The notes beneath the pieces are model-generated. The model had not been told where the DNA came from. It was given only the letters and a program-made list of their open reading frames with translations, and did no database searches. A stretch of 42,583 bases of DNA, taken from NCBI GenBank assembly GCA_947478865.1, contig CANJXF010000038.1:1-42583 (forward strand). Direction: 5' to 3'. Shown here in pieces: positions 1-42,583 of this stretch; within the stretch, counting starts at the first letter, position 1; each line of letters begins with the position of its first letter. A program made the translations under genes and the position numbers. The DNA is from Verrucomicrobiales bacterium. Its GTDB lineage: Bacteria > Verrucomicrobiota > Verrucomicrobiia > Limisphaerales > CANJXF01.

Positions 1-135
1 TACGCCAACGAATTCGCGTTCCGCTGGAACACGCGCCATGACTCCGATGGAATTCGCCTGGCGAAATTCGTCGGATGCATCCAAGGCAAGCGTCTCATCT
101 ATCGCCACCTGTCCCAAACTTTATGCGTTTGCTAA
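1..135 (+). CDS. IS1595-like transposase, C-terminal fragment
   Basis: Frame 1 is open from the window edge to a TAA at 133-135 and gives about 44 residues. It contains an FRWNTR-type segment and ends RLIYRHL before a short tail. This resembles the end of ISXO2/IS1595-type DDE transposases, where an F-R-x-N-x-R segment precedes a conserved Y-x-x-L ending. The stop codon lies inside the terminal inverted repeat, so coding sequence runs right to the end of the element. The 5' part is outside the window. The protein would cut and join the element ends. Whether this copy is intact cannot be judged. Confidence 0.7.
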   Translation, partial: YANEFAFRWNTRHDSDGIRLAKFVGCIQGKRLIYRHLSQTLCVC

Positions 136-147
136 GTATACAAGCCC
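123..147 (+). repeat. Terminal inverted repeat (right end) of the IS
   Basis: Read inward from the tip, the strand begins GGGCTTGTATACTTAGCAAA. It matches the left-end repeat at 42373-42397 at 22 of 25 positions. The exact outer boundary is uncertain by 1-2 bp because both ends are also preceded by GT. Confidence 0.75.
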
Positions 148-150
148 ACA

Positions 151-327
151 GTCGTTTGTCACCTAGCGGCAACGGCCTGCGTCGAATTCGCCAGCAAATG
201 TTTCCCAGTCATGGAGCTGGATGGCGGTTTCGAGGAGTGGAAGGAAAATGACCTCGACGTCCAACGAGAGTCGGTCAATCGTTTATTGAAGCAGACCAAA
301 GAAAAGTTTTTGCACAAACGACATTGA
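151..327 (+). pseudogene. Rhodanese-domain protein, 3' fragment cut off by the IS
   Basis: From the IS end to a TGA at 325-327 one frame reads through about 58 residues. It begins VVCH, continues with TACVEFASKCFPV and MELDGGFEEWKEN, and ends in a basic helix. This is the second half of a rhodanese fold: the active-site Cys strand-loop (Cys at 157-159), the following helix, and the typical final strand with a GGF-x-x-W signature. The first half of the domain and the start codon are missing, and the IS tip lies only a few bases before the active-site strand. The usual Gly/Arg of the active-site loop is not clear (CHLAAATA). It reads as a gene disrupted by transposition. A downstream ATG at 211 would give only a 38-residue peptide. 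Confidence 0.6.
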
Positions 328-408
328 TTCAAATCAGCATGGGGCGCGGCGGGCCAACCAGCTCCGCCGTTTATTTATTTTCTTCGGGGAACGCCGTCTT
401 TGAGCGGA

Positions 409-437
409 GCGTTGATTCAGTTTTCCGGAATCAACGC
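409..437 (-). terminator. Hairpin directly after the LarA-family gene
   Basis: A perfect 10-bp inverted repeat (GCGTTGATTC at 409-418, GAATCAACGC at 428-437) with a 9-base loop abuts the stop codon at 438-440. No run of T follows on either strand. It could be an mRNA 3'-end stabiliser, a weak bidirectional terminator between convergent genes, or a protein-binding palindrome. Confidence 0.4.
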
Positions 438-1724
438 CTATCCCAAACCGCCTGCCCACTTCGGCGGATTGTTCAAGTGGAACAACATTTCGCCTGCTTT
501 GCGCACCAGCAAGGTGCCTTCATCCTCGCGATTGGCGTAATCCTCAATTTCAATCGTGCCCGGATCGCGATAGCCAAGGTTGATCTGCCGGCATTTCTCC
601 GGTGAAATTCCGGTCGCCAGCGTGACGCGCGCCCGGGGCTTCTCAACGCCATCGTCGAACTTTCCGATGCCATGCACGTGACAGGAGTGGGCGAGAACGC
701 CCCACGGAAAATGCTTAAACTTATCCCATTGCTTCAGGAAATATTCCGAGCAGTGATAGCCAACTTTTTCAATGGTTTCGCCGTGCGACACGCAAACTTC
801 GGTGATGTGAGGAGCGTAAATAATCAGCTCGCCACCGTCGGCCAGCACCGGCTCGAGTTTGTACATGCATTTGCCGCCGGTCCAAAGTTCGTCGTACATT
901 TTTGGCGCGCAACTCAGGATCGTGTGGAACGGCTTTTCTTTGTAAACGATGTGCCGCTGGCGCGATAGTTCACTCGCGGCATCCCAGGCCGATTCCGGCG
1001 AACCGGCGAACAGCCCGGCCAAACCAGAACCATCGACCACCATGCAAAGGCAGAGTTTATCGACGTTGACCAACGACGCGGCGTGGTCGACAACGCGGCG
1101 GACGGGCGTCCATTTGTTCCCGATGATCATCGGATTGGAAACGACTGCGCCCAGCCAATGGAAAAAATTCAAAATGTCGGGACCGCTCACGCCGGGAAAG
1201 AGGTATTTATTTCCACCGGAAAAACCGACGACTTCATGCGGAAACACCGGCCCCACGATCACAATCTGGTCGTAATCAAAAACGAGCTTGTTGATGTCGA
1301 CGGGAACATCGATGGCGAACAGGCCGCCGGAGAGTTTGCTGATCTCTTCCGCCGCGATGACCCCGACGCGCTTCATCACCTCGGGATCTTTCCACGCGTG
1401 ATTGAAAAAACGAACGTCGCGATACGTGGATTTTCTTTCCTCGTCGGAAATCTCCAACCGTTCGCAAATGGCGCGTTCGCTCATCGGCTGATGGGTTCCG
1501 AGCGCGATCAGAATGTCGAAATTCTTGGTCACGCCGCCGATTTGCCGGTGGAGCGTCTCGAACATCAGACCGACCGGCGCGGTGCGGGTGCTGTCCGGCA
1601 CGATGAGCAGGATTTTCTTGCCGCGATAATTTTCAGCGGGGCAAGCCGTTGCAACCACTTCGGCAACTTGCGCCGGCGAAACATTTTCGCCGGAGGGCGC
1701 GGATCGAAAGACGATTTTATCCAT
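438..1724 (-). CDS. LarA-family (DUF2088) nickel-pincer racemase/epimerase-like protein
   Basis: The 428-residue protein matches the lactate racemase LarA superfamily. An N-terminal DSTRTAP motif lies at residues 44-50, GTHQPMS at 76-82, and the core FPHEVVGFSGGNKYLFPG at 161-178, whose Lys and nearby His residues carry the covalent nickel-pincer cofactor in characterised members. Family members racemise or epimerise 2-hydroxy acids, including lactate, malate and sugar acids. The start chosen is ATG at 1724 (MDKIVF), because the longer open frame only adds sequence overlapping the upstream gene. It lies 19 bp after an SDR related to mannonate/fructuronate oxidoreductases, so a sugar-acid substrate is more likely than lactate. 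That is inference from context. No larB/C/E cofactor genes are in the window, so cofactor supply would have to come from elsewhere. Confidence 0.85.
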   Translation of the reverse strand: MDKIVFRSAPSGENVSPAQVAEVVATACPAENYRGKKILLIVPDSTRTAPVGLMFETLHRQIGGVTKNFDILIALGTHQPMSERAICERLEISDEERKSTYRDVRFFNHAWKDPEVMKRVGVIAAEEISKLSGGLFAIDVPVDINKLVFDYDQIVIVGPVFPHEVVGFSGGNKYLFPGVSGPDILNFFHWLGAVVSNPMIIGNKWTPVRRVVDHAASLVNVDKLCLCMVVDGSGLAGLFAGSPESAWDAASELSRQRHIVYKEKPFHTILSCAPKMYDELWTGGKCMYKLEPVLADGGELIIYAPHITEVCVSHGETIEKVGYHCSEYFLKQWDKFKHFPWGVLAHSCHVHGIGKFDDGVEKPRARVTLATGISPEKCRQINLGYRDPGTIEIEDYANREDEGTLLVRKAGEMLFHLNNPPKWAGGLG

Positions 1725-1743
1725 GGCGGCGGTCAATCTGAGT

Positions 1744-2550
1744 TTAAATTGTTTGAGAGAGGAACCCTCCATCCACACGAATATCGGTGCCGGTCACAAA
1801 ACCACTTGCTTTGGCGCTGGCCAAAAATATCGCTGCTCCGATCAATTCGGTGGAGTCGCCAAAGCGCCCCATCGGCGTGTGGCCGAGAATCGACTGCGCG
1901 CGCGGGGTCGGCGTCCCATCCTCGTTGAACAACAATTTTCGATTTTGCTCGGCGGGAAAAAATCCGGGCGTCAAAGAGTTGACCCGCACATTTTTCGTGG
2001 CCCATTCGCGGGACAGGAATTGCGTCAGGCTGAGCACGGCCGCTTTCGACGCGGAGTAGGCAACGACGCGGGAGAGCGGGGTATGCGCCGAGACGCTGGC
2101 GATGTTGATGATGCTTCCTTTGCCGCGAGCGACCATGCCGGGGCCGAATTCCTGGCACGGCAGCAGGACGCCGCCGACGAGATTCAGATCGAAGTTCGCG
2201 CGCCAATCTTCGAGCGCAATTTTCTCAAATTTTTGGTCGCCAACCACTGTGACTTTCGGATCGTTGCCACCTGCGGCGTTGACTAAAATGGTCACAGGCC
2301 CGAGCGATTTCTCGATTTGCGCATGCGCTTTTTGCAGGCTGTCGCGCGACATCGCATCGGCAGAAACAAACTCGGCCCTGCCGCCCGCGTCGCGGATTTT
2401 TTTCACGCGCTGCTCACCGCGTTCGGCGCTGCGCCCGAGGATCGCCACCGCGGCACCCGCCGCGGCCAGGCCCTCGGCCAAAGCCCCGCCCAGCACACCG
2501 GTTCCACCAATCACGACGGCAACTTCGTTTTTCAGATCAAATAAATTCAT
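1744..2550 (-). CDS. SDR oxidoreductase, UxuB/YjmF (mannonate/fructuronate reductase)-like
   Basis: This is a 268-residue classical short-chain dehydrogenase. The NAD(P) motif GGTGVLGG is near residues 15-22, an NAAGG segment follows, the Ser is in NIASVSAH and the Tyr-Lys pair in YSASKAA. The C-terminal part (PGFFPAEQNR, then HTPMGRFG, then FVTGTDIRVDGGF) is characteristic of the YjmF/D-mannonate oxidoreductase subgroup, which interconverts D-fructuronate and D-mannonate with NAD(H). The start is ATG at 2548-2550 (MNLFDL), which fits the family N-terminus. The upstream in-frame extension is non-homologous and crosses a repeat. It forms a likely two-gene operon with the LarA-like gene 19 bp downstream. 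Exact substrate is inferred, fold is certain. Confidence 0.85.
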   Translation of the reverse strand: MNLFDLKNEVAVVIGGTGVLGGALAEGLAAAGAAVAILGRSAERGEQRVKKIRDAGGRAEFVSADAMSRDSLQKAHAQIEKSLGPVTILVNAAGGNDPKVTVVGDQKFEKIALEDWRANFDLNLVGGVLLPCQEFGPGMVARGKGSIINIASVSAHTPLSRVVAYSASKAAVLSLTQFLSREWATKNVRVNSLTPGFFPAEQNRKLLFNEDGTPTPRAQSILGHTPMGRFGDSTELIGAAIFLASAKASGFVTGTDIRVDGGFLSQTI

Positions 2551-2612
2551 AAAAAGTGATTCGCCAAGAAAGTCAGGTCTGCGCACAAAAAGCAATAATT
2601 CTTGCGGACAAT

Positions 2613-2684
2613 GGGTCGCACCTGCCTCCGGGCGGGTGCGTTTTCGCGAGAAACTTATCTTCCCCCCGCAGGCAGGTGCCACCC
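2613..2684. repeat. REP-like inverted pair of a dispersed 23-bp repeat
   Basis: The unit GGGTCGCACCTGCCTCCGGG (continuing CGG, 2613-2635) recurs inverted at 2662-2684 with 20 of 23 matches, separated by 26 bp. A third, single copy is at 14328-14349. The pair can fold into a long stem. It lies in the spacer between divergent genes, where short interspersed palindromes are typical. No associated transposase was seen. Confidence 0.6.
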
Positions 2685-2734
2685 GGCGCAAATCCTTGCT
2701 GGATACGTGAAGGAAGTTGTCTTAGGGTTTTGCG

Positions 2735-3679
2735 ATGGACGAATTGCCAAAGCCAGAATTAATTTTTACTCACGAAAGCGATCTCGACGGGTTCGTTTCG
2801 GGAATCCTTTTGCAACGGTTGGCGAAAAAGCTTTTTGGTTTCGAACCGCGCATCGAAGCACATCATTACAATAGCTGGAAGGTTCGCGAACTGCGCGAGA
2901 AAGCAGCCTGGGCGTGTGACTTCACCTTTGAAACCCGCGCGGACAAACCCAACTGGCTCATCGTCGATCATCACGCGACGGAGGTTGTGGCGAAGAACGC
3001 CCGCCTGATTCACGACGCCAGCAAGTCGGCCAGCTTGATCTCTTATGAATTGTGCCAGCAATACGGCCTCGGTTCACCGGAGCTGGACCGCCTGGTCCAC
3101 TTGAGCAACGTCGCCGACTTGTTTCTGGAAGACGAACCCGATTTCGTCATTGCCAATGACTACGCAAACCTGGTCAAGACCTACCAGTTTTGGAATTTGC
3201 ACCGGTTGATCGACGGCAATTTGGAATCGTTGCTCGATCATCCGCTGCTGGAAGTGATGGCGGTGAAACGGCGCATTGAAGACCCGCTCGGATTGGCCTG
3301 GAGCAGGAATAACGTGTGCGAAATCACCCCAACACTCGGTTACGTCGATACCGTGTTGGGCAACACCAATTTGATTGTGCACCAAATGCTGGAGCAGAAA
3401 GCGACGGCGTATCCGGTCCTGATGACACTGTTTCGCAAGGCTAACGGCGTCGTCGTGGTCAGCTTCCGAAGCAAAAATGAAGAAGCGCTCAAAGTCGCGG
3501 TGAAACTGCAAGGCGGCGGCCATGCCAATGCCTGCGGAGCGACATTGCCGAGGTCGGTAAAATCTGTTCCAGACGCCATTGATTACCTGAAACAGATTCT
3601 GAACCCGCCCGCCAAGACAGGCCATGCGCTCAATAATCTGGAGGGTTTGTTTGCTGGAATCGAAGCCGCAAAAACCTGA
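2735..3679 (+). CDS. DHH-family phosphoesterase
   Basis: The 314-residue protein shows DHH-superfamily hallmarks: HESDLDG at residues 13-19, VDHH at 77-80, and the DHHA1 substrate-binding motif GGGHANACGA at 260-269. Such proteins use Mn2+ to hydrolyse phosphodiesters or oligonucleotides. The DHHA1 C-terminus suggests nano-RNA or nucleotide substrates, though the particular reaction is unknown. ATG at 2735 is the first start and gives the family-typical N-terminus. It is distinct from the NrnA-type DHH protein at 11675. It stands alone, divergent from the SDR and convergent with pilT. Confidence 0.85.
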   Translation: MDELPKPELIFTHESDLDGFVSGILLQRLAKKLFGFEPRIEAHHYNSWKVRELREKAAWACDFTFETRADKPNWLIVDHHATEVVAKNARLIHDASKSASLISYELCQQYGLGSPELDRLVHLSNVADLFLEDEPDFVIANDYANLVKTYQFWNLHRLIDGNLESLLDHPLLEVMAVKRRIEDPLGLAWSRNNVCEITPTLGYVDTVLGNTNLIVHQMLEQKATAYPVLMTLFRKANGVVVVSFRSKNEEALKVAVKLQGGGHANACGATLPRSVKSVPDAIDYLKQILNPPAKTGHALNNLEGLFAGIEAAKT

Positions 3680-3744
3680 TCGATTTTATTCCACAAGAAG
3701 GAGCTGATTGATCCACTGCGGCCGCCCGCTCGATCCGCCGCACC

Positions 3745-4797
3745 CTATTGGTTCTTAAAGCGTTCCGGGTGTTTTGCGCGGCTCAACGCGGTGTCGTAGG
3801 TGATCTGGCACTTGCAATAAAGATCGTAGAGCGTCGTGTCCATCAATTGCATTCCCTCCTTTGCGCCGGTCTGGATGGTGTTCTCGACCTGGTGCAGATT
3901 ATTTTCCCGGATCAAATTTCGAATGGCCGGAGTGGCAACCAGCATCTCATAAGCGAGCACGCGCTTCGACCGATCCGCCGAGGGAAGCAAATCCTGCGAA
4001 ATAACGGCCTGAAGCGCATTGGCCAGTTGCAGGATAATCTGCCGTTGAGCATTGCCTTCATAAACGCCGACGATCCGTTCCAGTGCGTGAGAAACGTTGG
4101 GCGCATGTAGCGTGGCCAAAACCAGGTGGCCGGTTTCCGCAGCGGTAATCGCAGTGGAAATGGCTTCATGATCGCGTATTTCGCCGACCACTATCACATC
4201 GGGATCTTGTCGCAAGACATGCATCAGCGCGCGGTTGAACGAGTGGGTGTCCGTGAGCACTTCCTGCTGGACGACGATGGCGCGCTTGTTGTGGTGAACG
4301 AATTCAATGGGATCTTCAATGGTCACGATTTTGCAGCGGCGCTCCTCGTTGATCAGGTTCACCAGATAATTGAGCGTCGTGGTTTTGCCAGCCCCGGTCG
4401 GCCCGGTGATCAGGATCAGTCCATTGGGTCGCCGCGCAATTTCATCAAGTCGCGTCGGCAATCCCAGCTCTTCCCGCGTGCGAACTTTTTCGCCCGAGAA
4501 ACGAATGCTCAACTCCGGGGAACTGTTCCGTTGATAAAACGTGACGCGCATTCTTCCGGCGACTTCGTGAAAAATTGAAACACAAAGCTCCCATTCTTTT
4601 TTGAATTTCTCGGCTTGCTCGTCGTTCATCAAGCTCGACGTGATGTAACGCAATTCATCGGGCGTCAGGGCATCCTCATCCGCCATGATAATTTCCCCGT
4701 TCACCCGAAGAGCGGGAGGCACGCCAACAATCAAATGCAAATCAGACGCGCCCAGATTGTGGGCTTTCAGGAGCAGGCAATTTAATTTCGGGCTCAT
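3745..4797 (-). CDS. pilT: Type IV pilus twitching/retraction ATPase PilT
   Basis: The 350-residue secretion ATPase has an N-terminal PAS-like domain (GASDLHL at 16-22), Walker A GPTGAGKTT (132-140), an Asp box around EDPIEF (161-166), Walker B-region DPDVIVVGEIRD (198-209), a His box around TLHAPN, and the PilT signature AIRNLIRE (291-298). PilT hexamers power pilus depolymerisation at the inner membrane. The ATG at 4795-4797 overlaps the stop of the upstream TPR gene (ATGA), so the two are translationally coupled. The longer open frame extends into that gene and has no homology. No other pil genes are in the window, which is common for scattered type IV pilus loci. Confidence 0.93.
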   Translation of the reverse strand: MSPKLNCLLLKAHNLGASDLHLIVGVPPALRVNGEIIMADEDALTPDELRYITSSLMNDEQAEKFKKEWELCVSIFHEVAGRMRVTFYQRNSSPELSIRFSGEKVRTREELGLPTRLDEIARRPNGLILITGPTGAGKTTTLNYLVNLINEERRCKIVTIEDPIEFVHHNKRAIVVQQEVLTDTHSFNRALMHVLRQDPDVIVVGEIRDHEAISTAITAAETGHLVLATLHAPNVSHALERIVGVYEGNAQRQIILQLANALQAVISQDLLPSADRSKRVLAYEMLVATPAIRNLIRENNLHQVENTIQTGAKEGMQLMDTTLYDLYCKCQITYDTALSRAKHPERFKNQ

Positions 4798-5570
4798 GCG
4801 TTGCGAAAAAGTTGGCGAAAACGGCGACAGAAACTGGACAGAAAGCCGGTGTCGGAAATCTTCGCCAGACCCATGGCGGCCTCGCGACAGTGCGGGTTGA
4901 GTTGCTGGGCCTGGGCAAACGAATGCTCGGCAAGGGCGATCAATCCCAAAACAAATTGGCAGTTGCCCGCCTGGACCCACACGACGGAGTTTCCCGGATT
5001 CAAATTCAAGGCTTCCTGCGCAAATTTCAGCGCGATGGAAAACTTTTTATGAACGCAATGAATTTTTGACGCGAGCCATTGCACGATCCAATCGGTTGGC
5101 GCGAGCAAGACCGCTTTTTGAAAACAGTATTCGGCGCGTTTCTCGGCGCGCGCCAGAAATACATCGCCGCGCGCCAGCCAGACGTAAGGGGTATCGCCGC
5201 GCTCCTCGATGGATGCGTCGGAAAATGCAAGGGCCGCTTTCAAATCGCCGACCCTTCCGAGCGCGACGGCCTTGGCAGCGAGCAATTCCGGTTCGTTCGG
5301 AAATTTCTCCAGCGCTTTGTCCGCCCAGAGTTTCGCCTCGGGAAATTCGCCCAGCTCGATGAGCGACCGGACTTGCCCGGTCCAGGCGGCGGCATTCTTT
5401 GGATTAAATTCCAGAACTTTGGAAAACGAACGAAGCGCCTGTTCAAATTGCCCGTTCTCAAACGCGCTTCTGGCCTCGAGAAAATAAAATGGCTCGTCCT
5501 TCGCGATCTGCTCTGAGCCAAAATCGCCCTCGTTGTTCTCGCTAAATTCAAGACTGCTGAAACGGCTCAT
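4794..5570 (-). CDS. Tetratricopeptide-repeat protein coupled to pilT
   Basis: The 258-residue protein is made mostly of TPR helices. Repeats run from a FENGQFEQALRSFSKVLEF segment to LNPGNSVVWVQAGNCQFVLG and a last one around QAQQLNPHC. There is no signal peptide and no membrane segment, so a cytoplasmic scaffold or adaptor is likely. The ATG at 5568-5570 is preferred to a TTG at 5594. The stop overlaps the pilT start by 4 bases, which suggests a shared job in pilus retraction or its control. That role is inference from coupling. TPR proteins are too generic to name further. Confidence 0.75.
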   Translation of the reverse strand: MSRFSSLEFSENNEGDFGSEQIAKDEPFYFLEARSAFENGQFEQALRSFSKVLEFNPKNAAAWTGQVRSLIELGEFPEAKLWADKALEKFPNEPELLAAKAVALGRVGDLKAALAFSDASIEERGDTPYVWLARGDVFLARAEKRAEYCFQKAVLLAPTDWIVQWLASKIHCVHKKFSIALKFAQEALNLNPGNSVVWVQAGNCQFVLGLIALAEHSFAQAQQLNPHCREAAMGLAKISDTGFLSSFCRRFRQLFRNA

Positions 5571-6188
5571 AAAGTTTGGTTGCGGAAAAACCAATGTTTA
5601 AACGGCACGCCCACGAAATTAGTTTGTGAAACCATCGATCTATTCCTCAATAATTCTTCGACATGAAATGCTGCCGCGGCGCCGCGCATATCAATAGCAA
5701 GGTCCGGCCAGATAAACCAGTGGGCCTCGGGGACGGCCTACGCTCCGCTTCGGCCTCCCTGCCTCCCGCACCGCAGGTCGAAGAAAACCAAACAGCAGAA
5801 CCAAACAACCAAGGGGACATTCTCTCCTGAGTTAAAGAGGGGACATTTCTAAAGAGCTTTGACACTGCTTTTATCAGTTGGAACGGGGCGGGGGAAAAAT
5901 TATTTTACGCGGCATCTTGTCAGAAATCGTGGCGAAAGTTCATAGTGCGCACGAAACAAATCTCGCGGCATTAAGCATCAAGGACGAGGTGCTTTTGAAA
6001 ATTTGCGGCGGCTACCGCCATCCTTGCAAAGCATTTGGAGATCTTGGGATGAAGGATGAATACAAGGTGCTTTTCGACACCAGCAGGAGGGGATTCATCA
6101 CATTGCGATTTATTTCCAGCGGAAAGACTCGGAACAAAACGGAATCTATTCGCAATGACTGTGGAAACCAATCGTTTAAAAATAAAAT
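5571..6188. other. Gene-poor spacer of about 620 bp
   Basis: No convincing gene is seen. A 104-residue plus-strand frame (5878-6192) starts with TTG, has no recognisable motif and overlaps the next real gene. The stretch contains a possible IS end (5813-5863) and a G/C-rich, pyrimidine-biased run near 5735-5775. The last ~60 bp before 6189 are A-rich. Confidence 0.5.
5813..5863 (-). repeat. Possible solo end of an IS (IS21/IS481-like)
   Basis: Read on the minus strand it starts TGTCAAAGCTCTTTAG and carries two near-identical ATGTCCCC boxes (ggggacat at 5813-5820 and 5839-5846) about 26 bp apart. Repeated short boxes behind a TGT tip are typical of IS21-like ends. No transposase and no matching second end were found, so this could be a remnant or a small non-autonomous element. 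Family assignment is tentative. Confidence 0.35.
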
Positions 6189-6374
6189 ATGACTACAGCC
6201 AACTCGTCAGCGATTCGGGCCGTCGGATATTCCGGCGGCGTTCTCAGTGTCACATTCACCAGCGGGCGCACTTACCATCATCCGAACGTTCCCTGGTCAG
6301 TATATGATGGATTGATGAATGCGTCGTCAATGGGTTCGTATTACAACCGGCACATTCGCGGAAGATACCGGTGA
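6189..6374 (+). CDS. KTSC-domain mini-protein
   Basis: This 61-residue protein consists of a single KTSC domain. It has the SSAIRAVGY start, an SGRTYHH strand, the VPWSVYDGLMNA helix and the closing SYYNRHIRGRY. The domain is named after its occurrence at the C-terminus of some lysyl-tRNA synthetases, and stand-alone copies are frequent in bacteria and phages. A nucleic-acid-related role is suspected but not established. The stop overlaps a possible GTG start of the next gene, so the pair is probably co-translated. No Shine-Dalgarno is evident and the leader is A-rich. Confidence 0.8.
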   Translation: MTTANSSAIRAVGYSGGVLSVTFTSGRTYHHPNVPWSVYDGLMNASSMGSYYNRHIRGRYR

Positions 6375-6379
6375 ATTAT

Positions 6380-7195
6380 ATGAGCGTGACACGCAATGGA
6401 AAAATCGCGCGGTTGCCCAAATGCATCCGGGACGACCTGGGACACCGCATTGAGGACGGTGAGCAGGGCAAAGAACTGGTGAAATGGCTCAATGGGCTAT
6501 CAGGCGTGCAGAGGGTGTTGAAGGAGCAATTTGACGGCCGGCCCATCAGTGAACAAAACTTTTCGGAATGGAAACAGGGCGGTTATCAGGATTGGTTGCG
6601 TGACGAAGAAACGCGGCTGTTCGTCAGCCAACTGACCGAACAGTCTGACGATCTGGATGAAGCAGCGGATGGTCAGGAGATCAGTGACCGTTTTGCCGGC
6701 TTGCTGGCGGCGGAAATGACAAGACTCGCCCGAACGCTGTTGCAAAAGGAAACCGATCCCGAGAAACGGTGGAAGCGTCTTTGCGAAGTGCATCGGGAAT
6801 TGTCGCAATTGCGGCGCGACGACCATCGGGCGGTGCGGGTGTTGATCAAACGGGAGAGTTGGACCCGGCAAACGGAACGTGAGGATGAGGAAAATGAAGC
6901 ACGTTTGGAAAAGGAACGGGACAAGCGCCTTTGCGCGCCGTTGTGGGCACATTTGCAACTGAATCCGCTGGCCGAGATTTTCGGAGGCGGTGAGTGGGGG
7001 TATGATGTTGCGGCTTTCATTCTTGAAGTTCAGAACAATCTCCCGCCGGGGAACCTGGGTCGAAAAGCGGGCGACGACCAAACTGGGTCAACTCCGGCCA
7101 AGACAGATCAAACTGAATCCGACCCAATCAAACCGGATCAAGCCGATTTTCTGGATGGCGATGTGGAGAATGCCGGCGGCGGTGGAAGCACTTAA
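6380..7195 (+). CDS. Conserved protein of unknown function, coupled to KTSC gene
   Basis: This is a soluble protein of about 271 residues. The N-terminal ~70 residues (NGKIARLPKCIRDDLG, then a VKWLNGL helix, then GRPISEQNFSEWKQGGYQDW) look like a helix-turn-helix module. They recall phage Mu gp27/DUF3486-type small-terminase-like sequences that begin with an IxRLP motif. A charged coiled-coil middle follows, then a low-complexity C-terminus rich in Thr, Asp, Gln and Lys-Pro. ATG at 6380 is chosen (MSVTRNGK). A GTG at 6371 overlapping the KTSC stop is also possible. The DUF3486 link is my pattern impression. Function unknown; DNA binding is a guess from the N-terminus. Confidence 0.65.
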   Translation: MSVTRNGKIARLPKCIRDDLGHRIEDGEQGKELVKWLNGLSGVQRVLKEQFDGRPISEQNFSEWKQGGYQDWLRDEETRLFVSQLTEQSDDLDEAADGQEISDRFAGLLAAEMTRLARTLLQKETDPEKRWKRLCEVHRELSQLRRDDHRAVRVLIKRESWTRQTEREDEENEARLEKERDKRLCAPLWAHLQLNPLAEIFGGGEWGYDVAAFILEVQNNLPPGNLGRKAGDDQTGSTPAKTDQTESDPIKPDQADFLDGDVENAGGGGST

Positions 7196-7412
7196 AACCG
7201 CTTCTTTAACCCGAAATGGCGGTTGAAACCGGACCAAACCTTCGACCAATCCCGAGCGCAGTCCCGAGGGGCAATTGTCACTTGACGGCTGCCGGTAGGC
7301 TCTGCATCTTATGCTCTGACGGTAAAGTTGCTAGCTGGGATCGACCAGCGCGCCAAGTCGGAGAAATTATTCTACCGACTTTTTTGTTCCCTAGATGGGG
7401 AGATTGAACAAT
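7196..7412 (+). promoter_or_regulatory. Leader region of the nusA operon
   Basis: No gene is seen here, and no rimP homologue precedes nusA, unlike in many bacteria. A TTGACG hexamer (7282-7287) with a weak CATCTT 17 bases further (7305-7310) is the best sigma-70-like candidate. It would leave an ~95-base leader. The assignment is weak because the -10 is poor. Confidence 0.3.
7397..7402 (+). promoter_or_regulatory. Ribosome binding site deciding the nusA start
   Basis: GGGGAG lies 10 bases before the ATG at 7413. It supports that start over the in-frame ATG at 7395, which would include the site in coding sequence. Confidence 0.6.
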
Positions 7413-8699
7413 ATGAACGCAGATTTTTTAGCAGCACTGGATTTTTGGGAACGGGAAAAGGGAATCAGCCGCGAGACGCTAGTCGGCGCGGTGGAGGAGG
7501 CGTTATTGTCTGCTGCAAAAAAAGCGGTCGGGCCAGCCCGTGAACTGCGCTGCGCCATTGATCAAAAATCGGGCGATATTCGGGCTTTTGCGAAACTGGT
7601 CGTTTCCGAACGGGTTCTTTCCAAACACGATCAAATCTCGGTTTTCGACGCGCGCCGGATCAAGCCCGACGCACAACTGGGCGACGAAGTGGAAGTGGAA
7701 GTCACCCCGACGGGCTTTGGACGCATCGCCGCACAATACGCCAAGCAGTCGCTCATGACGCATGTGCGCCGCGCGGAAAAGCAGCTCATTTTCACGGAAT
7801 TTAAGGATCGCGTCGGCGATATCATCAGCGGCGTGGTCCGTCGGTTTGATCGTTCCGATGTCAGCATTGACCTCGGGAAATACGAAGCCATTTTACCCAA
7901 TCGCGAGCGCGTTCCGACGGAAGAATATCAAATCGGCGAACGAATTCGCTGCTACGTCAAAGCAGTTGAAAACGGGCCGCACGGACCGGAAATCATTTTG
8001 TCCCGCGCTGATCCGCAGTTCGTGATCAAGCTCTTCAAACTGGAAGTTTCCGAAATCAGCGACGGCACGATTGAGATCAAAGGCATCGCGCGCGAACCCG
8101 GTTTTCGCACGAAGCTGGCCGTTTATACCCGAGACGAAAAAGTCGATCCGGTCGGCGCCTGCGTTGGCTTGCGCGGACAACGCGTGAAGAACATTGTTCG
8201 CGAGCTGAACAATGAAAAAGTGGATATCATCAAGTGGGATGCAAATCCAAAGACGTTTATCGCCAACGCCCTTTCTCCGGCCAAGCTCAAGGCGTTTGAA
8301 ATGGACGAGAACCGTCGCCGCGTAAAGATTCTGGTTGCAGACGATCAATTATCGCTGGCCATCGGCAAGCGCGGACAGAACGCGCGGCTCACCTCGAAAT
8401 TGACCGGCTGGCAGATTGATATTGAACCGGAAGCCGTCGTGACCTTTGGTTTCGAGGAAAAAGTGGCCCAAGCGGTGCAGACGATTGCGGCGATTCCTGG
8501 GATCACCAAAGAACAGGCTGACAGCCTGGTGCATGCGGGATTTTTGAGTTTGGAAGATTTGTTGCAGGCGGAAGCAAGTGACCTGGAACAGATCGAAGCG
8601 CTGAAGGAAAGCGCGGCAGCAATTGTGGAAGCGGCCAAAGCAGAAGCGACACGGCGCAGTGAATCGGGCGCCGATTCCGCGCAACATTCTGTAGCCTGA
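7413..8699 (+). CDS. nusA: Transcription termination/antitermination factor NusA
   Basis: NusA binds RNA polymerase and nascent RNA, modulating pausing, termination and antitermination. The 428-residue protein has the N-terminal RNAP-binding domain (1-120), an S1 domain (about 130-200), KH1 with GACVGLRGQRVKNI (248-261), KH2 with LAIGKRGQNARL (316-327), and one C-terminal helix-hairpin-helix repeat (IPGITKEQADSLVHAGF, 361-377). The last ~25 residues are an Ala/Glu-rich tail. ATG at 7413 is supported by a good RBS. It is first in a six-gene cluster with infB, rbfA, nrnA, truB and ribF, the common bacterial transcription-translation operon, here lacking rimP and the YlxR/YlxQ genes. Confidence 0.96.
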   Translation: MNADFLAALDFWEREKGISRETLVGAVEEALLSAAKKAVGPARELRCAIDQKSGDIRAFAKLVVSERVLSKHDQISVFDARRIKPDAQLGDEVEVEVTPTGFGRIAAQYAKQSLMTHVRRAEKQLIFTEFKDRVGDIISGVVRRFDRSDVSIDLGKYEAILPNRERVPTEEYQIGERIRCYVKAVENGPHGPEIILSRADPQFVIKLFKLEVSEISDGTIEIKGIAREPGFRTKLAVYTRDEKVDPVGACVGLRGQRVKNIVRELNNEKVDIIKWDANPKTFIANALSPAKLKAFEMDENRRRVKILVADDQLSLAIGKRGQNARLTSKLTGWQIDIEPEAVVTFGFEEKVAQAVQTIAAIPGITKEQADSLVHAGFLSLEDLLQAEASDLEQIEALKESAAAIVEAAKAEATRRSESGADSAQHSVA

Positions 8700-8772
8700 T
8701 GAAAATAAAAAGCCCGATGTCAACGTGCTAGCGACATGAGGACTTTGAGGAACAGTTCGCAGAAAAAAAGTT

Positions 8773-11280
8773 ATGCCCGTTCGTATTTACGAAATAGCAA
8801 AGAAGCTGGGAATCGAAAACAAGGAAGTTTTGGCCAAGGCCAAATCTCTGGGCATAACGACTGCCAAGGTTCCATCGAGTTCGCTGGATAAGATCACCGC
8901 CGAGTTCCTTGAAGAACAATTGGGCGGGGTGAAAATCGCGCCAGCCCCGGAGCCCGCTCCCGTTCCCCCACCACCACCCGCGCCAGCTCCCGAGCCGATT
9001 AAGATCATTTTGCAGCCGGTCGAAGTTGCCGAGCCACCCAAACCCGTGGTCGAGCAGGTCCCCGTGCCCGCTCCCGCTCCCACCCCCGTGGAAGAACCTG
9101 CGCCGATGGTTGCCGCCCCCGTTGCAATCGAACCGGAACCGCTGCCCCCCGTTGCCGTTGTGGAAGCGCCGCCGGCTCCCGTTCCTCCCGCGCCAGCGCC
9201 CGTTTTACCGCCGACACCGCCGCCCGGTCCTAAACTTGGCGAAAAAGTCGGATTCATTCAACTTCCAGCCAGACCCGCACCACGCCCGCCTGAGAACCGA
9301 GGTCAGGGCCAGAGAACACCGCCCAGCCGCTTTCAGCAGCAACAAGGCGGTCGCAGCGATTTTGGTCGCCGTGGCGATATCCGTTCTGTTCCCGGTGGCG
9401 GCGCAGCCCCGGGCTCCCCGCAAATGCCGGGACGCCGACAGGAGCCGCAAAAGCCAACAACCCCTAAATTTGTTCCGCCAACGACCGGAACGTTAATCAC
9501 GCTCAAACCGCCGGTGGTGGTTCGCGAGCTGGCTGAACAGCTGAAGCGCAAGCCGTTTCAATTGATCGCCGATTTGATGGAACTGGGCGTTTTTGCGAAC
9601 GTCAATCAATCCATCGACGAAGAAGTCGCGCAGAAGATTTGCGCGAAATACGGTTTCCGTTTCGAGGTTGAAAAACGCGAACGCGGCGGCGGAATCGTTC
9701 ACGCTCCAGTCAAAAAAGTTGAGCTGGACATCGACGACAAGCCGGAAGAAATGAAGCCGCGCGCCCCGGTCGTCACGATCATGGGACACGTTGATCATGG
9801 CAAAACCAGTTTGCTCGACGTCATTCGCAAAGCCAACGTCGCCGCTGGGGAATCCGGCGGCATCACGCAACATATCGGCGCTTACACGATTTCTTTCCCG
9901 CATCCCGAGCGCAAAGGCGAAGTCCAACAAATCACCTTCCTCGACACACCAGGGCATGCCGCGTTTAGCGCAATGCGCGCCCGCGGTGCCAACGTCACCG
10001 ACCTCGTGATTCTCGTGGTCGCAGCAAACGACGGTGTCATGCCCCAAACGCTCGAAGCGTTGAGCCATGCGCAAGCCGCGAAGGTTCCGATTCTGGTCGC
10101 GGTCAACAAATGCGATCATCCGAATGCGAATCCGATGAAGGTTCGCCAGCAGCTTCAGGACAAAGGTTTGGTCCCTGACGATTGGGGTGGCGACACTATT
10201 TTCGTGGATTGCTCCGCGTTGACGAAACAAGGCGTGGACAAGTTGCTGGAAATGATTTTGCTCCAGGCCGATTTGCTCGAGTTGAAGGCCAACCCGAATC
10301 GCCGCGCCAAAGGCAACGTGATCGAATCCGGCTTGGAACCTGGCGGCCCGACTGCAACCGTGCTCGTGCGCAAGGGAACCTTGAAGGTCGGCGAAGTCGT
10401 CATTTGCGGACAATTCTGGGGAAAAGTTCGCGCGCTCATCAACGAAGAAGGTCAACGCCTCAAAGAGGCCGGGCCATCCGTTGCGGTGAAATTACTGGGT
10501 TTGAATGGCGTGCCGGAAGCCGGCGCGGAATTCAGTTGCGTCGAGAGCGAAAAGAACGCTCGCGAACTGGGACAGGATCGCGCCGAACAAGCCCGCAAAA
10601 CCGCTGGAGAGGCTCGCACGAAAGTTACGCTGGAGAATTTGTTTGCCACGCTCGACGCCACTACCGCGAAGATGCTCAAGGTCGTGGTGAAAGCCGACAC
10701 GCAAGGCTCGGTCGAGGCAATTGTCGAAGCGCTGAAGAAAATCGAGTCCGAGAAAGTTTCGCTCGAAATCATTCACAGCGCGGTCGGAACCATCACGGAA
10801 TCCGACGTGTCGCTCGCCTCGGCGTCCGACGCGATCATTCTTGGTTTTCACACGCGCATTGATAACGGCGTTTCCGACGCCGCGAAACGCGAAGGCGTGC
10901 AGGTCAAGCTCTACGCGATTATTTACGAATTAATCGACCACGTGAAGGACGCGATGGCCGGCTTGCTGGATCCGATCAGCAAAGAAGTTGTCATTGGCTC
11001 CGCGGAAGTTCGCAAAGTTTTCGAACTGTCCAAAGGTGGCAACGTGGCGGGTTGCATGGTTTCGAGCGGCCGAATTGTTCGCGGAAAAGTTCGCGTGATG
11101 CGTCGCAAAGGATTGATCTACGAAGGTGTGACGCAGTCGTTGCGCCGGTTCCAGGACGAAGTCAACGAAGTGCGCGCCGGCATGGAATGCGGCATTCGCC
11201 TCGATGGATTCAATGATTTTCAAGCAGGCGACGCCATCGAATGCTACACGGTGGAAAAGGTCGCCGCATCCAAACTGTAA
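8773..11280 (+). CDS. infB: Translation initiation factor IF-2
   Basis: IF-2 is the GTPase that places fMet-tRNA in the ribosomal P site. Of its 835 residues, the first ~45 form an IF2_N-type helical subdomain ([12 protein letters not shown]). Residues 56-155 are an extremely Pro/Ala/Val-rich linker, and a Gly/Arg/Gln-rich stretch covers 165-235. A second IF2_N-like module ([15 protein letters not shown]) leads to the G domain: G1 GHVDHGKT (338-345), G2 around GGITQH, G3 DTPGH (391-395), G4 NKCD (445-448). Domains II-IV follow with normal length. ATG at 8773 gives the family N-terminus. The long linker is longer than in many phyla but normal for IF-2 diversity. Confidence 0.97.
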
Positions 11281-11297
11281 TTCGCTGAGGTTTTATT

Positions 11298-11678
11298 ATG
11301 TCCCTCAGAATGCAAAGAGTACGTGAACTCTTGAAACGCGAAATCGGCGAAGTCATTCGCCGCGAGCTGCCGGTGGCCGAGGCAGGGCTGATCAACATCA
11401 ACGACGTGATGGTTTCCGCCGACCTCCATTCTGCCCTCGTTTACGTGGGCATTTTCGGAACGGAGCAACAAAAGAAACATGGCTCCGCGCTGCTGCAAAA
11501 GAATCGCAAGCGCATTCAAGGTTTAGTCGGAAAAGCGGTTGTTCTGAAATACACGCCGCAGATCCGGTTCATCGTTGACGACTCGATCGAACGCGGCAAT
11601 CGCGTTTTGGAAATTCTGGAAGAACTCGATCAGACAACATTGCCCGTCGAGAAACCGCAGGATTCCACCCAGGAATGA
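11298..11678 (+). CDS. rbfA: Ribosome-binding factor A
   Basis: The 126-residue protein has the RbfA KH-type fold: RMQRVRELLKREIGEVI at the start, an INDV-x-VSADL strand, ALVYVGIF, and the final TPQIRFIVDDSIERGNRV segment, which is the family signature. It assists late 16S rRNA maturation on the 30S subunit and cold adaptation. A GAGG RBS lies 7 bases before ATG 11298. The stop overlaps the nrnA start (ATGA), so the two are translationally coupled. Confidence 0.95.
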   Translation: MSLRMQRVRELLKREIGEVIRRELPVAEAGLININDVMVSADLHSALVYVGIFGTEQQKKHGSALLQKNRKRIQGLVGKAVVLKYTPQIRFIVDDSIERGNRVLEILEELDQTTLPVEKPQDSTQE

Positions 11679-12658
11679 AATCTTATCCCCAGGTCATTGG
11701 CCGAATCATCCAAGAACTTCGCGCCTACAAAACCTTTTGCGTTGTCGGCCACGTCCGTCCGGATGGCGACTGCATCGGCTCACAATTGGCGTTGACTTGC
11801 GCCCTGAAAAACGAAGGCAAAAACGTCACCTGCTGGAATGAAGATTCGGTGCCGGACAAATTGGCGTTTCTCGATCCCGATCATTTTTTCCAAAAACCGA
11901 AACGCGGTCTGGAGTTCGATTGTGTGATTGCGACCGACTGCGCGAGCTTCGAGCGGCTGGGCAAGTGCGGTCCCGCAATTGAAAACAGAAAAGTTTTCAT
12001 CAACATCGATCACCATGCCAGCAACACCCGTTACGCGGATATCAATTGGGTTTCCGCGCGCGAAGCGTCCACTGGAGAATTGATTTTCAAATTGATGAAG
12101 GCTGCCTCTTGGCCGATTACTCCGAAAATTGCCGATTGCTTGTTCACTGCGGTCTCCACGGATACCGGCTCGTTTCAATACGCAACCACCAAGCCGATGA
12201 CTTACAACACGGCGGGCGAACTGGTGAAGCGCGGCGCGGACCTCGCGAAAATTTGCGACGAAGTTTACCAGTCTTATCCGATGTCCCGCGTCCGTTTGTT
12301 GAAACATCTCTACAACAAATTCCGCCTCGCGCACGAAGATCAAATCGCCTACCTGTGGCTCAAGAAAAAAGATTTCTCTCGCACCGGTGCTGATACTTCT
12401 GAGTCTGAAGGTTTGATTGATCACATTCGCGACATGGAGCCAGTCGAAGTGGCCTGCGTGTTTGAAGAAATTGAACCCGACATGACCCGCATCAGCCTGC
12501 GTTCGAAGAGCGACAAAGTAAACGTGAGCCATATCGCGTCGATGTTCGGTGGCGGGGGCCATAAAGCAGCGGCGGGCGCACGAATTCCCGGAAGCCCATT
12601 GTCGGTCCAACGTCGAGTGATTGGCGCGATTAAAAAGGCGCTCAATTCAGCCAGCTGA
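11675..12658 (+). CDS. nrnA: Bifunctional oligoribonuclease/pAp phosphatase NrnA (DHH family)
   Basis: The 327-residue protein has GHVRPDGD (25-32), DHH at 112-114 within NIDHHASN, and the DHHA1 motif GGGGHKAAAG (293-302). NrnA degrades 2-5-mer RNAs and dephosphorylates 3'-phosphoadenosine 5'-phosphate. Its place between rbfA and truB is the usual one in organisms that lack Orn. Start and stop are set by 4-bp coupling with rbfA and a 4-bp gap to truB. It is the canonical NrnA, whereas the 2735 gene is a divergent DHH protein. Confidence 0.92.
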   Translation: MKSYPQVIGRIIQELRAYKTFCVVGHVRPDGDCIGSQLALTCALKNEGKNVTCWNEDSVPDKLAFLDPDHFFQKPKRGLEFDCVIATDCASFERLGKCGPAIENRKVFINIDHHASNTRYADINWVSAREASTGELIFKLMKAASWPITPKIADCLFTAVSTDTGSFQYATTKPMTYNTAGELVKRGADLAKICDEVYQSYPMSRVRLLKHLYNKFRLAHEDQIAYLWLKKKDFSRTGADTSESEGLIDHIRDMEPVEVACVFEEIEPDMTRISLRSKSDKVNVSHIASMFGGGGHKAAAGARIPGSPLSVQRRVIGAIKKALNSAS

Positions 12659-12662
12659 TTTC

Positions 12663-13379
12663 ATGGAAGCATTTGATTCTTTCGACGGCGCAATTCTCAT
12701 TGATAAACCGGCAGGCCCGACCTCGCACGACGTGGTGGATGCCATTCGCCGCAGGTTTAGCATCAAAAAAGTTGGCCACTGCGGCACGCTGGATCCGAAC
12801 GCCACCGGACTGCTCATCATTGTGCTAGGAAAAGCAACCAAGCTTTCCGAAAAATTGATGGGCGGCGATAAAGTTTACGAGGGAACGATCAAATTCGGCG
12901 AAACCACTTCCAGCTACGACGCCGATGGTGAACTGGTCGCCTCCCTGCCCGTTCCGCCGATGACCGTGGAGGAATTGAATGAAACCGCGGCGACGTTTCA
13001 GGGCGATCAAATGCAAATGCCGCCGATGGTTTCTGCCATCAAAGTAAACGGCGTGCCGCTCTACAAAATGGCGCGCAAAGGAATCGAGATCGAACGCAAG
13101 CCACGACTGGTCCGCATCTACAGTTTCCGTTTTGCAAATTACGAAGAGCCGATCGGACAATTTCGCATCGCATGCACCAAAGGAACCTACGTCCGGAGCA
13201 TCGCCCACGACATCGGCGAGAAAGCCGGCTGCGGGGCGCACCTGCATACTCTGCGCCGGCTCGTCTCTGGAAGTTTCGACGTGGCCAACGCCCTGCCCTT
13301 GGACGAGGCCCTGAAGCTTTCATCCGCTGCGTTGGAAAAACGCATCATTCCTTTTCTCAAACTGGCGACGGCCGATTAA
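12663..13379 (+). CDS. truB: tRNA pseudouridine(55) synthase TruB
   Basis: TruB converts U55 in the T-loop of tRNAs to pseudouridine. The 238-residue protein has the catalytic Asp44 in GHCGTLDPNATG, the preceding DKPAGPTSHDVV motif, the KVYEGTIKFGETTSSYDADG block and the PPMVSAIKVNG and CTKGTYVRSIAHDIG blocks. The C-terminal PUA-like extension is absent, giving a short-type TruB. ATG 12663 follows the nrnA stop by 4 bases. The upstream in-frame extension is antisense-like and has no family similarity. Confidence 0.96.
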   Translation: MEAFDSFDGAILIDKPAGPTSHDVVDAIRRRFSIKKVGHCGTLDPNATGLLIIVLGKATKLSEKLMGGDKVYEGTIKFGETTSSYDADGELVASLPVPPMTVEELNETAATFQGDQMQMPPMVSAIKVNGVPLYKMARKGIEIERKPRLVRIYSFRFANYEEPIGQFRIACTKGTYVRSIAHDIGEKAGCGAHLHTLRRLVSGSFDVANALPLDEALKLSSAALEKRIIPFLKLATAD

Positions 13380-13391
13380 AACTTTCCCCGG

Positions 13392-14315
13392 ATGAATGTC
13401 ATTCGCGCTGCCCGAGAACTCCAATCCAGCCAGCGCAAAGTCTGCGTCGGCATCGGCGTCTTCGATGGCGTCCATCTCGGTCATCAGCAGGTCATTCGTC
13501 AAACAATTACCGACGCGCAGCAACACGAAGCCATTCCCGTCGTCGTCACCTTTGATTGCCATCCCAATTCCGTCGTTGCGCCCGAACGCACGCCACCGCT
13601 GATTTATCCCATCTGCAAAAAACTTCGCGTCATCGAATCCATGGGCGTGGACACGGCGCTCTTGATTCATTTCGACAAATCCTTCAGCCAGATACCCGCT
13701 GAAGAATTTATTCGCACACTCGCTCGAGACCTTCAAAACATCCACAGCATTTGCGTCGGCAGCACGTTTACTTTTGGCTACAAGCGCCAGGGCAACGTCG
13801 ATCTTCTCAAGGCGCTCGGGTCTGATTTGAATTTCAACGTGCATGGACTCGCCGCCGTTTCGCTCGATGGCGAACGCGTAAGCAGCACACGCATCCGCGA
13901 CGCCATTCGCAACGGAAATCTGGATGCAGCCAGCCAGATGTTGGGCCGCGCCTATTCGCTCGCTGGAAAAATTGTGGAAGGCGACAAGGTCGGGCGGACC
14001 CTTGGGTTCCCCACGGCAAATCTTGAAGTCGCCGGACTCGTCCTGCCGCCAAACGGAGTTTACGCGGCGCACGCCCAAGTGGCTGGAGAAATCCATCGCG
14101 CCGCCATAAACATCGGCTTTCGTCCGACGATCCAAAATGCCGCGCCGAAATTACACGTCGAAGCGCATCTGCTGGATTTTTCAGGCGATCTTTACGGCAA
14201 AGAAATGGAATTAACTTTCGTTAGGAAACTGCGCGATGAACAAAGGTTTGCCTCATCCGATGCGCTGAAATTACAGATCGCTCAAGACATCGAAGCGGCG
14301 AAGGCGCTTTTTTGA
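13392..14315 (+). CDS. ribF: Bifunctional riboflavin kinase/FAD synthetase
   Basis: This enzyme makes FMN from riboflavin and then FAD. The 307-residue protein has the N-terminal nucleotidyltransferase with GVFDGVHLGH (22-31) and the SSTRIR motif (164-169). The C-terminal flavokinase carries GRTLGFPTANL (201-211) and NGVYAAHA. It starts 12 bases after truB and is the last gene of the cluster. rpsO and pnp, which often follow, are not here. Confidence 0.95.
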   Translation: MNVIRAARELQSSQRKVCVGIGVFDGVHLGHQQVIRQTITDAQQHEAIPVVVTFDCHPNSVVAPERTPPLIYPICKKLRVIESMGVDTALLIHFDKSFSQIPAEEFIRTLARDLQNIHSICVGSTFTFGYKRQGNVDLLKALGSDLNFNVHGLAAVSLDGERVSSTRIRDAIRNGNLDAASQMLGRAYSLAGKIVEGDKVGRTLGFPTANLEVAGLVLPPNGVYAAHAQVAGEIHRAAINIGFRPTIQNAAPKLHVEAHLLDFSGDLYGKEMELTFVRKLRDEQRFASSDALKLQIAQDIEAAKALF

Positions 14316-14327
14316 ACCATCAGCGCT

Positions 14328-14349
14328 GGGTAACACCTGCCTCCGGCGG
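14328..14349 (+). repeat. Single copy of the dispersed CACCTGCCTCCGG repeat
   Basis: GGGTAACACCTGCCTCCGGC (and two more G) matches the unit at 2613-2635 apart from two substitutions and one missing G. It lies 12 bp after the ribF stop, a usual site for REP-like elements. Confidence 0.5.
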
Positions 14350-14451
14350 TTGTGCTACTGATTCAATGTTCAGCATTTGCGTTCCGGTCTTTTGGCAAGT
14401 TCGCAATCCCTCCGCGGTTCCGAACCGATTAAAAATCTCTGAACAGATTTT

Positions 14452-14479
14452 TTGCTTTCACTGTCCATTTCGCGATACA
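14452..14479 (+). promoter_or_regulatory. Possible promoter for the MoxR operon
   Basis: TTGCTT (14452-14457) and GATACA (14474-14479) are 16 bases apart, 18 bases before the ATG at 14497. It would separate this operon from ribF transcription. No RBS is evident. Based on consensus resemblance only. Confidence 0.3.
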
Positions 14480-14496
14480 ACTGTGCAAACGAATTT

Positions 14497-15486
14497 ATGA
14501 ATACCGGCATCACTGCGATAAACGAAGAAGTCCAACGCGCCAGCGCATTCGTGCGCCCGCTCATGACGGAAATGAGCAACGTCGTCGTCGGCCAAAGCTA
14601 TTTGGTCGAGCGACTCATCATTGGCCTGCTTGCTAATGGGCACGTTTTGCTCGAAGGCGTTCCTGGTTTGGCAAAAACGCTTTCCGTCAAAACCCTTGCG
14701 CAATGTTTGAGCGTCAAGTTTTCGCGCCTGCAATTTACACCCGACCTCCTGCCCGCCGATCTAATCGGAACACAGATTTACAATCCGCAAACCGGCGGAT
14801 TCACTACAAGGCGTGGACCGATTTTTGCCAACCTTGTTCTCGCTGACGAAATCAACCGTGCGCCCGCCAAAGTGCAAAGCGCTTTGCTCGAAGCGATGCA
14901 GGAAAAGCAGGTCACGATCGGCGATCAAACCTTCAAATTGGAAGAACCATTTCTCGTCCTCGCCACGCAAAATCCGATTGAACAAGAAGGCACGTATCCC
15001 CTGCCCGAAGCGCAGGTGGATCGTTTCATGTTGAAGCTGAAAATCGTTTATCCCTCTCGCGCCGAAGAACGACAGGTTCTCGATTTGATGGCGCGCACCG
15101 GTCCGCCGCCCAGCGCGCAAGCCGTCGTCACGCCGAAGGAAATTTTTGAAGCGCGCCGCGTCGTGAACGAGATTTACATCGACGACAAGGTCAAGGATTA
15201 CATCGTCGATGTCGTCTGCGCCACGCGCGAACCGGAGACCTACAAGATTCAACTGCAAGGGATGATTCAACTCGGCGCATCGCCGCGCGCGACGATTGCC
15301 CTCACGCTCGCCGCGAAGGCTTACGCGTTTTTACGCGGACGCGGCTACGTCACACCGCAAGACGTAAAAAGCATCGGCATGGACGTGCTGCGCCATCGTG
15401 TCGCCGTGACCTACGAAGCCGAAGCCGAAGAAAAAACGAGCGAGACGATCGTGCAGAAGATTTTTAATGAACTGCCAGTGCCGTAA
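14497..15486 (+). CDS. MoxR-family AAA+ ATPase
   Basis: The 329-residue protein carries Walker A GVPGLAKT (54-61), Walker B VLADEINR (114-121), the AMQEKQVTIG pre-sensor helix and sensor 1 ATQNPIEQEGTYPLPEAQ. These are typical of the MoxR subfamily (AAA_3). MoxR ATPases act as chaperones that work with vWA-domain proteins, and the DUF58 protein two genes downstream is the expected partner. ATG at 14497 is used; an upstream TTG start is less likely. Its stop overlaps the next start (TAATG). The substrate is unknown. Confidence 0.92.
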   Translation: MNTGITAINEEVQRASAFVRPLMTEMSNVVVGQSYLVERLIIGLLANGHVLLEGVPGLAKTLSVKTLAQCLSVKFSRLQFTPDLLPADLIGTQIYNPQTGGFTTRRGPIFANLVLADEINRAPAKVQSALLEAMQEKQVTIGDQTFKLEEPFLVLATQNPIEQEGTYPLPEAQVDRFMLKLKIVYPSRAEERQVLDLMARTGPPPSAQAVVTPKEIFEARRVVNEIYIDDKVKDYIVDVVCATREPETYKIQLQGMIQLGASPRATIALTLAAKAYAFLRGRGYVTPQDVKSIGMDVLRHRVAVTYEAEAEEKTSETIVQKIFNELPVP

Positions 15487-15965
15487 TGGATGCCGTCCAA
15501 ACATACCGCTACAAAAGCAGGAGTGTAAAAAATGCATTCGCTACTTTTCTTTGTGGCATTGCAGCGACAGTGATTGGTGTATTTGGATTCGTTGCAATTA
15601 CTGAAAAATTAGATGCACCGACTGTGTTTACTTCGATTTTGGCTCTTTTATTTTTGATCGCCTTCGCTTTTTTTCCCCTCGGCTTGATTTCACCTTTTGA
15701 ACAACGACTCGAAATCACCGCTTCGAGCCTGAGATGGATTAGTGAACGTGCTCCAAAAACATCCAAAGAGGTGCCTATATCTGAAATCGAGTCAATCATC
15801 GTACACACGCTCGATAGTTCACCAACTAAAATTGTGGTAGAACTCACATCGGGCAAAATACTTCGAATTCCCTTTGGGCACGTGCTTTGTAACGAAGCTG
15901 AAGCAAACTCGTTTGTGCAAATCTTGGAAACCAAAAAACCAGGCATCAAAGCGTCAGTAAAATGA
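15486..15965 (+). CDS. Small membrane protein between MoxR and DUF58
   Basis: The 159-residue protein has two predicted membrane helices, about residues 18-38 (FATFLCGIAATVIGVFGFVA) and 47-70. A soluble C-terminal half follows with alternating strands (LEITASSLRWIS, ISEIESIIVHTL, TKIVVELTSGKILRIPF) that resemble a small PH-like barrel. It overlaps both neighbours (1 bp with MoxR, 4 bp with DUF58), so the three are made together. No named family was recognised. Its base composition is more AT-rich than its neighbours, which may mean a more recent insertion into a standard MoxR-DUF58 pair. Confidence 0.65.
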   Translation: MDAVQTYRYKSRSVKNAFATFLCGIAATVIGVFGFVAITEKLDAPTVFTSILALLFLIAFAFFPLGLISPFEQRLEITASSLRWISERAPKTSKEVPISEIESIIVHTLDSSPTKIVVELTSGKILRIPFGHVLCNEAEANSFVQILETKKPGIKASVK

Positions 15966-16921
15966 TCCCACGCGAAATTCTCAAAAAAATTCGACAGATC
16001 GAGTTGCGCACCAACCGGCTCGTGAACGAAACTCTCGGCGGCCAATACCACAGTGTTTTCAAAGGTCAGGGTATGAACTTCGAGGAGGTGCGCGAGTATC
16101 AGCCCGGCGATGAAGTCCGCTCCATCGATTGGAATGTCACGGCGCGGATGAATCATCCGTTTGTGAAAAAATTTGTCGAAGAACGCGAACTCACCCTCAT
16201 GCTCGTGGTGGATGTGAGCGGTTCCGGCTTGTTCGGTTCCGGCGCGCAATCAAAGCGTGAACTTGCGGCGGAAATCGCCTCAGTGCTGGCTTTCTCGGCC
16301 ATCCGCAACAACGACAAAGTCGGCCTGATTCTTTTCAGCGAAGATATTGAAAAATATATTCCGCCGAAAAAAGGGCGGCGCCACGTCTTGCGCGTCATAC
16401 GCGAAGTGCTTTTTCACGAGCCAAAGAAGCGCGGCACAAACCTCAGCGACGCCCTCGATTTCCTGAATCGCGTCACGGCGCATCGGGCGATTGCCGTCGT
16501 CATATCGGATTTCATCGGGCAGCCAACGCCGTCTGCGAAGAAGCGGAGCGACAGAATTTCGCCAGCCCGTTCGTTCCTTTCAGAGTCGCTGGTGCAAAGC
16601 GCATTTGTCTCGCTGCGCTCGACGAATAAACGCCACGACGTCATCGCGATTCAAGTGGTGGATCGTTATGAACTGGAACTTCCCGCGCTCGGTCGGCTCG
16701 TATTTAAAGATGCGGAGACGGGCGAAGTCGTCGAGATCAATACGAACGAATTGCGCAAGCGCAGTGCATTTGCGGAACGGCAATCAAAGAGTCAGGCGGA
16801 TCTTCTGCGAATCTTACGCTCGGCCAACATCGATACGATTCCATTGCGCACGGACCAGCCCTACGCTGGAGCCTTGGGAAGATTTTTCGAGACGCGGGAG
16901 AAACGTCGCCGCCACGGGTGA
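15962..16921 (+). CDS. DUF58/vWA-domain protein with an in-frame insert
   Basis: Of its 319 residues, the N-terminal part carries the DUF58 signature (GMNFEEVREYQPGDEVRSID, ending W57). A von Willebrand A core follows with an incomplete MIDAS motif DVSGSGL (84-90) and strands GLILFSED and AIAVVISDF. DUF58 proteins pair with MoxR ATPases in envelope or cofactor-assembly functions. Residues 187-223 (16520-16630) interrupt the normal junction between the ISDF strand and RHDVIAI with a Ser/Arg/Lys-rich stretch that looks like translated repeat DNA. Its start overlaps the upstream gene by 4 bp. No membrane segment is seen. Confidence 0.88.
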   Translation: MIPREILKKIRQIELRTNRLVNETLGGQYHSVFKGQGMNFEEVREYQPGDEVRSIDWNVTARMNHPFVKKFVEERELTLMLVVDVSGSGLFGSGAQSKRELAAEIASVLAFSAIRNNDKVGLILFSEDIEKYIPPKKGRRHVLRVIREVLFHEPKKRGTNLSDALDFLNRVTAHRAIAVVISDFIGQPTPSAKKRSDRISPARSFLSESLVQSAFVSLRSTNKRHDVIAIQVVDRYELELPALGRLVFKDAETGEVVEINTNELRKRSAFAERQSKSQADLLRILRSANIDTIPLRTDQPYAGALGRFFETREKRRRHG

Positions 16922-16924
16922 GCG

Positions 16925-16996
16925 CTAATCGGACTTGGGCCAGAATATCCAACCAAGTGCGAACACAGCGACCACCGCTGAGAATATCCAAATCAT
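16925..16996 (-). CDS. Possible 23-residue membrane peptide or detached kinase tail
   Basis: From ATG at 16994-16996 it reads MIWIFSAVVAVFALGWIFWP and three more residues, a single membrane helix ending in a charged tail. The frame is open backward to the kinase stop codon at 17057-17059 and would add a basic juxtamembrane segment (GRQKKSVGIPRRF). It may be a separate mini-gene, or the membrane anchor of the kinase cut off by a nonsense codon. It does not overlap the convergent DUF58 gene. Confidence 0.4.
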   Translation of the reverse strand: MIWIFSAVVAVFALGWIFWPKSD

Positions 16997-17056
16997 AAAC
17001 CGTCGCGGAATTCCAACACTCTTTTTTTGACGACCAGCGGAGCGGCTCGCGCAGCG

Positions 17057-17905
17057 TTACTTGATATACAAAACTTCCTGCAAATCCCGCACCAGAACGC
17101 TCGCATAGGGATAGCGTTTGTCCGGCTCGCGCTCTAAACATTTCAAAACAATTTTTTCCAACGCGGGTGGAATGTCGTTGAACTCGCGCAACGGAATTGC
17201 TGCGCCGGATTGTTGTTTGCGCAAGATTTCCCCGGGAGAATCGCCGGCAAACGGTTTGCGCGACGTGAGCAACTCGTAAGCGGTGACGCCGTAAGCAAAA
17301 ATATCGGCGCGATGATCGATGGCGAGATGTTGCAATTGCTCCGGCGGCATGTAAGCAGGCGTGCCGGGATTTCTCGCGAATTTTTTCGGCTTGTCGGGCT
17401 TCTCCTGCGCCAGATCGAAATCGACGAGGCGAATGTGCCCATTGCGAGTGACGAGAATGTTTTCCGGTTTAAAATCTAAATGCATGAACCCGCTGTCGTG
17501 CACATGCTCAATGGCGAGCGCGGAATCAATCAGGATATTTGCCACGTTATCGACGAGCACCGGATCGGTCCGCAACATGAGCTGTTTCAAATTCGAACTC
17601 TCCACGTATTCCATGAGCAAATACGGAAGATTTTCAATTTTGCCGTGCTCGATGTAACCGACGACGTATTCGTGATTGTGAATCTTGGCGAGAATCTCGC
17701 AGCCGTGCATAAACCGCTTGCGCGCGAGCAAATTCAATTTGTGCTGCTTTTGGAGATGGCGCAGGGCAAAGGTTTTCCCGTTCTGATCGGTGGCCACCCA
17801 GATATCCGCCATGCCGCCGCTGTTGATTTGCTCCTGCAAATAGAAACGGCCAAATTGTCTCGAGGGCGGCTTTTGATTGACTACGTCCAAGGCATTAAAA
17901 TCCAT
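17057..17905 (-). CDS. Ser/Thr protein-kinase-like protein with degenerate active-site motifs
   Basis: The 282-residue kinase fold spans nearly the whole protein: glycine loop INSGGMADIWVA (27-38), helix-C Glu near 70, HLDFKPEN (142-149), VDFDLA (161-166), GTPAYMPPEQ (181-190) and DIFAYGVTAYELL (201-213). Compared with active kinases, the beta-3 Lys is Arg (ALR, residue 49), HRD is HLD and DFG is DFD. The catalytic Asp, Lys146, Asn149 and the metal Asp are kept. It could be weakly active, or a pseudokinase acting as a scaffold. Start is ATG 17905. The neighbouring in-frame tail after the stop encodes a membrane helix. It is divergent from the CPBP gene. Confidence 0.85.
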   Translation of the reverse strand: MDFNALDVVNQKPPSRQFGRFYLQEQINSGGMADIWVATDQNGKTFALRHLQKQHKLNLLARKRFMHGCEILAKIHNHEYVVGYIEHGKIENLPYLLMEYVESSNLKQLMLRTDPVLVDNVANILIDSALAIEHVHDSGFMHLDFKPENILVTRNGHIRLVDFDLAQEKPDKPKKFARNPGTPAYMPPEQLQHLAIDHRADIFAYGVTAYELLTSRKPFAGDSPGEILRKQQSGAAIPLREFNDIPPALEKIVLKCLEREPDKRYPYASVLVRDLQEVLYIK

Positions 17906-17994
17906 AACAAATCTGGTAAAAGATTACGGGCGGCTCTGTTTTTTTGCAAAGATTATGAGCTTGCCTCGCCCAAAACGAATTCTAAGCTCGGCGC

Positions 17995-18903
17995 GTGCGG
18001 GCAATTCGTTGGCTGGTCATTTATTTTCTGGGAATTTTTGTTGGGGCGGCACTTCTTGCTCCCTGGCTCTATAAATTTTCTCTGGCCGCCTCGATCCGCG
18101 TCGAAAGCCTGCACGACTTTTCAAAACACCCTTTTCACCGTTTCGTCAGTCGATCGCTGATGATTCTGGCCCTCGCGGGGTTGTGGCCGCTCTTGCGCAA
18201 GCTTCAAATCCGGAGCTGGAACGACCTCGGTTTTGCGCCCCTACGCTTGCATTGGAAAAAATCTGCAGCGGGATTCTCCCTTGGCTTTGGATCGTTGGCG
18301 GTCCTCTCCTTGATGACTATTTGCTTTGGAGTGCGAACAATCAGCGTTGGACATTCGGAAAAAGCGCTCGTCGCGAAGCTGCTGGAGGTAACCGCAACCG
18401 CGGTGATTATTGCGATCCTCGAAGAAACATTATTTCGCGGAGCACTTTATGGCGCGTTGCGCAAAGTGATTCGCCCGTGGCCCTATGCATTGCTCCTGAG
18501 CAGCGGCATCTATTCCCTGCTCCATTTCTTCGGCAAAGCCGCGGCGCCTGATTCCATTGAATGGACCTCTGGGCTCACAACTCTGTCCACAATGCTGGCC
18601 GGGTTTGCCGATTTTGATTCCCTCTTTCCCTCATGTATCAACCTGCTCATCGTGGGAATCATTTTAGGCGTCGCCTATGAACGCACCGGCAATCTGTATT
18701 TCTCGATTGGACTCCACGCCGGTTGGATTTTCTGGCTTAAGTCTTATGGCACGCTGACGATAAGAATTTTCAAAGGCCACTCCGCGCTCTGGGGTACGGC
18801 AAAATTGGTGGACGGCTGGCTCGCAACGGCACTGCTGGCAGCAGTTTTCGCTTTCCTTTTTTTCTGGAGGAAAAATTCACAACCCGCCGCTGATGTTGCC
18901 TGA
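17995..18903 (+). CDS. CPBP-family intramembrane metalloprotease
   Basis: The 302-residue polytopic protein has several hydrophobic helices. The CPBP (Abi/CAAX protease) motifs are EETLFR at 143-148 (EExxxR), a second motif around YSLLHFFGK with His177, and a later GLHAGW. These residues bind the catalytic metal in the membrane. Prokaryotic members take part in peptide maturation, bacteriocin immunity or membrane-stress signalling; the substrate here is unknown. The start is a GTG at 17995. A stop lies 9 codons or fewer upstream in frame and the next ATG falls inside the protein. Its 3' end overlaps the comF-like gene by 11 bp. Confidence 0.85.
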   Translation: MRAIRWLVIYFLGIFVGAALLAPWLYKFSLAASIRVESLHDFSKHPFHRFVSRSLMILALAGLWPLLRKLQIRSWNDLGFAPLRLHWKKSAAGFSLGFGSLAVLSLMTICFGVRTISVGHSEKALVAKLLEVTATAVIIAILEETLFRGALYGALRKVIRPWPYALLLSSGIYSLLHFFGKAAAPDSIEWTSGLTTLSTMLAGFADFDSLFPSCINLLIVGIILGVAYERTGNLYFSIGLHAGWIFWLKSYGTLTIRIFKGHSALWGTAKLVDGWLATALLAAVFAFLFFWRKNSQPAADVA

Positions 18904-19636
18904 ACCCTTACCTCGATTGAAAACCTGGTCCGATGCGGGCCTGAATTTTTTCTATCCGGCGATCTGCCAGATCTGCGCGTCGCATCGGGCAACTCCGGAA
19001 GAGGGGTATGTTTGCGTCGATTGCTGGACCGAAGTGCAGTTTATCAAGGAGCCGTTTTGCGAACGCTGCGGGCTGCCCTTCGAAGGGAGCATCACAAATA
19101 GCTTTGAATGCAGCAATTGCGCAGGAATGGAATTGCACTTCAGGTCGGCGCGTTCCGCCGTGGTGGCAAGCGGCCTGGTCCTGGAAGTAATTCATCGTTA
19201 CAAATACTTGCGGGCGCTCTGGTTTGAACCATTCCTTGCCGACTTGCTGATTCGCCAGGCCAAACCGATCCTGGCACGAGGCAGCTGGAACCTTATTGTG
19301 CCTGTGCCGCTTCATCATTTGAAAAAGCGCGAGCGTGAATTTAATCAAGCCGAGTGCCTCGCAAAACAGTTGTCCCTCGCCACTTCGATTCCTCTGGCGG
19401 TAAAGCAATTGCAGCGGGTTCAGCCGACTCGGACGCAAACCTTGCTGACTCGCCCGGAGCGCGCTGACAACGTGCGCAGCGCATTTCGCTTCAACGGCAA
19501 CCGGCTAAACGGTGAAAATATCGTGCTGATCGACGATGTTTTTACCACTGGCGCAACGACCAGTGCTTGTGCAAAAATCCTGAAGCAATCAGGTGCGGGC
19601 GAGGTCTGTGTTTGGACGGTTGCCCGCGGACTTTAA
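18893..19636 (+). CDS. ComF-family phosphoribosyltransferase-like protein
   Basis: The 247-residue protein has an N-terminal zinc-binding region with CxxC pairs (CQIC near 24-27, CVDC, CERCGLPF, CSNC) followed by a PRTase domain. PVPLHHLKKREREFNQ and the PRPP-binding loop VLIDDVFTTGATT are diagnostic. ComF proteins contribute to uptake of transforming DNA in naturally competent bacteria; their enzymatic activity is unsettled. It overlaps the CPBP gene by 11 bp. Together with pilT elsewhere in the window it fits, but does not prove, competence. Confidence 0.92.
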   Translation: MLPEPLPRLKTWSDAGLNFFYPAICQICASHRATPEEGYVCVDCWTEVQFIKEPFCERCGLPFEGSITNSFECSNCAGMELHFRSARSAVVASGLVLEVIHRYKYLRALWFEPFLADLLIRQAKPILARGSWNLIVPVPLHHLKKREREFNQAECLAKQLSLATSIPLAVKQLQRVQPTRTQTLLTRPERADNVRSAFRFNGNRLNGENIVLIDDVFTTGATTSACAKILKQSGAGEVCVWTVARGL

Positions 19637-19685
19637 CTTTTAAATTGCGCCAAACACGCGACTATCCGCTATTGTGAAAAAGAAA

Positions 19686-20636
19686 ATGGCTACAACCTCG
19701 TTTCATAAAAAAACGCTCGGCCTCGAAACGAGTGAACCGGCCGTAACCCCACCGCCCAGCGGCGCCGAGACCACTTTCGTTAAAAAGCCGAAGTTGGCTT
19801 CCTCCAAATCCAAGAAGCGGGAGATTCCCGAAGGTCTTTGGGAAAAGTGCCCTAAATGCAGCAACATGGTTTACGACAAGGAGCTGGACGAAAATTTGAA
19901 GGTCTGCCCGAAATGCTCCCATCATTTTTCCATCGGGGCCCGCGAACGGATTAATTCGTTGGTTGAAACCTGTTCGTTCGAAGAAATGGACGCGGAAATG
20001 AAAAGCGTCGACGTGCTAGAATTTACCGGCGCAGCTTCCTACAAGAGCAAACTGGAATATTACGAAAAATCAACGGGGTTGAAGGACGCCGTCGTGACAG
20101 GCATTGGGATGATCGGCTCTCATCGGGTCGCATTGGCGGTGATGGATTTCAGTTTCCTCGGAGGTTCCATGGGGTCTGTCGTTGGCGAAAAACTGACGCG
20201 TTTAATCGAGGCGGGAACTAATAAAGGTCTTCCTGTCATCATCATTTCCAGCAGCGGCGGCGCGAGGATGTATGAGGGAATGTTCAGCCTCATGCAAATG
20301 GCCAAAACGTGTGGCGCTCTAGGATATCTCGGACGAGCGAAATTGCCTTACATTAGCGTGCTCACGAATCCCACTTACGCTGGGGTCATGGCCAGTTACG
20401 CGAGCGTTGGCGATCTTATCATCGCCGAACCCGGCGCAATGATTGGTTTTGCCGGACCGCGCGTCATCAAGGACACGACGCAAGCAGAACTCCCCCCAGG
20501 TTTTCAAACCGCAGAATTCCTTCTCGACCATGGTTTGATCGACGCCATTGTGCCACGCTCAGAAATGAAAATGCGCCTGTCTTGCTATCTGGATTTCCTC
20601 ATGCAGGGCCAAGGCAGGTCTGCTTCGCTCGGGTGA
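19686..20636 (+). CDS. accD: Acetyl-CoA carboxylase carboxyltransferase subunit beta
   Basis: AccD with AccA transfers carboxyl from biotin to acetyl-CoA, the first step of fatty-acid synthesis. The protein of about 316 residues has a zinc ribbon (Cys55, 58, 74, 77 counted from ATG 19686) and the crotonase-fold core with SSSGGARMYEG, ISVLTNPTYAGV and FAGPRVIKDT. An unusual Thr/Pro/Lys-rich tail of ~45 residues precedes the zinc ribbon. A GTG at 19674 would add four residues. accA is not adjacent. The gene stands 49 bp after the comF-like gene. Confidence 0.95.
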   Translation: MATTSFHKKTLGLETSEPAVTPPPSGAETTFVKKPKLASSKSKKREIPEGLWEKCPKCSNMVYDKELDENLKVCPKCSHHFSIGARERINSLVETCSFEEMDAEMKSVDVLEFTGAASYKSKLEYYEKSTGLKDAVVTGIGMIGSHRVALAVMDFSFLGGSMGSVVGEKLTRLIEAGTNKGLPVIIISSSGGARMYEGMFSLMQMAKTCGALGYLGRAKLPYISVLTNPTYAGVMASYASVGDLIIAEPGAMIGFAGPRVIKDTTQAELPPGFQTAEFLLDHGLIDAIVPRSEMKMRLSCYLDFLMQGQGRSASLG

Positions 20637-20744
20637 TCCTCAAGGAAGTAATTCGACGAATTGATAAGAAACGGCGAGCTGCGAATTTTCCCCGCGATCC
20701 AAAATAGAGCCGATTCTCACCCGCGTCGTGGAAGGGCCAATAAT

Positions 20745-21215
20745 TCAATGGTGTTGAAACAACCGGGATCGATTCTGGTAGAGATACCAAACGATGAAAA
20801 AGTTGAGCAGGAGAATGATCAGGAGCGTCACAGAGAAACCGTTCATTAACTCGTAAACTTCAATCGGAATAAAGAAGGCCGATTCACCTATCGCCATCCA
20901 GCCCGCCCAACTCACTCGGAAGATCAGCCCAACGCCTTCCACGAGAGAAAACAAACTGTAAAAAGTTGTCCCTGAAGCAACCCAGATCAGATTGGCCTGA
21001 GTGATTTGACTCAGGTTTCCTGCCATGTGGCTGAAGAATTTTCTTTCGGGATCAAGATGCAATGAAGACAGGAGCCTACGAAATTCGTCCGGCAAATTGT
21101 TGTCACTCAAACTGTAAACGCCCAAGGCGAGCAGCAGCAACGCCATGCCTTTGAGCAACTTAATTCCGATAATGAGGTAGAGCGTAGGAGCGCGTTGTTT
21201 TTTGACTTCAGACAT
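20745..21215 (-). CDS. DUF2127 family membrane protein
   Basis: The 156-residue protein has about four hydrophobic helices. A PTLYLIIGIKLLKGMALLLL segment starts the first, a VEGVGLIFRVSWAGWMAIGE region lies in the middle, and a last helix is followed by a basic/aromatic tail. The LKG...AxG pattern and the EGxGL...WAxW pattern are those of DUF2127 (PF09900). Function unknown. ATG 21215. It is convergent with accD, and the 108 bp between them show no clear terminator. Confidence 0.75.
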   Translation of the reverse strand: MSEVKKQRAPTLYLIIGIKLLKGMALLLLALGVYSLSDNNLPDEFRRLLSSLHLDPERKFFSHMAGNLSQITQANLIWVASGTTFYSLFSLVEGVGLIFRVSWAGWMAIGESAFFIPIEVYELMNGFSVTLLIILLLNFFIVWYLYQNRSRLFQHH

Positions 21216-21296
21216 TCGAGAAAAAAGGATCGTTTGTAAGTCGCAAGAGCATCATGACAAAGCTAAGATAATGTAGCATTGCCGGCATGCGCTAAA

Positions 21297-22310
21297 TTAT
21301 TTCTTTTCCAGCGGTTGTAGTTGCGGATTTGCCGTATCGGAAAGCTTGTTGCGCGAGGCTTCAAGTTTGATGTAATGCAAAACGACCGGGGCAAGAATCA
21401 TTCCCGGAATGCCCATCAGTTTTTCTCCGAGCACAATACCAATGAGGGTGAGCCACATCGGCGTTTTGATGCGGTCGCCAATGATCTTGCTGTTGAGGAA
21501 ATATTCGAGCTTGTGAATTACAACGAGGAAGATCAACGAAAAGAGCGCGACCTTCGGCGAAATGGTGAAACCGACTCCCACAATCAACGTGTTGCTCGCA
21601 ATATTTCCCACGATTGGGAGCAAACCGCAAAGGAAAGTGAGCACCATGATGACCAAGACGTAAGGAAATCCGTTCCAAACAAGAAAAATGGAAGTGAAGA
21701 CAGTATTGAAAATTGAGATAAGAATCTGCGCTCCTATCACGGTGCCGAAGCTGTGATAAAAGTTGTGGAAACGCAGAATCAATTCGCCGACCACCGTCGA
21801 GTAGAGGTTGTTTTGAATGGCATGCGGGTCGTCGTTCACTTCCCAATGTGAATTTAAAAAGAGGCTCAGCGCGATCACCAACCCGATAATTAACATCGCC
21901 AATTGCAGAAAAGCCACTCCGGCATACCTTCCAAAATTGCCGAACTGTTCCTTGAACGCATTGATGCTCACGACCTTTAGGCTCGCATAGTCGGTGAAGG
22001 GAAGTTCGATCTTCATTCGCTCAGCAAAACCGACCACGGCAGGAATGGTTGCCTCAGCAATTTTCGGCAATGCGTCGTAAGCCAGTTTAGAGAAGTGGAC
22101 CAGGCCGTAACCAATGCCGGTCACGGCAATTAAATACAAAATCACCGCGATCGTTTTGCTGCGTCCGAAACTGAATTTTTGCAGCGCAAAATAACCAAAC
22201 AGGGCCGCCAGAACCAACGTCCCCACATGAAACCAGCCGACGATGACCAAAAGCCCCGCCATGATTCCATACGAAATCCGCGCAGACTTCTTTGTCGTGG
22301 TCTCAATCAT
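21297..22310 (-). CDS. AI-2E family (UPF0118) transporter
   Basis: The 337-residue polytopic protein has the family layout: two N-terminal helices, a hairpin, a long amphipathic middle section, and C-terminal helices with FLCGLLPIVGNIASNTLIVG and the GIPGMILAPV motif near the end. Family members include TqsA (AI-2 exporter) and Na+/H+ antiporters, so the substrate cannot be named. The ATG at 22308-22310 overlaps the stop of the glycyl-tRNA synthetase gene (ATGA), implying coupled expression with a housekeeping gene. Confidence 0.87.
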   Translation of the reverse strand: MIETTTKKSARISYGIMAGLLVIVGWFHVGTLVLAALFGYFALQKFSFGRSKTIAVILYLIAVTGIGYGLVHFSKLAYDALPKIAEATIPAVVGFAERMKIELPFTDYASLKVVSINAFKEQFGNFGRYAGVAFLQLAMLIIGLVIALSLFLNSHWEVNDDPHAIQNNLYSTVVGELILRFHNFYHSFGTVIGAQILISIFNTVFTSIFLVWNGFPYVLVIMVLTFLCGLLPIVGNIASNTLIVGVGFTISPKVALFSLIFLVVIHKLEYFLNSKIIGDRIKTPMWLTLIGIVLGEKLMGIPGMILAPVVLHYIKLEASRNKLSDTANPQLQPLEKK

Positions 22311-24115
22311 CGAATTTTTTCCATCAGCAATGCGAGCAGTTCAGAAATTCTTAACCGCTCCTGCCGTCCGTCATCGCGATAGCGAATCGTCACCGTATCT
22401 TTTTCGCCCGCCGCCGTCCCATCCTTCACACCTTCGAACGTTTCAAAATCTACTGTAATACAAAATGGCGTTCCTGCCTCATCTTGTCGCGCATAACGAC
22501 GGCCGATCGAACCGCCGTCATCGTAAAAAACGTTCATGTTTGGGCGAAGCAAATCCCGAATGGCCAGCGCCTTGTTGACGAGGTCGGGCTTATTTTTGAG
22601 CAGCGGGAATATCGCAACCTTGATCGGCGCGACGCGTGGATGGAATTTCATCACCACTCGCGTCTCGCTCTTTCCTTTGTCGTCGGTTTCCGTCACCTCG
22701 GAATACGCATTGGAGATCAAAGCGAGAATCAAACGATCCACCCCCGCACTCGGCTCGATGACATGCGGGATATATTGGCCTTTGGCGAGACCATCGGCAT
22801 TTTCTTTGGCCTGTTTCTCCGCGCGCGCCTGTTCGACGCCTGATTTGAGCAGATATTTTAATCGCGCCGCGTGATACCGTTGTGAAAGTTCCTGCTTCTT
22901 CGCGTCGTCGAGTTTGGCCCAAGCGGCGCGCAGTTCGTCGTCGAACACGCCCATCGGTTTGCCGGAAAAGCGTTCGTGTTGCGACAGATCAAAATCGCTG
23001 CGCGCGGCAATCCCTTCGAGCTCGTCCCCAGCCACGTTGCCTTGCCCGTCTTTTTTGCTGAACGGAAATTTGAATAAAATATCTGTCGTGGCCCGAGCGT
23101 AGTGCGCGAGTTCCTCTGGAGTCTGAATATGAAAACCAAGCGTCTCGCGCGACAGGCCGATGCCCTCGTAGAATTTCACCCTCTCCTCCACCCAATATTG
23201 GTGCCACGCCTGCCAACCCCAGTTTGCTTGCGGCTGGCCGGGATGACCAGATGAAGGAACAATCGCGACCGAACCGTGGGCTGCTTCCACGGCCTCGTCG
23301 GGCTTGATAAAAAACTCCAATTCCATCTGCTCAAACTCGCGCGAACGGAACGTAAAATTCCGGGGCGTCACTTCATTCCGAAACGCTTTTCCGACCTGCG
23401 CGATGCCGAACGGAACTTTTTGACGGGAGGTTTCAAGGACATTCTTGAATTGTGCAAAAATGGCTTGAGCCGTTTCAGGACGGAGATAAGCCACATTGTC
23501 CTCGCTCTCGACGGGCCCAACGTAAGTCTTAAACATCAAATTGAACGGGCGCGGCTCGGACAAGCGCGCGCCGCTTTCCGGATGATACAGGACTGTGTTC
23601 TCAAGTTTCTCACTGCGTTCGCCTTGAACAACGGGCGACTTGATCCCGCGCAACTCGTAAAATTGAGCAGCAACTTTGCGCGCACTTTCCGGCGGTTTAC
23701 CGATGGGAATCAACACGGAGAATGGTTCAGCACAAACTTTGCCCTCGGCATCACTCGCGCCGGTCCAAAAATAAGCGATGCCCGTTTGCGATTCGACCTG
23801 GTCTGAACGGACGCGCTTTTTGGTCACTGGGCATTCGCTCATTAAATCGGCGAATGTTTCCACGTGCCCGCTCGCACGCCAAATTTGCGGGTGCATGATG
23901 ATCGTCGCTTCGAGGCCGACCACGTCGTCGCGCTGGCGGGTCATCGTGTTCCACCAAAGCTCTTTGACGTTGCGCTTGAGTTCCGCGCCGAGTGGACCGT
24001 AATCCCAAAAACCGTTGAGGCCGCCGTAGATTTCCGATGATTGAAAAACAAACCCGCGCCGTTTGCACAGCGACACAATTTTCTCCATCAACTCATTTGT
24101 TTTGGGTTCGGCCAT
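22307..24115 (-). CDS. glyS: Glycine--tRNA ligase, dimeric type
   Basis: The 602-residue class II synthetase is of the alpha2 type also found in archaea, eukaryotes and some bacteria, not the alpha2beta2 GlyQ/GlyS type. It has the start MEKIVSLCKRRGFVFQSSEI, motif 1 around YGPLGAELKRN, motif 2 FRNEVTPRNFTFRSREFEQM and motif 3 EPSAGVDRLILAL, with a C-terminal anticodon-binding domain (VAIFPLLKN). ATG 24115 (MAEPKTNE) is preferred; 93 further in-frame codons upstream carry no homology. It attaches glycine to tRNA-Gly. Confidence 0.95.
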   Translation of the reverse strand: MAEPKTNELMEKIVSLCKRRGFVFQSSEIYGGLNGFWDYGPLGAELKRNVKELWWNTMTRQRDDVVGLEATIIMHPQIWRASGHVETFADLMSECPVTKKRVRSDQVESQTGIAYFWTGASDAEGKVCAEPFSVLIPIGKPPESARKVAAQFYELRGIKSPVVQGERSEKLENTVLYHPESGARLSEPRPFNLMFKTYVGPVESEDNVAYLRPETAQAIFAQFKNVLETSRQKVPFGIAQVGKAFRNEVTPRNFTFRSREFEQMELEFFIKPDEAVEAAHGSVAIVPSSGHPGQPQANWGWQAWHQYWVEERVKFYEGIGLSRETLGFHIQTPEELAHYARATTDILFKFPFSKKDGQGNVAGDELEGIAARSDFDLSQHERFSGKPMGVFDDELRAAWAKLDDAKKQELSQRYHAARLKYLLKSGVEQARAEKQAKENADGLAKGQYIPHVIEPSAGVDRLILALISNAYSEVTETDDKGKSETRVVMKFHPRVAPIKVAIFPLLKNKPDLVNKALAIRDLLRPNMNVFYDDGGSIGRRYARQDEAGTPFCITVDFETFEGVKDGTAAGEKDTVTIRYRDDGRQERLRISELLALLMEKIR

Positions 24116-24266
24116 AAGTGCGGGAGTGTTCTTCACAGCGGATTTGATGTCAAGAAAGTGGCAGGTCCTGGGAATTGCTTTGACGCGGCTCCGCGGAAGC
24201 TCGGAGGTCAAAAATTCATTCTCTCCGCGCTTCCGTTGTGCATAAAGGACGCCGGAACGACGAGCT

Positions 24267-24692
24267 CTAAATCCGCTTCTCGTCCGCGTCAATGAGGTCA
24301 ACAAACGTCTGAATATCATCACGGTGAGCCAATCCACCCTGATCTTTGCGCTGTTGCAGACGGGCCTTCGCCGACTCATCGCCGTCACGTCCACGGTTCA
24401 GAATAAAATTGGCGAGGGCCGCCTTTTCCGCGTCCGTCTTCTTCACGTTTTGCGCGACCCAATCACAAACTTCGCCGTCCGTAACGCTGTTTTTCACCAC
24501 TTCGATGAACTGCTCCGCGGTGAGCCCAGCCGACTTAAGCCAGACACCATCGAAACCTTTCGTAAAATTCTCCTGATAATCAGCGGGCAGTTTCCCGGCG
24601 AGATGCAAACGAACCTTGTCCACAAAACGGGGCAGATAAACCCAACCGGCCATGACTTCGCGCGGGCTGCGCGGATAAATGATTTTTTCCAT
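24267..24692 (-). CDS. DUF5069 domain protein
   Basis: The 141-residue soluble protein opens with SPREVMAGWVYLPRFVDKVR, then LHLAGKLPADYQENF and GFDGVWLKSAGLTAEQF, which are the recognisable blocks of DUF5069. The C-terminal half is helical and charged. No function is known for the family, which is frequent in Verrucomicrobiota and Planctomycetota. It sits upstream of glyS on the same strand with a ~150-bp gap, and is divergent from the CvfB-like gene. Confidence 0.75.
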   Translation of the reverse strand: MEKIIYPRSPREVMAGWVYLPRFVDKVRLHLAGKLPADYQENFTKGFDGVWLKSAGLTAEQFIEVVKNSVTDGEVCDWVAQNVKKTDAEKAALANFILNRGRDGDESAKARLQQRKDQGGLAHRDDIQTFVDLIDADEKRI

Positions 24693-24803
24693 GGGCGAAT
24701 CATCCGAAGAGCCACCTCCTCTGTCAATTGCCGCGGAAAAATGCTCTCGATCACTTGACGTTCCCGCTTTCGATTCCGCAAATAACGGTCTATGTTCCGA
24801 CCA

Positions 24804-25709
24804 ATGGCAATCATCGGAAAACGCAACACACTTTCAATCGTTCGAGCCTCCGGCCCCGGACTTTACCTCGACGGCGGAGAATTGGGCGAAATCCTTCTGC
24901 CTGGCCGCTACATTCCCCGCGACATTGCGCCGAAAGATAAGCTCGATGTATTTGTCTATACCGATTCCGAAGATCGCCTCGTCGCCACGACCGAAGCGCC
25001 TTTTGCCGAAGTCGGCGAATTCGCCTGTCTGAAAGTAATTAGTTTCAATCGCCAGATCGGCGCGTTTCTCGACTGGGGCCTTTCAAAGGATTTATTGCTT
25101 CCGTTTCGCGAGCAGGAATCGCCGGTGCGCATGGGCCAAAAAGTAGTTGTGCATGTTTACCTCGATGAAAAATCCAAGCGCATCGTCGCGAGCGCGCGAT
25201 TGAACCGGCATCTGAGCCGTGACACGCCCGCGTATCGCGATGGCGAGCAAGTCAACATCATGATCACGAGCCGGTCCGCGCTCGGTTACAACGCGATTGT
25301 CAATGGATCGCATCGCGGACTGCTTTATCACGACAACCTTTCCGCTCCGCTTGAAGTGGGCCAAAAAATGAAAGCGTTTGTGCGCACGGTTCGTCCCGGT
25401 GGAAAAATCGACTTGCGCCTCGATGCGTCCGGCTACAAACGAGTCGCCCCGTTGAAAGATCAAATTATCGAAGCATTGAACAAGAACGGTGGACGCCTGC
25501 TGTTCGACGATGGCAGTTCGCCCGAGCTCATCCGCAAAACATTTGGTGTGAGCAAAAATGCCTTCAAGCAAGCGCTTGGTGCGCTCTACAAATCGCGACG
25601 GATTCAGTTCACCAATCCAGGAATCGAGTTGATCACGATCGCTTCTCCAGAAGGTGACGAACATCTCGCCGACGCCGCCAAACGCTCTCCCAAACCGGTT
25701 AAGCGTTAA
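24804..25709 (+). CDS. CvfB-like S1 RNA-binding protein
   Basis: The protein of about 301 residues has several S1-type barrels. The first is an N-terminal GKRNTLSIVR ... GLYLDGGELGEILLPGRYIP block, then FNRQIGAFLDWGLSKDLLLPF, then YNAIVNGSHRGLLYHDNL. A C-terminal winged-helix follows (SPELIRKTFGVSKNAFKQAL). This is the domain order of CvfB/YitL, an RNA-binding regulator of virulence and exoprotein genes in Staphylococcus. ATG at 24804 matches the family start; an ATG at 24792 adds four residues. It is divergent from the DUF5069 gene. Confidence 0.88.
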   Translation: MAIIGKRNTLSIVRASGPGLYLDGGELGEILLPGRYIPRDIAPKDKLDVFVYTDSEDRLVATTEAPFAEVGEFACLKVISFNRQIGAFLDWGLSKDLLLPFREQESPVRMGQKVVVHVYLDEKSKRIVASARLNRHLSRDTPAYRDGEQVNIMITSRSALGYNAIVNGSHRGLLYHDNLSAPLEVGQKMKAFVRTVRPGGKIDLRLDASGYKRVAPLKDQIIEALNKNGGRLLFDDGSSPELIRKTFGVSKNAFKQALGALYKSRRIQFTNPGIELITIASPEGDEHLADAAKRSPKPVKR

Positions 25710-25731
25710 CCGAGCCTCGCTTTTTTCCCGA

Positions 25732-26409
25732 GTGAAACCCCAACGTAAGTTAGCCGAAGCCATCACTCCGGATGGCGCGAATCTCACCCTGCACGAACAC
25801 GACGGAAACTTCTCTGTCCGCCTGAACGGCCAGGGGTTGATGCATTCTTCGGCGCACGCCTCCGAACTTCAACTAGGCGAATTGGCCACTGCAAAAACCC
25901 CAAAACTCTCCGCGCCAAACGTTTTAATTGGCGGACTCGGCCTTGGCTTCACGTTGAGAAGTGTTTTGGAAAACGCGGGTTCGCAAGCAATGGTGCAGGT
26001 GGCAGAATTGATTCCAGACATCGTGAAGTGGAACCGGGAATTTCTTACTGAACTAAATGGCGCGCTCCTCGACGATCCTCGCGTCAAAGTCACAGTTGCC
26101 GATGTGTGGAACGTCATCGCCAGCGCCTCGAAAAACCAGTTCGATGCCATCCTGCTCGACATCGACAACGGCCCCAGTGCCATGGTGCAAAAACAAAATT
26201 CGCGTCTTTACGAACGGAGTGGATTGCGGATGATCGCCGCAGCACTGAAACCGGGCGGACGCGTTTGCATTTGGTCTGCGCAACCGGACAAGGCGTTCGC
26301 CAATCGCCTCATTGATGTGGGATTTACCGTGGAAGCCGTTCCCGCAAAACTCTACGCGAACGCCAAACGCTGCGCGTATTTGATCTACGTGGCGATTAAA
26401 GGGATTTAA
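25732..26409 (+). CDS. Spermidine-synthase-like Rossmann-fold protein
   Basis: The 225-residue protein starts KPQRKLAEAITPDGANLTLHE and continues SSAHASELQLGEL. It has the methyltransferase-like nucleotide motif VLIGGLGLGFTLR, an acidic strand-end (VAELIPDIVKWN), DDPRVKV and the active-site-like DAILLDIDNGP. This is the spermidine synthase/spermine synthase-related class I fold. Without a second gene such as speD nearby, true polyamine synthesis is uncertain and a methyltransferase role is possible. The start is GTG at 25732, 23 bp after the CvfB stop, because homologous sequence begins there. Confidence 0.8.
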   Translation: MKPQRKLAEAITPDGANLTLHEHDGNFSVRLNGQGLMHSSAHASELQLGELATAKTPKLSAPNVLIGGLGLGFTLRSVLENAGSQAMVQVAELIPDIVKWNREFLTELNGALLDDPRVKVTVADVWNVIASASKNQFDAILLDIDNGPSAMVQKQNSRLYERSGLRMIAAALKPGGRVCIWSAQPDKAFANRLIDVGFTVEAVPAKLYANAKRCAYLIYVAIKGI

Positions 26410-26437
26410 GCAAATTTACAGATCCATTCACCAATTC

Positions 26438-28078
26438 TCAAGCGAGCCTATGAAGCTTGATAATTTCAGCGCATGTTTTCGGTGCAGGCTTTTCCCAAGT
26501 ACCAATGCGGCGCATGTGTTCCTGTGGTTCGTCTGCTGTTTGTTGCGGGCGAGAGAGGATGTTTAAGCTGCCTTCCCACAGAATTTTCCGGTCAATGACG
26601 GCGAATTTCTGGTGCGCTCCATTCCGTTCCTCGACTTTCACTCCGATTTTTCTCATCTGTTCAAAGAGCGATGCAGCCGTTTGACGGTTGTTGGCCGCAA
26701 CTTGTGTCAAAGGTTTTGTTACCAGCTTGATCTTAATGCCACTCTCAATTCTCGATTGAAAAAGATCAAAGAATTGCTGGCAACGACGTGCGGAAAGAAA
26801 GGGTGAAACAATGATGATGTCATTTTGTGCTCTCCATAAATCACTAAAGAACGCACCGTAAAAATTGTGCTGCGTATATGGAACGCTGTCGTTTGGATCA
26901 AATGCGTCGCTAATTGGAGAAAGGAGCCGTGCCCATTCTTCAAACGCGGAACAAGAATATCCGCCAAGTATTGTTTGACAGTCCATTACATGGCTTCCTG
27001 CGTTACGAAGTCTTTCCAGAATTCCGCGCAAAATGGCGTTCTGGTGTAATTTGGACTCCAAGTAATTTACGTTGGCGACGATTATCAATTGTGCCTTCGG
27101 TCTCGTCATAGAGACGTTGATGAGCCTAGCGCCATCGCTGGACAACTCCGCGCCGTTCGCAAACCAGGGCGTTATCGGTTCACCTTCGGCAACATCAAAG
27201 ATAATCACCTCCTGTTCGAGCCCCTGAAACTTGTGAACCGTAGAAACTTTTAGATGACGCAAATCCTCATCGCCCGAATCTTCGAGCATCTTTTTGATCA
27301 GCCGAGCTTGAGGAGCATAAGGCGAGATAACGCCCACCTCTTTGATGCCTGCTTTTGCAACTCGTCTCGCTAGTTCCGCTGAAAGCGCTGCACTATAAAG
27401 ATTATATCTGCCGGATCGTCCAACAAGTCGGCTGCTCCAAGGATTGACTGATGATACGTCGCAAAGAATCAAAGGATTGCTGCCGCAGGGAGACCGGTTC
27501 AGAATGCAATCGATATTTCGCCGTTGTTCGTTGCCAACAGAATCAATCAATTGCCCGCCGTAAAAAATCGAATTTGAAATAGAAGAAATATCTGGATGCA
27601 TTCGGTACTGTCTTCGGAGCAATGTCAGCCGCGAATCCGATTGACCATTTTCAACACCTTGCTGAATTCCGGCCTCGCTGAAAATGTCCCTCGCGAGCCA
27701 CTTCTGAACCGCCGCGCTTTCACCTTGGCAAATCGGCGCTAATTGACGGAAATCGCCAACGATCACGATTTTCTTCGCTGTTCGACATGCAGCAAAATAA
27801 ACACTGGGCAACGGCGCTATGCTCGCCTCATCCAGGATGAGAACGTCGAATTGTTGATCATCAAACTGTGAGTCTGTGGTCGCTTTGGTCAAGCTCGTGG
27901 CAATGACTTTTGCCCCTCGAAGGATTTTGTCTTTCAGTGCACAGAGTTCGCGTTCGGCTGCATGAATTTGCTCTGAGATTTCCCGTTCCTGTTTGGCGAG
28001 TTCTTGGTGCCGCTCTCGGAGAGATCCTTCGCCGAGGCGGTAGCAAGAAAGCAGCTTCTGCACTTCGTGCCACAACAC
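26438..28078 (-). CDS. Helicase-PLD protein, C-terminal part (frameshifted)
   Basis: This open frame of 546 codons holds the second half of an SF1 helicase related to UPF1/DNA2 (COG1112): a charged coiled coil (residues 18-52), motif II LILDEAS (80-86), motif III GDFRQLAP (108-115), a YRMHP motif, motif V STVHKFQGLEQ and motif VI NVSMTRPK. The last ~170 residues are a phospholipase-D-type nuclease domain with FSDLWRAQNDIIIVSPFLS and one HQK motif (His489, Lys491) in GAHQKFAVID followed by EGSLN. Motif I lies in the previous frame (27934-29286), so the two frames form one protein broken by a single-base shift near 28078. A GTG at 28078 directly follows a TGA. The region appears more AT-rich than its neighbours. 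Confidence 0.85.
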   Translation of the reverse strand: MLWHEVQKLLSCYRLGEGSLRERHQELAKQEREISEQIHAAERELCALKDKILRGAKVIATSLTKATTDSQFDDQQFDVLILDEASIAPLPSVYFAACRTAKKIVIVGDFRQLAPICQGESAAVQKWLARDIFSEAGIQQGVENGQSDSRLTLLRRQYRMHPDISSISNSIFYGGQLIDSVGNEQRRNIDCILNRSPCGSNPLILCDVSSVNPWSSRLVGRSGRYNLYSAALSAELARRVAKAGIKEVGVISPYAPQARLIKKMLEDSGDEDLRHLKVSTVHKFQGLEQEVIIFDVAEGEPITPWFANGAELSSDGARLINVSMTRPKAQLIIVANVNYLESKLHQNAILRGILERLRNAGSHVMDCQTILGGYSCSAFEEWARLLSPISDAFDPNDSVPYTQHNFYGAFFSDLWRAQNDIIIVSPFLSARRCQQFFDLFQSRIESGIKIKLVTKPLTQVAANNRQTAASLFEQMRKIGVKVEERNGAHQKFAVIDRKILWEGSLNILSRPQQTADEPQEHMRRIGTWEKPAPKTCAEIIKLHRLA

Positions 28079-29286
28079 TCAATTTCTGCGACCTTTCGTT
28101 CGATTGCAGTTTGAATTTGGTTTCGTTTGGTGAGATTTGCAGAAACCGCATCGCGAATAGCATTCAAATCGATTTGAAGTCTGGATACGTGGTTTTGAAG
28201 TTTGACCGGATCAAGTCCACGAAAGAACCTCTTCAATTTCCCGGCAGCTTGTGCATCCGTCAGATTCGTTTTGGCATCTTCCAACCCCAGAATGAGTTCT
28301 TTCTCCCGTGCCTGCAAATTTTCTCGTTCGTGAACACAACTCTGGAGATTTGTCTCCAATTTACCGAGATCTTTTTGAGACTCATCGCGCCGAGACAACC
28401 TTTCCGAAGCTGAACGCAAACAATCCAGTTCGGTGCGAACCGGAGCAAGCTGTTCTCGCAACCGTTTGATCTGTTTCTTCTGTTGCTCCCCCAATCGCTC
28501 GATAATTTTGTCCAGAATGACCATCTCTGGCAGGACAACCGTAGTACTGACATTTCCGAAACGGACCAGTTTGCCACTTTGATAGTCTTCCGTTCCTTCG
28601 AGAAGTTCAGCCGCTCTGGCAATTGCGTTGTCGGTCGCGACGTTGGTGTGCGCCACAATTAGCACGCGCAATCCGCGACGCAACAAAACGGCGACGAGAA
28701 ATCCGATCGTTTGCGTCTTTCCAGTACCTGGAGGTCCCCAAATAAAATGAATGTCGCTTCCGCAAACGGCACGAATTGCTTGAAGCTGGTCGTCGTTCGG
28801 CGGGTTCGCCGAAGACGGCAGATTTAAATCGTTTTGATCCGTAACAGAATTTGCGGATGAGGATTTAAAAAGCAGTTGCGCGAGATGAGTATTCAATTCG
28901 CGCTGCCCGCTAAGCACTTCCTCATATCGCTTCCGCAATGCTTCGAGCAGAAACCAACGATTGATAATGAGTTTCGCTTCAGGAATTGTCGTGTGAAAAT
29001 CACGCTTGATGCCAACTGCCACTTCACTGCCTTGTATAGAAACGATCTGCCCGTCGAATTCCTCGTTGCCAACTTTGATCTTTGCTGGCGCATCATCCAC
29101 CACGATCAGCGGGTTTTCGATTGTAAAAACGTAAACGAAGAATTCTCCTTCGCGTCGATTGAAACGCCCATCGTAAACTGAAGTCGATGAGCCACCGCCA
29201 TTTTGCTGAAGCGCGGCAATCTCCTCTTTCAAGGCTTGCACGAATTCGCGAAGCCGAGCTTGTTCTCCTGATGTTGGCGTCTTCAT
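27934..29286 (-). CDS. Helicase-PLD protein, N-terminal part (frameshifted)
   Basis: The 450-codon frame starts at ATG 29286. Residues 1-160 are a helical start and a beta-rich region (GRFNRREGEFFVYVFTIENP, then a barrel-like part). NDDQLQAI (164-171) is the adenine-binding Q motif and GPPGTGKT (184-191) the Walker A, followed by motif Ia VLIVAHTNVATDNA. A long coiled coil (about 270-400) is inserted between motifs I and II, as in many COG1112 helicases. The last ~45 residues (Cys-rich, then Ser/Asn-rich) do not resemble a helicase; the true continuation is in the overlapping frame at 26438-28078. Together they would make about 950 residues. This architecture is known from helicase-PLD antiphage proteins such as Mokosh type II. 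The system name is inference. Confidence 0.8.
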   Translation of the reverse strand: MKTPTSGEQARLREFVQALKEEIAALQQNGGGSSTSVYDGRFNRREGEFFVYVFTIENPLIVVDDAPAKIKVGNEEFDGQIVSIQGSEVAVGIKRDFHTTIPEAKLIINRWFLLEALRKRYEEVLSGQRELNTHLAQLLFKSSSANSVTDQNDLNLPSSANPPNDDQLQAIRAVCGSDIHFIWGPPGTGKTQTIGFLVAVLLRRGLRVLIVAHTNVATDNAIARAAELLEGTEDYQSGKLVRFGNVSTTVVLPEMVILDKIIERLGEQQKKQIKRLREQLAPVRTELDCLRSASERLSRRDESQKDLGKLETNLQSCVHERENLQAREKELILGLEDAKTNLTDAQAAGKLKRFFRGLDPVKLQNHVSRLQIDLNAIRDAVSANLTKRNQIQTAIERKVAEIECCGTKCRSCFLATASAKDLSESGTKNSPNRNGKSQSKFMQPNANSVH

Positions 29287-29357
29287 TTTGATTGCTTAGC
29301 AATCTCACTCTTACTTCAACAACGGTTTTGAACGCTGTAAGTTCGACCCTTTTTCCG

Positions 29358-29453
29358 TTACCAATCGGTCGGTGCGTAATCTTTCAGAAATTTTCCCCAG
29401 ACATCCTCGCCCGTGTTGAACCCGACGATGATTACTCTGACCCCGGCAATCAT
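29358..29453 (-). pseudogene. Displaced copy of the 3' end of the zinc-finger SDR gene
   Basis: 29358-29431 matches 30329-30402, the last ~75 bp of the SDR gene at 30329-31909, with about six mismatches and the same orientation. The frame reads [21 protein letters not shown] then stop, against [21 protein letters not shown]. It is a partial tandem duplication or the last relic of a second SDR copy. The rest of the spacer 29454-29545 has no recognisable gene; a 74-codon frame here is composite. Confidence 0.75.
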
Positions 29454-29545
29454 GTCGCCTTCCCAATGAAAATTGCTGCGATAATTCATCAGCCGCGTCT
29501 ATGCCAAATTTGTTGCCGATGGCGAAGTTTGTCATGTGAGCACTT

Positions 29546-30168
29546 TCATTGTTTCTTTTCCCTTAGCAACGCTTCCGGCAAGGCCATAAGCTCCGCGCCG
29601 GAATCGGCACGCCAAACCACGCGACCATCCGGCAGCAGTCGGAGGATCGTTCCGCTCATCGAGCCACGCAGAGTTTTGACGCGGTCGCCGGGTTGGAGAT
29701 CGGCGGACGCACACAATTCTTCCACCATCCGCGCCATGGATTCGTGATCGAGAACGCCAGCAATAAAGTGTGCGACCCCGGACATCACTTCGCGGCGGCG
29801 AGTGGTGGGCAACTCGGCGAAGACGAAGTCAACGAGAGTCCGTCCGACGTCGGCAAACGTATTGCCGTTGAAGAAGAGAAATGGAGAGCGACGATGACAT
29901 TGTCGCAAAAACTCTATAGTTTCGTCGAGGGTGGAGATTTCTGGCTGGCGACGTCGCCATTCTGCTTCAAGCGCTGCATAGCTCTCTGAATTCTGGCCGT
30001 GCTGCGCGCCTCCTCTTGCGCACGCTCCTCGGTTGAGGCCGATGACAAGCTCCCAACTCCGGTTTTTGAGAAAAGCGGCTCGGGCTTGTAGCGGTGATTG
30101 TTCGCCAGAACTTCCTCCAAAATGTCCTGGTCGGTCAGATGCTCCAGCAGATCCAATCTCAGTTTCAT
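29546..30168 (-). pseudogene. Conserved protein of unknown function, apparently frameshifted
   Basis: Two minus-strand frames look like parts of one protein. From ATG 30168 the first reads MKLRLDLLEHLTDQDILEEV, then RYKPEPLFSKTGV and a helical EERAQEEARSTARIQRAMQR. After that it turns to low-quality sequence and stops at 29914. The second frame continues from about 29972 with LEAEWRRRQPEISTLDETIE, FNGNTFADVGRTLVDFVFAEL, a VAHFIAGVLDHESM helix, and a C-terminal SH3/KOW-like barrel (LQPGDRVKTLRGSMSGTI ... LPDGRVVW). The best junction needs one extra base near 29963-29975. Alternatively, two overlapping genes exist, but the second has no ATG in a good place. I do not recognise the family. Confidence 0.55.
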
Positions 30169-30328
30169 CGCTCATAATTTACGCCCGGTTGCATGTTTGA
30201 TTCAAGTGATGTTATCAAATGTTTTCGACGCAACAAGGCGCGGATCGTTTTTCCTTTTCAACTCTTCCATTTTTCTGCGCGTCAGCGAGAGCCGGTCGTG
30301 ACTCGTGTGCGCGCCAAGGTTTTTTACT

Positions 30329-31909
30329 TTACCAATCGGTCGGCACGTAATCTTTCAGAAATTTTCCCCAGACATGCCCGCCGGTGTTGAACCCGGCGAT
30401 GATCGGATCGACGATGCGCGCCGCGCCGTCCACGATGTCCAACGGCGGATGGAAACGGTGTTCCTGAGTTTTGCGCGCCGCGATTTGCACCGGATCTTCA
30501 TCAGTCACCCAGCCGGTATCGACCGCGTTCATGTGAATTCCGTCGGCTTGATAATCGGCGGCAGAAGTGCGCGTCATCATGTTGAGCGCGGCCTTGGCCA
30601 TGTTCGTGTGCGGATGCCGCGTTGTCTTGGATGGCCGATAGAATTGCCCCTCCACCGCCGAAACATTGACGATGTGTTTGTCGCGTTCCGGCGTGCGGAG
30701 CATCAACGATTTCAGCCGCGCATTCAGGATAAACGGCGCGACCGCATTGATCAGATGAACTTCCAAAAGTTCGACCGCTGGAACTTCCGCCATCATCAAG
30801 CGCCACGAATTTCGCTCGCGCAAATCGACTTGTTGCAAATCCTGGTCGAGTCTTCCTTGCGGAAATAAATCCTTCTGCGCCGACAGTTCATCGGGCAACA
30901 GCGGCACCTGCGATAATTCGGCGGCGTGCGTCAAACCCACTTCTGCAATGCGCCGCTCAGCCAGCGCGGAGCTTCCTTCCGGCAACATGTGGTAACCGCG
31001 CAACCCCTCGTAAGCGCCCAGCAATCGGCGCGCATTTTCCGGCATGGCGTCGAGAGAACTCGATTCGCTTGCCATCATGTGTTCATAAAAGTCTGGCGGT
31101 CGACGCACGGTTTGGCAGGCGTTGTTGATGATGAAATCCAGCCGCTCGCGTGTCGTCAGCAAATGTTTGCAAAAGGCTTCGACGCTCGGCGTGTGGCGCA
31201 AATCGAGACCGAAGATTTCCAGGCGATGCCCCCACTCCGCAAAGTCCGGTTCCTGCGCGTAACGGGCGGCGGAGTCGCGCGGGAAACGCGTCGTGACGAT
31301 GAGTTGCGCTCCGGCCCGCAAGAGTTTGATGCCGGCCTGATAACCGATTTTCACGCGCCCGCCAGTCAGCAGCGCCACGCGCCCGCGCAAATCGGCGAGT
31401 TCGCTGCGCTTGCGATAATTCAGCTCGGCGCACTCGGGGCAAAGTTGATCGTAAAAAAAGTGGATCGTCGAATAGTCGCGTTTGCAGATGTAACAATTTT
31501 GCGGCGCGATCACTTCGCGAAAATCGGGATCGTCTTTGATCTCCTGCTGTTGGAAATCCAGAGGCACATAGACATTCGGCGTCGTAAACACCGGCTTTTT
31601 TCGCAGCACACGAATTCCGGTTTGATTGAGCACACCTTGGTCGCGCTGCAATTTCTCTGCATTGCGCTGGCGAATCTGCGCTTTGCGCAAACGACGCCGA
31701 TCTACGGCGTCCGGTCGCGAAACCAATCCCGCCGCCTGAAGCAAACGAGTCCGTTCCTCTTCCGAAACTCCCGCGAGCAATGCGCGGTTTTTCGAGATTT
31801 CTTCCAGCAGCTGTGCGGCGTTGGCCAGACGCTCGGCCAACGTTTCACGCGTCGCCGTTTCGACCTCAGGGGCCGATGCATCGATAGAATTTCTTTCTTT
31901 TTTCAACAC
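30329..31909 (-). CDS. SDR oxidoreductase with N-terminal zinc finger, atypical active site
   Basis: Of its 526 residues, the first ~110 are helical and basic. A CxxC-x17-CxxC zinc-binding element follows (CYIC ... CPEC, about 140-165), then an SDR domain with a modified nucleotide loop ([15 protein letters not shown]), NNAC, and an active-site Ser in [10 protein letters not shown]. At the place of the catalytic Y-x-x-x-K, the sequence is [10 protein letters not shown], so Lys is kept but Tyr is Thr. Long inserts lie between strands 4 and 5. Similar long SDR-like proteins occur in fungi and plants (from memory). Activity is uncertain. The start is a GTG at 31909. It sits 101 bp downstream of the efflux operon on the same strand. 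Confidence 0.8.
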
Positions 31910-32010
31910 AGATTTTGAGATTTCGCCGAGGCGAATGGCATCGAACGTAGCTTGAAAAGAAGCAGCGTCAAGGCACGGCTGTCAGCGGCGCGATTTCTCG
32001 ATGCGACCGC

Positions 32011-33291
32011 TTACTCGTAGCGCAGCGACTCAATCGGATCGAGGTTCGCCGCTTTGTAAGCCGGGTAGGTTCCAAAGATAATTCCGACGAGGGAACAAAT
32101 TCCTAGACCGAACAACGCCCAATCGAAGGGAATCACGGCGGGCAATTTCAAAAAATGCGCAGCCACGTTTCCTCCAATCACGCCCAGCAAAACTCCAATT
32201 GCGCCGCCAAATTCGCACAGAACCACGGCTTCCATGATGAATTGGGTCATGATGTTTCGCTTTTTTGCGCCGATCGCGCGGCGGATTCCGATTTCACGCG
32301 TTCGTTCGGTGACGGACACAAGCATGATGTTCATAATTCCGATGCCCGCTGCAATCAACGCGATGGAACTAACAAGCGTCACGCCAATTCGCACGGCGAG
32401 CGTGAGTGAGTTGATCTGCTGCATCATCGAATCCTGCGATAAAATTTCAAAATCATCCTCGCCGCCGGGCGGCACTTTTCGCAATGCGCGCAAAACCCCG
32501 CGAACTTGTTCGACCGTGTCGTCAAAACTCGCGAGGTCGCGCGATTGCACCATCAGGCCGATGCTTTGATAGCGACTGCTGTAACGCCCGAAACCGGTCG
32601 TGATAGGAATGACGGCGAAGTTGTCCTGGTTACCACCTTGCATCGAACCTTTCGCTTCGAGCACGCCGATGACGCTGTAACCGATGCCGTTAATCTTGAT
32701 CCGCTCACCCATCGCGGAACCTGCTGGAAATAAAACTTCCGCTAGATTATTTCCGAGTACACAGACGTCACGAAGCCCATCCACGTCCGCGTCAGATAAG
32801 ATTCGGCCTTCGTGCAGAATCCAGTTTTGCGCGGCAAAACTATCCGGCGTTTCGCCCGTCAATGAGACTCCCGGCGGTGCCTTCGCATAGCTGGAAAACA
32901 TCTCGGTCACAGGGAAATTCATTTCCAAACCGACGCCACGAGCTAGCGTCGCGCGCTTCTTGACCTCCAGGCCTTGAGCGAGCGTGATGTCTTTGCGCCG
33001 CCAATATTTTTCATCCGGTCGGTCAAAGGTGATTCCCGGCAATTTTTGCACCGCAAACGTTTGTCCGCCCAAAACGTCCAACTCACTTTCAATTTTCGTC
33101 TGCATCGCGCGCATCGCCGTCATGACGACGATGATGGAAAATACGCCGACCAACACCCCAAGCAATGTCAGCGCGGAACGCAACTTGTGCGACGCAACCG
33201 CATTCAATGCCATCAAAAAACTTTCTTTGAACTCCGCGCTCAGGACGCGAAGCAATTTCCATCGGGAGTAAGTTTGTTTGGGTCGAAACAT
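32011..33291 (-). CDS. MacB-like ABC transporter permease (second of two)
   Basis: The 426-residue permease has an N-terminal helix (ALTLLGVLVGVFSIIVVMTA), a periplasmic MacB_PCD domain (about 70-280), and a C-terminal FtsX domain with three helices including IALIAAGIGIMNIMLVSVTE and the TREIGIRRAIGA coupling segment. It ends at IESLRYE, typical of MacB permeases. It follows the first permease by 6 bp, so both are co-transcribed and probably form a heterodimer with the ATPase. The substrate may be a lipid, peptide or drug and cannot be told. Confidence 0.9.
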   Translation of the reverse strand: MFRPKQTYSRWKLLRVLSAEFKESFLMALNAVASHKLRSALTLLGVLVGVFSIIVVMTAMRAMQTKIESELDVLGGQTFAVQKLPGITFDRPDEKYWRRKDITLAQGLEVKKRATLARGVGLEMNFPVTEMFSSYAKAPPGVSLTGETPDSFAAQNWILHEGRILSDADVDGLRDVCVLGNNLAEVLFPAGSAMGERIKINGIGYSVIGVLEAKGSMQGGNQDNFAVIPITTGFGRYSSRYQSIGLMVQSRDLASFDDTVEQVRGVLRALRKVPPGGEDDFEILSQDSMMQQINSLTLAVRIGVTLVSSIALIAAGIGIMNIMLVSVTERTREIGIRRAIGAKKRNIMTQFIMEAVVLCEFGGAIGVLLGVIGGNVAAHFLKLPAVIPFDWALFGLGICSLVGIIFGTYPAYKAANLDPIESLRYE

Positions 33292-33297
33292 CTTTAA

Positions 33298-34533
33298 TTA
33301 TTCGTTGCGTAGCGCTTCAACCGGATCCATTCGCGCCGCGCGCCACGCGGGAAAAAAGCCCGAAGCGAGCCCGGTGAAAAGCGAAACAAGAATGGCCACT
33401 CCCATCACGGGAATCGAGAGGCTGACCGGGACAGGCATAAACCGTCCAACGGCTAAAACCATCAGATAGGTGATCGCCAATCCAACCAATCCGCCAATCA
33501 TACAAATGCTCGCCGCTTCGATTAAGAATTGAATCAAAATGGTGCGCCGTTTTGCGCCGATGGCTTTGCGCACACCGATTTCACGTGTTCGTTCCGCCAC
33601 CGAAACGAACATGATGTTCATGATTCCGATTCCGCCGACAAACAGCGACAAACCTGTGATCAGCAAACCGACGGTCGCGATGATTCCCGCCACGCGATTG
33701 AACATGCTGATGAGATGTTCCTGTTGGTTAATTGCGAAATCATCCGGATCACCCGGCGCGAGGCGGCGAATTTTTCGCATAATTCCCTGCAGCTCTTCCT
33801 TCGCATCTTCGATGCGATTGATCTCGCTCACCTTCACTTGAATTTGAAAATCCGGATTCCGCCAATACCCACCCAGCAATTGGCGAATGGGAATGATTAC
33901 TTCGTTGTCCAAACTTTTCATCCCCATAAAACTCCCCTGCTTGGCGAGAACGCCGATCACTTCCAGCGGCCGGGAGCCGATTCGAATGCGTTTTCCAATG
34001 GGGTCTTCATTCAGAAATAAATTGGTCGCCACATCCATCCCAATCACACAAACAGGGCGGCCACCTTCCGATTCCATCTCGGTCATGAAACGGCCTTGGC
34101 CAACGGAGAATCCGCTCGTCACGAGGAACTGATCGGTGCTGCCAATGATTTGCACTCCGCGCGCATTCCGCGATTGGTAACCGACGGATTGAAACATCAC
34201 CACCACCGGCGCGACGCCGCGGGCGAGCGTCATTTGTTTCTCCACTTCCCTCGCTTGGAGCCAGGTGATTTCGCGGCGTTTCAGGAAGCCCAACCACTCC
34301 GCCTCGGTGTGCGCCAACCAACTGCCCCGCTGCACAAAGAGCGTGTCGGCGCCAATGATGGAAATACTTTGGTGAAAAGCGCGGTTCATCGCATCGAGCG
34401 CCGTCCCCATCAACGTGACCGTCACAATTCCAATCACGATGCCAAGCGTCGTCAGCACCGAGCGCATTTTGTTGGCCAGAATTGCGTCCCATGCAATCGC
34501 GAGGCCTTCTTTTAATTCGCTCAGGAAATTCAC
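33298..34533 (-). CDS. MacB-like ABC transporter permease (first of two)
   Basis: The 411-residue paralogue of the next gene begins MNFLSELKEGLAIAWDAILA and has the helix VLTTLGIVIGIVTVTLMGTA, a MacB_PCD periplasmic domain, and the C-terminal FtsX domain with LFVGGIGIMNIMFVSVAE and TREIGVRKAIGAKRR. It starts with GTG at 34533, 7 bp after the ATPase stop. Two different permeases imply an asymmetric MacB-type channel, unlike the homodimer of E. coli MacB. Confidence 0.9.
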   Translation of the reverse strand: MNFLSELKEGLAIAWDAILANKMRSVLTTLGIVIGIVTVTLMGTALDAMNRAFHQSISIIGADTLFVQRGSWLAHTEAEWLGFLKRREITWLQAREVEKQMTLARGVAPVVVMFQSVGYQSRNARGVQIIGSTDQFLVTSGFSVGQGRFMTEMESEGGRPVCVIGMDVATNLFLNEDPIGKRIRIGSRPLEVIGVLAKQGSFMGMKSLDNEVIIPIRQLLGGYWRNPDFQIQVKVSEINRIEDAKEELQGIMRKIRRLAPGDPDDFAINQQEHLISMFNRVAGIIATVGLLITGLSLFVGGIGIMNIMFVSVAERTREIGVRKAIGAKRRTILIQFLIEAASICMIGGLVGLAITYLMVLAVGRFMPVPVSLSIPVMGVAILVSLFTGLASGFFPAWRAARMDPVEALRNE

Positions 34534-34540
34534 AACGAAA

Positions 34541-35227
34541 TCAGTGCTTCACTGCTTCATCGCTGGCGATCAGCCCGTCGCGAATGCGGATAATGCGGCG
34601 CGCATGGAGTGCGACTTCTTCCTCGTGGGTCACCACGAAAACGGTGTTCCCCTTGCGCGAAAGATCTTCAAACAAAGTCATGATTTCGTCGCCCGTTTTG
34701 GAATCGAGATTGCCCGTCGGTTCGTCGGCCAGAATGATTGACGGCGTGTTGACCAGCGCGCGGGCAATCGCCACGCGCTGTCGTTGGCCACCTGACAATT
34801 CATTTGGTTTATGCGTCACGCGATCGGCGAGACCAACGGCCGTCAGCGCCTCGAGCGCGACCCGCCTGCGCTCATCAAAAGTCATTCCGGAATAAATCAG
34901 CGGCAGCTCCACATTGCGCAGCGCATTCGAGCGCGGCAGCAGATTGAACGTCTGAAAAACAAAACCGATTTCGCGATTGCGAACTTCCGCCAGCTCGTTG
35001 TCGTCCATTTCGCTGACGTTCGTCCCGTTCAATTCATAGGTGCCCGAGGTCGGCGTATCGAGGCAGCCGAGCAGATTCATCAGCGTGGATTTGCCAGAGC
35101 CAGACGGCCCCATGATCGCCACATATTCACCGCGTTCAATTTCCAGGGAAACATCGCGCAATGCATGGATTGTCTCCTCGCCCATCTGATAGCGGCGTGA
35201 AAGGTTTTTCAGGCAAATCAGGCTCAT
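34541..35227 (-). CDS. ABC transporter ATP-binding protein (MacB/LolD-type)
   Basis: The 228-residue ATPase has Walker [10 protein letters not shown] (40-48), the Q-loop FQTFNLLP (91-98), signature [15 protein letters not shown] (144-158), Walker [13 protein letters not shown] (164-175) and switch His201. The sequence around GCLDTPTSG is typical of the MacB/LolD subfamily that energises FtsX-type permeases. It is located between the fusion-protein gene and the two permeases, in the order expected of a tripartite exporter. Confidence 0.93.
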
Positions 35228-35311
35228 GTGGGAAGTCCTAAGTTTTCAATTTTAAGTTTAAGCTGAGAACTTGTCTTTCACTCAGAACTACGAATGAGGG
35301 ACTCAAAACGT

Positions 35312-36640
35312 TTAGAGTTTTTCCTTCGCTTCGCTCTTTGGAGTGCCGATGATTACTTCTTTGCCCTCTTCCAGTTCGCGGCTGATCGCCTTGTAGCTTC
35401 CCGAAACCACTTCGACGCCTTCGCTCAACCCATCGGTAATTTCGACATACGCATCGTCGCTAATTCCGCGCTTCACCGGGATCATTTTGGCGCGATTATT
35501 TTCCACTGCGAAAACGACCTCGATCGGCTTCGAAGATTCGTTCGGCTTCTTTTTGCCTGCGGCATCCGTCGCTGGAACTTCTCCTGCAATTGCCGAATTC
35601 ATCCCCTTCTTGGAATCGGCTTGTGCCAGCGCGTTCGTATTTTTCGGCGAGCGCGTGGTCACACTTTGAATAGGCACCGTGAGAACATTGGTGCGTGAGC
35701 GCGTTTCAATTTCTGCCGTGACTGACATGCCCGGACGAAACGATTCCTTCTCTGCAAAACGAATTTTCACCTCGAACTTCGTCGCTTCCTGATTCGCGCT
35801 TGATGACGCGTTGGCTGCCGACTTGGCCGAGTTCGCAATTTCCGTAACTGTTCCTTTGAATTTCCGATCTTTAAATGCATCCACTTCCAATCGCGCGTTC
35901 TGCCCCACTTCGATCAGCACCACGTCAATTTCGCCGATGTCCACGCGCGTCTCCATTTCATTCAGATCGGAAACAACCATGATTTCTGTTCCCGCCATCA
36001 TTGCGGTGCCAACGACGCGCTCGCCGATTTGCGAATTCAATTTCGTAATCGTGCCGGTGAGCGGAGAATAGATTGTGGTCTTCGAAAGGTCATCCTCGGC
36101 CCGCTGCAACGAAGCATGCGCCATGTGAATCTGCTGAAGGGCGCCCGCCAAAGTCGATTTCGCCACGCTGTATATCGTCATCGCTTCCTGATGCGCCGAA
36201 TCGGAGACGAGTTTATTTCTGTATAGCTCTTTGATGCGATTAAACTCCAACTCGGCTTTCTCGAGGTTGGCGCGAGCGGTGTTGCTGCTGGTCAGCGAGT
36301 ATTGGTAATTGGCTTCGGAGGAATTTTTGCTGGCGATGTAATTATCCGGCTTAATTTTCACCAGCAAATCGCCCTTGTTCACGCGCTGGCCTTCTTTAAT
36401 CGGCAATTCGATGATTTCGCCGCTTACCTCGGGGCTGATTTTCACCTGCACGACCGGCTGAACTTTTCCGTTAGCCACGACCAATTCGGTCAAGTTGCGC
36501 CGCGTCGCCTTTTCCTTCTGGACTGTGACGGCAACGTCCCTCTTTCGAAAAATTGCGAAGGCCCCAGCTGCCGCGATCACAATGGCTGTTACGAGAATGA
36601 TCGGCAGTTTTTTTCGTTTGCGATTTTTTGGAGTTACCAT
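35312..36640 (-). CDS. Efflux RND/ABC periplasmic adaptor (MacA-like, HlyD family)
   Basis: The 442-residue membrane-fusion protein has one N-terminal helix (LPIILVTAIVIAAAGAFAIF) and a biotinyl-lipoyl-like half (VVANGKVQPVVQVKISPEVS). A coiled-coil hairpin follows (about 100-190), then the second lipoyl half (TIYSPLTGTITKLNSQIGERV), a beta-barrel (DIGEIDVVLIEVGQNARLEV) and a membrane-proximal end. A ~40-residue Ala/Lys/Ser-rich insert (around KKGMNSAIAGEVPATDAAGK) interrupts the C-terminal part. It starts the operon at ATG 36640. No TolC-like gene is present. Confidence 0.92.
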   Translation of the reverse strand: MVTPKNRKRKKLPIILVTAIVIAAAGAFAIFRKRDVAVTVQKEKATRRNLTELVVANGKVQPVVQVKISPEVSGEIIELPIKEGQRVNKGDLLVKIKPDNYIASKNSSEANYQYSLTSSNTARANLEKAELEFNRIKELYRNKLVSDSAHQEAMTIYSVAKSTLAGALQQIHMAHASLQRAEDDLSKTTIYSPLTGTITKLNSQIGERVVGTAMMAGTEIMVVSDLNEMETRVDIGEIDVVLIEVGQNARLEVDAFKDRKFKGTVTEIANSAKSAANASSSANQEATKFEVKIRFAEKESFRPGMSVTAEIETRSRTNVLTVPIQSVTTRSPKNTNALAQADSKKGMNSAIAGEVPATDAAGKKKPNESSKPIEVVFAVENNRAKMIPVKRGISDDAYVEITDGLSEGVEVVSGSYKAISRELEEGKEVIIGTPKSEAKEKL

Positions 36641-36763
36641 ATTTGCCAAGCAAGGATGCACATTCCTGAAGGAAATTTGCCAGTGCAAACGGTTCTCGGT
36701 CGCTCTCTGCCGCCGCAAATTGTTGGCTTGAACATTGCGGTCTTGAACAGAAACAATCGCAGC

Positions 36764-37918
36764 GTGACCAAGCTTTTAACTCTCCTCGTGACCTGCGCTG
36801 CTTTCATCAGTTCATCGGCTTCTGCTGCACCCGCGGATTTACCCGGGGTTGTCGTTCGGCATCTGCCTGCAACGAAACAAGCCTATCTCGGTTCGCCCAG
36901 CATCGCTGTGCTCGAAGATGGCACTTACGTCGTCTCGCACGACATCTTTGGAAAAGAAAGTCCACGCGATCAGACATTTATTTTTGAATCGAGAGACAAA
37001 GGCGCGACCTGGAAACAGATTTCCGAAATCAAAGGGCAATGGTGGTCCACGCTCTTCACTCATGGAACAAACCTTTTTCTGATCGGAACGACCCGAGAGA
37101 ATGGTTTTCTTGGAGTTCGCCGCTCCGGCGATGGCGGTAGAACCTGGACTGAACCAAAGGATGAAAGTTCCGGCCTTTTGCTTTCTGATGGGCGATACCA
37201 CTGCGCGCCGGTTCCCGTGATAGCCCACGGAGGCCGGATTTGGCGCGCGATGGAAGCGGTCGTGGGCGACGCAGGCTGGGGAAAATATTTTCAAGCCTTC
37301 ATGATGTCCGCGTCCCAGAATGCCGATCTGCTCAAGCGGGACTCGTGGACTTTCAGCAATCGAATTGCGCGCGAAACCAATTGGCTGGGCGGCAGTTTCG
37401 ATGGCTGGCTCGAGGGAAATGCCGTCCTTCTGCCCGACGGACAAATGACGGACATTCTTCGAGTTGCTTGCACCAACTACCCGGAGCGCGCGGCGATTAT
37501 CCGCATCAGCGCCGATGGAACGAAAGCGACTTTCGACGCAACCAATGACTTCATCGAATTTCCCGGGGGTGCGAAAAAATTCACCATTCGTTACGATGAA
37601 ACGAGCAAACGTTACTGGTCACTCGCCAATGCGGTTCCGAATGAATTTCAATCCGGTCAGCCCGATCGCACCCGCAACACGCTCGCACTGATCAGCTCCT
37701 CCGAATGCCGCAATTGGCGCATCGAAAAAAATCTGTTTCAAAATCGCGACACGAAATTGCACGGCTATCAATACGTCGATTGGCTTTTCGAAGGCGACGA
37801 TATGATCTCGGTCATCCGCACGGCGCACGACGACGATTTCGGAGGCGCGAATAATTTCCACAACTCCAACTACATCACCTTTTATCGTGTGAAAAACTTC
37901 CGCAAGCTGGGGCGATGA
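36764..37918 (+). CDS. Secreted sialidase-fold (BNR/Asp-box) protein
   Basis: The protein of about 384 residues has a signal peptide (VTKLLTLLVTCAAFISSSAS then AAPA) and a beta-propeller with at least two Asp boxes: SRDKGATWK and SGDGGRTWT. The PSIAVLEDGTYVVSHD repeat and the later GNAVLLPDGQMTDILR follow sialidase/exo-alpha-sialidase-like layout. Catalytic sialidase Arg triad and Tyr/Glu could not be assigned with confidence, so another glycan- or phosphonate-related hydrolase fold is possible. The start is probably GTG 36764; TTG 36752 is also possible. It is followed after 22 bp by an SGNH-hydrolase lipoprotein and likely works with it on extracellular glycans. This last point is inference. 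Confidence 0.75.
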   Translation: MTKLLTLLVTCAAFISSSASAAPADLPGVVVRHLPATKQAYLGSPSIAVLEDGTYVVSHDIFGKESPRDQTFIFESRDKGATWKQISEIKGQWWSTLFTHGTNLFLIGTTRENGFLGVRRSGDGGRTWTEPKDESSGLLLSDGRYHCAPVPVIAHGGRIWRAMEAVVGDAGWGKYFQAFMMSASQNADLLKRDSWTFSNRIARETNWLGGSFDGWLEGNAVLLPDGQMTDILRVACTNYPERAAIIRISADGTKATFDATNDFIEFPGGAKKFTIRYDETSKRYWSLANAVPNEFQSGQPDRTRNTLALISSSECRNWRIEKNLFQNRDTKLHGYQYVDWLFEGDDMISVIRTAHDDDFGGANNFHNSNYITFYRVKNFRKLGR

Positions 37919-37940
37919 TTCCAGGCAACACAAACAAACC

Positions 37941-39014
37941 ATGAAACACAATTCAAACCTCGCCGAAATTACCGGCTTAACCACTCTTAGCTGCGCGATT
38001 CTTCTAATGACCAGTTGCTCTACATTGACTTCTACGACCCCGACAAGTTCTCAGTCAGGCGAATCCATCGTGCTCGCCGGTGAAAATCCCGCTCAGCTTG
38101 CTCACCCGCCGCTTAAACCCAAATCGCTGCACGTCCGCAGCACTTATCGAGCAGATCTTCCGACGACGATTCACTATGAGGAGAGCGTCGATTTCGTCGT
38201 TGATTATGAGCGAGGGCAGATTCGGCGCACCGCGAATTCGCGCATCCCTGATTTCCACACCAACATACTCTTCGGCGTTGAGGATTTTGATCATTCAAAA
38301 TTTCCCGGCTTCGGTAATGGGAAGTTTTTCGCGTTCGTCGATTACGCAGCGCGGAACAAAATCGATTGGCCGAAACAGCCTTCGCAAACTGAACTCCTTT
38401 CGCAAACGAGCGCGAAGCTTCACCGCGGCGACAGCGTGAAAATCGTCGCCTACGGTGACAGCATCACGGCGGGTGGCGACGCGACGGAACCGAAGCTCAT
38501 TTTTTGGCAGCGCTGGGCCGATTCACTTCAGCAGAAATATCCGCACGCAAAAGTCGCTGCGGCCAATGGCGCAACGGGCGGCGACACGACGGCGCAAGGC
38601 GTGCAACGTTTGCAGGACAAAGTGCTCAATCAAAAACCGGACCTCGTCCTGATTGGCTTCGGTATGAACGATCACAACATCCCCGGCTTCGGGACAAAGT
38701 TGGAAACCTTCACGAACAACCTCGTGACGATGATAGATCGCATTCGCAAAGAGACCGGCGCGGAAATCATTCTCTACTCCACGTTCCCACCGAATCCGAA
38801 GTGGCACTTCGGTTCACATAACATGGAGGCCTACGCCCTCGCCACCGAACAAGTCGCGCGGGGGAAGCGCTGCGCCTACGCCGATGTTTACCATAACTGG
38901 GTCGCGGTTGAATCGAAGAAAAAGCCGGAAGACATGCTCGCGAACAACGTCAATCACCCAAACGATTTCGGGCACTGGATTTATTTTGAAGTACTGAAGC
39001 GAATTAGGTTGTGA
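37941..39014 (+). CDS. SGNH/GDSL-hydrolase lipoprotein
   Basis: The 357-residue protein has a lipobox-like LLMTSCS (Cys near 27). A beta-rich N-terminal domain covers about residues 60-160, and an SGNH hydrolase follows with block I YGDSITAGG, block II around NGATGGDT, block III GFGMNDH and block V NHPNDFGH, which carries the catalytic His and Asp. Such enzymes deacylate carbohydrates or lipids. Lipidation would place it in the outer membrane or periplasm. It lies 22 bp after the sialidase-fold gene, so both may act on the same glycans; e.g. O-acetyl groups could be removed here. The N-terminal domain was not recognised. Confidence 0.85.
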   Translation: MKHNSNLAEITGLTTLSCAILLMTSCSTLTSTTPTSSQSGESIVLAGENPAQLAHPPLKPKSLHVRSTYRADLPTTIHYEESVDFVVDYERGQIRRTANSRIPDFHTNILFGVEDFDHSKFPGFGNGKFFAFVDYAARNKIDWPKQPSQTELLSQTSAKLHRGDSVKIVAYGDSITAGGDATEPKLIFWQRWADSLQQKYPHAKVAAANGATGGDTTAQGVQRLQDKVLNQKPDLVLIGFGMNDHNIPGFGTKLETFTNNLVTMIDRIRKETGAEIILYSTFPPNPKWHFGSHNMEAYALATEQVARGKRCAYADVYHNWVAVESKKKPEDMLANNVNHPNDFGHWIYFEVLKRIRL

Positions 39015-39144
39015 GCTAGAGCACCAAAAGGAAGAGGCCCGGGGTTCGCGATAAAGATTACGCTCTTTTTGTGACGCAGCTCGCTGGCAGTCGAATTGCT
39101 TGAGGAGTTCTCTTGGCAATTTGAACCTGGGAAATTATTAAATT

Positions 39145-41595
39145 ATGCTGCGCTACTTATTGTTGGCTTTCATTGGAATTACTCCATTCCTTTTCGCCGG
39201 GCCGACAAACTCGATTCTTTTCGTCACGCAGGTTCCTGTCCCCGCGGATTTCGTCACAATCGGCTCGGTGTTCGGAAATCATCGTTCCGGGCCAGACATC
39301 TGCGGCCGCGGCGGTGATTTATGGATTCGTTATACCGACGGAACATTAAAAAACCTCACGCGCGCCGCAGAATATGGCGTTTACGGAGCGCAGCACACCA
39401 ATGGAATTGCGGTGAGGCAACCGTCGGTGCATTGGAGCGGAAAGAAGGCGATATTCAGCATGGTCGTCGGCGCGCCGCGTTATCAATATGATTACACCAC
39501 CGTAAATTATTGGCAGCTTTACGAGATCACGAATTTCCTCGATTCAGCATCGGTACCGGTGATCACAAAAGTTGCGAATCAGCCGACAAACTATAACAAC
39601 ATCTCTCCCTTTTACGGAACCGATGACCGCATCATTTTCACCACCGACCGTCCACGTAATGGACAGCGGCATCTCTATCCGCAGCTCGATGAATACGAGG
39701 AAGCGCCGACCGTAACGGGTTTGTGGAGCCTTGATCCGGTTTCGGGCGATTTGTTCATGTTGAACCATGCGCCAAGCGGAGCCTTCTCGCCGATTTTGGA
39801 TCGAGCGGGTCGCGTGGTGTTCGTGCGGTGGGATCATTTGCAACGTGATCAACAGGCAGACAGCGACGCCGAAGCTGGCGCAGTGACCTATGGCACCTTT
39901 AATTGGAGCGATGAATCTTCCGCGTCAGTGACGACGACGAATCAGACCGAAGTTTTTCCTGAGCCGCGAACGGGTCGCGACGATTTGTTGGCTGGCACAA
40001 ATCTGAGAGGTCACACGTTTAATCATTTTTTCCCGTGGCAAATCAACGAAGACGGAACGGAAGAGGAAACCTTAAATCACGTCGGGCGGCATGAACTCGG
40101 AGGCAGCTACGCGAGCGCGAGTTTCACGAACGACCCGAATGTTCAGGACCTTTATTATTTCGGAAATAAATTCAATACGAACACGATCGATAATTTTCTG
40201 CAGGTGAGCGAAGACCCGCGCGCGCCGGGATTATTTTACGGAATCGACGCGCCGGAGTTCGGCACGCACGCCTCCGGCCAATTGATTTCGTTGAACGGCG
40301 GCACGAATCTCAATGCCTCCCAAATGCGGATCTCTTATCTTACGCCGCGCTCGACTCATTCCTACGCATCTTCTTCCGCGACCATTCCGGCGGATCACAC
40401 TGGGTTGTATCGCAACCCGCTGATGACGAGCGATGGTTACATGATCGCCGCGCACACCACGAACGCGCTTTACGAAAGCGGAGGCGGCACCACGGCTTTT
40501 CCGAATTCGAAATACGCCTTTCGTTTGAAGTTCCTCCAGTTCACCAACGGTTTTTACGTGCCGATTACACCCTTGACTGCAGGCTTAACCAACGTTGCCA
40601 GCTATTGGGATCCCGACACGCTGGTGACCCAAACGAATTTACTCTGGGAGCTTGATCCTGTTGAAGTGGTCGCGCGCCCTCAGCCAAACCGATTGCAGCC
40701 ACATCTCGCCGCGCCTGAATTAGCCGCGTTCAAGAATGCCGACGTCGAGGTTTCTAATTTTCAAAAATACCTTCGCACTCACGATCTCGCGCTGATTGTC
40801 AGTCGCGACGTCACGACGCGTGACAAGAACGATCGCATTCAGCCGTTTAATTTGCGCATCGCCGGAACCACCCATCAGACCATCGGAGCGGCGGGAAAAA
40901 TTTACGATGTCGCCTGGATGCAGCTTTTTCAGGGGGACCAACTGCGAAGCCTCAACTACGGCAACGTGGCAAATCCGCGAGCAGGTCGGCGGGTGATCGC
41001 GCAACATCTGCACGAACCTGCGGTGGACAATCCGCCGCATCCCTCCGCGCCGCTGGCCAGCGTGCGATTGGGCGACGACGGCTCGATGGCTGCGTTGGTT
41101 CCGGCGCGGCGCGCTCTCTCCTGGCAACTCACTGACACCAACAACACGGGCGTCGTTCGCGAACGGTATTGGCTGACGTTTCAGCCCGGCGAAATTCGCA
41201 CCTGCACGAGTTGCCATGGCCTCAACACAACCGATCAGGCCAATCAACCCGTTCCCACGAACACACCGTCCGCCTTGGTCAGCCTTCTGAATTACTGGAA
41301 AAGCAACGCCGTGGCTCGTTCGAGCGTCACTGCAAATCAAGGCACCAATAATTTCGAGATAAGTTTCACCCGTCGTCCTGCCGAAATGGGAGTCACCTAT
41401 CATGTCCAAGCTTCCGCCAATCTGGCGACGTGGTCTGACATCGCCAGTTATGCGGGGACGAACATTGTGATTACGGGTCAGGCAATGGAAATTTCGCGAA
41501 TTGGTTTACCCAACGAAGTGGTCACAGTTCGCGACAAACTCGGAATGACCAGTTCCACGAAACGATTCTTGCGAATCTTGGTCACCAAGCCGTGA
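39145..41595 (+). CDS. Secreted propeller protein with c-type haem motif (hydrazine-synthase-alpha-like)
   Basis: The 816-residue protein has a signal peptide (LRYLLLAFIGITPFLFAGP). Propeller-like repeats follow, such as PSVHWSGKKAIFSM and FSPILDRAGRVVFVRWDH. A single CTSCH haem-c motif sits at residues 687-691 (DNA 41203-41217). A C-terminal ~90-residue module (VTYHVQASANLATWSDIA) is of the kind that ends many secreted verrucomicrobial proteins. The propeller plus late CxxCH resembles the alpha subunit of hydrazine synthase and its many uncharacterised relatives. No anammox partner genes are nearby, so hydrazine synthesis should not be assumed. The ATG at 39145 gives the signal peptide. Confidence 0.7.
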   Translation: MLRYLLLAFIGITPFLFAGPTNSILFVTQVPVPADFVTIGSVFGNHRSGPDICGRGGDLWIRYTDGTLKNLTRAAEYGVYGAQHTNGIAVRQPSVHWSGKKAIFSMVVGAPRYQYDYTTVNYWQLYEITNFLDSASVPVITKVANQPTNYNNISPFYGTDDRIIFTTDRPRNGQRHLYPQLDEYEEAPTVTGLWSLDPVSGDLFMLNHAPSGAFSPILDRAGRVVFVRWDHLQRDQQADSDAEAGAVTYGTFNWSDESSASVTTTNQTEVFPEPRTGRDDLLAGTNLRGHTFNHFFPWQINEDGTEEETLNHVGRHELGGSYASASFTNDPNVQDLYYFGNKFNTNTIDNFLQVSEDPRAPGLFYGIDAPEFGTHASGQLISLNGGTNLNASQMRISYLTPRSTHSYASSSATIPADHTGLYRNPLMTSDGYMIAAHTTNALYESGGGTTAFPNSKYAFRLKFLQFTNGFYVPITPLTAGLTNVASYWDPDTLVTQTNLLWELDPVEVVARPQPNRLQPHLAAPELAAFKNADVEVSNFQKYLRTHDLALIVSRDVTTRDKNDRIQPFNLRIAGTTHQTIGAAGKIYDVAWMQLFQGDQLRSLNYGNVANPRAGRRVIAQHLHEPAVDNPPHPSAPLASVRLGDDGSMAALVPARRALSWQLTDTNNTGVVRERYWLTFQPGEIRTCTSCHGLNTTDQANQPVPTNTPSALVSLLNYWKSNAVARSSVTANQGTNNFEISFTRRPAEMGVTYHVQASANLATWSDIASYAGTNIVITGQAMEISRIGLPNEVVTVRDKLGMTSSTKRFLRILVTKP

Positions 41596-41610
41596 CGTTA
41601 AGAACCGAGG

Positions 41611-42372
41611 CTACTGACTGAGTCGATAAAACTTCTGCGTTCCGGTGACCGCATTCGTCACCGTGTTCTGTCCGTTGACGACAGTTGCCACCGGAGCAGC
41701 AGGACTCCAAGCAATTGGCGTGACGAGATTCGTCGTGAATTGCAATGAATACCCCACCGCATTGGTCGGCCATGTTATAATCACTTCGGCTCCGGCCCGA
41801 TTCAGACTGACTTGCGGACCGGCCAGCGTTAGGCTGAACAACGCCCCATAACCCGAAGTGCCGCCCGCCGAAGTGGTCCCGTAAAGCGTGCTCCCGGAGA
41901 GAATTACACCTCCAAACGGATTTGCCCCATCGCTGTTCGGATTGTTATCCGTCGGCGTGGACGCGCTGAAACTATGCAGAATTGCAAAACCGCTGCTGTC
42001 GGTCCCGACGGCGAAGACCGTTCCGTTGGTCGAACTGCCGCCGTGCTCCGTCGTTCCATACAGCGTGTTGTTGAGCAACGCCAAGCCGGCTCTCGGATAA
42101 CTTCCATCAAGCGTGCCGTTGGTGAAACTGTGCAGATTAGTGAAACCGGTACCGTCGATGTTGAGTTTGAAAATAGTTCCGCGACCCGCACTGCCGCCCT
42201 GCGCTGCCGTCCCATAAAGGGTGTTGCCGGAAACAATCAACGCGGCTTCGGGATACGCACCGTCGGTGGCGCTCGATAAATTGCGTAGCTTCGTAAAAAC
42301 ACTTCCATTGCTACCAATCTTGAACAGCGTTCCATAAGCACCGCCGCCGCGATTGGCCGTCCCGTAAAGAGT
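41611..42372 (-). pseudogene. GloVer-repeat secreted protein, 3' part, interrupted by the IS
   Basis: From the IS edge to the stop at 41611 the minus strand encodes at least four repeats with the YGTxxxGG core (TLYGTANRGG, TLYGTAAQGG, TLYGTTEHGG, TLYGTTSAGG), the Gloeobacter-Verrucomicrobium (GloVer) repeat. A typical C-terminal ligand-like module follows (EVIITWPTNAVGYSLQFTTN). The upstream repeats and start codon are missing at the junction with the IS left end. An ATG at 42414 within the IS is in frame and adds MDIGCPCVCKIYK, so a short fused protein could still be made. The full-length gene would probably encode a secreted propeller-like protein. Confidence 0.75.
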
Positions 42373-42397
42373 GGGCTTGTATATTTTACAAACGCAT
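42373..42397 (+). repeat. Terminal inverted repeat (left end) of the IS
   Basis: It begins GGGCTTGTATATTTTACAAA and ends CGCAT. It matches the inverted copy at 123-147 at 22 of 25 positions. Confidence 0.75.
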
Positions 42398-42437
42398 GGA
42401 CAGCCAATGTCCAAGGGGATGGTTTAGGCTGGTCCGC

Positions 42438-42583
42438 ATGAAAATTTCTAAGATTGAGGCGGGAGAGCCGGTTTTGCAGCAATTGGCACAGGCGTATGGC
42501 AATGAAGCCAGGGCGCGTGCGCTTTTGGAATCGTGGCGCTGGCCCGGTGGTCCGGTCTGTCCGCACTGCCAGAACGCGGGCGA
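42438..42583 (+). CDS. IS1595-like transposase, N-terminal fragment
   Basis: From ATG 42438 it reads MKISKIEAGE, a helix, then ALLESWRWPGGPVCPHC and is cut at the window end. The RWPxGxxCPxC zinc-ribbon start is characteristic of ISXO2/IS1595-type transposases, whose ribbon precedes a DDE catalytic domain. The 3' part is outside the window. The C-terminal fragment at 1-135 belongs to another copy. Confidence 0.8.
   Translation, partial: MKISKIEAGEPVLQQLAQAYGNEARARALLESWRWPGGPVCPHCQNAG

What the first reader, a model, noticed from the sequence alone, without database searches (positions are those of the whole stretch)
26438..29286. Helicase-PLD protein, a candidate antiphage system, split by one frameshift
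An SF1 UPF1-like helicase (motif I at residues 184-191 of the upstream frame, motifs II-VI in the next) plus a C-terminal PLD nuclease (HQK at 489-491) in one polypeptide is the layout of single-protein helicase-nuclease defence such as Mokosh type II. The frame changes between motifs I and II. Frame B has a TGA immediately before GTG 28078, so the switch must occur between about 28080 and 27934; a one-base loss close to 28078 fits best. No slippery heptamer is visible. The gene is therefore inactive, misassembled, or unusually made in two chains. The AT-richer composition suggests acquisition.
Basis: partly seen in the sequence, partly recalled or inferred. Interest (0 to 1): 0.7.

Follow-up and report, generated by a model that had tools for sequence, protein, structure and literature searches.

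The report
Broken helicase-nuclease gene, probably antiphage
A probably horizontally acquired gene for a one-protein helicase-nuclease, of a type linked to defence against viruses in other microbes, lies here with a shifted reading frame and without its usual tail, so it looks like a recently disabled copy of a rare but mostly intact protein family.

Summary
Two overlapping minus-strand frames (27934-29286, 26438-28078) encode one UPF1-like SF1 helicase with a C-terminal PLD (HKD) nuclease. Its nearest relative, an intact 1,043-aa Verrucomicrobia MAG protein (L021, 52-54% identity), aligns across both frames with one net one-base loss near 28,068; all other full-length relatives checked are single ORFs, except L027 (broken at a different site) and L037 (broken at an assembly gap). 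So this is one gene split, not a two-gene design.

The window protein stops just before them, 28 bp from a convergent native gene. Both halves share low GC3 (0.48 vs 0.55-0.66), and no other genome of 320 in the order has a relative at E<=1e-20: patchy acquisition.

The intact family is an OB/stalk-RecA1-coiled-coil hairpin-RecA2-PLD-Zn-ribbon protein. Two relatives, one with a degenerate HKD, sit directly after Gabija or BREX genes. It works like Mokosh type II, but scores better against the MkoA helicase model than MkoC, so membership is not shown. Most likely a recent pseudogene; assembly error cannot be excluded without reads. Interest modest.

The parts
28069..29286 (-). In-frame 5' part of the helicase gene (ORF A up to the frame change): OB/stalk region, RecA1 first half, first arm and most of the returning arm of the coiled-coil insertion
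   Evidence: 54% identity to L021 protein, colinear; AAA_11
28714..28737 (-). Motif I (Walker A) GPPGTGKT, residues 184-191 of ORF A
27917..28488 (-). Region equivalent to the helical hairpin insertion between motifs I and II (L021 residues 259-449)
   Evidence: position transferred from the AlphaFold2 model of the L021 protein by alignment
28054..28078 (-). Site of the frame change (net one-base loss near 28,068)
   Evidence: frame-aware alignment to L021; tblastn bounds 28054/28000; upstream stop of frame B just before 28078
26438..28066 (-). 3' part of the gene (ORF B): motifs II-VI, RecA2, PLD
   Evidence: 52% identity to L021 protein; AAA_12, PLDc_2
27821..27832 (-). Motif II DEAS
26561..26614 (-). 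PLD active-site motif HQKFAVIDRKILWEGSLN
   Evidence: conserved in ten relatives
26410..26440 (-). Stop codon and 28-bp gap to the convergent gene; the family's zinc-ribbon coding region is absent here
   Evidence: no ribbon in any frame downstream; ribbon Cys present in all ten HKD relatives; convergent gene matches relatives to residue 249 of 251

Best explanation
This is a probably laterally acquired gene for a single-chain UPF1-like SF1 helicase fused to a PLD-family nuclease. It is most likely recently inactivated: a net one-base loss inside the coiled-coil insertion separates Walker A from Walker B, and the 3' end coding for the zinc ribbons is missing. In intact relatives the helicase core (OB/stalk, two RecA domains) would move along single-stranded nucleic acid, the 190-residue helical hairpin would act as a sensing or docking arm, the zinc ribbons would grip the nucleic acid, and the single-HKD PLD would dimerise and cut it, giving nuclease-based defence against invading nucleic acid. 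Shown here: domain order, motifs, UPF1/IGHMBP2 fold of the helicase, frame change, missing ribbon, composition, patchy spread, two relatives beside known defence operons. Inferred: substrate (RNA or ssDNA), dimerisation, defence role, loss of activity.
For: Pfam and PADLOC domains; intact single-ORF relatives L021-L026, L030, L031; one clean frame change; no other stops, and equal end branches for window and L021 (0.46 each), so the lesion is young; ribbons in all ten HKD relatives but not here; GC3 unlike neighbours in both halves; no other genome of 320 in the order at 1e-20, and 1 other of 384 sampled in the class at 1e-30; relatives spread over several phyla; L026 directly after GajA-GajB and L034 directly after PglZ-BrxL; model of L021 matches IGHMBP2 and UPF1 (Z 28.5 and 27.1).
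Against: No reads were available, so the frame change could be an assembly error. Ribbon loss alone need not inactivate: the MkoC model ends at its PLD. Most relatives' neighbourhoods scanned show no known defence gene, the window's own neighbourhood is housekeeping (nusA, infB, glyS, FtsX-type permeases), and the BREX neighbour L034 has lost the HKD histidine.
Confidence: 0.7

Rival explanations
1. Assembly or sequencing error: the gene is unbroken in the organism and encodes a functional ribbon-less helicase-PLD protein.
For: Only one frame change, no other lesion, no rate acceleration against L021; the genome is an assembly of 114 contigs.
Against: No homopolymer of 4 or more near the site, where short-read and nanopore indel errors concentrate; the missing 3' end is an independent departure from the family.
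Confidence: 0.2
2. Two-chain enzyme: ORF A and ORF B are both translated (B from GTG 28078) and pair through the coiled-coil hairpin, so that the split protein still works.
For: The split falls inside the helical hairpin, a place where chains could pair; both ORFs are long and otherwise undamaged.
Against: No relative shows a natural split here; L037's split sits on an assembly gap and L027's is elsewhere. ORF B's start lies 145 nt inside ORF A, with only AAGG about 14 nt upstream; ORF A would end in a frameshifted tail of about 44 residues; the ribbon is gone too.
Confidence: 0.04
3. Programmed ribosomal frameshifting joins the two frames.
For: The frames overlap and the needed shift is -1.
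Against: No exact X XXY YYZ site in the overlap, the best being one mismatch at 27997, past the point where the protein alignment already uses frame B; the relative is in one frame.
Confidence: 0.02
4. The family is an RNA or DNA maintenance helicase-nuclease rather than a defence protein, and the copy was lost because it was dispensable.
For: The closest folds are cellular UPF1, IGHMBP2, Senataxin and Dna2; several relatives have ordinary neighbours.
Against: Rarity and spread over unrelated phyla and the Gabija and BREX neighbours fit an accessory defence gene better.
Confidence: 0.2

Closest known systems
Mokosh type II (MkoC)
   Same: One polypeptide with a UPF1-like helicase, a long stretch between motifs I and II (profile positions about 248-288 and 669-709) and a C-terminal PLD
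   Different: MkoC model matches only motif II to PLD (profile 669-715 and 777-1107) and scores below MkoA; relatives carry zinc ribbons after the PLD; the window copy is split
Mokosh type I (MkoA helicase plus MkoB PLD)
   Same: Helicase core gives the best PADLOC score (MkoA 4.4e-44)
   Different: PLD is fused here and not a separate gene; the match starts at MkoA profile position 570, so its N-terminal part is not covered
CoCoNuT CnuH helicases (types II/III; PMC11090510)
   Same: UPF1-like helicase with a large coiled-coil insertion after Walker A and an OB/stalk
   Different: No McrB/McrC-type gene among the neighbours scanned; the nuclease is a fused PLD
UPF1 / IGHMBP2 / Dna2 (eukaryotic SF1B)
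   Same: Helicase fold, Z 25-28 over about 530-575 residues
   Different: Those lack the PLD, the ribbon tail and the 190-residue hairpin; Dna2's nuclease is of another family (established knowledge)

Membership tests
SF1 UPF1-like helicase | Motifs I, II, III and later motifs in two RecA domains | tested here: met
   AAA_11/AAA_12 and motif positions, across two frames
SF1 UPF1-like helicase | UPF1/IGHMBP2 fold | tested here: met
   Intact relative L021 modelled: Z 28.5 to 4b3f, 27.1 to 2wjv; the window protein itself was not folded
PLD nuclease | HxKx4Dx6GSxN motif and PLDc_2 profile | tested here: met
   HQKFAVIDRKILWEGSLN; PLDc_2 34.7 bits against 27
Mokosh type II (MkoC) | Helicase and C-terminal PLD in one polypeptide | tested here: inconclusive
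   True of relatives L021, L022, L024 and L026; in the window the polypeptide is split between two frames
Mokosh type II (MkoC) | MkoC profile matched over its length and better than other Mokosh profiles | tested here: not met
   Best stretches cover 669-715 and 777-1107 of 1136; MkoA scores higher for window ORF B and for all seven relatives scanned
Mokosh type II (MkoC) | Anti-phage activity | not testable with these tools
   Needs an experiment
Helicase-PLD-ribbon subfamily defined here | C-terminal Topo1-type zinc ribbon after the PLD | tested here: not met
   Cys-rich tail present in all ten HKD relatives, absent in the window copy
CoCoNuT (type II/III) | Neighbouring McrB/McrC-type genes | tested here: not met
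   Window neighbours are S1/CvfB, spermidine synthase-like, SDR and FtsX-type genes

The most novel reading that the evidence does not exclude
The intact relatives form a defence family of their own: single-chain UPF1-like helicase, coiled-coil hairpin, HKD nuclease and zinc ribbons, distinct from Mokosh type II and sometimes added to Gabija or BREX loci as a back-up effector. The window shows a recently disabled copy.
Probability: 0.3. Interest if true: 0.5.

Novelty: new variant of a known kind. Interest (0 to 1): 0.3.

Why it matters
If true, it shows a helicase-nuclease gene of defence type caught soon after inactivation, and it points to an intact, patchily spread helicase-PLD-zinc-ribbon family that current defence models catch only through their helicase part. 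The family offers a clear test of what the coiled-coil insertion and ribbons add to Mokosh-like proteins. The window copy itself is of limited interest.

Tried and rejected
Natural two-gene arrangement: rejected; L021-L026, L030 and L031 are single ORFs, L037's split is at an N gap, L027's break is elsewhere. Programmed -1 frameshift: no exact heptamer. Ribbon in another frame downstream: none; the DNA there belongs to the convergent gene. Conserved empty site in relatives: flanking genes are not syntenic in the relatives found, so no empty site could be shown. Close homologue for a selection test: none in the order, and the nearest is 53% identical, so no dN/dS. Plasmid DNA relatives: none; viral contigs: none for the L021 protein, and with the alignment only two weak helicase-only matches. 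A solved structure of the PLD-ribbon part was not found by sequence (best E 0.13, topoisomerase ribbons); the fold search list was filled by the helicase, so the PLD and ribbon folds were hardly tested.

Full report
Observation. Two overlapping minus-strand ORFs are present as described: A, 27934-29286, 450 aa, and B, 26438-28078, 546 aa. A carries GPPGTGKT at 184-191 and the first part of AAA_11; B carries the rest of AAA_11, AAA_12 and PLDc_2, with the motif HQKFAVIDRKILWEGSLN at 489-506. This is well beyond chance (AAA_12 at 3e-32, PLDc_2 above its curated cut-off).

One gene, one frame change. The nearest relative, L021 (contig JABDGH010000032.1, titled Verrucomicrobia bacterium; the same sequence is found in G564, a genome of the window's class), is a single ORF. 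Its residues 85-488 match frame A at 54% and 507-1023 match frame B at 52%, numbered from its first possible start. There are no internal stops on either side. The overlap holds no homopolymer of four or more and no exact slippery heptamer. In a tree of 20 proteins the window and L021 are sisters (100/100) with equal end branches of 0.46, so the window copy shows no sign of long decay.

A second difference. The intact relatives L021, L022, L024 and L026 carry a Topo1-type C4 zinc ribbon after the PLD; in L026 it is just under the Pfam cut-off. In the 13-row alignment, two of the ribbon cysteines are invariant, and all ten relatives with a full HKD motif have six to nine cysteines in their last 120 residues. 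The window protein stops at KLHRLA, just before the ribbon. The next 28 bp lead into a convergent gene whose C-terminus is conserved in relatives, so the ribbon is not out of frame but missing. That points to a 3' truncation at the junction with native DNA.

Origin. GC is 0.48-0.49 over the gene against about 0.54 around it. GC3 is 0.475 for A and 0.479 for B, against 0.55-0.66 for the neighbours (in that output the columns for B and glyS are rotated by one phase, because their stretches began one base off the codon, so B's third position is the column headed GC2). Both halves share the same unusual value, as expected for one acquired gene. Only one copy exists in the genome. No other genome of 320 in the order has a relative at 1e-20; in the class sample of 384 only the L021 genome does at 1e-30. 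Relatives occur in Bacillota, Omnitrophota, Planctomycetota, Ignavibacteria and a Hodarchaeota bin.

Likely mechanism of the intact family. The AlphaFold2 model of L021 (mean pLDDT 79, 13-row alignment) shows a beta-barrel at 25-100, RecA1, a helical hairpin at 259-449 between Walker A (176) and Walker B (478), RecA2, a PLD domain at about 802-937 and a poorly modelled ribbon tail (motif positions). The helicase aligns to IGHMBP2 and UPF1 at Z 28.5 and 27.1. The frame change falls at about residue 398 of L021, in the returning arm of the hairpin. I infer translocation on single-stranded nucleic acid, ribbon-aided binding, and cutting by a PLD dimer, since one HKD per chain usually implies a dimer (established for this superfamily).

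Defence link. PADLOC gives MkoA and MkoC matches. L026's gene follows GajA and GajB directly, and L034's follows PglZ and BrxL directly, though L034 has lost the HKD histidine. Other neighbourhoods scanned show no clear known system. The defence role is therefore likely but not shown.

Comparison. It works like Mokosh type II. It is not shown to be a member: the MkoC model is matched only from motif II to the PLD, MkoA scores higher in ORF B and in all seven relatives scanned, and the ribbon tail is extra. The post-Walker-A coiled-coil insertion resembles CnuH of CoCoNuT systems (PMC11090510), but no McrBC-type neighbours were found. One paper states that Mokosh degrades viral transcripts (PMC11291487); a 2026 review lists its mechanism as unknown (PMC12926258).

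Verdict. A real, probably acquired, most likely recently inactivated helicase-PLD gene. Assembly error remains possible until reads are checked.

Noticed in passing
29350-29432 and 30321-30403: An 83-bp direct repeat (90% identical): the 3' end of the SDR gene (30329-31909) is duplicated about 64 bp upstream of the helicase start, with ORF 29546-30175 between the copies. It may mark an insertion or recombination boundary.
   Followed up: partly
29546-30175: A 209-aa protein with no Pfam or PADLOC match but with scattered relatives (54-75% identity) in the same order, some with stops inside; not next to the SDR gene elsewhere.
   Followed up: partly
L027:406-3476: The next closest relative is also broken, at a different site (between its equivalents of L021 residues 575 and 593), in a Bacillota bin.
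   Followed up: partly
L032:5116-7758, L034:5068-7668, L042:649-3453: Relatives that keep the helicase and Cys-rich tail but have lost the catalytic histidine of the PLD, suggesting a nuclease-dead branch or another role.
   Followed up: no
L037:3612-5585: Tandem repeats inside the coiled-coil insertion, running into an N-filled gap, split this relative artificially.
   Followed up: yes
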